Positions 1-38,207 of a DNA stretch of 38,207 nt are shown here, piece by piece. The DNA is from Deltaproteobacteria bacterium (GTDB lineage: Bacteria > Desulfobacterota > DSM-4660 > Desulfatiglandales > Desulfatiglandaceae). Position 1 is the stretch's first letter; each line of letters opens with the position of its first letter. The position numbers and the translations under genes were made by a program. The stretch spans positions 1-38,207 of the forward strand of contig JAFDHL010000008.1 of assembly GCA_019308785.1 (NCBI GenBank), written 5' to 3'. The notes below the pieces were generated by a model. The model had not been told where the DNA came from. It ran no database searches and saw nothing but the letters and a program-made list of their open reading frames with translations.

Positions 1-410
1 TTCTCCGCCGCCTTGAGCCCGTAATGGCTGGCATTCCTTGATCCCACAACGGCTATGAACGTTCGGTTGACCGGAATGTCTTCTCCCTTGACATATAGAA
101 GCATCGGGGGATCATGAATCTCCTTTAGAATACCCGGGTAAGAGGGATCTGTATAAATCATAATCCGCGCATTGAATTTTTCCGCGTTCCTTAGTTCTTC
201 TTCCGGCTCTGTGGTAAACTCCCTGTTTATAATCTTCCAGGCGGTTTCTTTGCGTACCCCCTCAACCTCAACTAATTCTGAGATGCCTGCCTCAAAAACG
301 GCTTCCGGGTTGCTAAACTTTGCCAGCAGATTCTTGAAGGCAATATTGCCCAAGCCCGGAATCATATAAAGGGCCATCCAGTGGTATGTTTCATCCTGGC
401 TTGTTTTCAT
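1..410 (-). CDS. dprA: DNA-processing protein DprA/Smf, N-terminal part (cut by window edge)
   Basis: This is the first ~136 residues of a DprA/Smf protein; the rest lies beyond base 1. Translation begins MKTSQDETYHW, then ALYMIPGLGNIAF and a helix-hairpin-helix-like segment (VEGVRKETAWKII). It continues into the start of the Rossmann-like core with YTDPSYPGILKEIHDPP, LLYVKG and FIAVVGSRNASHYG, which are hallmark DprA phrases. DprA binds single-stranded DNA and loads RecA during natural transformation; outside competent species its role is less clear. The ATG at 408-410 is the first in-frame start that places the IPGLGN motif near the usual position. No strong Shine-Dalgarno precedes it. The gene reads leftward, away from fmdB, and the ~680 bases upstream are repeat-rich with no gene. 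Family assignment is firm; whether the gene is intact cannot be judged here. Confidence 0.9.
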   Translation of the reverse strand, partial: MKTSQDETYHWMALYMIPGLGNIAFKNLLAKFSNPEAVFEAGISELVEVEGVRKETAWKIINREFTTEPEEELRNAEKFNARIMIYTDPSYPGILKEIHDPPMLLYVKGEDIPVNRTFIAVVGSRNASHYGLKAAE

Positions 411-537
411 GGAAAGAAAATCGGAACATATTACAGTGCCCCGGACAAACTGCAGGGCAACTGCAAAAGCGAGGGTTTTCCGGCTATTTCACGCACTCAC
501 AAAGCATCTTCATTATAGGTTTGAATATTTCAATCGT

Positions 538-700
538 TCTAGGAGGCTGTCGGAAAACCCCCATCTACTGCGTTATCCTCATCCCTCGTCACTGCGGCGT
601 ACTAGTATGTATGCCTCATTCCTCGGGATTTCGGATGCCTTGTATCTGGAGATTTTCCATCAGCCTCCAATAGAACCGGTTCTCCGACAGGCTCCTAGGA
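538..700. repeat. Imperfect palindromic element with terminal inverted repeats
   Basis: The segment starts TCTAGGAGGCTGTCGGAAAA and ends with the near-complement of that sequence (678-700), about 20 of 22 positions pairing. A second, nested palindrome runs from GGAGGCTG (542-549) to CAGCCTCC (661-668). Its two halves can be aligned inward through TCTACTGCG...ATCCC and GGGAT...CTTGTATC to a centre near ACTAGT (601-606). No convincing ORF lies inside. It resembles a MITE or large REP-type element; mobility is inferred only from the terminal repeats. Confidence 0.6.
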
Positions 701-1083
701 CCGGGTTGGCGGGAATTTAAAACAGAGTGACTTTAGTTAGTCAAGTTTTTTCTTTGCTGGATGAAATATACATTGTTGATGGAAATACTTTTGAATGATA
801 CCAAAAATTTTAAATAGAGTGCTTGATCTTTCTAATCAGTTATCCTAAAAAGAGCCAACTCGGAACCTTTACAAAATGGATTTTTTATTAGATTATTTCA
901 GTATCGCAGCATTCCTGGATTCCCAACCGACCCTGTCCCCGCGAAGGAGGGAGTAAGCCCCGGCCTGGGGTGAGGGTGGTCCCGCGGTACGCGGGATTGA
1001 ATTTACTTCAAATGGCGGGGGAGGGGAAGCCCTTCCCCGCCGAGTAAAAAGGCGCAAAGTGACTTTTACGAGGTTATCAGGTA
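701..1083. other. Gene-free gap: AT-rich stretch followed by GC-rich hairpin DNA
   Basis: Bases 701-900 are AT-rich and show no gene. Bases 900-1083 change abruptly to GC-rich DNA with two hairpins: TCCCGCGGTACGCGGGA (980-996) and GGCGGGG...CCCCGCC (1014-1041). The first belongs to a small hairpin family seen again at 27262, 29150 and 29276. I see no supported ORF. The hairpins lie between the 5' ends of divergent dprA and fmdB, so they are not obvious terminators for either gene. Confidence 0.5.
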
Positions 1084-1089
1084 TTGGCA

Positions 1090-1461
1090 ATGCCCATTTA
1101 TGAATATGAATCCATTGAACCGGGAAAGGGGTGCAAAAAATGCGCAACCCGCTTCGAGATTATCCAGGCTATTAATGAAGCGCCGCTTTCGGACTGCCCA
1201 AACTGCGGGCGCAAGGTTAAGAAAGTCATATCCAGGTGCCGGGCGGCAATAATTGAGACGTCTGATGAATATGTCAGAACCGAAAAGAAAATCACCGAAT
1301 ATGAAAAAAAGGGCATGTGGAGCCATGCGGCCGAACTGGCGGACAAACATTCAGAAAAGTCTAAAGACAGGGGCACAAAAATAAGGGCACTTGAGAATTA
1401 TAAAAAGGCAGGATATGATTTAAATCTCCTGGAAAAACATGAGAAAACAAATGACAATTAA
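1090..1461 (+). CDS. FmdB-family zinc-ribbon protein
   Basis: A 123-residue protein starting MPIYEYE, the conserved FmdB/CxxC_CXXC_SSSS opening. It carries a zinc ribbon with CKKC near residues 17-20 and CPNC near 37-40, separated by FEIIQAINEAPLSD. The C-terminal two thirds are charged, helical and rich in Lys/Glu, and may be coiled coil. Family members are small putative regulatory proteins, first noted with formamidase operons; the biochemical role is unknown. The ATG at 1090 matches the family N-terminus, with TCAGG about eight bases upstream. A TTG at 1084 would add two residues and sits better behind GAGGT at 1070, so the start is slightly uncertain. The next gene is 280 bases away across a palindromic repeat, so co-transcription with it is not implied. 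Confidence 0.85.
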   Translation: MPIYEYESIEPGKGCKKCATRFEIIQAINEAPLSDCPNCGRKVKKVISRCRAAIIETSDEYVRTEKKITEYEKKGMWSHAAELADKHSEKSKDRGTKIRALENYKKAGYDLNLLEKHEKTNDN

Positions 1462-1529
1462 TTTTGAATACTTCCCTGGCTTTTGTTGTTGGAATAAAGT
1501 TTGTCGGTCTAACATTAATGGTCTCGGAA

Positions 1530-1665
1530 AAAGTCGGAAAATGCTCTTTTCCGTCATACCGGCGAAAGCCGGAATCCAGTAATTTCAATGCGTTCTGGAT
1601 GCCGGTCGCAGATCCCGTGTTCAGCGGGGATCAAGTCCGGCATGACGATTTCGAGACTTTTTACA
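1530..1665. repeat. Dispersed palindromic repeat (CGTCATACCGG type)
   Basis: The core runs from CGTCATACCGG (1552) to CCGGCATGACG (ends 1647), which are inverted copies with one mismatch. A second inverted pair lies inside: GCCGGAATCCAG against CTGGATGCCGG. The flanks repeat AAAAAGTC and a GAAA run in inverted order (1530-1545 and 1650-1665), extending the palindrome. A similar CGTCATTCCGGCGAAAGCCGG repeat is common in proteobacterial intergenic DNA, to my knowledge. It sits upstream of the NEW3-ABC operon and could form a long cruciform or RNA hairpin. No ORF inside is credible. Confidence 0.65.
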
Positions 1666-1686
1666 GGATTGTCAACATTATATAAT
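1660..1686 (+). promoter_or_regulatory. Possible sigma-70 promoter for the NEW3-ABC operon
   Basis: A perfect TATAAT lies at 1681-1686, preceded by TTTACA at 1660-1665. The spacing is only 15 bases, so the -35 match is weak. It is the only good -10 hexamer before the gene starting at 1743 and lies just after the palindromic repeat. Confidence 0.3.
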
Positions 1687-1742
1687 ACGAACCACAAGTT
1701 CCCACCGGAAATTCGCGGTGGAAATTAAGGAGGCTAAGTTTC

Positions 1743-2966
1743 ATGATGAGAATTAAAAGGGACGGTTTTTGTTTATTTGCGTTCACAGTCTTTGTGGCGG
1801 TCAGCGTATTTTTGATCTTCTCAGGTACTTCGGCATCTGAAGAAACAAAGAAAATAAAGCTGCCCGAGCGAGGTATCTCCGTCGCGCCCGAATACACGGG
1901 CGTAATTGTTTCACAAGACGAAGATGTCAGTATCGACCTGATCGTAACTAATCGCGGACGACGGGACGAGAATATCGATCTAACGGTCACGTCTATTCCA
2001 AAAGGGTGGAAGGCCTGGGTTAAGACCTATAGCTTCGGCATTACCGGCGTCCATGTGGAAAGCGATAAATCCAAAAATCTGACACTTCGGGCTGAGCCGG
2101 ATGAGGATCTGGCACCCGGTAAGTACAAGTTTGGCATTGAGGCAAAAACCGCTGACGGAAAGCTGACCTCAAAAAGCCAGTTGATCATTACTGTCAAGGA
2201 GAAAAAGAAGGAGAAAAAAGCCAAAGGAATCAATATTATTACCTCTTATCCGGTTCTGAGGGGTCCCACGGACGCCAAATTCGAGTTTTCCTTGGAAGTT
2301 GAAAACAAGTTGGACAAGGACAGCATCTTTAACCTCACTTTCCAGGGGCCTGAGAACTGGGATATCAATTTCAAACCCGCCTACGAAGACAAATACATCT
2401 CCAGCCTGAGGTTGAAGTCGGGCCAGAGCCAGACCGTGGCTGTTGAAGTAAAACCCTATCCCTTTGAAAAACCGGACGAGTACCCTATCCTGGTAAAAGT
2501 AAGTTCGCCGGAGGCCGTAGGAGAGGTCAAGCTGACGGTGGCACTGACCGGAACCTATAAGCTGGACGCCGGTACTGCAAACGGCCTTCTTTCATTGAAC
2601 GCCATCAGAGGCAAAAAGGCCAACCTTTCCGTTTATGTCAAAAACAGCGGTTCCGGCACACTGACCAATTTGCAATTCCTTTCATTTAAACCGGAAAACT
2701 GGAAGACGGAATTCATCCCTGAAAAAATTGACACCTTACCTCCAGGAGAATTAAAACAGGTCGAGGTCTCCATCACCCCAAGGGACGAAGCATTGGTGGG
2801 TGATTACTCCGTTGGACTCACCGCAGAGGCAGGCAAGGTTTCCAAAACCCTTGAATTGAGGGTCACTGTCAAAGCCTCCACTGCCTGGGGTTGGATAGGC
2901 ATAGGGATTATTGTCCTTGTCATGGCAGGTCTTGTGTTCCTGTTCATCAGATTCGGAAGGCGTTGA
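1743..2966 (+). CDS. Exported NEW3-domain (Ig-like) protein with C-terminal membrane anchor
   Basis: A 407-residue protein. Residues 1-30 form a signal peptide or anchor (basic MMRIKRDG, then a hydrophobic stretch ending near SGTSASEE). The body holds three related beta-rich repeats of about 100-115 residues. Each has the pattern of long N-terminal strands, a GW/NW segment (GWKAWV, NWDINF, NWKTEF) and a PGxY/PPGE strand, typical of NEW3/COG1470 domains. Residues ~382-402 (WIGIGIIVLVMAGLVFLFI) form a transmembrane helix followed by RFGRR, so most of the protein should sit outside the cytoplasmic membrane. AAGGAGG at 1727-1733 is nine bases before the ATG. The stop is one base from the ATPase gene start, and such proteins often accompany ABC-2 systems. 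The substrate is unknown; an extracytoplasmic partner of the transporter is the likely role. Confidence 0.8.
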   Translation: MMRIKRDGFCLFAFTVFVAVSVFLIFSGTSASEETKKIKLPERGISVAPEYTGVIVSQDEDVSIDLIVTNRGRRDENIDLTVTSIPKGWKAWVKTYSFGITGVHVESDKSKNLTLRAEPDEDLAPGKYKFGIEAKTADGKLTSKSQLIITVKEKKKEKKAKGINIITSYPVLRGPTDAKFEFSLEVENKLDKDSIFNLTFQGPENWDINFKPAYEDKYISSLRLKSGQSQTVAVEVKPYPFEKPDEYPILVKVSSPEAVGEVKLTVALTGTYKLDAGTANGLLSLNAIRGKKANLSVYVKNSGSGTLTNLQFLSFKPENWKTEFIPEKIDTLPPGELKQVEVSITPRDEALVGDYSVGLTAEAGKVSKTLELRVTVKASTAWGWIGIGIIVLVMAGLVFLFIRFGRR

Positions 2967-2967
2967 T

Positions 2968-3720
2968 ATGGATGCCGACACAATTATCGAAACAGTAAAT
3001 CTCACCAAGAAATACAACCAGTATGAAGCTGTAAGCAACCTGAATCTTAAGGTGAAAGAGGGTGAAATTTTCGGCTTTCTGGGTCCAAACGGTGCAGGCA
3101 AGACCACAACCCTGCTCATGCTGCTGGGACTGAGTCAACCTTCAGGTGGCTCTGTAAAAATCTGTGGACTGGACCCTTTAAGAAAGGCTAAGGAGGTAAA
3201 ACGCATTGTCGGTTATCTCCCTGAAAATGTCGGTTTTTACGAGGATCTGGATGCGGTGCAAAGCCTGGAATATGTGGCGAGTCTGAACGGGATTCAGAAA
3301 AACAAGACTGAGGAGAAAATCAATGAACTGCTGGAACTGGTAGGCCTCGTACAGGATGCGCACAAGAAAGTGGGGGCATTTTCCAGGGGAATGAAGCAAC
3401 GTCTCGGCATCGCGGAGGTTCTTATTAAAGAACCCAGCATACTCTTTCTTGATGAACTCACCCTTGGATTGGATCCCGAAGGCGCACTTCGATTGATAGA
3501 CCTCATCCATTCATTAAACCAGGACAAAAAAATCACTGTACTGCTCTGTTCCCACAATCTTCACCAGGTGCAAAGGATATCCAATCGTGTGGGTATTATG
3601 ATAAACGGCAAAATGGTTGCCGAAGGAACCATCACATCCCTGGCAAAGGAAAAATTCGGGGTGGGTGAAAAGGAGTATTCCTTGGAAGAAATCTACATGG
3701 AATATTTCCAGGAGGTATAA
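2968..3720 (+). CDS. ABC transporter ATP-binding protein (NatA/CcmA-like)
   Basis: A 250-residue cytoplasmic ATPase. Walker A is GPNGAGKT (residues 39-46) and the signature loop FSRGMKQRL lies near 138-146. Walker B is ILFLDE (158-163), with H196 in CSHNLH as the switch histidine. The D-loop region reads ELTLGLDP instead of the usual EPTSGLDP, a modest departure that keeps the catalytic Glu. The Q-loop region is GYLPENVGFYEDL, as in the DrrA/NosF-type exporters of the ABC-2 class. I chose ATG 2968 rather than an upstream in-frame start at 2911 because GGAAGG at 2955-2960 is well placed and the family N-terminus begins here. It forms an operon with the membrane-anchored NEW3 protein upstream and the permease two bases downstream. 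Direction of transport and substrate are not visible. Confidence 0.93.
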   Translation: MDADTIIETVNLTKKYNQYEAVSNLNLKVKEGEIFGFLGPNGAGKTTTLLMLLGLSQPSGGSVKICGLDPLRKAKEVKRIVGYLPENVGFYEDLDAVQSLEYVASLNGIQKNKTEEKINELLELVGLVQDAHKKVGAFSRGMKQRLGIAEVLIKEPSILFLDELTLGLDPEGALRLIDLIHSLNQDKKITVLLCSHNLHQVQRISNRVGIMINGKMVAEGTITSLAKEKFGVGEKEYSLEEIYMEYFQEV

Positions 3721-3722
3721 AC

Positions 3723-4682
3723 ATGTCAGGCCTTTTTGCTGTTTTTAAAAAGGAGCTTTGCGATCACTTCAGCAGCTACCGGTTTGTAATCCTTTTTGCC
3801 CTGATAGCCATGGTCAGTTTCATCACCAGTTACATGGCCGGGATCCACATGAAAGAGAATCTTGAGGCGCTCGCCAAGACCAGATTTCCTTTTCTCATGC
3901 TCTTCAGTTCACCGGGTGCACTCTTCTCCATGATCCAGTTCGTGGCCTTCTTTGGTCCCCTTATTGGGCTAATCCTTGGCTTTGATTCAATAAACCGAGA
4001 GAGAGCCCAGGGCACCCTTGTTAAACTGGTTTCACAACCCATTTACCGCGACGCGGTCATCAATGGGAAATTTTTGGCCGGCGTAGCCACAATCAGCGTC
4101 CTGTTGACATCGATAGTTCTGGTCATCTCCGGTTTTGGACTGGCCCTTGTGGGCGTTGTTCCCGGAATAGAGGAAATCTGGCGGCTTTTAGTCTATCTCC
4201 TTATCAGCATCTTCTACATCTCCTTTTGGCTCGGGATTTCAATCCTTTTTTCCATCTTTTTCAAAGGCATAGCCACATCTGCGCTGGCCTCAGTGGCCCT
4301 CTGGATATTCCTGTCGTTTTTCATATCCCTGGGTGCTGAGGTGGCGGCCAATGCAGTGGCCCCTGCGGACAGTCAAAACCAGACCAAGCCTGAAATTATT
4401 GTAAAAAATATGCGGATCAAGGAAACGGTTTCGCTCATATCCCCAATGGTCCTCTATTCCAAGGCTACGGAAATCATTATTGATCCCATGCGCAAGACAA
4501 CGGGATCCATTATAATGATGGGCCCTATGGAGGAACTCCTGTCGTCGCGGTTTCAGAACCCTCTTACCCTGGGCCAGAGCATGATCGTTGTCTTTCCGCA
4601 TATGACGGCCCTTATTGCCATCACACTGATCTGTTTTGCAATTTCGTACCTTGTATTTTTAAAACAGGAAATCAGGACTTAA
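3723..4682 (+). CDS. ABC-2 type permease (NosY-like)
   Basis: A 319-residue integral membrane protein with about six hydrophobic segments: FVILFALIAMVSFITSYMAG, FVAFFGPLIGLILGF, GVATISVLLTSIVLVISGFG, LLVYLLISIFYISFWLGISI, SALASVALWIFLSFFISLG and the C-terminal MTALIAITLICFAISYLVF. The loop after TM2 reads DSINRERAQGTLVKLVSQPI, the conserved ABC-2 permease element (E-x-x-xGTL) that contacts the ATPase. A long loop between TM5 and TM6 (residues ~205-285) lies probably outside. Start ATG 3723 has GGAGGT ten bases upstream, overlapping the stop of the ATPase gene. With its two upstream neighbours it forms a compact transporter unit. By analogy with NosDFY and related systems it may export or insert something into the envelope; substrate unknown. 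Confidence 0.9.
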   Translation: MSGLFAVFKKELCDHFSSYRFVILFALIAMVSFITSYMAGIHMKENLEALAKTRFPFLMLFSSPGALFSMIQFVAFFGPLIGLILGFDSINRERAQGTLVKLVSQPIYRDAVINGKFLAGVATISVLLTSIVLVISGFGLALVGVVPGIEEIWRLLVYLLISIFYISFWLGISILFSIFFKGIATSALASVALWIFLSFFISLGAEVAANAVAPADSQNQTKPEIIVKNMRIKETVSLISPMVLYSKATEIIIDPMRKTTGSIIMMGPMEELLSSRFQNPLTLGQSMIVVFPHMTALIAITLICFAISYLVFLKQEIRT

Positions 4683-4961
4683 TCGGAACGTATGTAACTG
4701 TTCACGGGGGTCAGGGATCGGGGATCGGGGGGTATACTTATTACCACGAAGGACACGAAGGGCACGAAGAGACAGAGTACAAAAAAATATCCAATATCCA
4801 ACAACAAAAACTTTAGACTTGGACATTCGACATTGGACATTCGACATTCGACCTGCCCATCGGACGGCAGGCGGGCATTGGATATTTTCAAACATTCGTA
4901 TCCACTTTAGGCATTTTAGCTCACTTTAGGCACTTCACTTTAACCAAGGAGGTTTCTGCTT
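4683..4961. repeat. Intergenic gap filled with short-period tandem repeats
   Basis: This gap holds several degenerate tandem tracts. Three 9-base units of CACGAAGGA type lie at 4744-4770. Two ATATCCA heptads are at 4787-4800, and four CATTCGA/CATTGGA heptads at 4824-4851. CACTTTAGGCA occurs twice between about 4900 and 4935. The ATATCCAAT motif recurs inverted near 4876-4890 (ATTGGATAT), so the block is roughly bracketed by inverted copies. I see no gene, and no clear terminator for the ABC operon. Confidence 0.6.
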
Positions 4962-5168
4962 ATGAAGATTGAGGACATGGTTTCCGGAAAGAATGATAAT
5001 GAAGAAATAGGTATTGAAGGGCTTAAGATACCGGTCTCTGCCTTAAAAAACTTCATGAAAGACGGTTATGAGCACCTGTTACCTTACGGGGAGGAAAAAA
5101 CCCTTTCCATGTGGGGAAAAACCTGTACAGGCTGTTTCACTGAGCAGGAGATTCGTGAAAGGGCATAA
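4962..5168 (+). CDS. Small hypothetical protein (68 aa)
   Basis: A short ORF with a strong Shine-Dalgarno, AAGGAGG, nine bases before the ATG at 4962. The product starts MKIEDMVSGKNDNEEIG, is acidic at first, and has LKIPVSALKNFMKDGYEHLLP in the middle. It ends CTGCFTEQEIRERA with one close Cys pair (C-T-G-C). I recognise no family. There is no signal peptide or membrane segment. Its last 32 bases overlap the 3' end of the convergent DUF6178-like gene, which is unusual for two real genes and lowers confidence. The good ribosome-binding site and lack of any better gene in the gap support it. Confidence 0.5.
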   Translation: MKIEDMVSGKNDNEEIGIEGLKIPVSALKNFMKDGYEHLLPYGEEKTLSMWGKTCTGCFTEQEIRERA

Positions 5169-6870
5169 TCCGGATAAACCTTGTGAACCTGCCGTCCGGG
5201 TCAATCGTTGTAATCCATTCATGCTCCTCTCTAAATTCCTGCCAGATGAGGGATAAAGCATCTTTGAGGGTCACGGCAGTCTCCGGCTCAAAATCGGAAG
5301 CATATTCCATATAATCCGTGATAAAGGCCTCTTCAAACCCGGCCATCCGGTACGGGGGGGTTTTTTCGTTCACCCTGAGCAGGCTAAAGAATTCCTTTAC
5401 CTGCGTGTGGAAAATACCCGAAAAACATGGCTCCAGTTTCAACAAGTGCCTGGCCCACAGATTGAAAAGGAACTGGCGGAATGTCAGCGGGGAATCCTGA
5501 ATCGTGTCCTTGTTAAATGGATAAAGTCCTGCCAGACGCTCAAGCAGCCTATCCAGAACAATCAGGCGCCGCAAAAGTTTGCGGCAGTCATCTAATTCGG
5601 AAAGCTTTTCAAAATCCCTGTATTCTTCTCCCTTCTCAAGTCCGACATAAAGCAGGGGTTTATTTTCCACGACACCTGCCAGGGTTTCCCCCCACCAATC
5701 GCCCCAAAAACCGAAGTCCAGGCCCTGCCCGTTGAACCAGCTCTTCTTTATCCAGCCCTCAGCTTCCCACTTCAGTTCCAGCGCCAGTCCGAAACCAACT
5801 CGAAAAACGGACATTAAGGAATTGGTCCTCAAAAGTTTCTCAGCCAAAGAAACATCAGCGCCACATAGCCTCTCAAAGGCTATATTCAGATACCCCGACG
5901 CCTTCCGGCAGGTCTTGATTAAAATATCAAAATCATTGACCAAGAGTCCATCAGCGGAAAGGATCTGGTTGCAAAGCCCGGTAAACTCAAGGGCAATCCT
6001 GTCCAGCAAAACGCTGTCTGTAACCCTTGAAACAGTTGCTGCCAACAGATTCTCGCCCATAGCGTGATAAAGAGGCGAAACAGGGACCAGTCCTCGGTCT
6101 GCTTCGTCAAGTACTATGCCCCTCATAGTCTCAGGTGGTTCCCCAACGCTTATAGCTTCAGGATATAATGGGGAGTAGACAGATATTGCCTCCTCAAAGG
6201 GAAGAAAACCATGTTCGGCCAGGCGTACATTCTTCAACCGGTACATCTCTTCTTCCATTTCCGCTGGAAGTACGCCTGCAAGTCCTAAAAGCAGGGCATG
6301 GTAACGATTAAGGTCTTCACTGGCCATTGTTCGCAAAAGATTCCCTATTGAATCTCTCTGCTTATCATCCAGCACTCTGATATAAAAAAGACCATCAAGG
6401 GTGAAAAACCCCTGATCAAGATCATAAATCTCATCCTCCTTTTTGACCTCTACATGGATGCTTTTAAAAAGGAAGTAATAGGCAAGGTCCTGGCCTTCAG
6501 TGAAAAACCATTTAACAAGCCTTTCGGGATCGGCTAACTGAAGCCTTTCGATCCACCGGAAGGCCTGCACCAGATGCAGGCTGTCTTTGCTCCATATTTC
6601 CAGGTCCAGGAGATACTGCCACTGCTCTTCGGAGGCCAATTCCAGGATTGGCAGGCAATCATTATCACCCACCTTCTTTACCAGCCAGAAAAAATCTTCA
6701 CTTGGCAACTCCTGGACCAATTGCCGAGGATGGTCATGTTCCAGGATTCGATTTAAAACCTCTTTGCTGGAAAGTGGGTAAAGTTCCGTTAGAACAGTCC
6801 TCTGTGAGGCAAAAAGAGATTTTTCATCCACGCTATCTAAAGGTTTTTCTTTTCCCGATGTCTTTTTCAA
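5137..6870 (-). CDS. DUF6178-like family protein of unknown function
   Basis: A 577-residue soluble protein, rich in Leu, Glu and aromatic residues and largely helical, with no signal peptide, membrane span or recognisable catalytic motif. The N-terminal third holds the most distinctive phrases: LVQELPSEDFFWLVKKVGD, ILELASEEQWQYLLDLEIW and YDLDQGFFTLDGLFYIRV. These match my memory of DUF6178, a family mostly from Desulfobacterota; that assignment rests on recall, not a search. Translation starts at TTG 6868-6870 with GAGGT eight bases before it; no ATG gives a comparable arrangement. A small ORF ends 16 bases upstream. The 3' end overlaps the small plus-strand ORF by 32 bases. Function unknown. 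Confidence 0.75.
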   Translation of the reverse strand: MKKTSGKEKPLDSVDEKSLFASQRTVLTELYPLSSKEVLNRILEHDHPRQLVQELPSEDFFWLVKKVGDNDCLPILELASEEQWQYLLDLEIWSKDSLHLVQAFRWIERLQLADPERLVKWFFTEGQDLAYYFLFKSIHVEVKKEDEIYDLDQGFFTLDGLFYIRVLDDKQRDSIGNLLRTMASEDLNRYHALLLGLAGVLPAEMEEEMYRLKNVRLAEHGFLPFEEAISVYSPLYPEAISVGEPPETMRGIVLDEADRGLVPVSPLYHAMGENLLAATVSRVTDSVLLDRIALEFTGLCNQILSADGLLVNDFDILIKTCRKASGYLNIAFERLCGADVSLAEKLLRTNSLMSVFRVGFGLALELKWEAEGWIKKSWFNGQGLDFGFWGDWWGETLAGVVENKPLLYVGLEKGEEYRDFEKLSELDDCRKLLRRLIVLDRLLERLAGLYPFNKDTIQDSPLTFRQFLFNLWARHLLKLEPCFSGIFHTQVKEFFSLLRVNEKTPPYRMAGFEEAFITDYMEYASDFEPETAVTLKDALSLIWQEFREEHEWITTIDPDGRFTRFIRIMPFHESPAQ

Positions 6871-6886
6871 TAGTGATTACCTCGAT

Positions 6887-7048
6887 TCACGTCACCACAC
6901 AAAAAATTGGCATCTCAGTTTCCTGCCCGGTTGAATCTGCAGAGAAAAACTCTTTGATATTATTTGTAAAACCCGGCTGAGTGTCAAGGATAAGATGTAC
7001 TAAAGCAATATTGCGTTCAAATTCCACATCATCTATCAAATCCCACAC
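6887..7048 (-). CDS. Possible short ORF or gene remnant (53 aa)
   Basis: A short open frame immediately upstream of the DUF6178-like gene, same strand, 16-base gap. From GTG at 7046-7048 it reads MWDLIDDVEFERNIALVHL, then LDTQPGFTNNIKEFF, ending PIFCVVT. The composition is protein-like (acidic start, alternating hydrophobics). No clear Shine-Dalgarno precedes the GTG and an in-frame stop lies just upstream. An adjacent frame upstream (YKEVKNWQEAMQSLRK) also looks protein-like, so this may be the tail of a frameshifted gene. No family recognised. The surrounding gap, 6871-7179, holds nothing else I can support. Confidence 0.35.
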   Translation of the reverse strand: MWDLIDDVEFERNIALVHLILDTQPGFTNNIKEFFSADSTGQETEMPIFCVVT

Positions 7049-7179
7049 CTAGGCTACGCTTCAACTTCAGTCCCGCATTTGCGTAACGATTGCATCGCTT
7101 CCTGCCAATTTTTAACTTCCTTATAGGTCTAAAGATATGCTATTAGAAAGATTAAAAAACCAATTTTTTCGGGGGGACC

Positions 7180-7806
7180 ATGGTTGATCTTATTATAAAG
7201 GGTGGCATCTTCATGTACCCTATCATCTTCTGCTCCATTGTGGCGCTGGCCGTTTTCTTGGAGCGCCTGTGGGTCTTGAAGCGGAACCATATAATTCCCA
7301 AGGAATTTATCCATCAGGTGGAAGAACTACTGATAAAACGCAAACTTTCAGAAGCCATCTCTCTGTGTCAGAATGATATGTCTTCAATTGCCAAGATATT
7401 TATGGCCGGTTTAAGGAACACGCAAAAAGGAATGTGGCTTGTCAAGGAGGCCATCGAAGAAAGGGGGAGCAGGGAGGCAACAATTCTTGAGAAAAACGTG
7501 GATATCCTGTCAACTATTGCTAATCTGACCCCTCTTCTGGGGCTTCTTGGCACGGTTTCCGGGATGATCAAAACCTTTAACGCTATTTCGGTCCAGGGTA
7601 TTGGTAACCCAGCCCCTCTGGCAGGAGGCATTGCCGAGGCTCTGATTACAACGGCGACCGGCCTTTGCATCGCCATACCTACCCTGGTCTGCTACCGGGT
7701 TTTGAAGGATAAGGCCAGTACCCTCATTTTCGAGATGGAAGAAAACTCCATCAGGCTTCTGGAACTTATGGAACAGGACAGCAGGATAGAGTGGGGTGGC
7801 CTATGA
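7180..7806 (+). CDS. exbB: ExbB/TolQ/MotA-family proton channel protein
   Basis: A 208-residue inner-membrane protein with the ExbB/TolQ layout. TM1 is near residues 7-27 (GGIFMYPIIFCSIVALAVFL), followed by ERLWVLKR and a long cytoplasmic stretch. TM2 contains the conserved TPLLGLLGTVSGMIKTF and TM3 the ITTATGLCIAIPT segment. In this family TM2 and TM3 Thr residues line the proton path, and the complex with ExbD powers an outer-membrane or periplasmic partner. The start ATG 7180 follows GGGGGG at 7171-7176. It is the first gene of a plus-strand operon and its stop overlaps the exbD start (ATGA). No tonB, tolA or tolB is present in the window, so the energised partner is unknown; exbB rather than tolQ is a naming choice. 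Confidence 0.92.
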   Translation: MVDLIIKGGIFMYPIIFCSIVALAVFLERLWVLKRNHIIPKEFIHQVEELLIKRKLSEAISLCQNDMSSIAKIFMAGLRNTQKGMWLVKEAIEERGSREATILEKNVDILSTIANLTPLLGLLGTVSGMIKTFNAISVQGIGNPAPLAGGIAEALITTATGLCIAIPTLVCYRVLKDKASTLIFEMEENSIRLLELMEQDSRIEWGGL

Positions 7807-8219
7807 AATTCAGGAAACCCAGAGGGGAAGAAACGAGGCTGGGAATTACCCCCCTGATAGACATCGTCTTTCTGCTCTTGATCTTTTTCATGTTGACCTC
7901 TCACTTCCACATTGCCTCGGGGGTCCCTATCAGGCTGCCCAAAATAACCCAAAAAGATTACGACAGCAAGGGGCACAAAATCACGCTGGTGATTGACAAA
8001 TTGGGAAGGATCTATCTTAAGGGGAAAAAAATCGACCTTAAGCAACTGGAGCAGGAGCTGGAAGGTCTTGTAAAACAAGACGACAGGGTTCATTTGCTTT
8101 TGGAGGCTGATAAAGATGTGAGCCACGGCAGGGTAGTCAATGTCATGGACCTTGCCAAAAGGGCCGGGGTTTCTTCCATTATTATTGCAGCCAATTGGGA
8201 GCCAAAAAAGGTATTTTAA
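7803..8219 (+). CDS. exbD: ExbD/TolR-family biopolymer transport protein
   Basis: A 138-residue protein with a single N-terminal membrane helix, TPLIDIVFLLLIFFMLTSHF. Asp20 in PLID is the conserved proton-carrying residue of ExbD/TolR. The remainder (residues ~45-138) is the periplasmic domain, with ITLVIDKLGRIYLKGKKI and the characteristic VHLLLEADKDVSHGRVVNVMDLAKRAGV ending split across it. The true start is ATG 7803, overlapping the exbB stop by four bases. An upstream GTG at 7791 would add four residues that the family lacks. Tight coupling with exbB implies a complex with fixed stoichiometry. The next gene begins one base after the stop. Confidence 0.93.
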   Translation: MKFRKPRGEETRLGITPLIDIVFLLLIFFMLTSHFHIASGVPIRLPKITQKDYDSKGHKITLVIDKLGRIYLKGKKIDLKQLEQELEGLVKQDDRVHLLLEADKDVSHGRVVNVMDLAKRAGVSSIIIAANWEPKKVF

Positions 8220-8220
8220 A

Positions 8221-8616
8221 TTGAGTTCTAAAAAGGGGAAATTCTGGAAACTCCCATTAATTATCCTCTGCTTTTTAGGAGCCATTGTGGCCTGGCTGGC
8301 CTTTGGCGAGCGCGGTTTTTTACACCTTTACAACGCTGAAATGACACGCCAGGCCCATATTGATAGAATACGTCGACTGGCTGCAGAAAACCGGGCCCTG
8401 CTGGAAGAGATAAACCGTCTTCGTACCGATATAGAATACGTAGAATCAGTGGCCAGAAGGGAACTCAACCTGATCAAGGAAAACGAGGTTATTTACAGAT
8501 TTAAAAAGAAAAAACCCGGCGACAGAACTGTCGGGACGATACCGCCAAGATCGAAACACGTTGGAGAGAACCGGAAATCCCGAAAGGAGGAATGGAACGA
8601 TGGGGGAATCAAATGA
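8221..8616 (+). CDS. FtsB/DivIC septum formation initiator family protein
   Basis: A 131-residue bitopic membrane protein. A short basic N-terminus (SSKKGKFWK) leads into a membrane helix, LPLIILCFLGAIVAWLAFG (residues ~12-30). A leucine-zipper coiled coil follows, about residues 40-75 (RIRRLAAENRALLEEINRLR), then VESVARRELNLIKENEVIYRF. The last phrase matches the FtsB/DivIC consensus ending (ARRELGLVKPGE), in which the protein links FtsL and FtsQ at the division site. The start is TTG 8221, one base after exbD's stop, with AAGG at 8208-8211. The C-terminal ~35 residues are a basic, low-complexity tail and overlap the next gene by 17 bases. The gene sits between exbBD and a TPR protein, suggesting an envelope or division context. 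Confidence 0.82.
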   Translation: MSSKKGKFWKLPLIILCFLGAIVAWLAFGERGFLHLYNAEMTRQAHIDRIRRLAAENRALLEEINRLRTDIEYVESVARRELNLIKENEVIYRFKKKKPGDRTVGTIPPRSKHVGENRKSRKEEWNDGGIK

Positions 8617-9334
8617 GCTTTTTACCCGAATATTAGGCAGTGGACCTTCTCAGAGCACCTTGTTCTTGCTCCTCACTGAAATGAAAAAACAGGGGCGAAC
8701 CAGTGAAGTGATCCGGGAATGCGTCAATGCACTAAATATTTATCCTGACGATTATCGACTACGACGTCTATTGGCCGAGTGCTACCTGGAGGCTGGCTCT
8801 ATTGATCAGGCAGAGAAAGAACTGGACAGGGTTGCCTCTCATATCGAGCATTTGATTTCTACCTACAAAATTCAGGCAGATAACTATGCCCGGCAGGGCA
8901 GAGTTAAAGAGGCCGCTGACGTCCTGAAACGATACCTGGCACACTGCCCGGATGATGAGGAAGCCCTTGACCTCCAGGACAGGATAAAACCCGAACAAGA
9001 AAAACCCCTGCCAAAGCCCCAGGATTCCTTGGAGGATATGGCGCAGGAGGATGAAGGTACAGACTTTTTTGCTGAACTGGCAACGCCTACACTTGCGGAA
9101 ATCTATTATAACCAGGGGTTGATCCAGGAAGCCATAAACATATATAAAAACATTCTCTCAGCCAACCCTGATGATAAAGACGCCGCAAAACGCCTAAACG
9201 AGTTAAAAGCACTCGCTACAGGGGAAACAGATATCCGGGTTACCGATGAAGACATCATAAGAAAAAGAAAGCAGAAGATGATCGGAATTCTGGAAGGATG
9301 GCTGGCCAGAATCCAGGAATCAAGCCATGCCTGA
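8600..9334 (+). CDS. TPR-repeat protein
   Basis: A 244-residue soluble protein built from tetratricopeptide-like helices. Clear units include residues ~20-50 (LFLLLTEMKKQGRTSEVIRE), ~55-85 (YRLRRLLAECYLEAGSIDQA), ~90-120 (YKIQADNYARQGRVKEAADV) and ~170-200 (AEIYYNQGLIQEAINIYKNI). An acidic proline-rich linker separates the third and fourth units. The C-terminus is a helical KRKQKMIGILEGWLARIQE segment. It has no signal peptide, so a cytoplasmic scaffold is likely; partners are unknown. ATG 8600 is chosen because AAAGGAGG (8584-8590) lies about nine bases upstream and the family-like sequence begins there. It overlaps the ftsB-like gene by 17 bases and the next gene by eight, so translation is probably coupled. 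Confidence 0.85.
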   Translation: MGESNELFTRILGSGPSQSTLFLLLTEMKKQGRTSEVIRECVNALNIYPDDYRLRRLLAECYLEAGSIDQAEKELDRVASHIEHLISTYKIQADNYARQGRVKEAADVLKRYLAHCPDDEEALDLQDRIKPEQEKPLPKPQDSLEDMAQEDEGTDFFAELATPTLAEIYYNQGLIQEAINIYKNILSANPDDKDAAKRLNELKALATGETDIRVTDEDIIRKRKQKMIGILEGWLARIQESSHA

Positions 9335-10373
9335 TGAAAGACCGCCCTTTAACTTTATGGCCACCGGTGTGGGAAGTGTCCCGTTTCAAGACGTTGAAAC
9401 CACATGTCGTGACATTTTGGAACACCTTCCCTTCCTACCCTTCTGGCCTCAATTTGTAAAACGCACTCACCTCGAAGACATGAACATTCAGTATAGTGAA
9501 GGCCTCCCTCTCTTGGAAACAATCGAGGAAAAAAGGTCTCTCGCCATCTCACAAACAAAGAATGCCGAATCGGAACTTGTCACCTTTTACGAACATTTTC
9601 TGGCTCAGGACGTTGACTACTTTTCCATAAGCAAAAGCTATGCTATTGGTCTTTTTTCCCTGTTGGATCTCATTAACCGGAGCGGATTTGAGGGTCCTTA
9701 TATTAAGGGGCAATCAGTAGGCCCTATTACATTTGCGGCAGGTATCACTGACACAAACGGCAATTCCGTGCTTCACAACCCGGAAATCCTGGAGGCCATG
9801 GTAAGGGGCATCGCAATAAAAGCACTCTGGCAGGTCCGGGAAATTGAAAAGTCCGGGAATAAGACGATCATCTTCTTAGACGAACCCTACCTTTCAGGAT
9901 TCGGATCGGCCTTTACTCCAATAGGACGCCATGAGGTCATTGAAAATCTGCGCACCGTTATTGATTACCTGAGGGAGAACTCCGAAACCCTCATTGGCAT
10001 TCACTGTTGCGGGAACACGGACTGGTCAATGATCATAGATGCCGGGCCTGACATCATCAACTTCGATGCATTTGAGTATATGGATTATTTCCTGCTTTAT
10101 CCCGATGATATTGTGCGGTTTCTCAAGGAGGGCGGAATAATAGCCTGGGGAATTATTCCCACGGCCAACTTCACCGGGGAAGAAACGGTGGAAGGCCTCT
10201 TTTCAAAACTTCAAGAAGGTCTAAGCCGCATTCATCAATGGGGCATAGACCCGGACATACTCGCCGAAAGGTCCATTCTCACACCCGCGTGCGGCATGGG
10301 CACCATGGAACCTGAACATGCAAGAAACGGCATGGAACTCCTCTCCCAGTTATCCCAAAAATGTAGAGGATAG
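9327..10373 (+). CDS. Core MetE-like (URO-D/MetE fold) methionine synthase
   Basis: A 348-residue protein corresponding to only the C-terminal catalytic barrel of cobalamin-independent methionine synthase; the N-terminal half of MetE is absent. Visible features are ATGVGSVPF at the start, QSVGPITFAAGI (homocysteine-site loop), and IIFLDEPYLS with Asp185. The likely zinc ligands are His226 and Cys228 in GIHCCGN, Glu250 in FDAFEY and Cys322 in TPACGMGTM. The Cys228-Glu250 distance of 22 equals that in E. coli MetE (Cys643-Glu665). Single-domain core MetE proteins in anaerobes are thought to take methyl groups from a corrinoid protein rather than folate. The start ATG 9327 overlaps the TPR gene by eight bases. 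A methyltransferase with another thiol acceptor is the main alternative. Confidence 0.75.
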   Translation: MPDERPPFNFMATGVGSVPFQDVETTCRDILEHLPFLPFWPQFVKRTHLEDMNIQYSEGLPLLETIEEKRSLAISQTKNAESELVTFYEHFLAQDVDYFSISKSYAIGLFSLLDLINRSGFEGPYIKGQSVGPITFAAGITDTNGNSVLHNPEILEAMVRGIAIKALWQVREIEKSGNKTIIFLDEPYLSGFGSAFTPIGRHEVIENLRTVIDYLRENSETLIGIHCCGNTDWSMIIDAGPDIINFDAFEYMDYFLLYPDDIVRFLKEGGIIAWGIIPTANFTGEETVEGLFSKLQEGLSRIHQWGIDPDILAERSILTPACGMGTMEPEHARNGMELLSQLSQKCRG

Positions 10374-10403
10374 CAGGGTTCGACCCCCGTCTCCTCTTCG
10401 CCT

Positions 10404-10901
10404 CTAAAACCTTCCCATTTTATGGAGGTAATGATATGCCACGATACCAACTGTTGTGGAGAGATTCAGGCTGCGCACCTTTCCCCAGATGGGTACGGAA
10501 TAACATGGATAGGACGATCTGATGTGGGACGGCAGCCCCAGGGTCTCCTGGCCGAACAGCAGATAGTCGCCGTGGTTTATCTCTGCTTCCGTGTATTTCC
10601 GGGACGCATGCCGGCTGAAGACTAAAAGATTCCTCTTTCCCTCTATGTTTTCCAGAAATGATTCAAAATCGGAATGGTGGCGAACATCAACCTCATCCCA
10701 GTAATCCAAACCTGCCCTTCTCAGATGTTTGTCATCTACTTCAAAACCCAGGGGATGAATCAGGTGCAGTGGGATTTCGGCAGCCCCGCACAGTCGTGCA
10801 ATATTTCCTGTGTTGGCTGGAATCTCCGGCCGGTAAAGAACAACATTGAGGTAGGGATTTTCAATTATGCGGTGTTTGATCTTGGTGATATCACGGGGCA
10901 T
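10404..10901 (-). CDS. trmL: tRNA (cytidine/uridine 2'-O) methyltransferase TrmL (SPOUT)
   Basis: A 165-residue SPOUT methyltransferase matching TrmL. The N-terminal LNVVLYRPEIPANTGNIARL is the family's opening motif. HLIHPLGFEVDDKHLRRAGLDYW follows, then LFGQETLGLP and the C-terminal knot phrase VRSLNLSTTVGIVAYHYL, which form the S-adenosylmethionine pocket and dimer knot. TrmL 2'-O-methylates position 34 of certain leucine tRNAs in E. coli. The N-terminus carries about 17 extra residues before the motif (MPRDITKIKHRIIENPY). ATG 10899-10901 is the only in-frame candidate, though no strong Shine-Dalgarno precedes it. It converges on the MetE-like gene with a 30-base gap. Confidence 0.93.
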   Translation of the reverse strand: MPRDITKIKHRIIENPYLNVVLYRPEIPANTGNIARLCGAAEIPLHLIHPLGFEVDDKHLRRAGLDYWDEVDVRHHSDFESFLENIEGKRNLLVFSRHASRKYTEAEINHGDYLLFGQETLGLPSHIRSSYPCYSVPIWGKVRSLNLSTTVGIVAYHYLHKMGRF

Positions 10902-11006
10902 GGTTATATAGTCGACCGGATAACATTCTTGACATGATTCTTGACGTCTGAAGCGGAACCTTTAATCCATTGGTAATGTTCAAAACTGTTCGCATGGGAT
11001 ATGAAT

Positions 11007-11213
11007 TCATCTGATTCCCGTGCATGGATTCTTAAGTATGGTGTCCAAATACTGACCGATCTTGTCAAAATGAAGGGCATGGGACTCTTTTTTCAGAATC
11101 GACTCGGCCAGAGCGCTGGACTTGGCAATCCTGCAAACCAAGGCGGGCGGCGGGCTGCCCGGGTTTAGGCCATATCCTGTGTCCTGGGCGTAAAAGAGAC
11201 CCATGACCTTCAA
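11007..11213 (-). CDS. Small hypothetical protein downstream of the M48 gene (68 aa)
   Basis: An open frame on the minus strand beginning 37 bases after the M48 protease stop. The start could be TTG 11213 or ATG 11204. The product reads MGLFYAQDTGYGLNPGSPPP, then ALVCRIAKSSALAESILKK and FDKIGQYLDTILKNP. Codon third positions are GC-rich like the neighbouring genes, supporting real coding. No convincing Shine-Dalgarno is present and no family is recognised. It may be a short operon partner of the protease or the relic of a larger gene. Bases 10902-11006 and 11214-11250 hold nothing I can identify. Confidence 0.45.
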   Translation of the reverse strand: MKVMGLFYAQDTGYGLNPGSPPPALVCRIAKSSALAESILKKESHALHFDKIGQYLDTILKNPCTGIR

Positions 11214-11250
11214 GATACGAAGAGTTTTGAACGTTACTTATCTATTTTTG

Positions 11251-12063
11251 TTACCGCGACTTTTCATAATAAGGAAGTGCTTCGGGAATAAGTTCCCTGA
11301 TCTGGGCTATCCTCGCTTCAGTAGCGGGATGTGTGGACAAAAATTCAGGGGGTCGAGCCCCTCCCTGCTTCATCATTCTCTCCCAAAATGGGACAGCCGC
11401 TCTCGGATCATAACCTGCCCTGGCCATGAGTGTTAAACCAATCCGGTCCGCCTCGTATTCATGGACACGGCTATATGGCAGTAGAATACCCACGCTGGCC
11501 CCCATGCCGAACGCTGCCATAAATAACTTCTGAGTGCTGGAAGGCTTTTCTCTCAAAGCAACTGCTAAGGCTATTCCTCCCATGCTCACAAGAAGGCCTT
11601 GACTCATTCGCTCATTTCCATGCCTGGCTATGGCATGGGCAACTTCATGGCCCACCACAACGGCGAGGCCGGTTTCGTCCCGGGTGTATGGGAGTATCCC
11701 CGTGTAAACCGCAACCTTCCCTCCCGGCATGCACCAGGCATTGACCATCTTGTCATCTTCAATCAGGTTAAACTCCCACTGGTAATTCCTGATCTGATGC
11801 TCAAGTCCTGAATCCCTGAGAAATCCCTCTGCAGCCCCGGCAATCCGTTTTCCAACTCTTCGCACCATGTTCACTTTTTTCTGATCTTTTGAAAGCTTGG
11901 ATTCCTTAAGGACTTTGTCATATTGCTGGAGGCTCAGGGTTTGTAGTTGCGATTGAGGCACAAGGTGAAGGCTCTTCCTCTGGGTAAGAGGGACCTCTGC
12001 GCATCCTATAAAAAACGATAAGATAGTTACGATTAATATAAATACTTTCCCAGGCTTTGTCAT
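11251..12063 (-). CDS. M48-family metalloprotease lipoprotein (LoiP/BepA-like)
   Basis: A 270-residue envelope protease. Residues 1-20 form a lipoprotein signal (FILIVTILSFFIG) with Cys21 as the probable lipidated residue. The zinc site is HEVAH (His139, Glu140, His143) in GHEVAHAIARHG, with the third ligand Glu202 in HEYEADRIGL. NAWCMPGGKVAVYTGIL upstream is the usual M48C motif, and FLSTHPATEARIAQI near the C-terminus is another hallmark. A hydrophobic helix lies between the motifs (VSMGGIALAVAL). Members degrade misfolded outer-membrane or periplasmic proteins. ATG 12061-12063 is preceded by GGGGGTGA. It follows the zinc-ribbon gene by 16 bases on the same strand, implying co-transcription. 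Confidence 0.92.
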   Translation of the reverse strand: MTKPGKVFILIVTILSFFIGCAEVPLTQRKSLHLVPQSQLQTLSLQQYDKVLKESKLSKDQKKVNMVRRVGKRIAGAAEGFLRDSGLEHQIRNYQWEFNLIEDDKMVNAWCMPGGKVAVYTGILPYTRDETGLAVVVGHEVAHAIARHGNERMSQGLLVSMGGIALAVALREKPSSTQKLFMAAFGMGASVGILLPYSRVHEYEADRIGLTLMARAGYDPRAAVPFWERMMKQGGARPPEFLSTHPATEARIAQIRELIPEALPYYEKSR

Positions 12064-12079
12064 AATACAATCACCCCCG

Positions 12080-12283
12080 TTAGAAAGGTCTCATGGCACC
12101 GCAATCGGGGCACTGCCAGCTAATACTGCTGCAGGTCAATCCCCAAAGATTTTCCTCCATACAGGCATTGCAAATCTGAAACCCGCAGGGGCAGGTCCAG
12201 CAAAAAAGCTGTTTATTCCCACAGCAGCTGCACACATATTCCCTTTTAACGCGTTTTCTTTTGTTTACCTTCTCCTTTTCCAT
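12080..12283 (-). CDS. Small cysteine-rich zinc-ribbon protein (67 aa)
   Basis: A 67-residue protein with a basic start (MEKEKVNKRKRVKREYV) followed by several Cys pairs: CSCCG, CWTCPCG, CNAC, a lone Cys, and CPDCG near the end. About ten Cys residues in 50 suggest two zinc ribbons or one ribbon and a finger. There is no catalytic motif or signal peptide. Its family is unknown to me; similar short proteins often bind nucleic acid or act as metal-dependent adaptors. ATG 12281-12283 is the only in-frame start, and the upstream sequence offers no good Shine-Dalgarno. The gene begins only a few bases past the structured hairpin region at 12297-12640, so that region may supply or disrupt its leader. 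Confidence 0.7.
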   Translation of the reverse strand: MEKEKVNKRKRVKREYVCSCCGNKQLFCWTCPCGFQICNACMEENLWGLTCSSISWQCPDCGAMRPF

Positions 12284-12296
12284 TTAAGAAATTGCT

Positions 12297-12640
12297 CGAA
12301 AAAAGCTTGTTTCAACAATAAAGAATCCCCACCCAAAGGACGGGGTTCCACTACTGCATACTTGCGGGAGGCGAAGGCATAGGACTCTTCGAAAGGACGC
12401 ATCTTTCGGATAAAAACTGCTCTGTCCTGTGCCGCGGCCCGAGTCGCGGTCTGCACTGCAACGGCCCAATGGAGTTTTGATCCTTCCGTTCCAGCAGACC
12501 GTAGGAAGGGCCGCTTGCAGCGTAGGAGTAGATGCGTACTGGAGAAGAGTGCTATGCCGAGGCGTTTGACCGGCATAGCCAACCAACATAACCCCACCAT
12601 AAGGGTTGGGCTTTGTTACCCAGTGATTAATCACACCCAA
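12297..12640 (-). ncRNA. Candidate structured RNA or non-autonomous IS200/IS605-like element
   Basis: Read on the minus strand, this 340-base gap is a series of strong helices. GTTGGG...CCCAAC encloses the perfect palindrome GTGATTAATCAC. AACCC...GGGTT is next, then GCTATGCCG/CGGCATAGC (12551-12579). A ten-pair helix (12458-12467 with 12508-12518) continues into CCTTCC/GGAAGG. CCGCG/CGCGG lies near 12432-12449 and CGAAAG/CTTTCG at 12390-12408. The 3' end is a GAACCCC...GGGGATTC hairpin (12324-12350) that resembles the right-end hairpin of IS200/IS605 tnpB elements. Frames inside do not look like protein. The closest known idea is a stand-alone omega/HEARO-like RNA; I could not verify that by alignment. 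Strand follows the terminal hairpin's orientation. Confidence 0.45.
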
Positions 12641-12660
12641 CGGACATGGATTAATCGGTT

Positions 12661-13467
12661 CTACAATTCAACCATCGGCCCAGTTTTATCCTGTTTGCTG
12701 ATCAGAAGCCTGGTATTATCAAGACCGCATTTTGCTAAGGCTTTTTCCGCTTCTTGGCAGGCCTTGTCCGGTTCATTATTGGTTTCACTCAAGTGGGCAA
12801 GAACCACAACTCTTAGATCATCGTGGGCAACAGCACGAAGAAGATCTCCTGCCTGCTCATTTGACAGGTGGCCGTCCTGTCCCTTTATCCTCCTTTGAAG
12901 ATCCAGTGGGTAAGGTCCATTATCCAGCATCTCCTGATCATAGTTGAATTCTATAATCAGGGCATGACACCCTTTCAAGCGATCTTCCACAAGTCTTGTG
13001 CTCCGCCCAAGATCGGTAACCAGACCTATTCTTGTGCCATTAGAGTTTGAAGACCCACCGAGGGCAGTAAAAACAAGGCCGAATGGATCGGATGCATCGT
13101 GGCACTTGGTGAAGGTCTCCACACCAAGGTCCCTGATGGCCAGGCTTTGTCCGGTTTGAAAGATTACCGGTCTGGCCAGGTTGCCCAGCATCTTAAGCCC
13201 TTTTTTAAAAGTCTTGCGGTTAATATAAACGGGCAGATCATAGCGGCGAGATAAAGGCCCTGCCCCTCTAATATGATCCCCGTGCTCATGTGTTATAATG
13301 AGAGCATCAAGACTTTCCGGCTGAACCCCGATCAACTCGAGACGTCGCTCGATCTCACTGCAACTCAGGCCGGCATCAACTATGATTCTTGTATTTTCAG
13401 TCTCGACGTAACAGGCATTTCCGCCACTGCCTGAAGCCAAAACAGAAAATCGTATTGCATTTTTCAT
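12661..13467 (-). CDS. MBL-fold metallo-hydrolase, WalJ/YycJ type
   Basis: A 268-residue metallo-beta-lactamase-fold protein. It opens with RFSVLASGSGGNACYVETEN, the WalJ/YycJ signature. The metal motif THEHGDHIRG is at residues ~59-68, with further ligands probably H113 in KCHDASDPFG, D143 in LVTDLG and H221 in VLAHLSETNN. YycJ-type enzymes have been described as 5'-3' double-strand DNA exonucleases linked to mismatch repair or cell-wall control, so the exact activity is open. The ATG at 13465-13467 overlaps the dut stop in an ATGA arrangement, so it is the last gene of the translation cluster. Downstream lies the structured RNA region. Confidence 0.88.
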   Translation of the reverse strand: MKNAIRFSVLASGSGGNACYVETENTRIIVDAGLSCSEIERRLELIGVQPESLDALIITHEHGDHIRGAGPLSRRYDLPVYINRKTFKKGLKMLGNLARPVIFQTGQSLAIRDLGVETFTKCHDASDPFGLVFTALGGSSNSNGTRIGLVTDLGRSTRLVEDRLKGCHALIIEFNYDQEMLDNGPYPLDLQRRIKGQDGHLSNEQAGDLLRAVAHDDLRVVVLAHLSETNNEPDKACQEAEKALAKCGLDNTRLLISKQDKTGPMVEL

Positions 13468-13916
13468 GTAACCCCAGTGTGCCCGAAGCCCCCTTTTCCC
13501 CTGGGTGTTGCGTCAAGATCATCCACCTCTTCAAGATCAACGCGATACACTCTTGATATGATCATCTGAGCGATACGATCCCCTCTTTTGACAAGGAACG
13601 ATTCAGAACCCCAGTTGATCATAACAATACCTATTTCACCCCTGTAATCCGAATCAATGGTTCCCGGGGAATTTACCATGCCAATACCATAACTAAGAGC
13701 CAGCCCGCTTCGCGGTCGAATCTGAGCCTCGTATCCAGGGGGTACAGACACAGCCAACCCTGTAGGAATAAGCCTTATATCACCTGGCATGAGAGGAACA
13801 GGCTCTTTAACAGCCGCCCTGATATCCATACCGGAAGAGCCTTCCGATTCGTAGTCAGGCAGGGGAATGTCTTCGCTGTCTTTAAAACGCCTTATTTTGA
13901 TGTGTATTCTATCCAA
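13464..13916 (-). CDS. dut: Deoxyuridine 5'-triphosphate nucleotidohydrolase
   Basis: A 150-residue trimeric dUTPase; it hydrolyses dUTP to dUMP and pyrophosphate, keeping uracil out of DNA and supplying dTMP synthesis. All five motifs are present: GSSGMDIRAA (motif I), RPRSGLAL (II), NSPGTIDSDYRGEIGIVMIN (III, with the catalytic Asp in TIDSDY), RGDRIAQMII (IV) and the flexible C-terminal RGKGGFGHTG (V). Length is normal. The start is TTG at 13914-13916: an in-frame stop lies just upstream and no ATG precedes motif I at a suitable distance; the Shine-Dalgarno is poor. It overlaps walJ by four bases and lies 76 bases from the M16 gene stop, a gap with nothing notable. Confidence 0.97.
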   Translation of the reverse strand: MDRIHIKIRRFKDSEDIPLPDYESEGSSGMDIRAAVKEPVPLMPGDIRLIPTGLAVSVPPGYEAQIRPRSGLALSYGIGMVNSPGTIDSDYRGEIGIVMINWGSESFLVKRGDRIAQMIISRVYRVDLEEVDDLDATPRGKGGFGHTGVT

Positions 13917-13992
13917 AACCTAATTCTTAACACTTCACAGGGTTCAGGGACCACTTATACCCTAACTCCATGGGAAAAAATGTCTTAAGTTG

Positions 13993-15252
13993 CTAAAATA
14001 CAATATTAATTTTATCAAGATCCTCTTCTCTAATTGGGCCGAGTGCTGCAAGAGAAACTTTACCGTCCTCAAATACTCGGCCGGCAATCTCAACTACCTC
14101 GTCAACGGTAACGCGTTCCAGATTAGAGATCAGCTCATCATAGTCCACATATCTACCGAAGATGATCTCGTTTTTCGCAACACGCATCATACGGTTATCA
14201 GCGCTCTCGGACGCCAGATAGATCCCACCGATCAGATGATCTTTGGCTGCGGTCAGATCCGATTTGGTGAGTTCTCCTCTGTTTATCTTCTTGATCTCGG
14301 CCTGAATCGTCTCTAGGACAGGGTTCACATTCTGAAAATCAGTCGCCGCATAAACCCCCAAAAAGCCGGTATCCACATACGCTGAAAGAAAGGAGTATAC
14401 GGAGTAGGCAAGTCCGCGGTTTTCCCTTATCTCCTGAAACAGGCGGGAACTCATGTTGCCCCCGAGGATTGTACTAAAAATGGCGCAGGCAAATCGCCTG
14501 TCACTTGTTTGGGAAGGCGATTCCCCTCCTAAGCAGATATGTACCTGTTCCAACTCTTTAAAGTTAACGGAAAGGCCCCCGTTGGTGCGAGGAATGCTTC
14601 TTTCGGAACTTGTTTTCCCTCCCCCATAAGCGGACTCGAATAGGGGTTCGAAGAAGGAAACCATTGAGTTGTGATTCACATTCCCGGCCGCCACCAATAG
14701 TATTTTCTCCGGCACATAATATTCATTAATGTATTTGAGAATTGTTTCCTTACCTATCGCAGATACCGTTTCTAAAGTCCCCAGAATGGACATTCCGATA
14801 GGGTGCCCGCCCCAGAAAAGCCGGTTGAAGAGCACATGGATATTATCATCCGGTGCATCTTCCACCATGCTGATTTCCTGAAGGATCACCTGCCTCTCCC
14901 GTTCCATATCATTAACATCAAAGGACGAATTCAGGAAAATATCAGAAAGAATATCAGATAAGGTTGTGAAGTGCTTGCCGAGAACCCTGGCATGAAAGCA
15001 GGTAGTCTCTTTTCCCGTGAATGCATTGGACAGGCCTCCTATGGCATCCAGTTCCTTGGCGATCTGAAGACTGCTGCGATTCCGAGTTCCCTTAAAAATC
15101 ATATGTTCGATAAAATGGCATATTCCGTTCTCTTCCTTCAGCTCGTCACGGGAACCGGTATCCACCCAGATACCGAGGGAAACGGACTGCAGGTGTTCCA
15201 ATTGCTCGGAAATAATCCTGACACCGTTTTTTAAAACTGTTTTATTAAACAT
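13993..15252 (-). CDS. M16-family (pitrilysin-like) zinc peptidase
   Basis: A 419-residue M16B-type peptidase with the inverted zinc motif HFIEH (His46, Glu49, His50) and the third ligand Glu127 in RQVILQEI, 77 residues beyond His50 as the family requires. The N-terminal TVLKNGVRIISEQLEHLQSV and DTGSRDE are typical. The C-terminal half carries the usual inactive-domain features: VHICLGGESPS, the NRGLAYSVYSF active-site loop, and YDELISNLERVT. It lacks a signal peptide, so it is probably cytoplasmic, like the processing-peptidase homologue that follows pnp in many bacteria. The ATG at 15250-15252 overlaps the pnp stop by eight bases, implying coupled translation. Substrate unknown. Confidence 0.94.
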   Translation of the reverse strand: MFNKTVLKNGVRIISEQLEHLQSVSLGIWVDTGSRDELKEENGICHFIEHMIFKGTRNRSSLQIAKELDAIGGLSNAFTGKETTCFHARVLGKHFTTLSDILSDIFLNSSFDVNDMERERQVILQEISMVEDAPDDNIHVLFNRLFWGGHPIGMSILGTLETVSAIGKETILKYINEYYVPEKILLVAAGNVNHNSMVSFFEPLFESAYGGGKTSSERSIPRTNGGLSVNFKELEQVHICLGGESPSQTSDRRFACAIFSTILGGNMSSRLFQEIRENRGLAYSVYSFLSAYVDTGFLGVYAATDFQNVNPVLETIQAEIKKINRGELTKSDLTAAKDHLIGGIYLASESADNRMMRVAKNEIIFGRYVDYDELISNLERVTVDEVVEIAGRVFEDGKVSLAALGPIREEDLDKINIVF

Positions 15253-17353
15253 TATCCAAGCTTTCGCCTAAGGCAGCCTTGCGGGAGAGACGGATCTTTC
15301 CGTCATTATTCACTTCCAGAACCTTCACAAGGACTTCGTCCCCTTCATTGAGGATGTCCGTAACCTTGTTGACCCTTTCCCGGTCCAACTGTGATATGTG
15401 TACAAGACCGTCTGTGCCGGGGAAGATCTCAACAAAAGCGCCGAAATCCATGATTTTTACCACTTTCCCCATAAAAAGCTTGCCAACCTCCGCCTCCTGA
15501 AGGATTTCTTTAATCATGTTGATAGCAGTATCAACGCTTTCTTTGTCAGCAGAGGCAATGTTGACCTTTCCTTCATCATCCACATCAATTCTGGCCCCGG
15601 ATGTATTAGTGATTTCCCTGATGGTCTTACCCCCAGGGCCGATAAGCACCCTGACCTTTTCGGGTTTGATCTGAATTGTAGTAATAGTAGGAGCATACTC
15701 GGAAATTTCACTTCTCGGCTTGGAAATGGTCTCGTTCATCTTGTCCAGGATAAAAAGCCTTCCATCTTTTGCCTGTTCCAACGCCTTTTGCAATATCTCT
15801 CTTGTAATTCCGTCTATCTTAATATCCATCTGTAAAGCGGTTATGCCGTCTCGTGTACCGGTTACCTTGAAATCCATATCACCGTAATGGTCTTCATCTC
15901 CGATAATATCTGTCAGCACAGCCACCCTGTTTCCATCTGATACAAGCCCCATTGCGACGCCCGCCACCGAATCCTTAATTGGAACACCTGCATCCATAAG
16001 GGAAAGGCACCCCCCGCAAACAGTGGCCATGGAGGAAGATCCGTTTGACTCGAGGATTTCAGAGACGACCCTGATGCAGTATCCAAATTCCTCCTTGTCA
16101 GGCATCACGGGTAAAAGGGCACGTCGAGCAAGCGCCCCATGACCTATGTCCCTCCGGCCAGGGCCACTGAGCCTTTTGGCTTCTCCCACACTGTACGGTG
16201 GAAAATTATAATGCAGAATAAACGACCTGAAAAGATTTCCATAAAGGGTCTCAATCCTCTGTTCATCCTGTTCCGTCCCCAGGGTGGTCAACGCCATTGC
16301 CTGGGTCTCTCCCCGCGTAAACAGGGCAGAGCCATGAATCCGCGGCAACAAACCAACTACACATTCTATTGGCCTGATCTCGTCAAATGAGCGACCGTCG
16401 ATCCTTTTTCCGTCCTCTAAAATCATCTGACGGACCATTTTCTTTTCCAGGTCATGCGCGGCCTCCATGATATCTGATTTTCTTCCCTCATATTCCTCTG
16501 ACAGATTCTCTAATATAGAATCCCGCGCCTCCCTGCTTTTTTGCTGTCGCTCCATCTTATCAGCCGTGGTAATAACTTCACTCAACAATGGCCTGCCTAT
16601 TTCTGCGACCTTTTCCTGAAGATCCTCGTCAACAGGGTCCGGCGGGATGATCCGTTTTGGCTTTCCTACCTCGGATTTAAGCTGCTCCTGCACATCGAGC
16701 ATGGGCTGCATGGCCTCATAACCGTAGAAAATTGCTTCGATCATATCTAACTCGGAAACAAAAAGCCCTCCGGCTTCTACCATGACTACACCTGAACGAT
16801 TCCCTGCCACGATCAGGTCAATGTCACTTTCCGCCTGCTGGCTGAAAGTAGGGTTGGCAATAAACTTCCCATCCAATCTGCCTACGCGAATCCCGGCTAC
16901 AGGTCCAAAAAAAGGGATATCCGATATCTCAAGGGCGAGCGAAGCACCCAAAAGGGCTAATATATCCGCATCATTTTCCTTGTCTGTCGACAGGACGCTG
17001 GCAATCACCTGTGTTTCGTAACGATAGTTTTCCGGGAAAAGGGGTCTCAAAGGCCTGTCTATCAAGCGGGAAGTCAAAGTCTCTTTCTCACCTGGCCTAC
17101 CCATATCCCTCCGAAAAAAATTTCCGGGAATTCGCCCCCCCGCATAAGACATCTCCTGATATTCAACAGTAAGTGGAATGAAGTCGATTCCTTCTCGAAC
17201 CTCGTCTGTAGATACAGCAGTCACTAAAACGACGGTCTCACCAAGAGTTACAACAGCAGATCCGCTTGCCTGCTTGGCTATACGGCCAGTCTCAACATGT
17301 ATGGTCTTACCGTCAATATCTATTTCATAGCTTTTCATCATTCTTTTATCCAT
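15245..17353 (-). CDS. pnp: Polyribonucleotide nucleotidyltransferase (PNPase)
   Basis: A 702-residue phosphorolytic 3'-5' exoribonuclease of the RNA degradosome type. The first RNase PH domain contains TAVSTDEVREGIDFIPLTVEY and SYAGGRIPGNFFRRDMGRPG. The second has the RPIECVVGLLPR, HGSALFTRGETQAM and GPGRRDIGHGALARRAL catalytic segments. The KH domain has the GPGGKTIREIT loop. The S1 domain follows near the C-terminus (GKVVKIMDFGAFVEIFPGTD, GLVHISQL). Length is near the family norm of about 700. The annotated ATG 17353 has AAAGG touching it, so ATG 17341 or 17338 (MKSYEIDIDG) may be the real start. It follows rpsO by 96 bases, the classic rpsO-pnp pair, where E. coli autoregulates PNPase through its leader. 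Confidence 0.97.
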   Translation of the reverse strand: MDKRMMKSYEIDIDGKTIHVETGRIAKQASGSAVVTLGETVVLVTAVSTDEVREGIDFIPLTVEYQEMSYAGGRIPGNFFRRDMGRPGEKETLTSRLIDRPLRPLFPENYRYETQVIASVLSTDKENDADILALLGASLALEISDIPFFGPVAGIRVGRLDGKFIANPTFSQQAESDIDLIVAGNRSGVVMVEAGGLFVSELDMIEAIFYGYEAMQPMLDVQEQLKSEVGKPKRIIPPDPVDEDLQEKVAEIGRPLLSEVITTADKMERQQKSREARDSILENLSEEYEGRKSDIMEAAHDLEKKMVRQMILEDGKRIDGRSFDEIRPIECVVGLLPRIHGSALFTRGETQAMALTTLGTEQDEQRIETLYGNLFRSFILHYNFPPYSVGEAKRLSGPGRRDIGHGALARRALLPVMPDKEEFGYCIRVVSEILESNGSSSMATVCGGCLSLMDAGVPIKDSVAGVAMGLVSDGNRVAVLTDIIGDEDHYGDMDFKVTGTRDGITALQMDIKIDGITREILQKALEQAKDGRLFILDKMNETISKPRSEISEYAPTITTIQIKPEKVRVLIGPGGKTIREITNTSGARIDVDDEGKVNIASADKESVDTAINMIKEILQEAEVGKLFMGKVVKIMDFGAFVEIFPGTDGLVHISQLDRERVNKVTDILNEGDEVLVKVLEVNNDGKIRLSRKAALGESLDNV

Positions 17354-17449
17354 CCTTTCACTGTCTTCGATTCTCGATCGACAATTAACTGCTTCCTGTT
17401 ATGAATTCACAATCTTCCAGTTTACAACCGACTATCACTAATTTCCTTT

Positions 17450-17719
17450 CTACTTTCTAATACCAAGCTCCTTGATGACAGTTCGATATTTTTCCACATC
17501 TCTCTTCTTCAAGTAATTAAGGAGCCTTCTCCTGTGTCCAACCAGTTTTAACAATCCCCGGCGTGAATGGTGATCTTTCTTGTGTACCTTGAAATGGTCG
17601 GTAAGATATTTGATTCGATTGCTGAGCAAGGCAATCTGAACCTCAGGCGAACCGGTATCGTTTTCATGGAGTTTGAACTCATCAATAATTTCCTTTTTAA
17701 CTTCCGGCGTTAAAACCAC
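17450..17719 (-). CDS. rpsO: 30S ribosomal protein S15
   Basis: An 89-residue S15, exactly the usual size. Key phrases are [40 protein letters not shown] and [20 protein letters not shown], ending [20 protein letters not shown]. The conserved [11 protein letters not shown] loop binds the 16S rRNA three-way junction. The start is GTG at 17717-17719, supported by GGAGGT seven bases upstream. It lies between truB and pnp, as in E. coli. The ~100-base leader (17720-17818) shows no clear promoter; S15 often represses its own mRNA, which I cannot see directly here. Confidence 0.98.
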
Positions 17720-17818
17720 TTGCTTTACCTCCTATAAATATATGTTTAAACCAGCATCGAACTTCCCGTTGACACATCGCGGCCGCAAAGCCACGACCTC
17801 TTCCTGGAACCATTACAT

Positions 17819-18751
17819 TCAGGAAAAAACTCTCTCAATTCTTACTTCACCATGACCAACCCCCTCGCTGTTTTTTACTTTCATAATGGCCACAAGCCCA
17901 CCCTCTCCGACGAGTTTTACATATTCATCCCTGCAATCAGCCAGGCTTGAATCCTTGGCAATCTCTTCCCAGGCCGGCTGGTACCCATTTCTTATCTTTC
18001 TTGCAAAAATACTGTTTACTTCGATCTCTCCCATGCCGGGCAGTGCAGCCCTCAGGGGAATAATTTCATTTTGCAAGGACGAATCATGACATTTTCTTAA
18101 AATTTCTCTGGAACTCAGGGCATGGTGTGCCTCAAAAGAACCGGAGGCCTGCCTTCTTAAGGATTTAAGATGTGCGCCTGTTCCAAGTTTTCTGCCCAGG
18201 TCGGATGCAAGACTCCTGATATAAGTCCCTCCGGAACAGATAACCTCAATTGTAATATCCGGCAGATCAATGGAAATAATCCCGAGAGAGAATACGGTCA
18301 CATTTCTTTTCTTAAGATCCATTTTCACGCCTTTTCGCGCCAGCTTGTACGCACGCGTGCCCTTATATCTGACTGCTGAGAAGATAGGTGGTGTCTGCTC
18401 GATTTCCCCCACAAACTTCCGGGCCTTCTTTCGAATATATGCCGGCCTTATATCAGGCACTGTACTTTTCTTGACCACTTGGCCTGTAGGATCCAGCGTA
18501 TCTGTTTCTACTCCCAGCGTTATAGTTGCCTTATACACCTTCTTTTCAGACATGATAAAACTAGACAGTTTGGTTCCCTGGCCAACAAGAATTATCAGCA
18601 AGCCGCTGGCAAATGGATCCAGAGTGCCGGCATGGCCGACCTTTGGAGCCTTTGAATCTCCGAAGGCGGACTTGACTTTTCTGACCACTCCGTAAGAAGT
18701 TTCACCCTCATGTTTGTCAATCAAAAGTATCCCGTCAATTGGGTATCCCAT
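17819..18751 (-). CDS. truB: tRNA pseudouridine(55) synthase TruB
   Basis: A 310-residue TruB, which makes the universal pseudouridine 55 in the tRNA T-loop. Catalytic Asp45 sits in KVGHAGTLDPFASGLL. Other family phrases are GILLIDKHEGETSYGVV, KVYKATITLGVETDTLDPTG, QTPPIFSAVRYKGTRAYKLARKG and ICSGGTYIRSLASDLG. A short C-terminal PUA-like part (residues ~230-305) ends with VAIMKVKNSE. ATG 18749-18751 gives the normal N-terminus. It is separated by 82 bases from nrnA upstream and 99 from rpsO downstream. The first gap has the loosely repeated words CAGCCATCAG and TAGCTGACTG but no gene. Confidence 0.97.
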   Translation of the reverse strand: MGYPIDGILLIDKHEGETSYGVVRKVKSAFGDSKAPKVGHAGTLDPFASGLLIILVGQGTKLSSFIMSEKKVYKATITLGVETDTLDPTGQVVKKSTVPDIRPAYIRKKARKFVGEIEQTPPIFSAVRYKGTRAYKLARKGVKMDLKKRNVTVFSLGIISIDLPDITIEVICSGGTYIRSLASDLGRKLGTGAHLKSLRRQASGSFEAHHALSSREILRKCHDSSLQNEIIPLRAALPGMGEIEVNSIFARKIRNGYQPAWEEIAKDSSLADCRDEYVKLVGEGGLVAIMKVKNSEGVGHGEVRIERVFS

Positions 18752-18833
18752 CTAAAACCTGGTAAATATTCAGCCATCAGCAGTAAGCTTTCGGTTTCTT
18801 GTTTAACGATGCTAATAGCTGACTGCAAAATGC

Positions 18834-19790
18834 TTAAAAAAACCGAATAGCTTCCGCTAAAAAATCCTGCTTCAATGCCCCGATCGCTCCGTGACACTCA
18901 TACCCGGCAGCCCTTGCATGTCCCCCGCCTCCAAAGCAGGATGCCAACGTGGCCACATTCACTTTTTTGTTAGACCGCAGGCTGAACTTGTAGTCATTTT
19001 CATCTATCTGACGAATCAAAACTGCTATTTCAACGCCCCATGTGAACCTGGGATAATCTATGAACCCTTCACAATCCTCCCGATGTGCCTGGGCCTTTTC
19101 AAACATCTCCAGGGAAATTGTCATCATCGCGATCTTGCCCTCATGGTGAAATTCGATAGTACCGAGGGACATTTCCAACAATCTTAACCTGGATAGGCTA
19201 TATCCATCCATGACTCTCCGGGATACCTCCCAGGGTTTGACACCATACTCCATCATCTCTGCTGATATTCTCAGCGATGTGGAGGTTGTGTTCTCATACC
19301 TGAATGAACCTGTGTCGTTCTGAATAGCGATAAAGATGTTCTCCGCGACATGATGTCCCATGGGAAGTCCTGCCACCTTTATCAATTCAAACACCAGTTC
19401 ACCTGTAGAGGAGCTGTTTATATCAACAAGATTCAAATCCCCGAAAAAATCATTTGTTTCGTGGTGGTCAATGTTTATCAGCGGCTTGCGTCCTTCAAGA
19501 AAGATCCGATGTTCCCCCAGCCTGGCCATTCCAGCACAATCCAGGACCACAACAGCGTCGAAATCCATTTCATAATCAAATTTCTGCACAATCCTGTTCG
19601 CATCTTTTAAAAGGTTGAAAGGGGCAAACACAGGCTTCTGTGTCAAGAGAATTACATTCTTTTCTGCTTCGAGCAGCGCTTTGCCGAGGGCAAGCATGGA
19701 ACCAATGCCGTCGGCATCAGGGTCACTGTGCGTTGTGAGTAGAAAACAGTTCCCCTCATTCAGAACGCTGGCTATCTTGTCCAACGGCAC
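18834..19790 (-). CDS. nrnA: DHH-family bifunctional oligoribonuclease/pAp phosphatase NrnA
   Basis: A 318-residue DHH-DHHA1 phosphoesterase. The metal motifs are THSDPDADGIGSM (motif I), VVVLDCAGMARLG (II), NIDHHETNDFFGDLN (III, the DHH triad) and ENIFIAIQNDTGSFRYENT (IV). The C-terminal DHHA1 domain contains GVEIAVLIRQ, KFSLRSN and the glycine-rich GGGGHARAAGYE that binds substrate. NrnA degrades short RNA oligonucleotides and 3'-phosphoadenosine-5'-phosphate. The start is GTG 19788-19790, directly after the rbfA stop with GAGGA just upstream, so translation is probably coupled. The position between rbfA and truB is common outside gamma-proteobacteria. Confidence 0.95.
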   Translation of the reverse strand: MPLDKIASVLNEGNCFLLTTHSDPDADGIGSMLALGKALLEAEKNVILLTQKPVFAPFNLLKDANRIVQKFDYEMDFDAVVVLDCAGMARLGEHRIFLEGRKPLINIDHHETNDFFGDLNLVDINSSSTGELVFELIKVAGLPMGHHVAENIFIAIQNDTGSFRYENTTSTSLRISAEMMEYGVKPWEVSRRVMDGYSLSRLRLLEMSLGTIEFHHEGKIAMMTISLEMFEKAQAHREDCEGFIDYPRFTWGVEIAVLIRQIDENDYKFSLRSNKKVNVATLASCFGGGGHARAAGYECHGAIGALKQDFLAEAIRFF

Positions 19791-20159
19791 TTATTCCTCA
19801 CGCCTCACGCCTTCATCCTTCTGTATTTCTTCAAAAATCCTGTCCAGGTGACTGCCGCTTTCCAGGGATGCGTCGTGCAGAAACTTGATTTCTGGTACAT
19901 ATCTCAATTGCATGCGGAGCCCAATCTCTCTCTTGATAAAACCCTTCGCACTGTTCAGGCCAGCCAGAGCCCTTTCAATCTCACTTTTGTCCCCCATGAC
20001 GCTAAAGTAAACCCTTGCAAGTTTCAGGTCATTACTGAGATCGATTCCGGTCATTGTAACACCTTGAACCCTGGGATCTTTGACCCTGTTAAGAAGGAGG
20101 ATGGCAATTTCTTTGAGGATCTGATCCCCCACTCTTACCGCTCGCTTACCAGCTAACAT
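19791..20159 (-). CDS. rbfA: 30S ribosome-binding factor A
   Basis: A 122-residue KH-like ribosome maturation factor that binds 16S rRNA near helix 1 during 30S assembly and cold adaptation. Family phrases are RVGDQILKEIAILLLNRVKDPRV, VTMTGIDLSNDLKLARVYFSV, ALAGLNSAKGFIKREIGLRM and RYVPEIKFLHDASLESGSHLD. ATG 20157-20159 is the natural start, although only GGGAA lies immediately upstream. The stop abuts the nrnA GTG. Upstream is a 102-base gap carrying a five-unit heptad repeat. Confidence 0.95.
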   Translation of the reverse strand: MLAGKRAVRVGDQILKEIAILLLNRVKDPRVQGVTMTGIDLSNDLKLARVYFSVMGDKSEIERALAGLNSAKGFIKREIGLRMQLRYVPEIKFLHDASLESGSHLDRIFEEIQKDEGVRREE

Positions 20160-20164
20160 TTCCC

Positions 20165-20199
20165 AATCCGGAATCCGGAATTCGGAATTCGGAATCTGG
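20165..20199. repeat. Five tandem 7-base units (AATCCGG/AATTCGG)
   Basis: Five consecutive heptads read AATCCGG, AATCCGG, AATTCGG, AATTCGG and AATCTGG. A less regular TTCCGC-type stretch follows to about 20245. The tract separates rbfA from ylxP inside an operon and codes for nothing. Confidence 0.8.
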
Positions 20200-20261
20200 A
20201 GACTTTATATTCCGCTTTCCGCATTCCCACTTCCGCTTTCCTCCTCTGGCTGAATGTTTAC

Positions 20262-20549
20262 TTACAGATTAAGGATCTCCATCTCGGAATTCACCATTGG
20301 TGCGAGGTAAAGTGAGTCAAGGAATTCAAGGATATGATTTAAGGAAGAATCAATGTGGCGCCTGTCGTTTCCGATTGCACTGATGCCCAACTCGATCTTC
20401 TGCCATTTGTCATTAGAACCGACTTCTGCAACAGACACGTTAAACCTGGACTTTACCTTATCAATCATGCTCCTGACAACTTTCCGTTTCCCTTTAAGAG
20501 ATCGGTTTTCAGGTAAACAGAATTCTATTTTGAGGGTACCTACGACCAT
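20262..20549 (-). CDS. ylxP: DUF503 family protein (YlxP-like)
   Basis: A 95-residue protein of the DUF503/YlxP family, found next to infB and rbfA in many bacteria. It opens MVVGTLKIEFCLPENRSLKG and continues KRKVVRSMIDKVKSRFNVSV and AEVGSNDKWQKIELGISAIG, all diagnostic. The predicted fold is a small ferredoxin-like alpha/beta domain. Function is unknown beyond a presumed link to ribosome maturation. ATG 20547-20549 fits the family N-terminus, but no Shine-Dalgarno is visible: the sequence just upstream is the end of the inserted MITE-like repeat, which may have separated the gene from its original leader. Confidence 0.93.
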   Translation of the reverse strand: MVVGTLKIEFCLPENRSLKGKRKVVRSMIDKVKSRFNVSVAEVGSNDKWQKIELGISAIGNDRRHIDSSLNHILEFLDSLYLAPMVNSEMEILNL

Positions 20550-20566
20550 AATACGATTTGAAAGAC

Positions 20567-20750
20567 GTAACTACTCAGGTTATTTAGGCCGAAGGCTGAA
20601 GACTGTTAATAAAGGGCTGAACATGGTACACATGGGGATCCTATGATTGTATTACTGTAACTGCTTTATCCCTGAAAAGAACTCTTTCGGTTCTCTTTCC
20701 CCTTCAGTCTTCAGTCTAAACACCTTCAGCCTGACTACGTGAGTAGTCAC
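20567..20750 (-). repeat. MITE-like dispersed repeat, copy 1 (between infB and ylxP)
   Basis: A ~184-base element whose ends are imperfect inverted repeats: GTAACTACTCAGGT at 20567 and the complement of GTGACTACTCACGT at 20750. Its minus-strand sequence matches the element at 29090-29317 along nearly the whole length, including AAGAGAACCGAAAGAGTTC and TTCAGCCCTTTA. One end also carries the GACTAC-N4-GTAGTC hairpin. No ORF is credible inside. It interrupts the infB-ylxP part of the translation operon. Confidence 0.8.
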
Positions 20751-20762
20751 GAAGAAATAAGG

Positions 20763-23429
20763 TTAAAGTTCCGCCTGTACCTCATCCATCTGATAGACCT
20801 CAAAGATATCACCCGGCTTTATATCCTGAAAATTCTCCAGTCCTATGCCGCATTCATACCCGCTCTGGACTTCTTTCGTATCTTCTTTGAAACGCCTGAG
20901 CGAGGCGATTTTTCCATCAAAGACGACCACATCGTCACGCAAAAGCCTTACATTCGCATTTCTTTCAATCTGTCCATCTGTAACCTGACAACCGGCAATA
21001 GCACCCACTTTGGGAATGCGAAATATTTCCTTGATGTCGGCACGTCCAATGATGCGCTCCTCATAAACCGGCTCCAGTAGTCCGGTCATAGCCAACCGGA
21101 TGTCCTTGACCACATTGTAAATGACATCGTAATATCGAATATCCACATTCTCTTTCTCCGCGATCTCGCGAACGCGCGGATTTGCTCTTACATTAAAACC
21201 GATAATAATGGCACCTGAGGCAGATGCGAGCATGACGTCCGACTCGGTAACAGCACCTGTGGCCGAATGGATAATTTTGAGCTTAACCTCTTCCGTGCTT
21301 TGCTTACCCAGCGAATCCGAAAGCGCCTCCAGAGAACCCTGCACATCAGTCTTGAGAACAATGTTGAGTTCCTTCACCTCTCCTTCTTTTATCCTCTCAA
21401 AAAGGTCATCAAGACTGACCAAACCTCTCTTGACTGTTGCTAATTTCCTACTCTCGGACTTGCGGTGTGCAATCACCTGTTTTGCTGTTTTTTCATCCGG
21501 AACAGTGATGAATTCATCACCGGCCATTGGAACACCTGATATACCATACAGTTCAACCGGTACAGATGGCCCGGCAGACTTCATCTGCTTCCCCCGGTAA
21601 TCAAGCATGGCCCTTACTCGACCGTAATAGTCTCCGCATATGAAGTAGTTACCTTGATGCAGGGTCCCATTCTTAATAAGGACCGTGGCCACAGGTCCTT
21701 TGGTCCTATCCAGCGCCGCCTCGATAATAGTGCCCCGGGCTTCCTTGTTGGGATTTCCTTTTGTCTCAAGAATCTCCGACTGAAGCAGAATAAGGCTTAA
21801 GAATTCATCGATACCCTCGCCCGTCTTTGCCGAAATATTTCCAAAGATGGTCTCGCCTCCCCAATCTTCGGGAGCAAGGTCAAGCTCTGCCAATTCCCTA
21901 TTGACCTTTTCAGGATTTGCTTCCGGTTTATCTATCTTATTAACGGCCACAACAATTGGAATACCAGCCGCTCTGGCGTGATTGATTGCTTCCTTTGTCT
22001 GCGGCATCACTCCATCGTCTGCAGCCACAACCAACACAATGATATCCGTAACCTTTGCACCCCTTGCGCGCATGGATGTAAATGCCTCATGCCCGGGGGT
22101 ATCAAGAAAAACAATATCTCCCCCTTCGGTTTTCACATAATAGGCCCCAATATGCTGTGTAATGCCACCGGATTCACCACCTATGATATTGGACTTTCTA
22201 ATATAGTCGAGAAAAGATGTCTTCCCATGATCCACATGCCCCATAATTGTCACAACCGGTGGCCTTGGTTTCAGATCTTCAGGTCGGTCCTCTGTCTCGG
22301 CAAGGAAACCGGCCTCCTCAAAAACATCCAATTCCAGTTCGTAGTCAAACTCGTCCGCCAAAACAGATGCTGTATCAAAATCCATGGCTTCGTTAATGGT
22401 GGCCCTGTATCCAAGATTCATCAATCTCTTGATTAGCTCCGCTGCTTTTGCCCCCATGGCTTTTGCCAATTCAGCTACCGTCACAGATTCTTGAACCTTT
22501 ATCCTTCTCTTAATAGCCTTTGGAACTGTAATCTCGGTCTGTTTTGCTTTTTTGACATCTTCCTTGGCCTTTGCGCCTTTCCTTCCCATGCGCTTCCTGG
22601 GGCGGCCCTCATAAAGATCGGCCCTTTCGTAAACCTCTTTCTTTCGGAGTCGAAAAGCCCCTTTTGCCAAGGCTTCTTCCTGTTCAAAACCTTTTTCTTT
22701 TCTCTTTTTCTTCTTTCTGGTTGGCTTTATGCCTTTGTCCTTTTCAGCGACTTCCCGCACCAAATCCCTGGGTTTAGGTGTCACTGGCGCTTGTGGAACA
22801 ACATCAACAACCTTCTTTTTGCCTTTCCTTGCCAAGATAGCCCCTAAAGGGCCCTCCTCCGCGCGTTTTATTATCTTGGCAGGCTTATCAACCTTCTTCT
22901 TTTTCGCCTTTTTGGGCTTAACCGCCTTTCTGGGGCTGACCGACGGCTCTGCCTTTTCTGCCGGAATCACTGCTTCGGGAATTTTCTCAGGAACAGCGGG
23001 CTTTTCTTCTGCAGGTAATTCTATTTTTTGAGCGGTTTTACCTTCGGCAACCATTTCTATTTTAGGCTCCTTTTCAGCGTCCTTTGGTGCCACCGGGATT
23101 TCAGTTACCGCTTCCTGAATCTCGCCTTTTTCAGATGGCTTTTCCGGTCTCAGAACATCAGCTCTTTCCTTTTGCTCTTCTTCAACTACCTTTAACTCCG
23201 TGACTTTCAACTTCTTGCGCCGGCGAATAACAGTAGCTTTTATCCGTTTTTCCTCAATGATTTCTGTTACCTCACCGGACACAATTTCCCTCGCTCTTAC
23301 AGTCGTAGCTTCATCCAGGGTACTCATGTAGTTTTTTATATTTACACCGCCGGCTAACAACTTCTCTACAAGATCTTTGCTCTCCAAGTTAAGTTCTTTA
23401 GCCAGTTCATAGACTCTGACCTTAGCCAT
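20763..23429 (-). CDS. infB: Translation initiation factor IF-2
   Basis: An 888-residue IF-2, the GTPase that brings initiator tRNA to the 30S subunit. The N-terminal domain starts [20 protein letters not shown]. Next comes a long charged linker rich in Lys, Glu, Pro and Ala (residues ~80-300), then the second IF2-N domain ([20 protein letters not shown]). The G domain has GHVDHGKTS (near residue 395), [10 protein letters not shown] and VNKIDKP. The C-terminal barrels follow, ending in [12 protein letters not shown] chose ATG 23429 because the family N-terminus begins there and GGGGGA lies five bases upstream; an in-frame start at 23471 would add 14 unlike residues. Position after ylxR is standard. 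The 94-base gap to ylxR shows no repeat. Confidence 0.98.
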
Positions 23430-23523
23430 ACATTCCCCCAAAATTAAGTTTTTCGCCCGCCTCGAGCCCAATTCCCAGAATAAGGGAACAGCAGGAAACC
23501 ATCAAAAGAAGGCAGTATTCAAA

Positions 23524-23805
23524 TCATGGAACAAAAAGTTCCGGACGGATGACTATGGGACCCTCTTTCATGAAGGCCTTCATAATGCGGTTGCCCCTTT
23601 CCAAGTTTTCCCAGCACGATTTCCGTGGACATACATAGGCACCCCTACCCTTTCCATAATCATCCTGGACTACCAACCCCTGGGCGTCCAATACAAGTCG
23701 AATCAACTCATTTTTGTTTCGCTTTGCCCCACACGATATGCACGTCCTTATGGGTATATGACCCTTATTCCTCCCCGTCAGACGATTTTTCTCTACCCTC
23801 TTCAT
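23524..23805 (-). CDS. rnpM: YlxR family RNA-binding protein (RnpM)
   Basis: A 93-residue YlxR/DUF448 protein. The motif IPIRTCISCGAKRNKNELIR carries the conserved CxxC. LVVQDDYGKGRGAYVCPRKS provides the second Cys cluster and the glycine-rich GRGAYVC signature. In Bacillus the homologue RnpM binds the RNase P RNA; older annotation calls it a nusA-infB operon protein. ATG 23803-23805 has AGGAAG upstream and lies 41 bases inside the end of nusA, so the pair is translationally coupled. Placement between nusA and infB is conserved widely. Confidence 0.95.
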   Translation of the reverse strand: MKRVEKNRLTGRNKGHIPIRTCISCGAKRNKNELIRLVLDAQGLVVQDDYGKGRGAYVCPRKSCWENLERGNRIMKAFMKEGPIVIRPELFVP

Positions 23806-25114
23806 TATCTTCCTGCCGCGGCTGATGTCCGTTTTGAGATTCTTCTGTCTCGTCTATTGTCTCATCCATCTCAACCGCTTTTTCTCTTGTATATTTAATG
23901 GCATTCTCAATGAGGCTCTTGGCCCTCTTCTCGTTCATTCCTTTAACTTCAATCAAGTCTTCAACCAAAGCCCCAGCTATATCCTCTGCGGATCTGAAGC
24001 CCTCATCATAGAGATCAGAGGCTCGTTTCTCTCCCACCCCCTGCAAAGCGAGCAAAGACTTGTATCCATCTTTAAGTGCCTGATTGTAATTGGTTTCGCT
24101 GGTCACGTCTAACTTCCATCCGGTTAATCTGGATGCTAACCGGACATTCTGTCCCTTCTTGCCAATAGCCAGGGACAACTGGTCATCGGGGACCACTATT
24201 TCCATAGAGTGGTTCGCCTCGTCAACGATCACCCTTACGATTTCAGCGGGTGAAAGACCATTACATATGAACCTGGCCGGATCAGGATCCCACGTTATTA
24301 TATCAATTTTTTCCCCACGCAGTTCCTGAACAACCGCCTGAACCCTTCTTCCCTTCATGCCCACACACGCGCCCACAGGATCCACATCAGCGTCCTTTGA
24401 TGTAACAGCTATTTTAGACCTACTCCCCGGCTCTCTTGCAACCTGTATTATCTGAACAATACCCTCAGAGATCTCTGGAACTTCGTTCTCGAAAAGGGTT
24501 GACACAAAATTGGGATGAGTCCTGGAAAGAACGATCTGTGGCCCTCGGCTGAACTGTCTGACGTCCAGGATATATGCCCTGATACGGTCTCCCTGTTTGT
24601 AAGATTCCTTTGGCACCTGCTCTTTAGCAGGCAATTCCGCCTCTGTTCGGCCAAGGTTGACTACAATGGAACCCCTGTCGAATCGTTGCACAATCCCATT
24701 GATAATCTCACCACGCCTGTCCTTGAAATCATCGTAGACTATATGCCTCTCAGCCTCCTTTAAGCGCTGCATGATAACCTGTTTGGCCGATTGGGCAGCA
24801 ATCCTTCCAAAAGTGTCCGTATCCATCTTAACGCCGAGGCTGTCCCCAACTTCAGATTCAGAATCAATTTTGTGAGCATCTTCAAGGGATATCTGAACAT
24901 GCTCGCTGGCTACATTTTCAACAACTTCCTTGAATTCAAAGACCTCAATCTCACCCAGTTCATCATTATGACTGACTTCCAGGTCGTAATCCGGCCCATA
25001 TTTTTTTCGAGCCGCTGCTCGTACCGCCTCCTCAAGAGCGTTAATCAACACCGCCCGTTCGACACCCTTTTCACGGCACACTTGGTCAATCATCCTTGTC
25101 AAATCTGAAATCAT
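23765..25114 (-). CDS. nusA: Transcription termination/antitermination protein NusA
   Basis: A 449-residue NusA. The N-terminal RNA-polymerase-binding domain includes VCREKGVERAVLINALEEAV and AAARKKYGPDYDLEV. The S1 domain is near 130-200 (EIINGIVQRFDRGSIVVNLG). Tandem KH domains lie at ~205-345, with DPVGACVGMKGRRVQAVVQE and LSLAIGKKGQNVRLASRLTG. A helix-hairpin-helix pair follows (LLALQGVGEKRASDLYDEGF, DLIEVKGMNEKRAKSLI), then an acidic tail. ATG 25112-25114 follows a GGCGGGG stretch. It lies 31 bases after rimP, completing the conserved rimP-nusA start of the operon. Confidence 0.98.
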   Translation of the reverse strand: MISDLTRMIDQVCREKGVERAVLINALEEAVRAAARKKYGPDYDLEVSHNDELGEIEVFEFKEVVENVASEHVQISLEDAHKIDSESEVGDSLGVKMDTDTFGRIAAQSAKQVIMQRLKEAERHIVYDDFKDRRGEIINGIVQRFDRGSIVVNLGRTEAELPAKEQVPKESYKQGDRIRAYILDVRQFSRGPQIVLSRTHPNFVSTLFENEVPEISEGIVQIIQVAREPGSRSKIAVTSKDADVDPVGACVGMKGRRVQAVVQELRGEKIDIITWDPDPARFICNGLSPAEIVRVIVDEANHSMEIVVPDDQLSLAIGKKGQNVRLASRLTGWKLDVTSETNYNQALKDGYKSLLALQGVGEKRASDLYDEGFRSAEDIAGALVEDLIEVKGMNEKRAKSLIENAIKYTREKAVEMDETIDETEESQNGHQPRQEDNEEGREKSSDGEE

Positions 25115-25145
25115 GTCGTTTTACCCCGCCAAATATTAGGATTTC

Positions 25146-25619
25146 TTAATTCTCGAACTCATACACCAGATTGGCCTTTTCCACATCCCGCCAGGACAAA
25201 GAAACCAGGTTATTTTCCACTTCAAGATACAAGGTGCCGTTCCGGAAGCTCCTCAAATATCCGGTAAAATGCTTGCGACCCTTCAGGGGAACAAGCATTT
25301 TGGCCTTGACCTTCTTCCCGATGGCCCGCTGAAAATCCTTTTCTCTTTTAAGAGGCCTGTTAAGGCCGGGGGACGAAACCTCCAAAACATATGCATGGTG
25401 AATAATGTCTTTGACATCGATCAATTCGCCGATTTCTCTGCTCACCCTTGCACAATCATCAAGCGTAATACCGCCCTCCTTATCTACGTAAATCCTGACA
25501 ATCCATCTGCCATGGCCAGAAAGATATTCTATATCAACAAGCTCAACCTCCATTTCATCAAGGATGGGTTCTATGAGTTGAGATATTTCTCTTGTTACGA
25601 CACCGCCGGTATTTGTCAC
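25146..25619 (-). CDS. rimP: Ribosome maturation factor RimP
   Basis: A 157-residue RimP, required for 30S subunit assembly. The N-terminal domain reads SQLIEPILDEMEVELVDIEY with WIVRIYVDKEGGITLDDCAR. Next come DIIHHAYVLEVSSPGLNRPL and the C-terminal SH3-like domain (KGRKHFTGYLRSF, SLSWRDVEKANLVYE). The start is ambiguous: GAGGT at 25626-25630 touches ATG 25625 but sits six bases before the in-frame GTG at 25617-25619, so I chose the GTG; using ATG adds two residues. An open frame continues upstream to 25778 but is not family-like. It is the first gene of the translation cluster. Confidence 0.94.
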   Translation of the reverse strand: MTNTGGVVTREISQLIEPILDEMEVELVDIEYLSGHGRWIVRIYVDKEGGITLDDCARVSREIGELIDVKDIIHHAYVLEVSSPGLNRPLKREKDFQRAIGKKVKAKMLVPLKGRKHFTGYLRSFRNGTLYLEVENNLVSLSWRDVEKANLVYEFEN

Positions 25620-25630
25620 ACGCATACCTC

Positions 25631-25873
25631 GCGAATCGGAATATTTAAGTAACTTCCTATCTCCGATTTTGACAACCAATGAAGCTCTCCAAAGCAAGCT
25701 GCCGGTTATCAAAACGGAATTGGGCCGAAGCCAACCCGTTTTCGCCCTGGCGGGCTTCGACGCGGTTCGCCCCGCCATTCATTCCTGCTCCAAGACTCGT
25801 CGACGAGGAGTTCGGCTGAGGCTCCCTCGAAGGCCTCAAGTCGAGTCGCTGCAGAGTATTCTGGCGAAGGCGA
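25631..25873. other. Non-coding leader region upstream of rimP
   Basis: No gene is supported here. The stretch is GC-rich in its middle (about 25735-25860) with inverted words such as GCGGGC/GCCCGC and CGTCGACG, then AT-richer toward rimP. TTGTCA near 25671-25676 could serve as a -35 but no convincing -10 follows at the right spacing. The operon promoter must lie here or upstream of the tRNA terminator. Confidence 0.4.
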
Positions 25874-25901
25874 ATAAAAAAGCGGGCTTAGAGGCCCGCT
25901 T
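25874..25901 (-). terminator. Rho-independent terminator after tRNA-Gly
   Basis: On the minus strand the sequence reads AAGCGGGCCTCTAAGCCCGC followed by six T residues: a GC-rich six-to-seven-pair stem with a short loop and a U-tract. It lies about 165 bases beyond the tRNA 3' end and before rimP, so it probably ends the tRNA transcript and insulates the rimP operon. Confidence 0.85.
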
Positions 25902-26064
25902 CTCCCTGCAGACTATAATGTTAAACGATTTATTACATAAACCCCCTAAAGGAATATGAAAAACCAACACAAAGTCCGCAATTCGAAGAATACCAACCAC
26001 GACTTAGATTCGATTGGTAACCTCAAAAAGGGTAGCAGGCCTGATCTAAACTCAAAAATCCCAG

Positions 26065-26140
26065 TGGAGCGGGCAACGGGGATCGAACCCGCGACACCAA
26101 GCTTGGGAAGCTTGTACTCTACCAACTGAGCTATGCCCGC
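26065..26140 (-). tRNA. tRNA-Gly (anticodon CCC)
   Basis: A complete 76-base tRNA on the minus strand. The acceptor stem GCGGGCA pairs with TGCCCGC. The D-arm contains GCTCAGTTGGTAGAGT. The anticodon stem CAAGC/GCTTG encloses loop TTCCCAA, giving anticodon CCC, which reads GGG glycine codons. The T-arm is GCGGGTTCGATCCCCGT. The discriminator base T and the CCA end are encoded. It has its own promoter upstream and a terminator downstream. It occupies the position held by the initiator tRNA gene metY before rimP-nusA in E. coli. Confidence 0.97.
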
Positions 26141-26163
26141 TAATAATTACCACTTGAATTTTT

Positions 26164-26192
26164 CTTATATTTCACTCATCTGCAACAGTCAA
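26164..26192 (-). promoter_or_regulatory. Sigma-70 promoter for tRNA-Gly
   Basis: On the minus strand, TTGACT (26187-26192) and TATAAG (26164-26169) are separated by exactly 17 bases. The -10 lies 24 bases before the mature tRNA 5' end. The -35 overlaps an inverted repeat TCAAGAG/CTCTTGA (26189-26211), which might bind a regulator. Confidence 0.75.
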
Positions 26193-26232
26193 GAGATATT
26201 TGAGCTCTTGATATCCCCATATTTCAAAAATC

Positions 26233-26261
26233 TTGACATTGAATGCCGATAAAAATAGAAT
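26233..26261 (+). promoter_or_regulatory. Sigma-70 promoter for corC
   Basis: A perfect TTGACA at 26233-26238 is followed after exactly 17 bases by TAGAAT at 26256-26261, one mismatch from TATAAT. Transcription would start near 26268, about 85 bases before corC. It is divergent from the tRNA promoter, with about 40 bases between the two -35 boxes. Confidence 0.8.
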
Positions 26262-26351
26262 TTATGAAAATATTTTTCTTCTGGTGGCAGCTTACAAAAA
26301 CATTTTAGCCACTATAACTCAATTAAACTAAATTAGGAGTAAGAAATATCC

Positions 26352-27227
26352 TTGGAAGATGATTCGGAACAAGGCCTATTTGCTCTCTTCAAATCCCTGA
26401 TCAGAAAAAAATTCCACCCGGTCAACAGCAACGACCTTGCGGAAGAAATCCATGACCTTGTTGATGAAGGACAGGCCAAAGGCCTTATCAGCAATGAAGA
26501 ATCCCACATGGTTTATGGCGTGCTGGACTTGAAAGAGATCAGGGCCCACTCCATTATGATTCCGCGCACAGAGATTTCTGCAGCGCCAATAAATTCCACG
26601 CTGGGTGAGGTAATCAAGCTGGTCAGCGACTGCGGTCATACAAGAATTCCCATCCATAATGATAATATCGACGAGATCACGGGCATCCTTCATGCAAAGG
26701 ATATTTTAAAGCTATGGGGCAAAGACCCTGATTCCATATTACCACTTGAAATTCTTAGAAAACCCTGCTTCGTGCCTGGGACACAAAAAATCAACGAACT
26801 GTTGCGAGATTTAAAAGAAAGAAAGACCCATCTGGCCATTGTCACCGATGAGTACGGGGGTACGGCCGGTATTATTACTGTAGAAGATATTATTGAAGAA
26901 ATCGTTGGTGAGATCATGGACGAGCATGACGACGAAAAATCCCTCGTAACGATCATAGATGATGAAACACTCCTCGTAGATGCCCGTTTGGAGGTTGAAA
27001 AACTGGAGGAACATCTCGGCTTGGAACTGCCAAAAGGAGAATTCGAGTCCGTAGGAGGATTTGTTATCCACCTTCTGGGAAGGATTCCGCAAGTAAATGA
27101 AATAGTCTCATTTGAGGGACTTGAAATCACCATTAAAAAAGCTGATCAACGTAAAATTGACAAAGTCCTCATCACACACAAGGCCCCTCCCGGTTTCTCC
27201 GAAGAAGAAAGAAGCCCCCGGCACTGA
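26352..27227 (+). CDS. corC: CorC/HlyC-family CBS-domain protein
   Basis: A 291-residue cytoplasmic protein with paired CBS domains and a C-terminal CorC_HlyC domain. The N-terminal part has LAEEIHDLVDEGQAKGLIS and the linker GVLDLKEIRAHSIMIPRTEI. CBS1 includes GHTRIPIHNDNIDEITGILH, and CBS2 has THLAIVTDEYGGTAGIITVE, whose DEYGG is diagnostic. The final domain shows VEKLEEHLGLELP and FESVGGFVIHLLGRIP. CorC is linked to Mg/Co efflux, and its pairing with lnt is widely conserved. The start is TTG 26352-26354, with AGGAG at 26335-26339 somewhat far upstream; no ATG fits in frame. A good promoter lies just upstream. Confidence 0.92.
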   Translation: MEDDSEQGLFALFKSLIRKKFHPVNSNDLAEEIHDLVDEGQAKGLISNEESHMVYGVLDLKEIRAHSIMIPRTEISAAPINSTLGEVIKLVSDCGHTRIPIHNDNIDEITGILHAKDILKLWGKDPDSILPLEILRKPCFVPGTQKINELLRDLKERKTHLAIVTDEYGGTAGIITVEDIIEEIVGEIMDEHDDEKSLVTIIDDETLLVDARLEVEKLEEHLGLELPKGEFESVGGFVIHLLGRIPQVNEIVSFEGLEITIKKADQRKIDKVLITHKAPPGFSEEERSPRH

Positions 27228-27261
27228 CTCAACCCTGACGTTGCAAAAGTCGAGGGTGCTG

Positions 27262-27277
27262 TCCCGCTTAGGCGGGA
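27262..27277. repeat. Short perfect hairpin TCCCGC-TTAG-GCGGGA
   Basis: A six-pair perfect stem with a four-base loop, 35 bases after corC. The same TCCCGC/GCGGGA stem, with other loops, recurs at 980, 29150 and 29276. A T-rich tail does not follow closely, so it is not a typical terminator. Confidence 0.55.
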
Positions 27278-27290
27278 CTTTCCCGAAGGG

Positions 27291-27416
27291 TAAACAACAC
27301 GGCGATTTTGAGGGCCTTGCTCGAACTCACAAATAGTGATGTCCTTAAATGCCTGTGAAAACGTGCGGAAACCTTGAAGGATTAAGCTTTTTAATAGTAT
27401 TAAGACGTGTTGTTTA
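27291..27416. repeat. 126-bp segment bounded by 11-bp perfect inverted repeats
   Basis: TAAACAACACG (27291-27301) is exactly complementary to CGTGTTGTTTA (27406-27416). The interior has no supported ORF and one AT-rich stretch near AAGCTTTTTAATAG. It fills most of the corC-lnt gap. It may be a small MITE or a structured leader of lnt; no target duplication is evident. Confidence 0.45.
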
Positions 27417-27476
27417 TGCAACTATAGGGTCAATTCAATCACCGCAAATATCATAAGGAGGGGAAATTACCAGATC

Positions 27477-29060
27477 ATGCGTGCGGCAAGTGAATACAGT
27501 TCTTTTAGTTTAGCAGGCAAGCGGTCAAACCTTACCCGTAAGGTAATATTGGCCATCCTTTCCGGTGCTATGCTAACGGCTTCCTTTCCGCCCTCAAGGC
27601 TTTCCTTCCTGGCATGGTTTGCATTGGTGCCGCTTCTTATAAGCATCAACAACGAATCTTTTTCCAGGGCCTTCAAGTTAGGTTTCATTGCCGGTACAAC
27701 CCATTATCTGACCCTGATATATTGGATCGTTGTAGTCCTTGGCCGTTACGGTAATCTGAGCGTTCTTGCAAGCCTTGGACCGTTTGTTCTGTTGTGCCTC
27801 TATCTGGCCCTGTACCCCGCCTTTTTCTCCGGTATAACCACCTGGCTCAGAGGTTCCCGTTTTGTCCTGCTGTTTATTGCAAGCATTTGGGTTGGCCTCG
27901 AATACGTGAGGGCAAAACTCCTGACAGGTTTTCCCTGGTGCCTTTTGGGGTACACACAATACGAGAATTTACATCTCATACAGATCGCTGATCTATGTGG
28001 AGTCTACGGTATTTCTTTCCTGATCATTCTCTCAAACGGGCTCCTTTACCATCTCTTTTTCAGGCGTCATGATAAAGGCAACGGCATTCTCAGGTGGGAA
28101 ATTCTCATTATCCTGCTCGTAGGGGGCGGGGCATTGGCGTATGGGCATTACAGTCTAACAGCGGGCCATATGGAAAAAGGCCCTCACCGTATGGTCAATA
28201 CCGTAATAATCCAGGCCAATATTGACCAATCGCTCAAATGGGAGCCCGCCCACCAGACCGAGACCATGGCAACCTATCAGAGGCTAACCCGTGCAGCATA
28301 TGATTTCAAACCTGATCTGATTGTATGGCCTGAAACATCCGCACCCTTTTTCTTCCAGGATGATGTTGTATTTACCCCAAAAATACTTTCACTTGCACGG
28401 GAATCGAATTCGGTCCTTGTGTTCGGTAGCCCGGCCTATAAGCAGATTCATGGAAAGACAAAATACTACAACCGCGCCTATTTAATTACATCTGACGACC
28501 AACCCCCCCAGTACTATGACAAGGTGAAGCTCGTACCCTTTGGTGAATATGTCCCCCTCAAGAGATATCTGTTTTTTATCAATAGACTGGTTCCCGCGGC
28601 CGGAGATTTTGAGCCGGGGAATAGAATAGCTCCCCTAAAGGGCAGGCACGTTTTACCGGGCATTCTGATATGCTTTGAGGCCATTTTTCCTGAACTTGCA
28701 AGTACACAGACAAGGGAAGGTGCCAATATTCTAATTAATCTCACAAACGATGCCTGGTTCGGCAGGACGAGCGCACCATATCAGCATCTGAGTATGGCTG
28801 TATTCCGCACTGTAGAAAACAGGAGGCCGATGATACGTGCCGCAAATACCGGGTTTAGCGCATTCATCGGACCCGATGGCAGGATAATTGCGTTGAGTTC
28901 TCTCTTCGAGGAAGAGACTTTAAAGGCGTCTATTGGCATATCCAATTCTCCTCTGACATTCTATGCCCGTTTCGGAGATCTGTTCGCCTTCTCCCTTCTC
29001 GCTATCTCTTTAATCAAGATTCTGTCCCTTCTGTGGCATGAATGGCTTGTGCGCAGGTGA
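27477..29060 (+). CDS. lnt: Apolipoprotein N-acyltransferase
   Basis: A 527-residue inner-membrane enzyme that adds the third acyl chain to lipoproteins. The first ~230 residues contain six or so membrane helices (for example VLASLGPFVLLCLYLALYPA and FLIILSNGLLYHLFF), with GFPWCLLGYTQYE typical of Lnt. The periplasmic nitrilase domain carries the triad: Glu in WPETSAPFFF (~residue 285), Lys in YDKVKLVPFGEYVPL (~350) and Cys in GILICFEAIFPE (~398). LINLTNDAWFGRTSAPYQHL is also conserved. A final helix lies at FSLLAISLIKILSLL. ATG 27477 follows AAGGAGG by 15 bases, a long spacing. Adjacent corC and the Gram-negative context support the call. Confidence 0.97.
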   Translation: MRAASEYSSFSLAGKRSNLTRKVILAILSGAMLTASFPPSRLSFLAWFALVPLLISINNESFSRAFKLGFIAGTTHYLTLIYWIVVVLGRYGNLSVLASLGPFVLLCLYLALYPAFFSGITTWLRGSRFVLLFIASIWVGLEYVRAKLLTGFPWCLLGYTQYENLHLIQIADLCGVYGISFLIILSNGLLYHLFFRRHDKGNGILRWEILIILLVGGGALAYGHYSLTAGHMEKGPHRMVNTVIIQANIDQSLKWEPAHQTETMATYQRLTRAAYDFKPDLIVWPETSAPFFFQDDVVFTPKILSLARESNSVLVFGSPAYKQIHGKTKYYNRAYLITSDDQPPQYYDKVKLVPFGEYVPLKRYLFFINRLVPAAGDFEPGNRIAPLKGRHVLPGILICFEAIFPELASTQTREGANILINLTNDAWFGRTSAPYQHLSMAVFRTVENRRPMIRAANTGFSAFIGPDGRIIALSSLFEEETLKASIGISNSPLTFYARFGDLFAFSLLAISLIKILSLLWHEWLVRR

Positions 29061-29089
29061 CAGTCGCCTTTTAAAATTTAATATTATTG

Positions 29090-29317
29090 GTGATTACTCA
29101 CGTAGTCAGGATTAAGGTGTTTAGACTGAAGACTGTCCACCCTCCGTAGTCCCGCTTGAGCGGGACGGAGGACGGGAAGGGGAAAGAGAACCGAAAGAGT
29201 TCTTTTCAGAGATAAAACAGTTACAATAACACAATAATAGGAGCCCCATTTGTACCACGTTCAGCCCTTTACTAATCCCGCGTTTCGCGGGACCTTCAAC
29301 CTAAATAACCTGAGCAG
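29090..29317 (+). repeat. MITE-like dispersed repeat, copy 2, flanked by 12-bp direct repeats
   Basis: The element begins GTGATTACTCACGTAGTCAGG and ends CCTGAGCAG. It matches copy 1 (20567-20750, opposite orientation) with one extra ~40-base hairpin insert (about 29135-29175) and a changed segment near 29276. TTAATATTATTG occurs exactly at both flanks (29078-29089 and 29318-29329), the pattern of a target-site duplication. It fills the lnt-prfB gap and codes for nothing. Confidence 0.82.
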
Positions 29318-29412
29318 TTAATATTATTGTTATTATTGATGACTAAACAAATTAGTATCGACAAGGGTATAATCTTTTACACAAGTAAACCAAATAGCAC
29401 AGGAGAATCAAA

Positions 29413-30517
29413 ATGAACCAGGATCTCATGGAAAGAATTGACCATATCGTTAATCAACTCGATGACCTGCGAGGTCATCTTTGACCTGGATAAACGACAG
29501 GAAGAGCTTGAAAAAATTGAAAAAATAATGTCAAGAGCCGACTTCTGGAAGAAAGATCAGGAAGAAATTACCCGGTTAAGCCAGCAACGTGCATCACTGG
29601 AGGAAAAAGTAGACCAGTGGCAGAATCTTCGCAAGGATACCGAGGACGCCAGAATCCTTGCTGAAATGGCCGTTGAAGAGGACGACAAGGCTACTCTGGA
29701 CGAAGTGGAAAATGACATAAATCGCCTTCAAAAAGAGATCAAAGGGCTCGAATTTCGCTCACTGCTTGGAGACCCCGATGACATGCGAAATGCAATTGTG
29801 GCTATTAATGCCGGGGCCGGGGGCACGGAGGCCCAGGACTGGGTGGAGATGCTCTTCAGGATGTACACCCGCTGGAGCGAAGATAAGGGCATGCAGATCA
29901 AGGTGATAGAGTATCTCCCCGGAGATGAAGCAGGCATTAAGAATGTGACATTCACAGTAGTCGGTGCGTACGTTTACGGGTACCTGAAGTCAGAACACGG
30001 TATTCATCGTATGGTCAGAATCTCTCCCTTTGATGCAACCGGAAGAAGACACACCTCTTTTGCATCGGTCTCTGTCCTTCCGGAAGTGGATACGGACATA
30101 AAGATCGAAATTGATGACAAAGACCTTCGTATTGACACATACAGAGCCAGCGGCCCCGGAGGCCAGCATGTGAATAAGACCAGCTCCGCTGTCAGGATCA
30201 CACATCTCCCGACCGGAATTGTTGCGCAGTGTCAAAATGAAAAATCACAGCATCGCAATAAGGAGATGGCTATGAAGGTTTTAAAGGCCAAGCTTTATGA
30301 AGCTGAGAAGGGAAAACTGGAACAGAAGAAACAACAGGATCATCAGTCCCAAAAAGACATAGCATGGGGTAGCCAGATAAGGTCTTACGTGTTTAACCCT
30401 TATAGGATGGCCAAAGACCACCGGACCAATGTGGAGATAGGTGACGTTGAAAGGGTCATGAATGGAGCTATTGATCTGTTTATTGATGCCTACTTAAGGC
30501 TTAAGGTTAAAGGCTAA
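29413..30517 (+). CDS. prfB: Peptide chain release factor 2 (programmed +1 frameshift)
   Basis: A 367-residue RF2 made from two frames. Frame one runs from ATG 29413 (MNQDLMERIDHIVNQLDDLR) to CTT at 29479-29481, where TGA follows; translation then shifts +1 and continues from GAC 29483 (DLDKRQEELEKIEKIM). The body has the stop-recognition SPF tripeptide in RISPFDATGRRHTSFASV and the catalytic GGQ in RASGPGGQHVNKTSSAVR. Length matches E. coli RF2 (365). AGGAG at 29401-29405 is eight bases before the ATG. RF2 recognises UGA, so low RF2 permits the shift: direct autoregulation. The stop codon abuts the stop of the convergent amidase gene. A TATAAT at 29368-29373 may be a -10, but no good -35 accompanies it. 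Confidence 0.97.
29471..29485 (+). promoter_or_regulatory. prfB: Programmed +1 ribosomal frameshift site in prfB
   Basis: The sequence GAGGTCATCTTTGAC contains the slippery CTT followed by in-frame TGA and C, the canonical RF2 context. The internal Shine-Dalgarno-like GAGG lies three to five bases before CTT, matching the known stimulator. Confidence 0.95.
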
Positions 30518-32710
30518 TTATCCCCCCTTATAGGCCTGATCAATACTCTTGATATATGCGCTTATGCCCGTGGCGATCCCTTCTGCCACCCTTTCCTGGT
30601 ATCCTTTGCTGACTAATCTCTTCCGTTCCGTAGTGTTGGTCAGAAAGCCTATCTCAACAAGGATTGCAGGCATCTGGGCACCAATCAGCACATAGAAAGG
30701 GGCCTGTTTTACACCCAGGTCCTTCACATTACTATATTTCCTGCTGGTCTGGGATATCATCCCTTTTTGTACCTCATGAGCCAGCCGGCTCGATTCATGT
30801 AACTTGGTATTCAGCATAAGGTCGTTGAGAATCGTCTGGAGATCGCTGATATTCTTTTCAGACGTGGCATTTTCCCTTGCCGCCACCATCACGGCCCTCT
30901 TGTCGGTTGCCATATTCAGGAAATAGGTTTCAAGCCCGCGGATTTTTCTGCTCCTGTGGGCATTGATATGCAGAGAGATAAATAGATCCGCCTTTTTCAT
31001 ATTTGCAACGGCCGTTCTCCGCTCAAGGGGTATAAAAACGTCACCGGTTCTTGTGAGCAGAACTTCGCATCCGATTTCTTTTTCTATTTTCTTTGAGAGA
31101 ATCTTGGCTAAACTCAAAACAATGTCTTTTTCTTTGATGCCTCCCCTTGCAAAGCAGCCCGGATCTTTGCCTCCGTGACCGGGATCAATCACGATTCTTT
31201 TAACATTTAAGCCCAGCTGCCTGGCGAGGGATACCGTGCGGTCCGGGTCTTTGGCCTTTCTAATCCCCTTCCTTGCAGGCCGCTTCTTCAGAGCCGGTTT
31301 GGTTTTGGCTTCGGTATCATCCTTTACCTGCCTCCCCACATCCACCACGATACGGAAAGGATCATGAAGATGAAAAACCTTATATCCTCCGATACTTTCG
31401 ATATCCAGAACCACCCGCACCGTATCTTTAGTGTACTGACCCGCCCTTGCCATTTGGAGCAGCCCATCCTTGATTGCAATGGGTCTGTCAATCTGCGAAG
31501 TCACATGGGATTTCCTGAGGTCCAGATAAATCCTGCGCGGTTTTTTGTGATCAGGATCCGCTTTAAGCAGGTGATGCTCATATTTCACTGGTCCTGTCAG
31601 GTCAACCACTACCCGCGTATAGGTGGGGGTTGACCAATACCGGATATCCTTTACAGGAGTTAAACCGGATTCCAAAGCAACGCTGGTCTTCTTGGCTTTA
31701 GCCTCCTCTCTCTTGCTCAGGGTTACGGCCAGTTCGTCCAGCATTTTCCTGGCCCTGGGTTGCATATCACCAGATGGGAACTTTATGTCCACCTTTAAAA
31801 ATTCAACATATGCCTGGGTAAAATCTTTCTTATATAACTTATAGATCTCACCAATTCGATATTGGGCGTCATCCGCCAGGCGATGGTCTTTGTATCCCTC
31901 CACCAATCGCCTATATATGCTGATCGCTTCATCCAGATCTTTGGATCTCCAGGAGTATTTATAAAGGCCGGTGTAAAGCCCACCCGAACGATAGAGTGCC
32001 CAAGGGGCTTGATCACTCCCGGGATAACGTGAGTAAACGTTTTTGTAAGCACGGAGACATCTATCCCAGTAGCGTCGATATTTTTTCTTCTTCGCAGACT
32101 TGGATAGGTTCATACGGCACCGGTCTGCCTCTTTCAGGAGTTCTGCCGGCTTTTTGGATTTATTGCTCAGGGCCTCATGTTTTTTAACTGTACCGGACAG
32201 CTTGGCAAGCATCTTCCTGGCCCTTGGCAGCATGTCACCCGAAGAGAATTCTCTCTCTACCTTTAAAAACTCCTCATAAGCCCTGGTGGTATCCTTTTTT
32301 TGTTCATAGAATATCTTACCGATCAGATATTGGGCGTCGTCTGCCAGGCGATGGTCCTTGTAATCGTCCACCAATTGCCTAAATATACTGATCGCTTCAT
32401 CCAGATCTTTGGATCTCCCGGAGTATTTATAAAGCTCCGTATAGAGCCTGCCGGAATGATATAGTGCCCAAGGGGCCTGACCACTTTCGGGATAACGGGA
32501 GTATATATCTTCATAAGTGCCAAGACATCTATCCCAATTGCGTCGATATTTTTTCTTCTTCGCCGATTTGGACAGGGCCTCTCGGCACTGGTCTGCCTCC
32601 TTGAGCAGCACAACCGTTTTCGCTGAAGCCGTACAACTGGTTTCAGATGCACACATGAAAAATGGTGCAAGAAAAATTACCGTTAAAATATATCCCAGCT
32701 TCCTTCTCAT
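30518..32710 (-). CDS. N-acetylmuramoyl-L-alanine amidase (AmiC-like) with duplicated TPR block and AMIN domain
   Basis: A 730-residue exported amidase that cleaves peptide stems from glycan strands. Order: signal peptide (MRRKLGYILTVIFLAPFF), two near-identical TPR-like blocks of 156 residues each (~35-190 and ~191-346), an AMIN domain (~365-475, YTRVVVDLTGPVKYEHHLL), a basic linker, and the Amidase_3 catalytic domain. The zinc site has His in IDPGHGGKDPG, Glu in GIKEKDIVLSLA and His in FISLHINAH; catalytic Glu is in ILVEIGFLTN. ATG 32710 gives a good signal peptide. A GTG at 32752 would start inside a repeat remnant and add an unlikely 14 residues. The TPR duplication is unusual. The stop abuts the convergent prfB stop. 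Confidence 0.92.
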   Translation of the reverse strand: MRRKLGYILTVIFLAPFFMCASETSCTASAKTVVLLKEADQCREALSKSAKKKKYRRNWDRCLGTYEDIYSRYPESGQAPWALYHSGRLYTELYKYSGRSKDLDEAISIFRQLVDDYKDHRLADDAQYLIGKIFYEQKKDTTRAYEEFLKVEREFSSGDMLPRARKMLAKLSGTVKKHEALSNKSKKPAELLKEADRCRMNLSKSAKKKKYRRYWDRCLRAYKNVYSRYPGSDQAPWALYRSGGLYTGLYKYSWRSKDLDEAISIYRRLVEGYKDHRLADDAQYRIGEIYKLYKKDFTQAYVEFLKVDIKFPSGDMQPRARKMLDELAVTLSKREEAKAKKTSVALESGLTPVKDIRYWSTPTYTRVVVDLTGPVKYEHHLLKADPDHKKPRRIYLDLRKSHVTSQIDRPIAIKDGLLQMARAGQYTKDTVRVVLDIESIGGYKVFHLHDPFRIVVDVGRQVKDDTEAKTKPALKKRPARKGIRKAKDPDRTVSLARQLGLNVKRIVIDPGHGGKDPGCFARGGIKEKDIVLSLAKILSKKIEKEIGCEVLLTRTGDVFIPLERRTAVANMKKADLFISLHINAHRSRKIRGLETYFLNMATDKRAVMVAARENATSEKNISDLQTILNDLMLNTKLHESSRLAHEVQKGMISQTSRKYSNVKDLGVKQAPFYVLIGAQMPAILVEIGFLTNTTERKRLVSKGYQERVAEGIATGISAYIKSIDQAYKGG
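31673..32608 (-). repeat. Tandem in-frame duplication of 468 bp within the amidase gene
   Basis: The segments 32141-32608 and 31673-32140 encode two copies of a 156-residue block. Each begins LLKEAD(Q/R)CR, contains SKSAKKKKYRR, SRYP, RSKDLDEAISI, YKDHRLADDAQY and ends near ARKML. The DNA is also closely similar over long runs (for example AGATCTTTGGATCTCC), so the duplication is recent or kept homogeneous. Confidence 0.9.
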
Positions 32711-32740
32711 TCTTGTAGCACTAATTACCTTTCTCTGTTC

Positions 32741-32776
32741 GTGACTACTCACGTAGTCAGCCTAAATAACCTGAGT
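32741..32776. repeat. Internally deleted remnant of the MITE-like repeat (copy 3)
   Basis: The first 20 bases (GTGACTACTCACGTAGTCAG) match one end of copies 1 and 2, and the next 16 (CCTAAATAACCTGAGT) match the opposite end. The whole interior is absent. It lies between mutS and the amidase gene. Confidence 0.75.
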
Positions 32777-32792
32777 TACCTCTGTTCTTTCT

Positions 32793-32827
32793 TTCCGCAA
32801 TCCACAATCCGCATTCCGCATTCCGCA
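32793..32827. repeat. Five tandem 7-base units (TTCCGCA/ATCCGCA)
   Basis: Five consecutive heptads read TTCCGCA, ATCCACA, ATCCGCA, TTCCGCA and TTCCGCA, ending one base before the mutS stop codon. Together with the remnant repeat at 32741 they fill the mutS-amidase gap. No terminator was seen. Confidence 0.8.
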
Positions 32828-32828
32828 A

Positions 32829-35474
32829 TTACATATCGGCGTCCAAATGTTCCTTTAATCTGTTAAGCTCTATCAAGGCCTCCAGAGGGGTCATAGAGGA
32901 AATATCCAGGCCCTTGATCCATTCTATCAGTTTCTGATCGTAAGACCCGAAGAGACCGAGCTGGACAATATCCCCTTCATCCTTTTCAGGGGAAGTATGC
33001 GCCAGACGAGGCCTTCCCACCTCATCCAGTTCAGCTCTTTCCAGATTATTCAGGATCTCTTTGGCCCTCATGATAACTCTCTCGGGCAAACCCGCAATTT
33101 GAGCTACCTGTATGCCATAACTTCTGCTTGTGCTCCCCGGGACGATCTTCCTCAAAAAGATAATCTGATCATTCCACTCCCGGACTGCTATATTGAAATT
33201 TTTTACCCTCTGTTTAGTGGCCACCAGTTCTGTGAGTTCATGATAATGCGTCGCAAAAAGAGTGCGTATACCCTTTCCTTCCCTGTCATGTAAGGACTCA
33301 GCAACGGCCCATGCAATGCTCAAACCATCATAAGTGCTTGTGCCACGCCCGATTTCATCCAGAATAACCAGGCTCCTGGGTGTCGCATGTCTCAGGATAT
33401 TAGCAGTTTCGTTCATTTCCACCATAAACGTACTCTGTCCCCTGGTTAAATCATCTGAAGCACCAACCCGGGTAAATATGCGATCCACAATACCTATTGT
33501 CGCCTTTGAAGCGGGAACGAAGCTCCCCATTTGCGCCATCAGCACTGTAAGGGCACTCTGCCTGAGGATGGTGGATTTGCCTGCCATATTGGGCCCGGTA
33601 ATAATCAACATCTGCTGCTCTTCGGAATCAAGGCGAATATCGTTGGGCACAAAATCCTCATCCTTGACTGTCTGTTCGATAACGGGATGCCGGCCATCTA
33701 CAATGTCTATACCCATACCATCGTTGACTTCCGGACAGATGTAATTATTTGTTTCGGCAGTCTCGGCCAGCCCGGAAATAACATCGATCTTTGCTATAAG
33801 TTCCGCGGTTTCTTTAATACGTTGGTTCTCCAAAGCTATCTTCTTGCGCAACCCATCAAAAATTTCAAACTCCATTTCTACGCGCTTCTCTTCAGCTCCC
33901 AGCACCTGCTCTTCCATAGTCTTTAATGATTCCGTGATGTAACGCTCCCCGTTAACCAGCGTCTGCTTTCTGATGTAGTCGGCAGGGACAAGATGCAGGT
34001 TCGCCTTCGAGACCTCAATATAATATCCGAAGACCTTATTGAATCCCACCTTCAGTCTCGATATCCCACTCCTTTCCTGTTCTGAAGCTGCAAAATCAGC
34101 CATCCAGCTCTTCCCATCGCGACTGAGAGAGATAAAACCGTCCAGTTCTTTATTATATCCCTCTCTAATAATGCCGCCATCTTTGACAGATACCGGTGGA
34201 TCTTCACGGATGCACTCATCTATCCAAGTGCCTATGTCCTGGAGGGTATCAAGCTTTGTCGCAATCTCCGACAGAAGTTCGCTTGTTGAACCTGTTAACC
34301 TCTTTTTAATGATCGGAAGCCTTAAAATGGAGGTTTTAAGAGCTACGAGATCTCTTGCATTGGCCCTTTGTAAGGCAATGCGCCCGTTCAACCGTTCAAT
34401 ATCATAGATCTCTTCCAGTTCCTTTCTGATCTCCTCCTTGAAAACGGGATCGTCCTTGAAACAGGCAACAGCTGCCAGCCGTTTTCGTATCGGATCAAGG
34501 TTAATGAGGGGATATGTGATCCATTTCTTCAGAAACCTGCTGCCCATGGGGGTCACGGTTCTATCAAGGATTTGAAACAGCGACCCCTTCAAAGATTGCC
34601 GGCGCATGGTTTTCAAGAGTTCCAGGTGGGAACAGGTAGATTCATCAAGAAACATGAAATCGCCGATATGGTAGCTTATGATCTCCCTGATGTGCGCAGG
34701 ACATCCTTTCTGGGTATCCTTGAGATAATGAACAAGCGCTCCTGCGGCAATTATTCCCTGCGCCATATCCTGGCATCCAAACGCGTCTAAAGACCTGACC
34801 CCTAATTGTTCTTTAAGCACCCTTTCTGCGGTCCGGGGTTCAAAAAAATCTTTTCTCAACACCTCCAGTCGGTATTTGGAAAGCCCCTGCTGCCCTGACA
34901 AATGCCCATCTTCAAAGATCAAAAGTTCGGCCGGATCTATCCTCCCCAGTTCATCCAAAACCTCGCCAAAAGTCCGAACCTCCGTGACCTTGAATTCACC
35001 GGTCGACAGATCCACATAGGCCAACCCGTATTTCTCATTCCCGCCTGCTATATGTTGCAAAGCATTGCGGGTAAATCCTCCGGATATTGCGGCCATGTAA
35101 AGGTTGCTTCTATCATCGATATCTCGTTCATCAACGATCGAGCCCGGTGTCACAACCCTTATTATCTCTCTTTTTACAATTCCTTTACTCGATTTTGGGT
35201 CTTCAACCTGTTCACAAATGGCAACCTTCCTTCCACTGTCCACAAGCCTGGCAACATAAGACTTGGAAGAATGATGAGGAACACCACACATTGGAACCTT
35301 CTCCCCGTTGTATGTCCCACGGCTTGTAAGGGTAATGCCTAAAATTCTGGCCGCAATGCGCGCGTCATCAAAAAACATCTCGTAGAAATCACCCATGCGG
35401 AAAAATAAAATGGCATCAGGGTATTCGCCCTTGATGCCCATATACTGTCTGAGCATGGGTGTCAATGATGTCAT
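32829..35474 (-). CDS. mutS: DNA mismatch repair protein MutS
   Basis: An 881-residue MutS, which binds mispaired bases and recruits MutL. The mismatch-binding wedge FYE (residues 30-32) lies in FFRMGDFYEMF. Next come the connector (YGLAYVDLSTGEFKVTE), the lever and clamp region, and the ATPase. Walker A is ITGPNMAGKSTILRQ (about residue 625), Walker B is LVILDEIGRGTSTYDGLSIA, and FATHYHELTEL follows. The C-terminal end keeps PLEALIELNRLKEHL. ATG 35474 is chosen since AAGGGG is six bases upstream and MTSLTPMLRQY is the family start; an upstream frame to 35561 overlaps the preceding gene. Only one base separates it from the lapB-like gene, so they are co-transcribed. Confidence 0.98.
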   Translation of the reverse strand: MTSLTPMLRQYMGIKGEYPDAILFFRMGDFYEMFFDDARIAARILGITLTSRGTYNGEKVPMCGVPHHSSKSYVARLVDSGRKVAICEQVEDPKSSKGIVKREIIRVVTPGSIVDERDIDDRSNLYMAAISGGFTRNALQHIAGGNEKYGLAYVDLSTGEFKVTEVRTFGEVLDELGRIDPAELLIFEDGHLSGQQGLSKYRLEVLRKDFFEPRTAERVLKEQLGVRSLDAFGCQDMAQGIIAAGALVHYLKDTQKGCPAHIREIISYHIGDFMFLDESTCSHLELLKTMRRQSLKGSLFQILDRTVTPMGSRFLKKWITYPLINLDPIRKRLAAVACFKDDPVFKEEIRKELEEIYDIERLNGRIALQRANARDLVALKTSILRLPIIKKRLTGSTSELLSEIATKLDTLQDIGTWIDECIREDPPVSVKDGGIIREGYNKELDGFISLSRDGKSWMADFAASEQERSGISRLKVGFNKVFGYYIEVSKANLHLVPADYIRKQTLVNGERYITESLKTMEEQVLGAEEKRVEMEFEIFDGLRKKIALENQRIKETAELIAKIDVISGLAETAETNNYICPEVNDGMGIDIVDGRHPVIEQTVKDEDFVPNDIRLDSEEQQMLIITGPNMAGKSTILRQSALTVLMAQMGSFVPASKATIGIVDRIFTRVGASDDLTRGQSTFMVEMNETANILRHATPRSLVILDEIGRGTSTYDGLSIAWAVAESLHDREGKGIRTLFATHYHELTELVATKQRVKNFNIAVREWNDQIIFLRKIVPGSTSRSYGIQVAQIAGLPERVIMRAKEILNNLERAELDEVGRPRLAHTSPEKDEGDIVQLGLFGSYDQKLIEWIKGLDISSMTPLEALIELNRLKEHLDADM

Positions 35475-35475
35475 G

Positions 35476-36747
35476 CTATTCCCCTTCTGTGCCTCCTGTG
35501 AATCGGGGCAACGGGTCTTCAGATCCAGGAGCAGAAGCTGATGGAGTTCCGGCGGAATCAATCAAATGGATTGTATCCCAACTCCTGCATTGCGGGCACT
35601 GCCACTGCAGTTCGTTTGCCTTAAACCCACACTGGGAGCACTGGAATTCTAAATAGGGCACGTCTAAATGCTCCATTAATTCCCTGTAATCCGCCAACGC
35701 TTCTTTCTCTCTGCCATGACTGAGCAGTATCTCCCCTTTGAGTTTCCTGGCCTTCAAAAAATAAGGGGCAAATTCCAGGGCACTGGCTACCTCTCTGAGT
35801 GCGCCTTCGATATCATTTTCATTATAAAGATAGCGGGCCAGTGCCACGTGAGTGAAGGCATCAGCATTTGACTGGGCACATTCCTTTAAAAAGTCCTCAA
35901 CAGGCTTCAGATCCTCCATTATTGAATAGGCCCCTTCAAGGCGACGATAGGCAAGAAAAGTGAACTGCGGGGCCACTTGAGCGACCCTTTTCCATGTCGA
36001 AATCGCCTTTTTGTATTCCTTTTTACTGAAGTAAAGATCTCCTAAGTGGAGGTAGGCATCAATACATCCCTTGTGAGTTGAAATTGCTTTGGTAAAACAG
36101 GAGTTGGCCTTCAGCGAGTTCCCCTCCTGCTGGTATACCTTTCCCATCTCAACAAGATGATGTGCCAGAATGTGCTTGTTATCCCCCCCGGCCAACTGCG
36201 CAATCTTTTGCCGTGTCCGATAGGCATTCTCCCAATCCTTCGACTCCTCATAAATCCTTTCAATCTCTCTATAAGTCTGCACATTTCCGGAATCACGTTG
36301 TGCAACTTTCAAGAATGTGTCCAATGCCCGATTAAGAAATCCGCCTTTGCGGTAATCCAGGCCTAGATCGAAAAGGGCCCTGAGCTTTATTTGCTCATCA
36401 ATGTTTGGTCTCAGTATAATATTCTGGCGGATCCTGATAGCTCTGTCTATATCACCTTTGGAACGGTATAGATTTCCAAGAGCCACATAGGTCTCTATTG
36501 TATCTGAGTTAATCTGTACTGACTTGGTAAATTCTTCGATAGCCTGGTCGTGATCATTGGAAAGAATATAATGGATCCCCTTGAAAAAGGCTGTGTCTCC
36601 TTCACTGGCGATTGATTTGGCACTTTCCTCTCTGCTGTGCCGTATCCACACCCCGATAATCAACCCAAGCCCAAACGCAATAACAGCGCATAGAAGAAGC
36701 TGCAGGTTTCCTGGTTCAAGGAACCATTGCCAAAGAGATGCCCACAC
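35476..36747 (-). CDS. lapB: LapB-like TPR protein with rubredoxin-type zinc domain
   Basis: A 423-residue protein with the LapB (YciM) layout. An N-terminal membrane helix (LQLLLCAVIAFGLGLIIGVWI, ~15-35) precedes about nine TPR units, including LGNLYRSKGDIDRAIRIRQN and LGDLYFSKKEYKKAISTWKR. The C-terminal metal-binding domain is CSQCGFKANELQWQCPQCRS with two CxxC knuckles. A poorly conserved acidic tail of about 25 residues follows. LapB in E. coli controls LpxC proteolysis and so balances lipopolysaccharide synthesis; that role here is inferred. Translation starts at GTG 36745-36747, with AGGAG seven bases upstream. The lapA homologue lies 86 bases upstream, as in E. coli, and mutS follows immediately. 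Confidence 0.9.
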   Translation of the reverse strand: MWASLWQWFLEPGNLQLLLCAVIAFGLGLIIGVWIRHSREESAKSIASEGDTAFFKGIHYILSNDHDQAIEEFTKSVQINSDTIETYVALGNLYRSKGDIDRAIRIRQNIILRPNIDEQIKLRALFDLGLDYRKGGFLNRALDTFLKVAQRDSGNVQTYREIERIYEESKDWENAYRTRQKIAQLAGGDNKHILAHHLVEMGKVYQQEGNSLKANSCFTKAISTHKGCIDAYLHLGDLYFSKKEYKKAISTWKRVAQVAPQFTFLAYRRLEGAYSIMEDLKPVEDFLKECAQSNADAFTHVALARYLYNENDIEGALREVASALEFAPYFLKARKLKGEILLSHGREKEALADYRELMEHLDVPYLEFQCSQCGFKANELQWQCPQCRSWDTIHLIDSAGTPSASAPGSEDPLPRFTGGTEGE

Positions 36748-36833
36748 GGAATGTCTCCTCTATTCGAATTTGCTACAGACTTCCAGGAGAATAATTTTGG
36801 GGTTGCACCAAGTCCTCTGAAGAGTAGGAGATC

Positions 36834-37181
36834 TCATCGTGTGTCGGTAGTCTGATCTGAGTCTATGTTTTCGGTCGTTACGGGTAGATTCCTCAGAGAA
36901 CTGAGCTCCTTGTCCTTCTCCCTGGCCTCTTTTATAAGGGATCTTATCTGTTTCTTGAGACGGAAACGCTCGGCCATTCCGTAAGACCCGGAAAAGACAA
37001 TACCGATAAGAAAAGTGATAATGGCCACGAGAGACAAGGGGATCCCAAGGGTTTCGCCCTCCCAAAACATGAAATTTGCCCTAAAACTCACTTTTGTTGC
37101 CAAGGCTTCATAGTTCTGAACAACTATAATAACGACAAGCAATAAAACCAAAAGCACAAGTATCCATCTTAGATGTTTCAT
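36834..37181 (-). CDS. lapA: LapA family (DUF1049) inner-membrane protein
   Basis: A 115-residue protein with two membrane helices: ILVLLVLLLVVIIVVQNYEA (~7-26) and IPLSLVAIITFLIGIVFSGS (~47-66), separated by VSFRANFMFWEGETLG. A cytoplasmic coiled coil follows (FRLKKQIRSLIKEAREKDKE). This is the LapA/DUF1049 pattern; in E. coli LapA partners LapB in lipopolysaccharide assembly. ATG 37179-37181 has GGAGGT six bases upstream, located inside the overlap with the end of the HIT gene. The adjacent lapB homologue makes the call stronger. Confidence 0.9.
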   Translation of the reverse strand: MKHLRWILVLLVLLLVVIIVVQNYEALATKVSFRANFMFWEGETLGIPLSLVAIITFLIGIVFSGSYGMAERFRLKKQIRSLIKEAREKDKELSSLRNLPVTTENIDSDQTTDTR

Positions 37182-37184
37182 TAA

Positions 37185-37682
37185 TCACCTCCGGGGTTTA
37201 ATCTCTTGAAAATGGGGCAGGAGTTTGTGATAGGTCTCCTCGATGTGTTCGGGAATAACTCTCACTTCCCCAAAGACGGTCATGTAATTTGTGTCGCCAT
37301 TCCATCGGGGAACAATGTGAAAATGCACGTGCTCCTCCACGCCCGCCCCTGCAACTCTGCCAAGGTTCAATCCCACGTTAAAACCTTCAGGACTTATTTC
37401 TTTCTTCAAAATCGCAATGGACCTGCGAACCATAACCAAAAGATCCAGCGTCTCCTCACCTGAGAGAAACTCCAAATCCGGCCCGTGTCTGACAGGTGCC
37501 ACCAGCAGGTGTCCGTTGATATAGGGGAATCGGTTCATCACGACCATGCTCTGAGACCCTACATACAAAATCAACCTTGCCTCATCCTGGCTTCGATCGT
37601 CTCCTGGACAGAAAATACATTCGCCCTTTTCCTGGTCGGTGAGAATGTATTCCATCCTCCATGGTGCCCAAAGTACCTTCAT
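37185..37682 (-). CDS. HIT-domain nucleotide hydrolase/phosphorylase
   Basis: A 165-residue HIT protein of the Ap4A-phosphorylase-like branch. It opens MKVLWAPWRMEYI and has CIFC near residue 23. The long segment RLILYVGSQSMVVMNRFPYI is followed by NGHLLVAPVRHGPDLEFLS. The histidine triad is HVHFHIVPRWNGDTNYM. Such enzymes hydrolyse or phosphorolyse dinucleoside polyphosphates or nucleoside monophosphate adducts; the exact substrate is open. ATG 37680-37682 has AAGGAAG upstream. It ends three bases before the lapA start and follows the phosphodiesterase gene by nine bases, so the five genes from 38174 to 32829 look like one operon. Confidence 0.93.
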   Translation of the reverse strand: MKVLWAPWRMEYILTDQEKGECIFCPGDDRSQDEARLILYVGSQSMVVMNRFPYINGHLLVAPVRHGPDLEFLSGEETLDLLVMVRRSIAILKKEISPEGFNVGLNLGRVAGAGVEEHVHFHIVPRWNGDTNYMTVFGEVRVIPEHIEETYHKLLPHFQEIKPRR

Positions 37683-37691
37683 AGCTCTTCC

Positions 37692-38174
37692 TTACACCCT
37701 GATTATATCACCATGAATCGTATCACCCAGTTCTAAAATCCCTATGGTATGTGTCCCATCGGAACTGAAACCGGTCGCCGTGCCCGGATTGAAGAGCAGC
37801 ACGCCCTCTTTTACATGATTGACTGGGTGGTGCGAATGACCATAGACAATGACATCCACATTCTGAAACTCAGGCCTGATGCGACCCTCAAGCCCCACGG
37901 ATGATCCCCATCCATGCGTTATTCCCAGGCGATAAGGCCCCAATTCTATGATCTTTTTACCGGGAAGTAACTCCTTCACCTCAACGGGGTCCATATTTCC
38001 ATACACCCCATGGAAATCCTTTCCGCTTAAAAAATCTACAATGTCTGTAGAGACAAGGTCACCCGCATGTAAAATAATATCCTTATCGGACAAATACTTA
38101 TCATAAATTTCCCTGAATTCCCTTGTTACCCCGTGCAGGTGTGTATCCGAAAGGACTCCAATCTTTATTTTCAT
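37692..38174 (-). CDS. YfcE/MJ0936-type metallophosphodiesterase
   Basis: A 160-residue calcineurin-like phosphoesterase. The metal motifs are KIGVLSDTHLHG (D-x-H), ILHAGDLVS (GD), GVYGNMDPVE (GN-D), LGITHGWGS (TH) and DVIVYGHSHHPV (GHSH), in standard order. The C-terminal LLFNPGTATG is also conserved. Related enzymes hydrolyse phosphodiesters such as bis-pNPP or 2',3'-cyclic nucleotides; the physiological substrate is unknown. ATG 38172-38174 gives a normal N-terminus, although the Shine-Dalgarno is weak (GGCGGTT). It is the first gene of the downstream set with the HIT protein, lapA, lapB and mutS. Nothing can be said of the last 33 bases. Confidence 0.94.
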   Translation of the reverse strand: MKIKIGVLSDTHLHGVTREFREIYDKYLSDKDIILHAGDLVSTDIVDFLSGKDFHGVYGNMDPVEVKELLPGKKIIELGPYRLGITHGWGSSVGLEGRIRPEFQNVDVIVYGHSHHPVNHVKEGVLLFNPGTATGFSSDGTHTIGILELGDTIHGDIIRV

Positions 38175-38207
38175 GCCGGGATAACCGCCCCCTTAAATAA
38201 CTGGATT

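Follow-up and report, generated by a model that had tools for sequence, protein, structure and literature searches.

What is the strongly folded stretch of intergenic DNA that separates an MBL-fold hydrolase gene from a small zinc-ribbon gene in this member of the Desulfatiglandaceae? The window (the whole 38,207-nucleotide stretch analysed here) comes from a draft genome of 399 contigs, and a preliminary description of it offered three readings of positions 12297-12640: a stand-alone omega/HEARO-type RNA, a non-autonomous transposon or an unknown class of RNA. The second of these is supported by the data presented below, namely the existence of copies, the insertion, ends resembling those of IS200-type elements of the family and a comparable element without tnpA in a relative. 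We consider it likely that the stretch is a non-autonomous IS200/IS605 derivative, a palindrome-associated transposable element (PATE) of about 305 bases inserted between the two genes. It is repeated in the genome, constitutes extra DNA relative to the conserved gene order, has a hairpin near each end and contains no gene. The features are listed in Table 1.

Table 1. Features of the element and its neighbours in the window. The ends of the element (the right one being approximate) were inferred by comparing copies.
Feature	Position	Strand	Basis
Probable whole element, ~305 bases, transposase-less IS200/IS605-type repeat (PATE-like)	12318..12622	-	copies in C327 (+C276) and C298; synteny gap
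Left end: TGGGTAACAAAGC, subterminal hairpin 12607-12590, then GGTTATG..GGCTATGCCGGTC	12563..12622	-	similarity to L009/L008 left ends; end profile
Perfect nine-pair stem GCTATGCCG/CGGCATAGC, adjoining left end	12551..12579	-	inverted-repeat search
Long imperfect palindrome, 183 bases	12376..12558	-	inverted-repeat search; copies in C327 and C298; pair counts; repeat scan
Right end: hairpin CCCCGTCCTTTGGGTGGGG (12345-12327), then ATTCTTTAT	12318..12351	-	best right-end profile match in window; motif also in C276, C298, C99 and L008
Flank AATCCATGTCCGTTGGGTGTGATTAATCAC, containing palindrome GTGATTAATCAC	12623..12652	-	local match to a solo right end on contig C105, E=0.005
Small zinc-ribbon protein gene, 67 aa, downstream neighbour	12080..12283	-	in 8 other genomes an orthologue adjoins the MBL-fold gene
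MBL-fold hydrolase gene, upstream neighbour	12661..13467	-	PF00753, PF12706

Structure of the intergenic region

The stems reported previously are all present in the sequence. They include the perfect nine-pair stem (12551-12559 with 12571-12579), a ten-pair stem with one bulge (12458-12467, GCAACGGCCC, with 12508-12518, GGGCCGCTTGC; checked by eye), the GAACCCC...GGGGATTC end (minus strand, 12348-12323) and the palindrome GTGATTAATCAC (minus strand, 12623-12634). The dominant feature had escaped mention: positions 12376-12558 form a single long imperfect inverted repeat, whose 29-base outer arms are 83% complementary. One of its arms overlaps the 3' half of the nine-pair stem, and the genome has a second repeat family whose inverted repeats are similar to its outer arms, GGCATAG(C/G)ACTCTTC...CGCATCT.

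The minus-strand RNA of the 377-base gap has a predicted folding energy of -138.1 kcal/mol compared with -116.6 +/- 4.9 for shuffled sequences (z = -4.39; none of 100 as stable). Since the plus strand folds equally well (z = -4.84), this points to a palindrome rather than to an RNA. The right-end hairpin was flagged as terminator-like in a scan, which is not evidence of function.

The region has no coding capacity of note: its ORFs gave no Pfam match, and some 305 bases are too short for a transposase gene. Ten large ORFs of the window have assignments other than transposase or TnpB. That tnpA and tnpB are missing from the window, as had been stated, is borne out by genome-wide searches for Y1_Tnp and TnpB, neither of which gave a match on this contig.

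Insertion relative to synteny

The gene order MBL-fold, zinc-ribbon, M48 peptidase is kept in relatives. In five of them the first two genes are separated by 9 (L065), 13 (L084), 47 (L086), 61 (L080) and 91 (L085) bases, some gene starts being approximate, versus 380 here, from which we conclude that the stretch is an insertion. The closest relative possessing both genes (L063) has a spacer of 170 bases, and two species of one genus (L071 and L073) have spacers of 277 and 278 bases; evidently this gap takes other insertions too. The gap of the latter pair contains a different palindromic insert, apparently in the opposite orientation.

The empty site is supported at the level of genes and not to the exact base. 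On the left the copies are flanked by ATCAC, TTGAC and TCTGC, and TTTAC precedes the right-end motif.

The bases directly beyond the left end resemble a solo right end and are probably what is left of an older copy, decayed and reduced to its right terminus. The GTGA beside the palindrome GTGATTAATCAC, which had been likened to the sites favoured by HEARO elements, is accordingly read as flanking sequence, probably the tail of this older end.

Copies within the genome

A search of the genome with the gap as query revealed two further full copies and a remnant of a right end, all in intergenic gaps; the aligned parts of the full copies are 74-95% identical. The first (C327:5272-5529) is 74% identical over query positions 59-292. 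Because the ends of contigs C327 and C276 have 114 identical bases in common, they are probably the two halves of a single locus carrying one copy. The second (C298:2483-2658) aligns in two pieces of 79% and 95% identity, one of which covers query positions 37-131, and the stop codon of the gene upstream marks where its left end begins. From the translations alone, we take the gene upstream of the C327 copy to be argJ, and the neighbours of the C298 copy to encode a GNAT acetyltransferase and UvrC.

The motif TTTTACTGGG(G/A)AACAAA(G/A)CTG(C/T)(C/T)CTTT(G/A)GGTGG(G/A)(G/A)ATTC marks the right end in C276, C298 and C99. A second repeat, CATGGGGGTCTCTTTTCAAAAG, of which the genome has many copies, separates the palindrome from the right end in both C298 and C327/C276, so that both sister copies host a nested, different inverted-repeat element. 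Most of the palindrome interior has been lost or replaced in C298.

The element body was found in none of the 45 other genomes of the family, and a search across 84 others of the order did not find it either; matches there are to the end motifs only. An exact 20-mer from the palindrome arm had no match in collections of genome and viral contigs, from which genomes near our own were possibly excluded. The exact right-end motif occurs in two contigs of the genome contig collection, both with solo ends.

Several other repeats were noticed in this genome. An intergenic repeat (GGCATGGGACTCTTTTTTCAGAATCGACTCGGCC...) lies at window positions 11070-11240; related sequences are found around 4830 in C298 and around 20130-20340 in C256, and one arm of the window repeat is similar to an arm of the 183-base palindrome. 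A third family, with ends around GTGACTACTCACGTAGTCAG, occupies intergenic gaps at 20566-20750, 29076-29330 and 32741-32779 of the window and also C327:183-367. A genome-wide inverted-repeat family with the ends GGCCATGGGGGTCTCTTTTCAAAA is represented by 54 matching pieces, some of them nested in the PATE-like element; its loci include L137:252-526, L136:351-574 and L139:284-472.

Is the region a structured RNA?

A stand-alone omega/HEARO-type guide RNA, or another structured RNA, transcribed from the minus strand would account for the stable fold (z = -4.4), and comparison of the three copies shows three pairs in which both partners have changed. An example is the outer stem GGCATAG/CTATGCC, which has become GGTATGG/CCATACC in C327. 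Of the copies with covarying stems and empty sites that such an RNA had led one to look for, the copies do exist and empty sites are found at gene level, but covariation comes to 3 of 59 pairs, and three double changes among three copies are too few to argue from. A search of Rfam both at the gathering threshold and at E <= 10 produced sub-threshold matches only, the best being 6A (E=0.18); HEARO (RF02033) and omega families were missing even at E <= 10, and the genome is without TnpB; a HEARO or omega RNA is not supported. Further arguments against a conserved RNA of any class are that the interior has been replaced in C298, that the body is confined to one genome, with nothing in 84 others of the order, that covariation is minimal and that both strands fold equally well. 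The promoter scan detected no promoter upstream of the element. We therefore regard an RNA as very improbable here.

Resemblance of the ends to IS200-type elements

Over 47 bases, the left end of the element shares 79% identity with the left ends of two loci in relatives. One of these (L009) is an IS200-like element with a Y1_Tnp gene (PF01797, E=6e-37); the other (L008) is a derivative which has both ends and no transposase, and its right end is a hairpin followed by GGATTCTTTA, as in the window. In further tnpA elements of the family, the right end consists of a hairpin followed by GGAT(N)TTTA(C).

Profiles built from the ends of all relatives, L009 and L008 included, matched the left end at 12615-12563 with E=6e-6 and the right end with E=0.07, the latter being the best match in the window. 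When sequences picked by their similarity to the window were left out, the values were E=0.12 (left) and E=0.23 (right); the left end then ranked second, behind a match in a coding region, and the right end first. The left-end profile match at 8176-8134 was rejected as a hairpin in a coding region. Taken singly these profiles are weak. The left- and right-end matches do, however, lie on one strand, in the correct order and about 270 bases apart, and this joint agreement gives moderate support for IS200-type ends.

Solo right-end hairpins (a hairpin plus GGATTCTTTA) were seen at L006, L007, L010, L011, L171, L172 and L174, and at C105:10051-10082 and C327:128-164. They occur in several genomes of the order, often after a second hairpin, and look like terminal-only IS200 remnants.

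Other classes of repeat

Could the mobile unit be the palindrome by itself? As a classical MITE or other small mobile repeat, 12376-12558 would have been moved by a DDE or unknown transposase, with the flanking hairpins representing only a favoured target. Its 29-base, 83% complementary arms agree with this, as does the fact that they resemble those of a genome-wide inverted-repeat family (GGCCATGGGGGTCTCTTTTCAAAAG...CGCAT), and mobile repeats are known to insert into PATEs (PMC3119063). Yet the copies remain similar beyond the arms, as far as the hairpin of the left end (query 37-131 in C298 and 59-292 in C327), the right-end motif recurs in C298 and C276, and no target duplication was seen at the arms; a MITE is thus an unlikely explanation.

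The genome has ten Y1_Tnp matches, eight of which have open frames of 325-359 aa and are RAYT-like. A REP/BIME-type array made by these long relatives would fit with the recurrence of the terminal hairpins as solo copies and with the motif common to both ends in direct orientation. Against it, the flanks of these genes do not match the element significantly, the copy number is low (three full copies and a few solo ends, not tens to hundreds), and no unit headed by GTAG or GGAG was noticed. Such an array seems to us quite improbable.

Proposed mobilisation

If the stretch is a PATE-like element, by analogy with IS608 and PATEs (PMC7290912, PMC3119063) its two subterminal hairpins would, in single-stranded DNA, be the binding sites of a dimeric Y1 (HUH tyrosine) TnpA supplied in trans. 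This enzyme would cut on the left 3' of a TTTAC-like target (here ATCAC) and on the right after TTTA(C/T), and the element would move without target duplication. The long internal palindrome may be a passenger, its arms relating it to another inverted-repeat family in the genome. Any effect of the insert today would be due to its forming a hairpin between two genes of a possible MBL-zinc ribbon-M48 transcript. We give little credence to an undescribed composite class, in which an inverted-repeat unit inside IS200-type ends is moved in trans and the palindrome is kept by compensating changes as a functional DNA or RNA hairpin.

The genome itself contains no close IS200 tnpA and, in a genome-wide search, no TnpB (PF07282). 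Its own Y1_Tnp genes were rejected as parents since their flanks do not match the element. With no matching TnpA found in this draft of 399 contigs, the present copy is probably immobile now.

Comparison with known elements

The conspicuous structured spacer is explained as ordinary, composite mobile DNA; most likely it is an element of a kind already known and not a new guide RNA. Structure-based RNA discovery should take warning from it, since an IS200/IS605 derivative that lacks a transposase and contains nested palindromes receives the score of a strongly folded RNA. The element is also a bacterial example of features described for haloarchaeal PATEs, namely solo ends, repeats nested inside and the absence of an intact parent transposase from the genome.

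HEARO (RF02033) and omega RNAs are likewise large, structured and associated with transposons; here a covariance-model match is missing, and neither the TnpB search nor the assignments of ten large window ORFs disclosed a nuclease gene. REP/BIME sequences with their RAYT transposases (PMC2817692) share with our element the intergenic palindromes and a Y1 transposase relative in the genome, whereas a GTAG-type head and inverted REP pairs were not seen here and the flanks of the RAYT-like genes are unmatched.

IS200-type elements of the family (L009/L032, L033, L034 and L052; PF01797) resemble the element in their ends, with a left hairpin followed by GGTTA/GGTCA and the GGCTNTGCC motif, and a right hairpin followed by GGAT(N)TTTA(C). 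Unlike it they carry tnpA, and their left ends start with TAGAAAYCC rather than TGGGNAAYAAAGC.

PATEs are known from Haloquadratum walsbyi, where nested repeats and solo ends have been described (PMC3119063), and a PATE-like element has been reported from Halanaerobium hydrogeniformans (PMC7290912). As with these, our element is too short for a transposase, has palindromes near its termini that are alike at the two ends and probably related to those of IS200/IS605 elements, lacks a terminal inverted repeat, occurs as terminal-only solo copies and has other repeats nested inside. It differs in its organism, its 183-base interior palindrome, its low copy number and the presence of a matching tnpA in relatives only.
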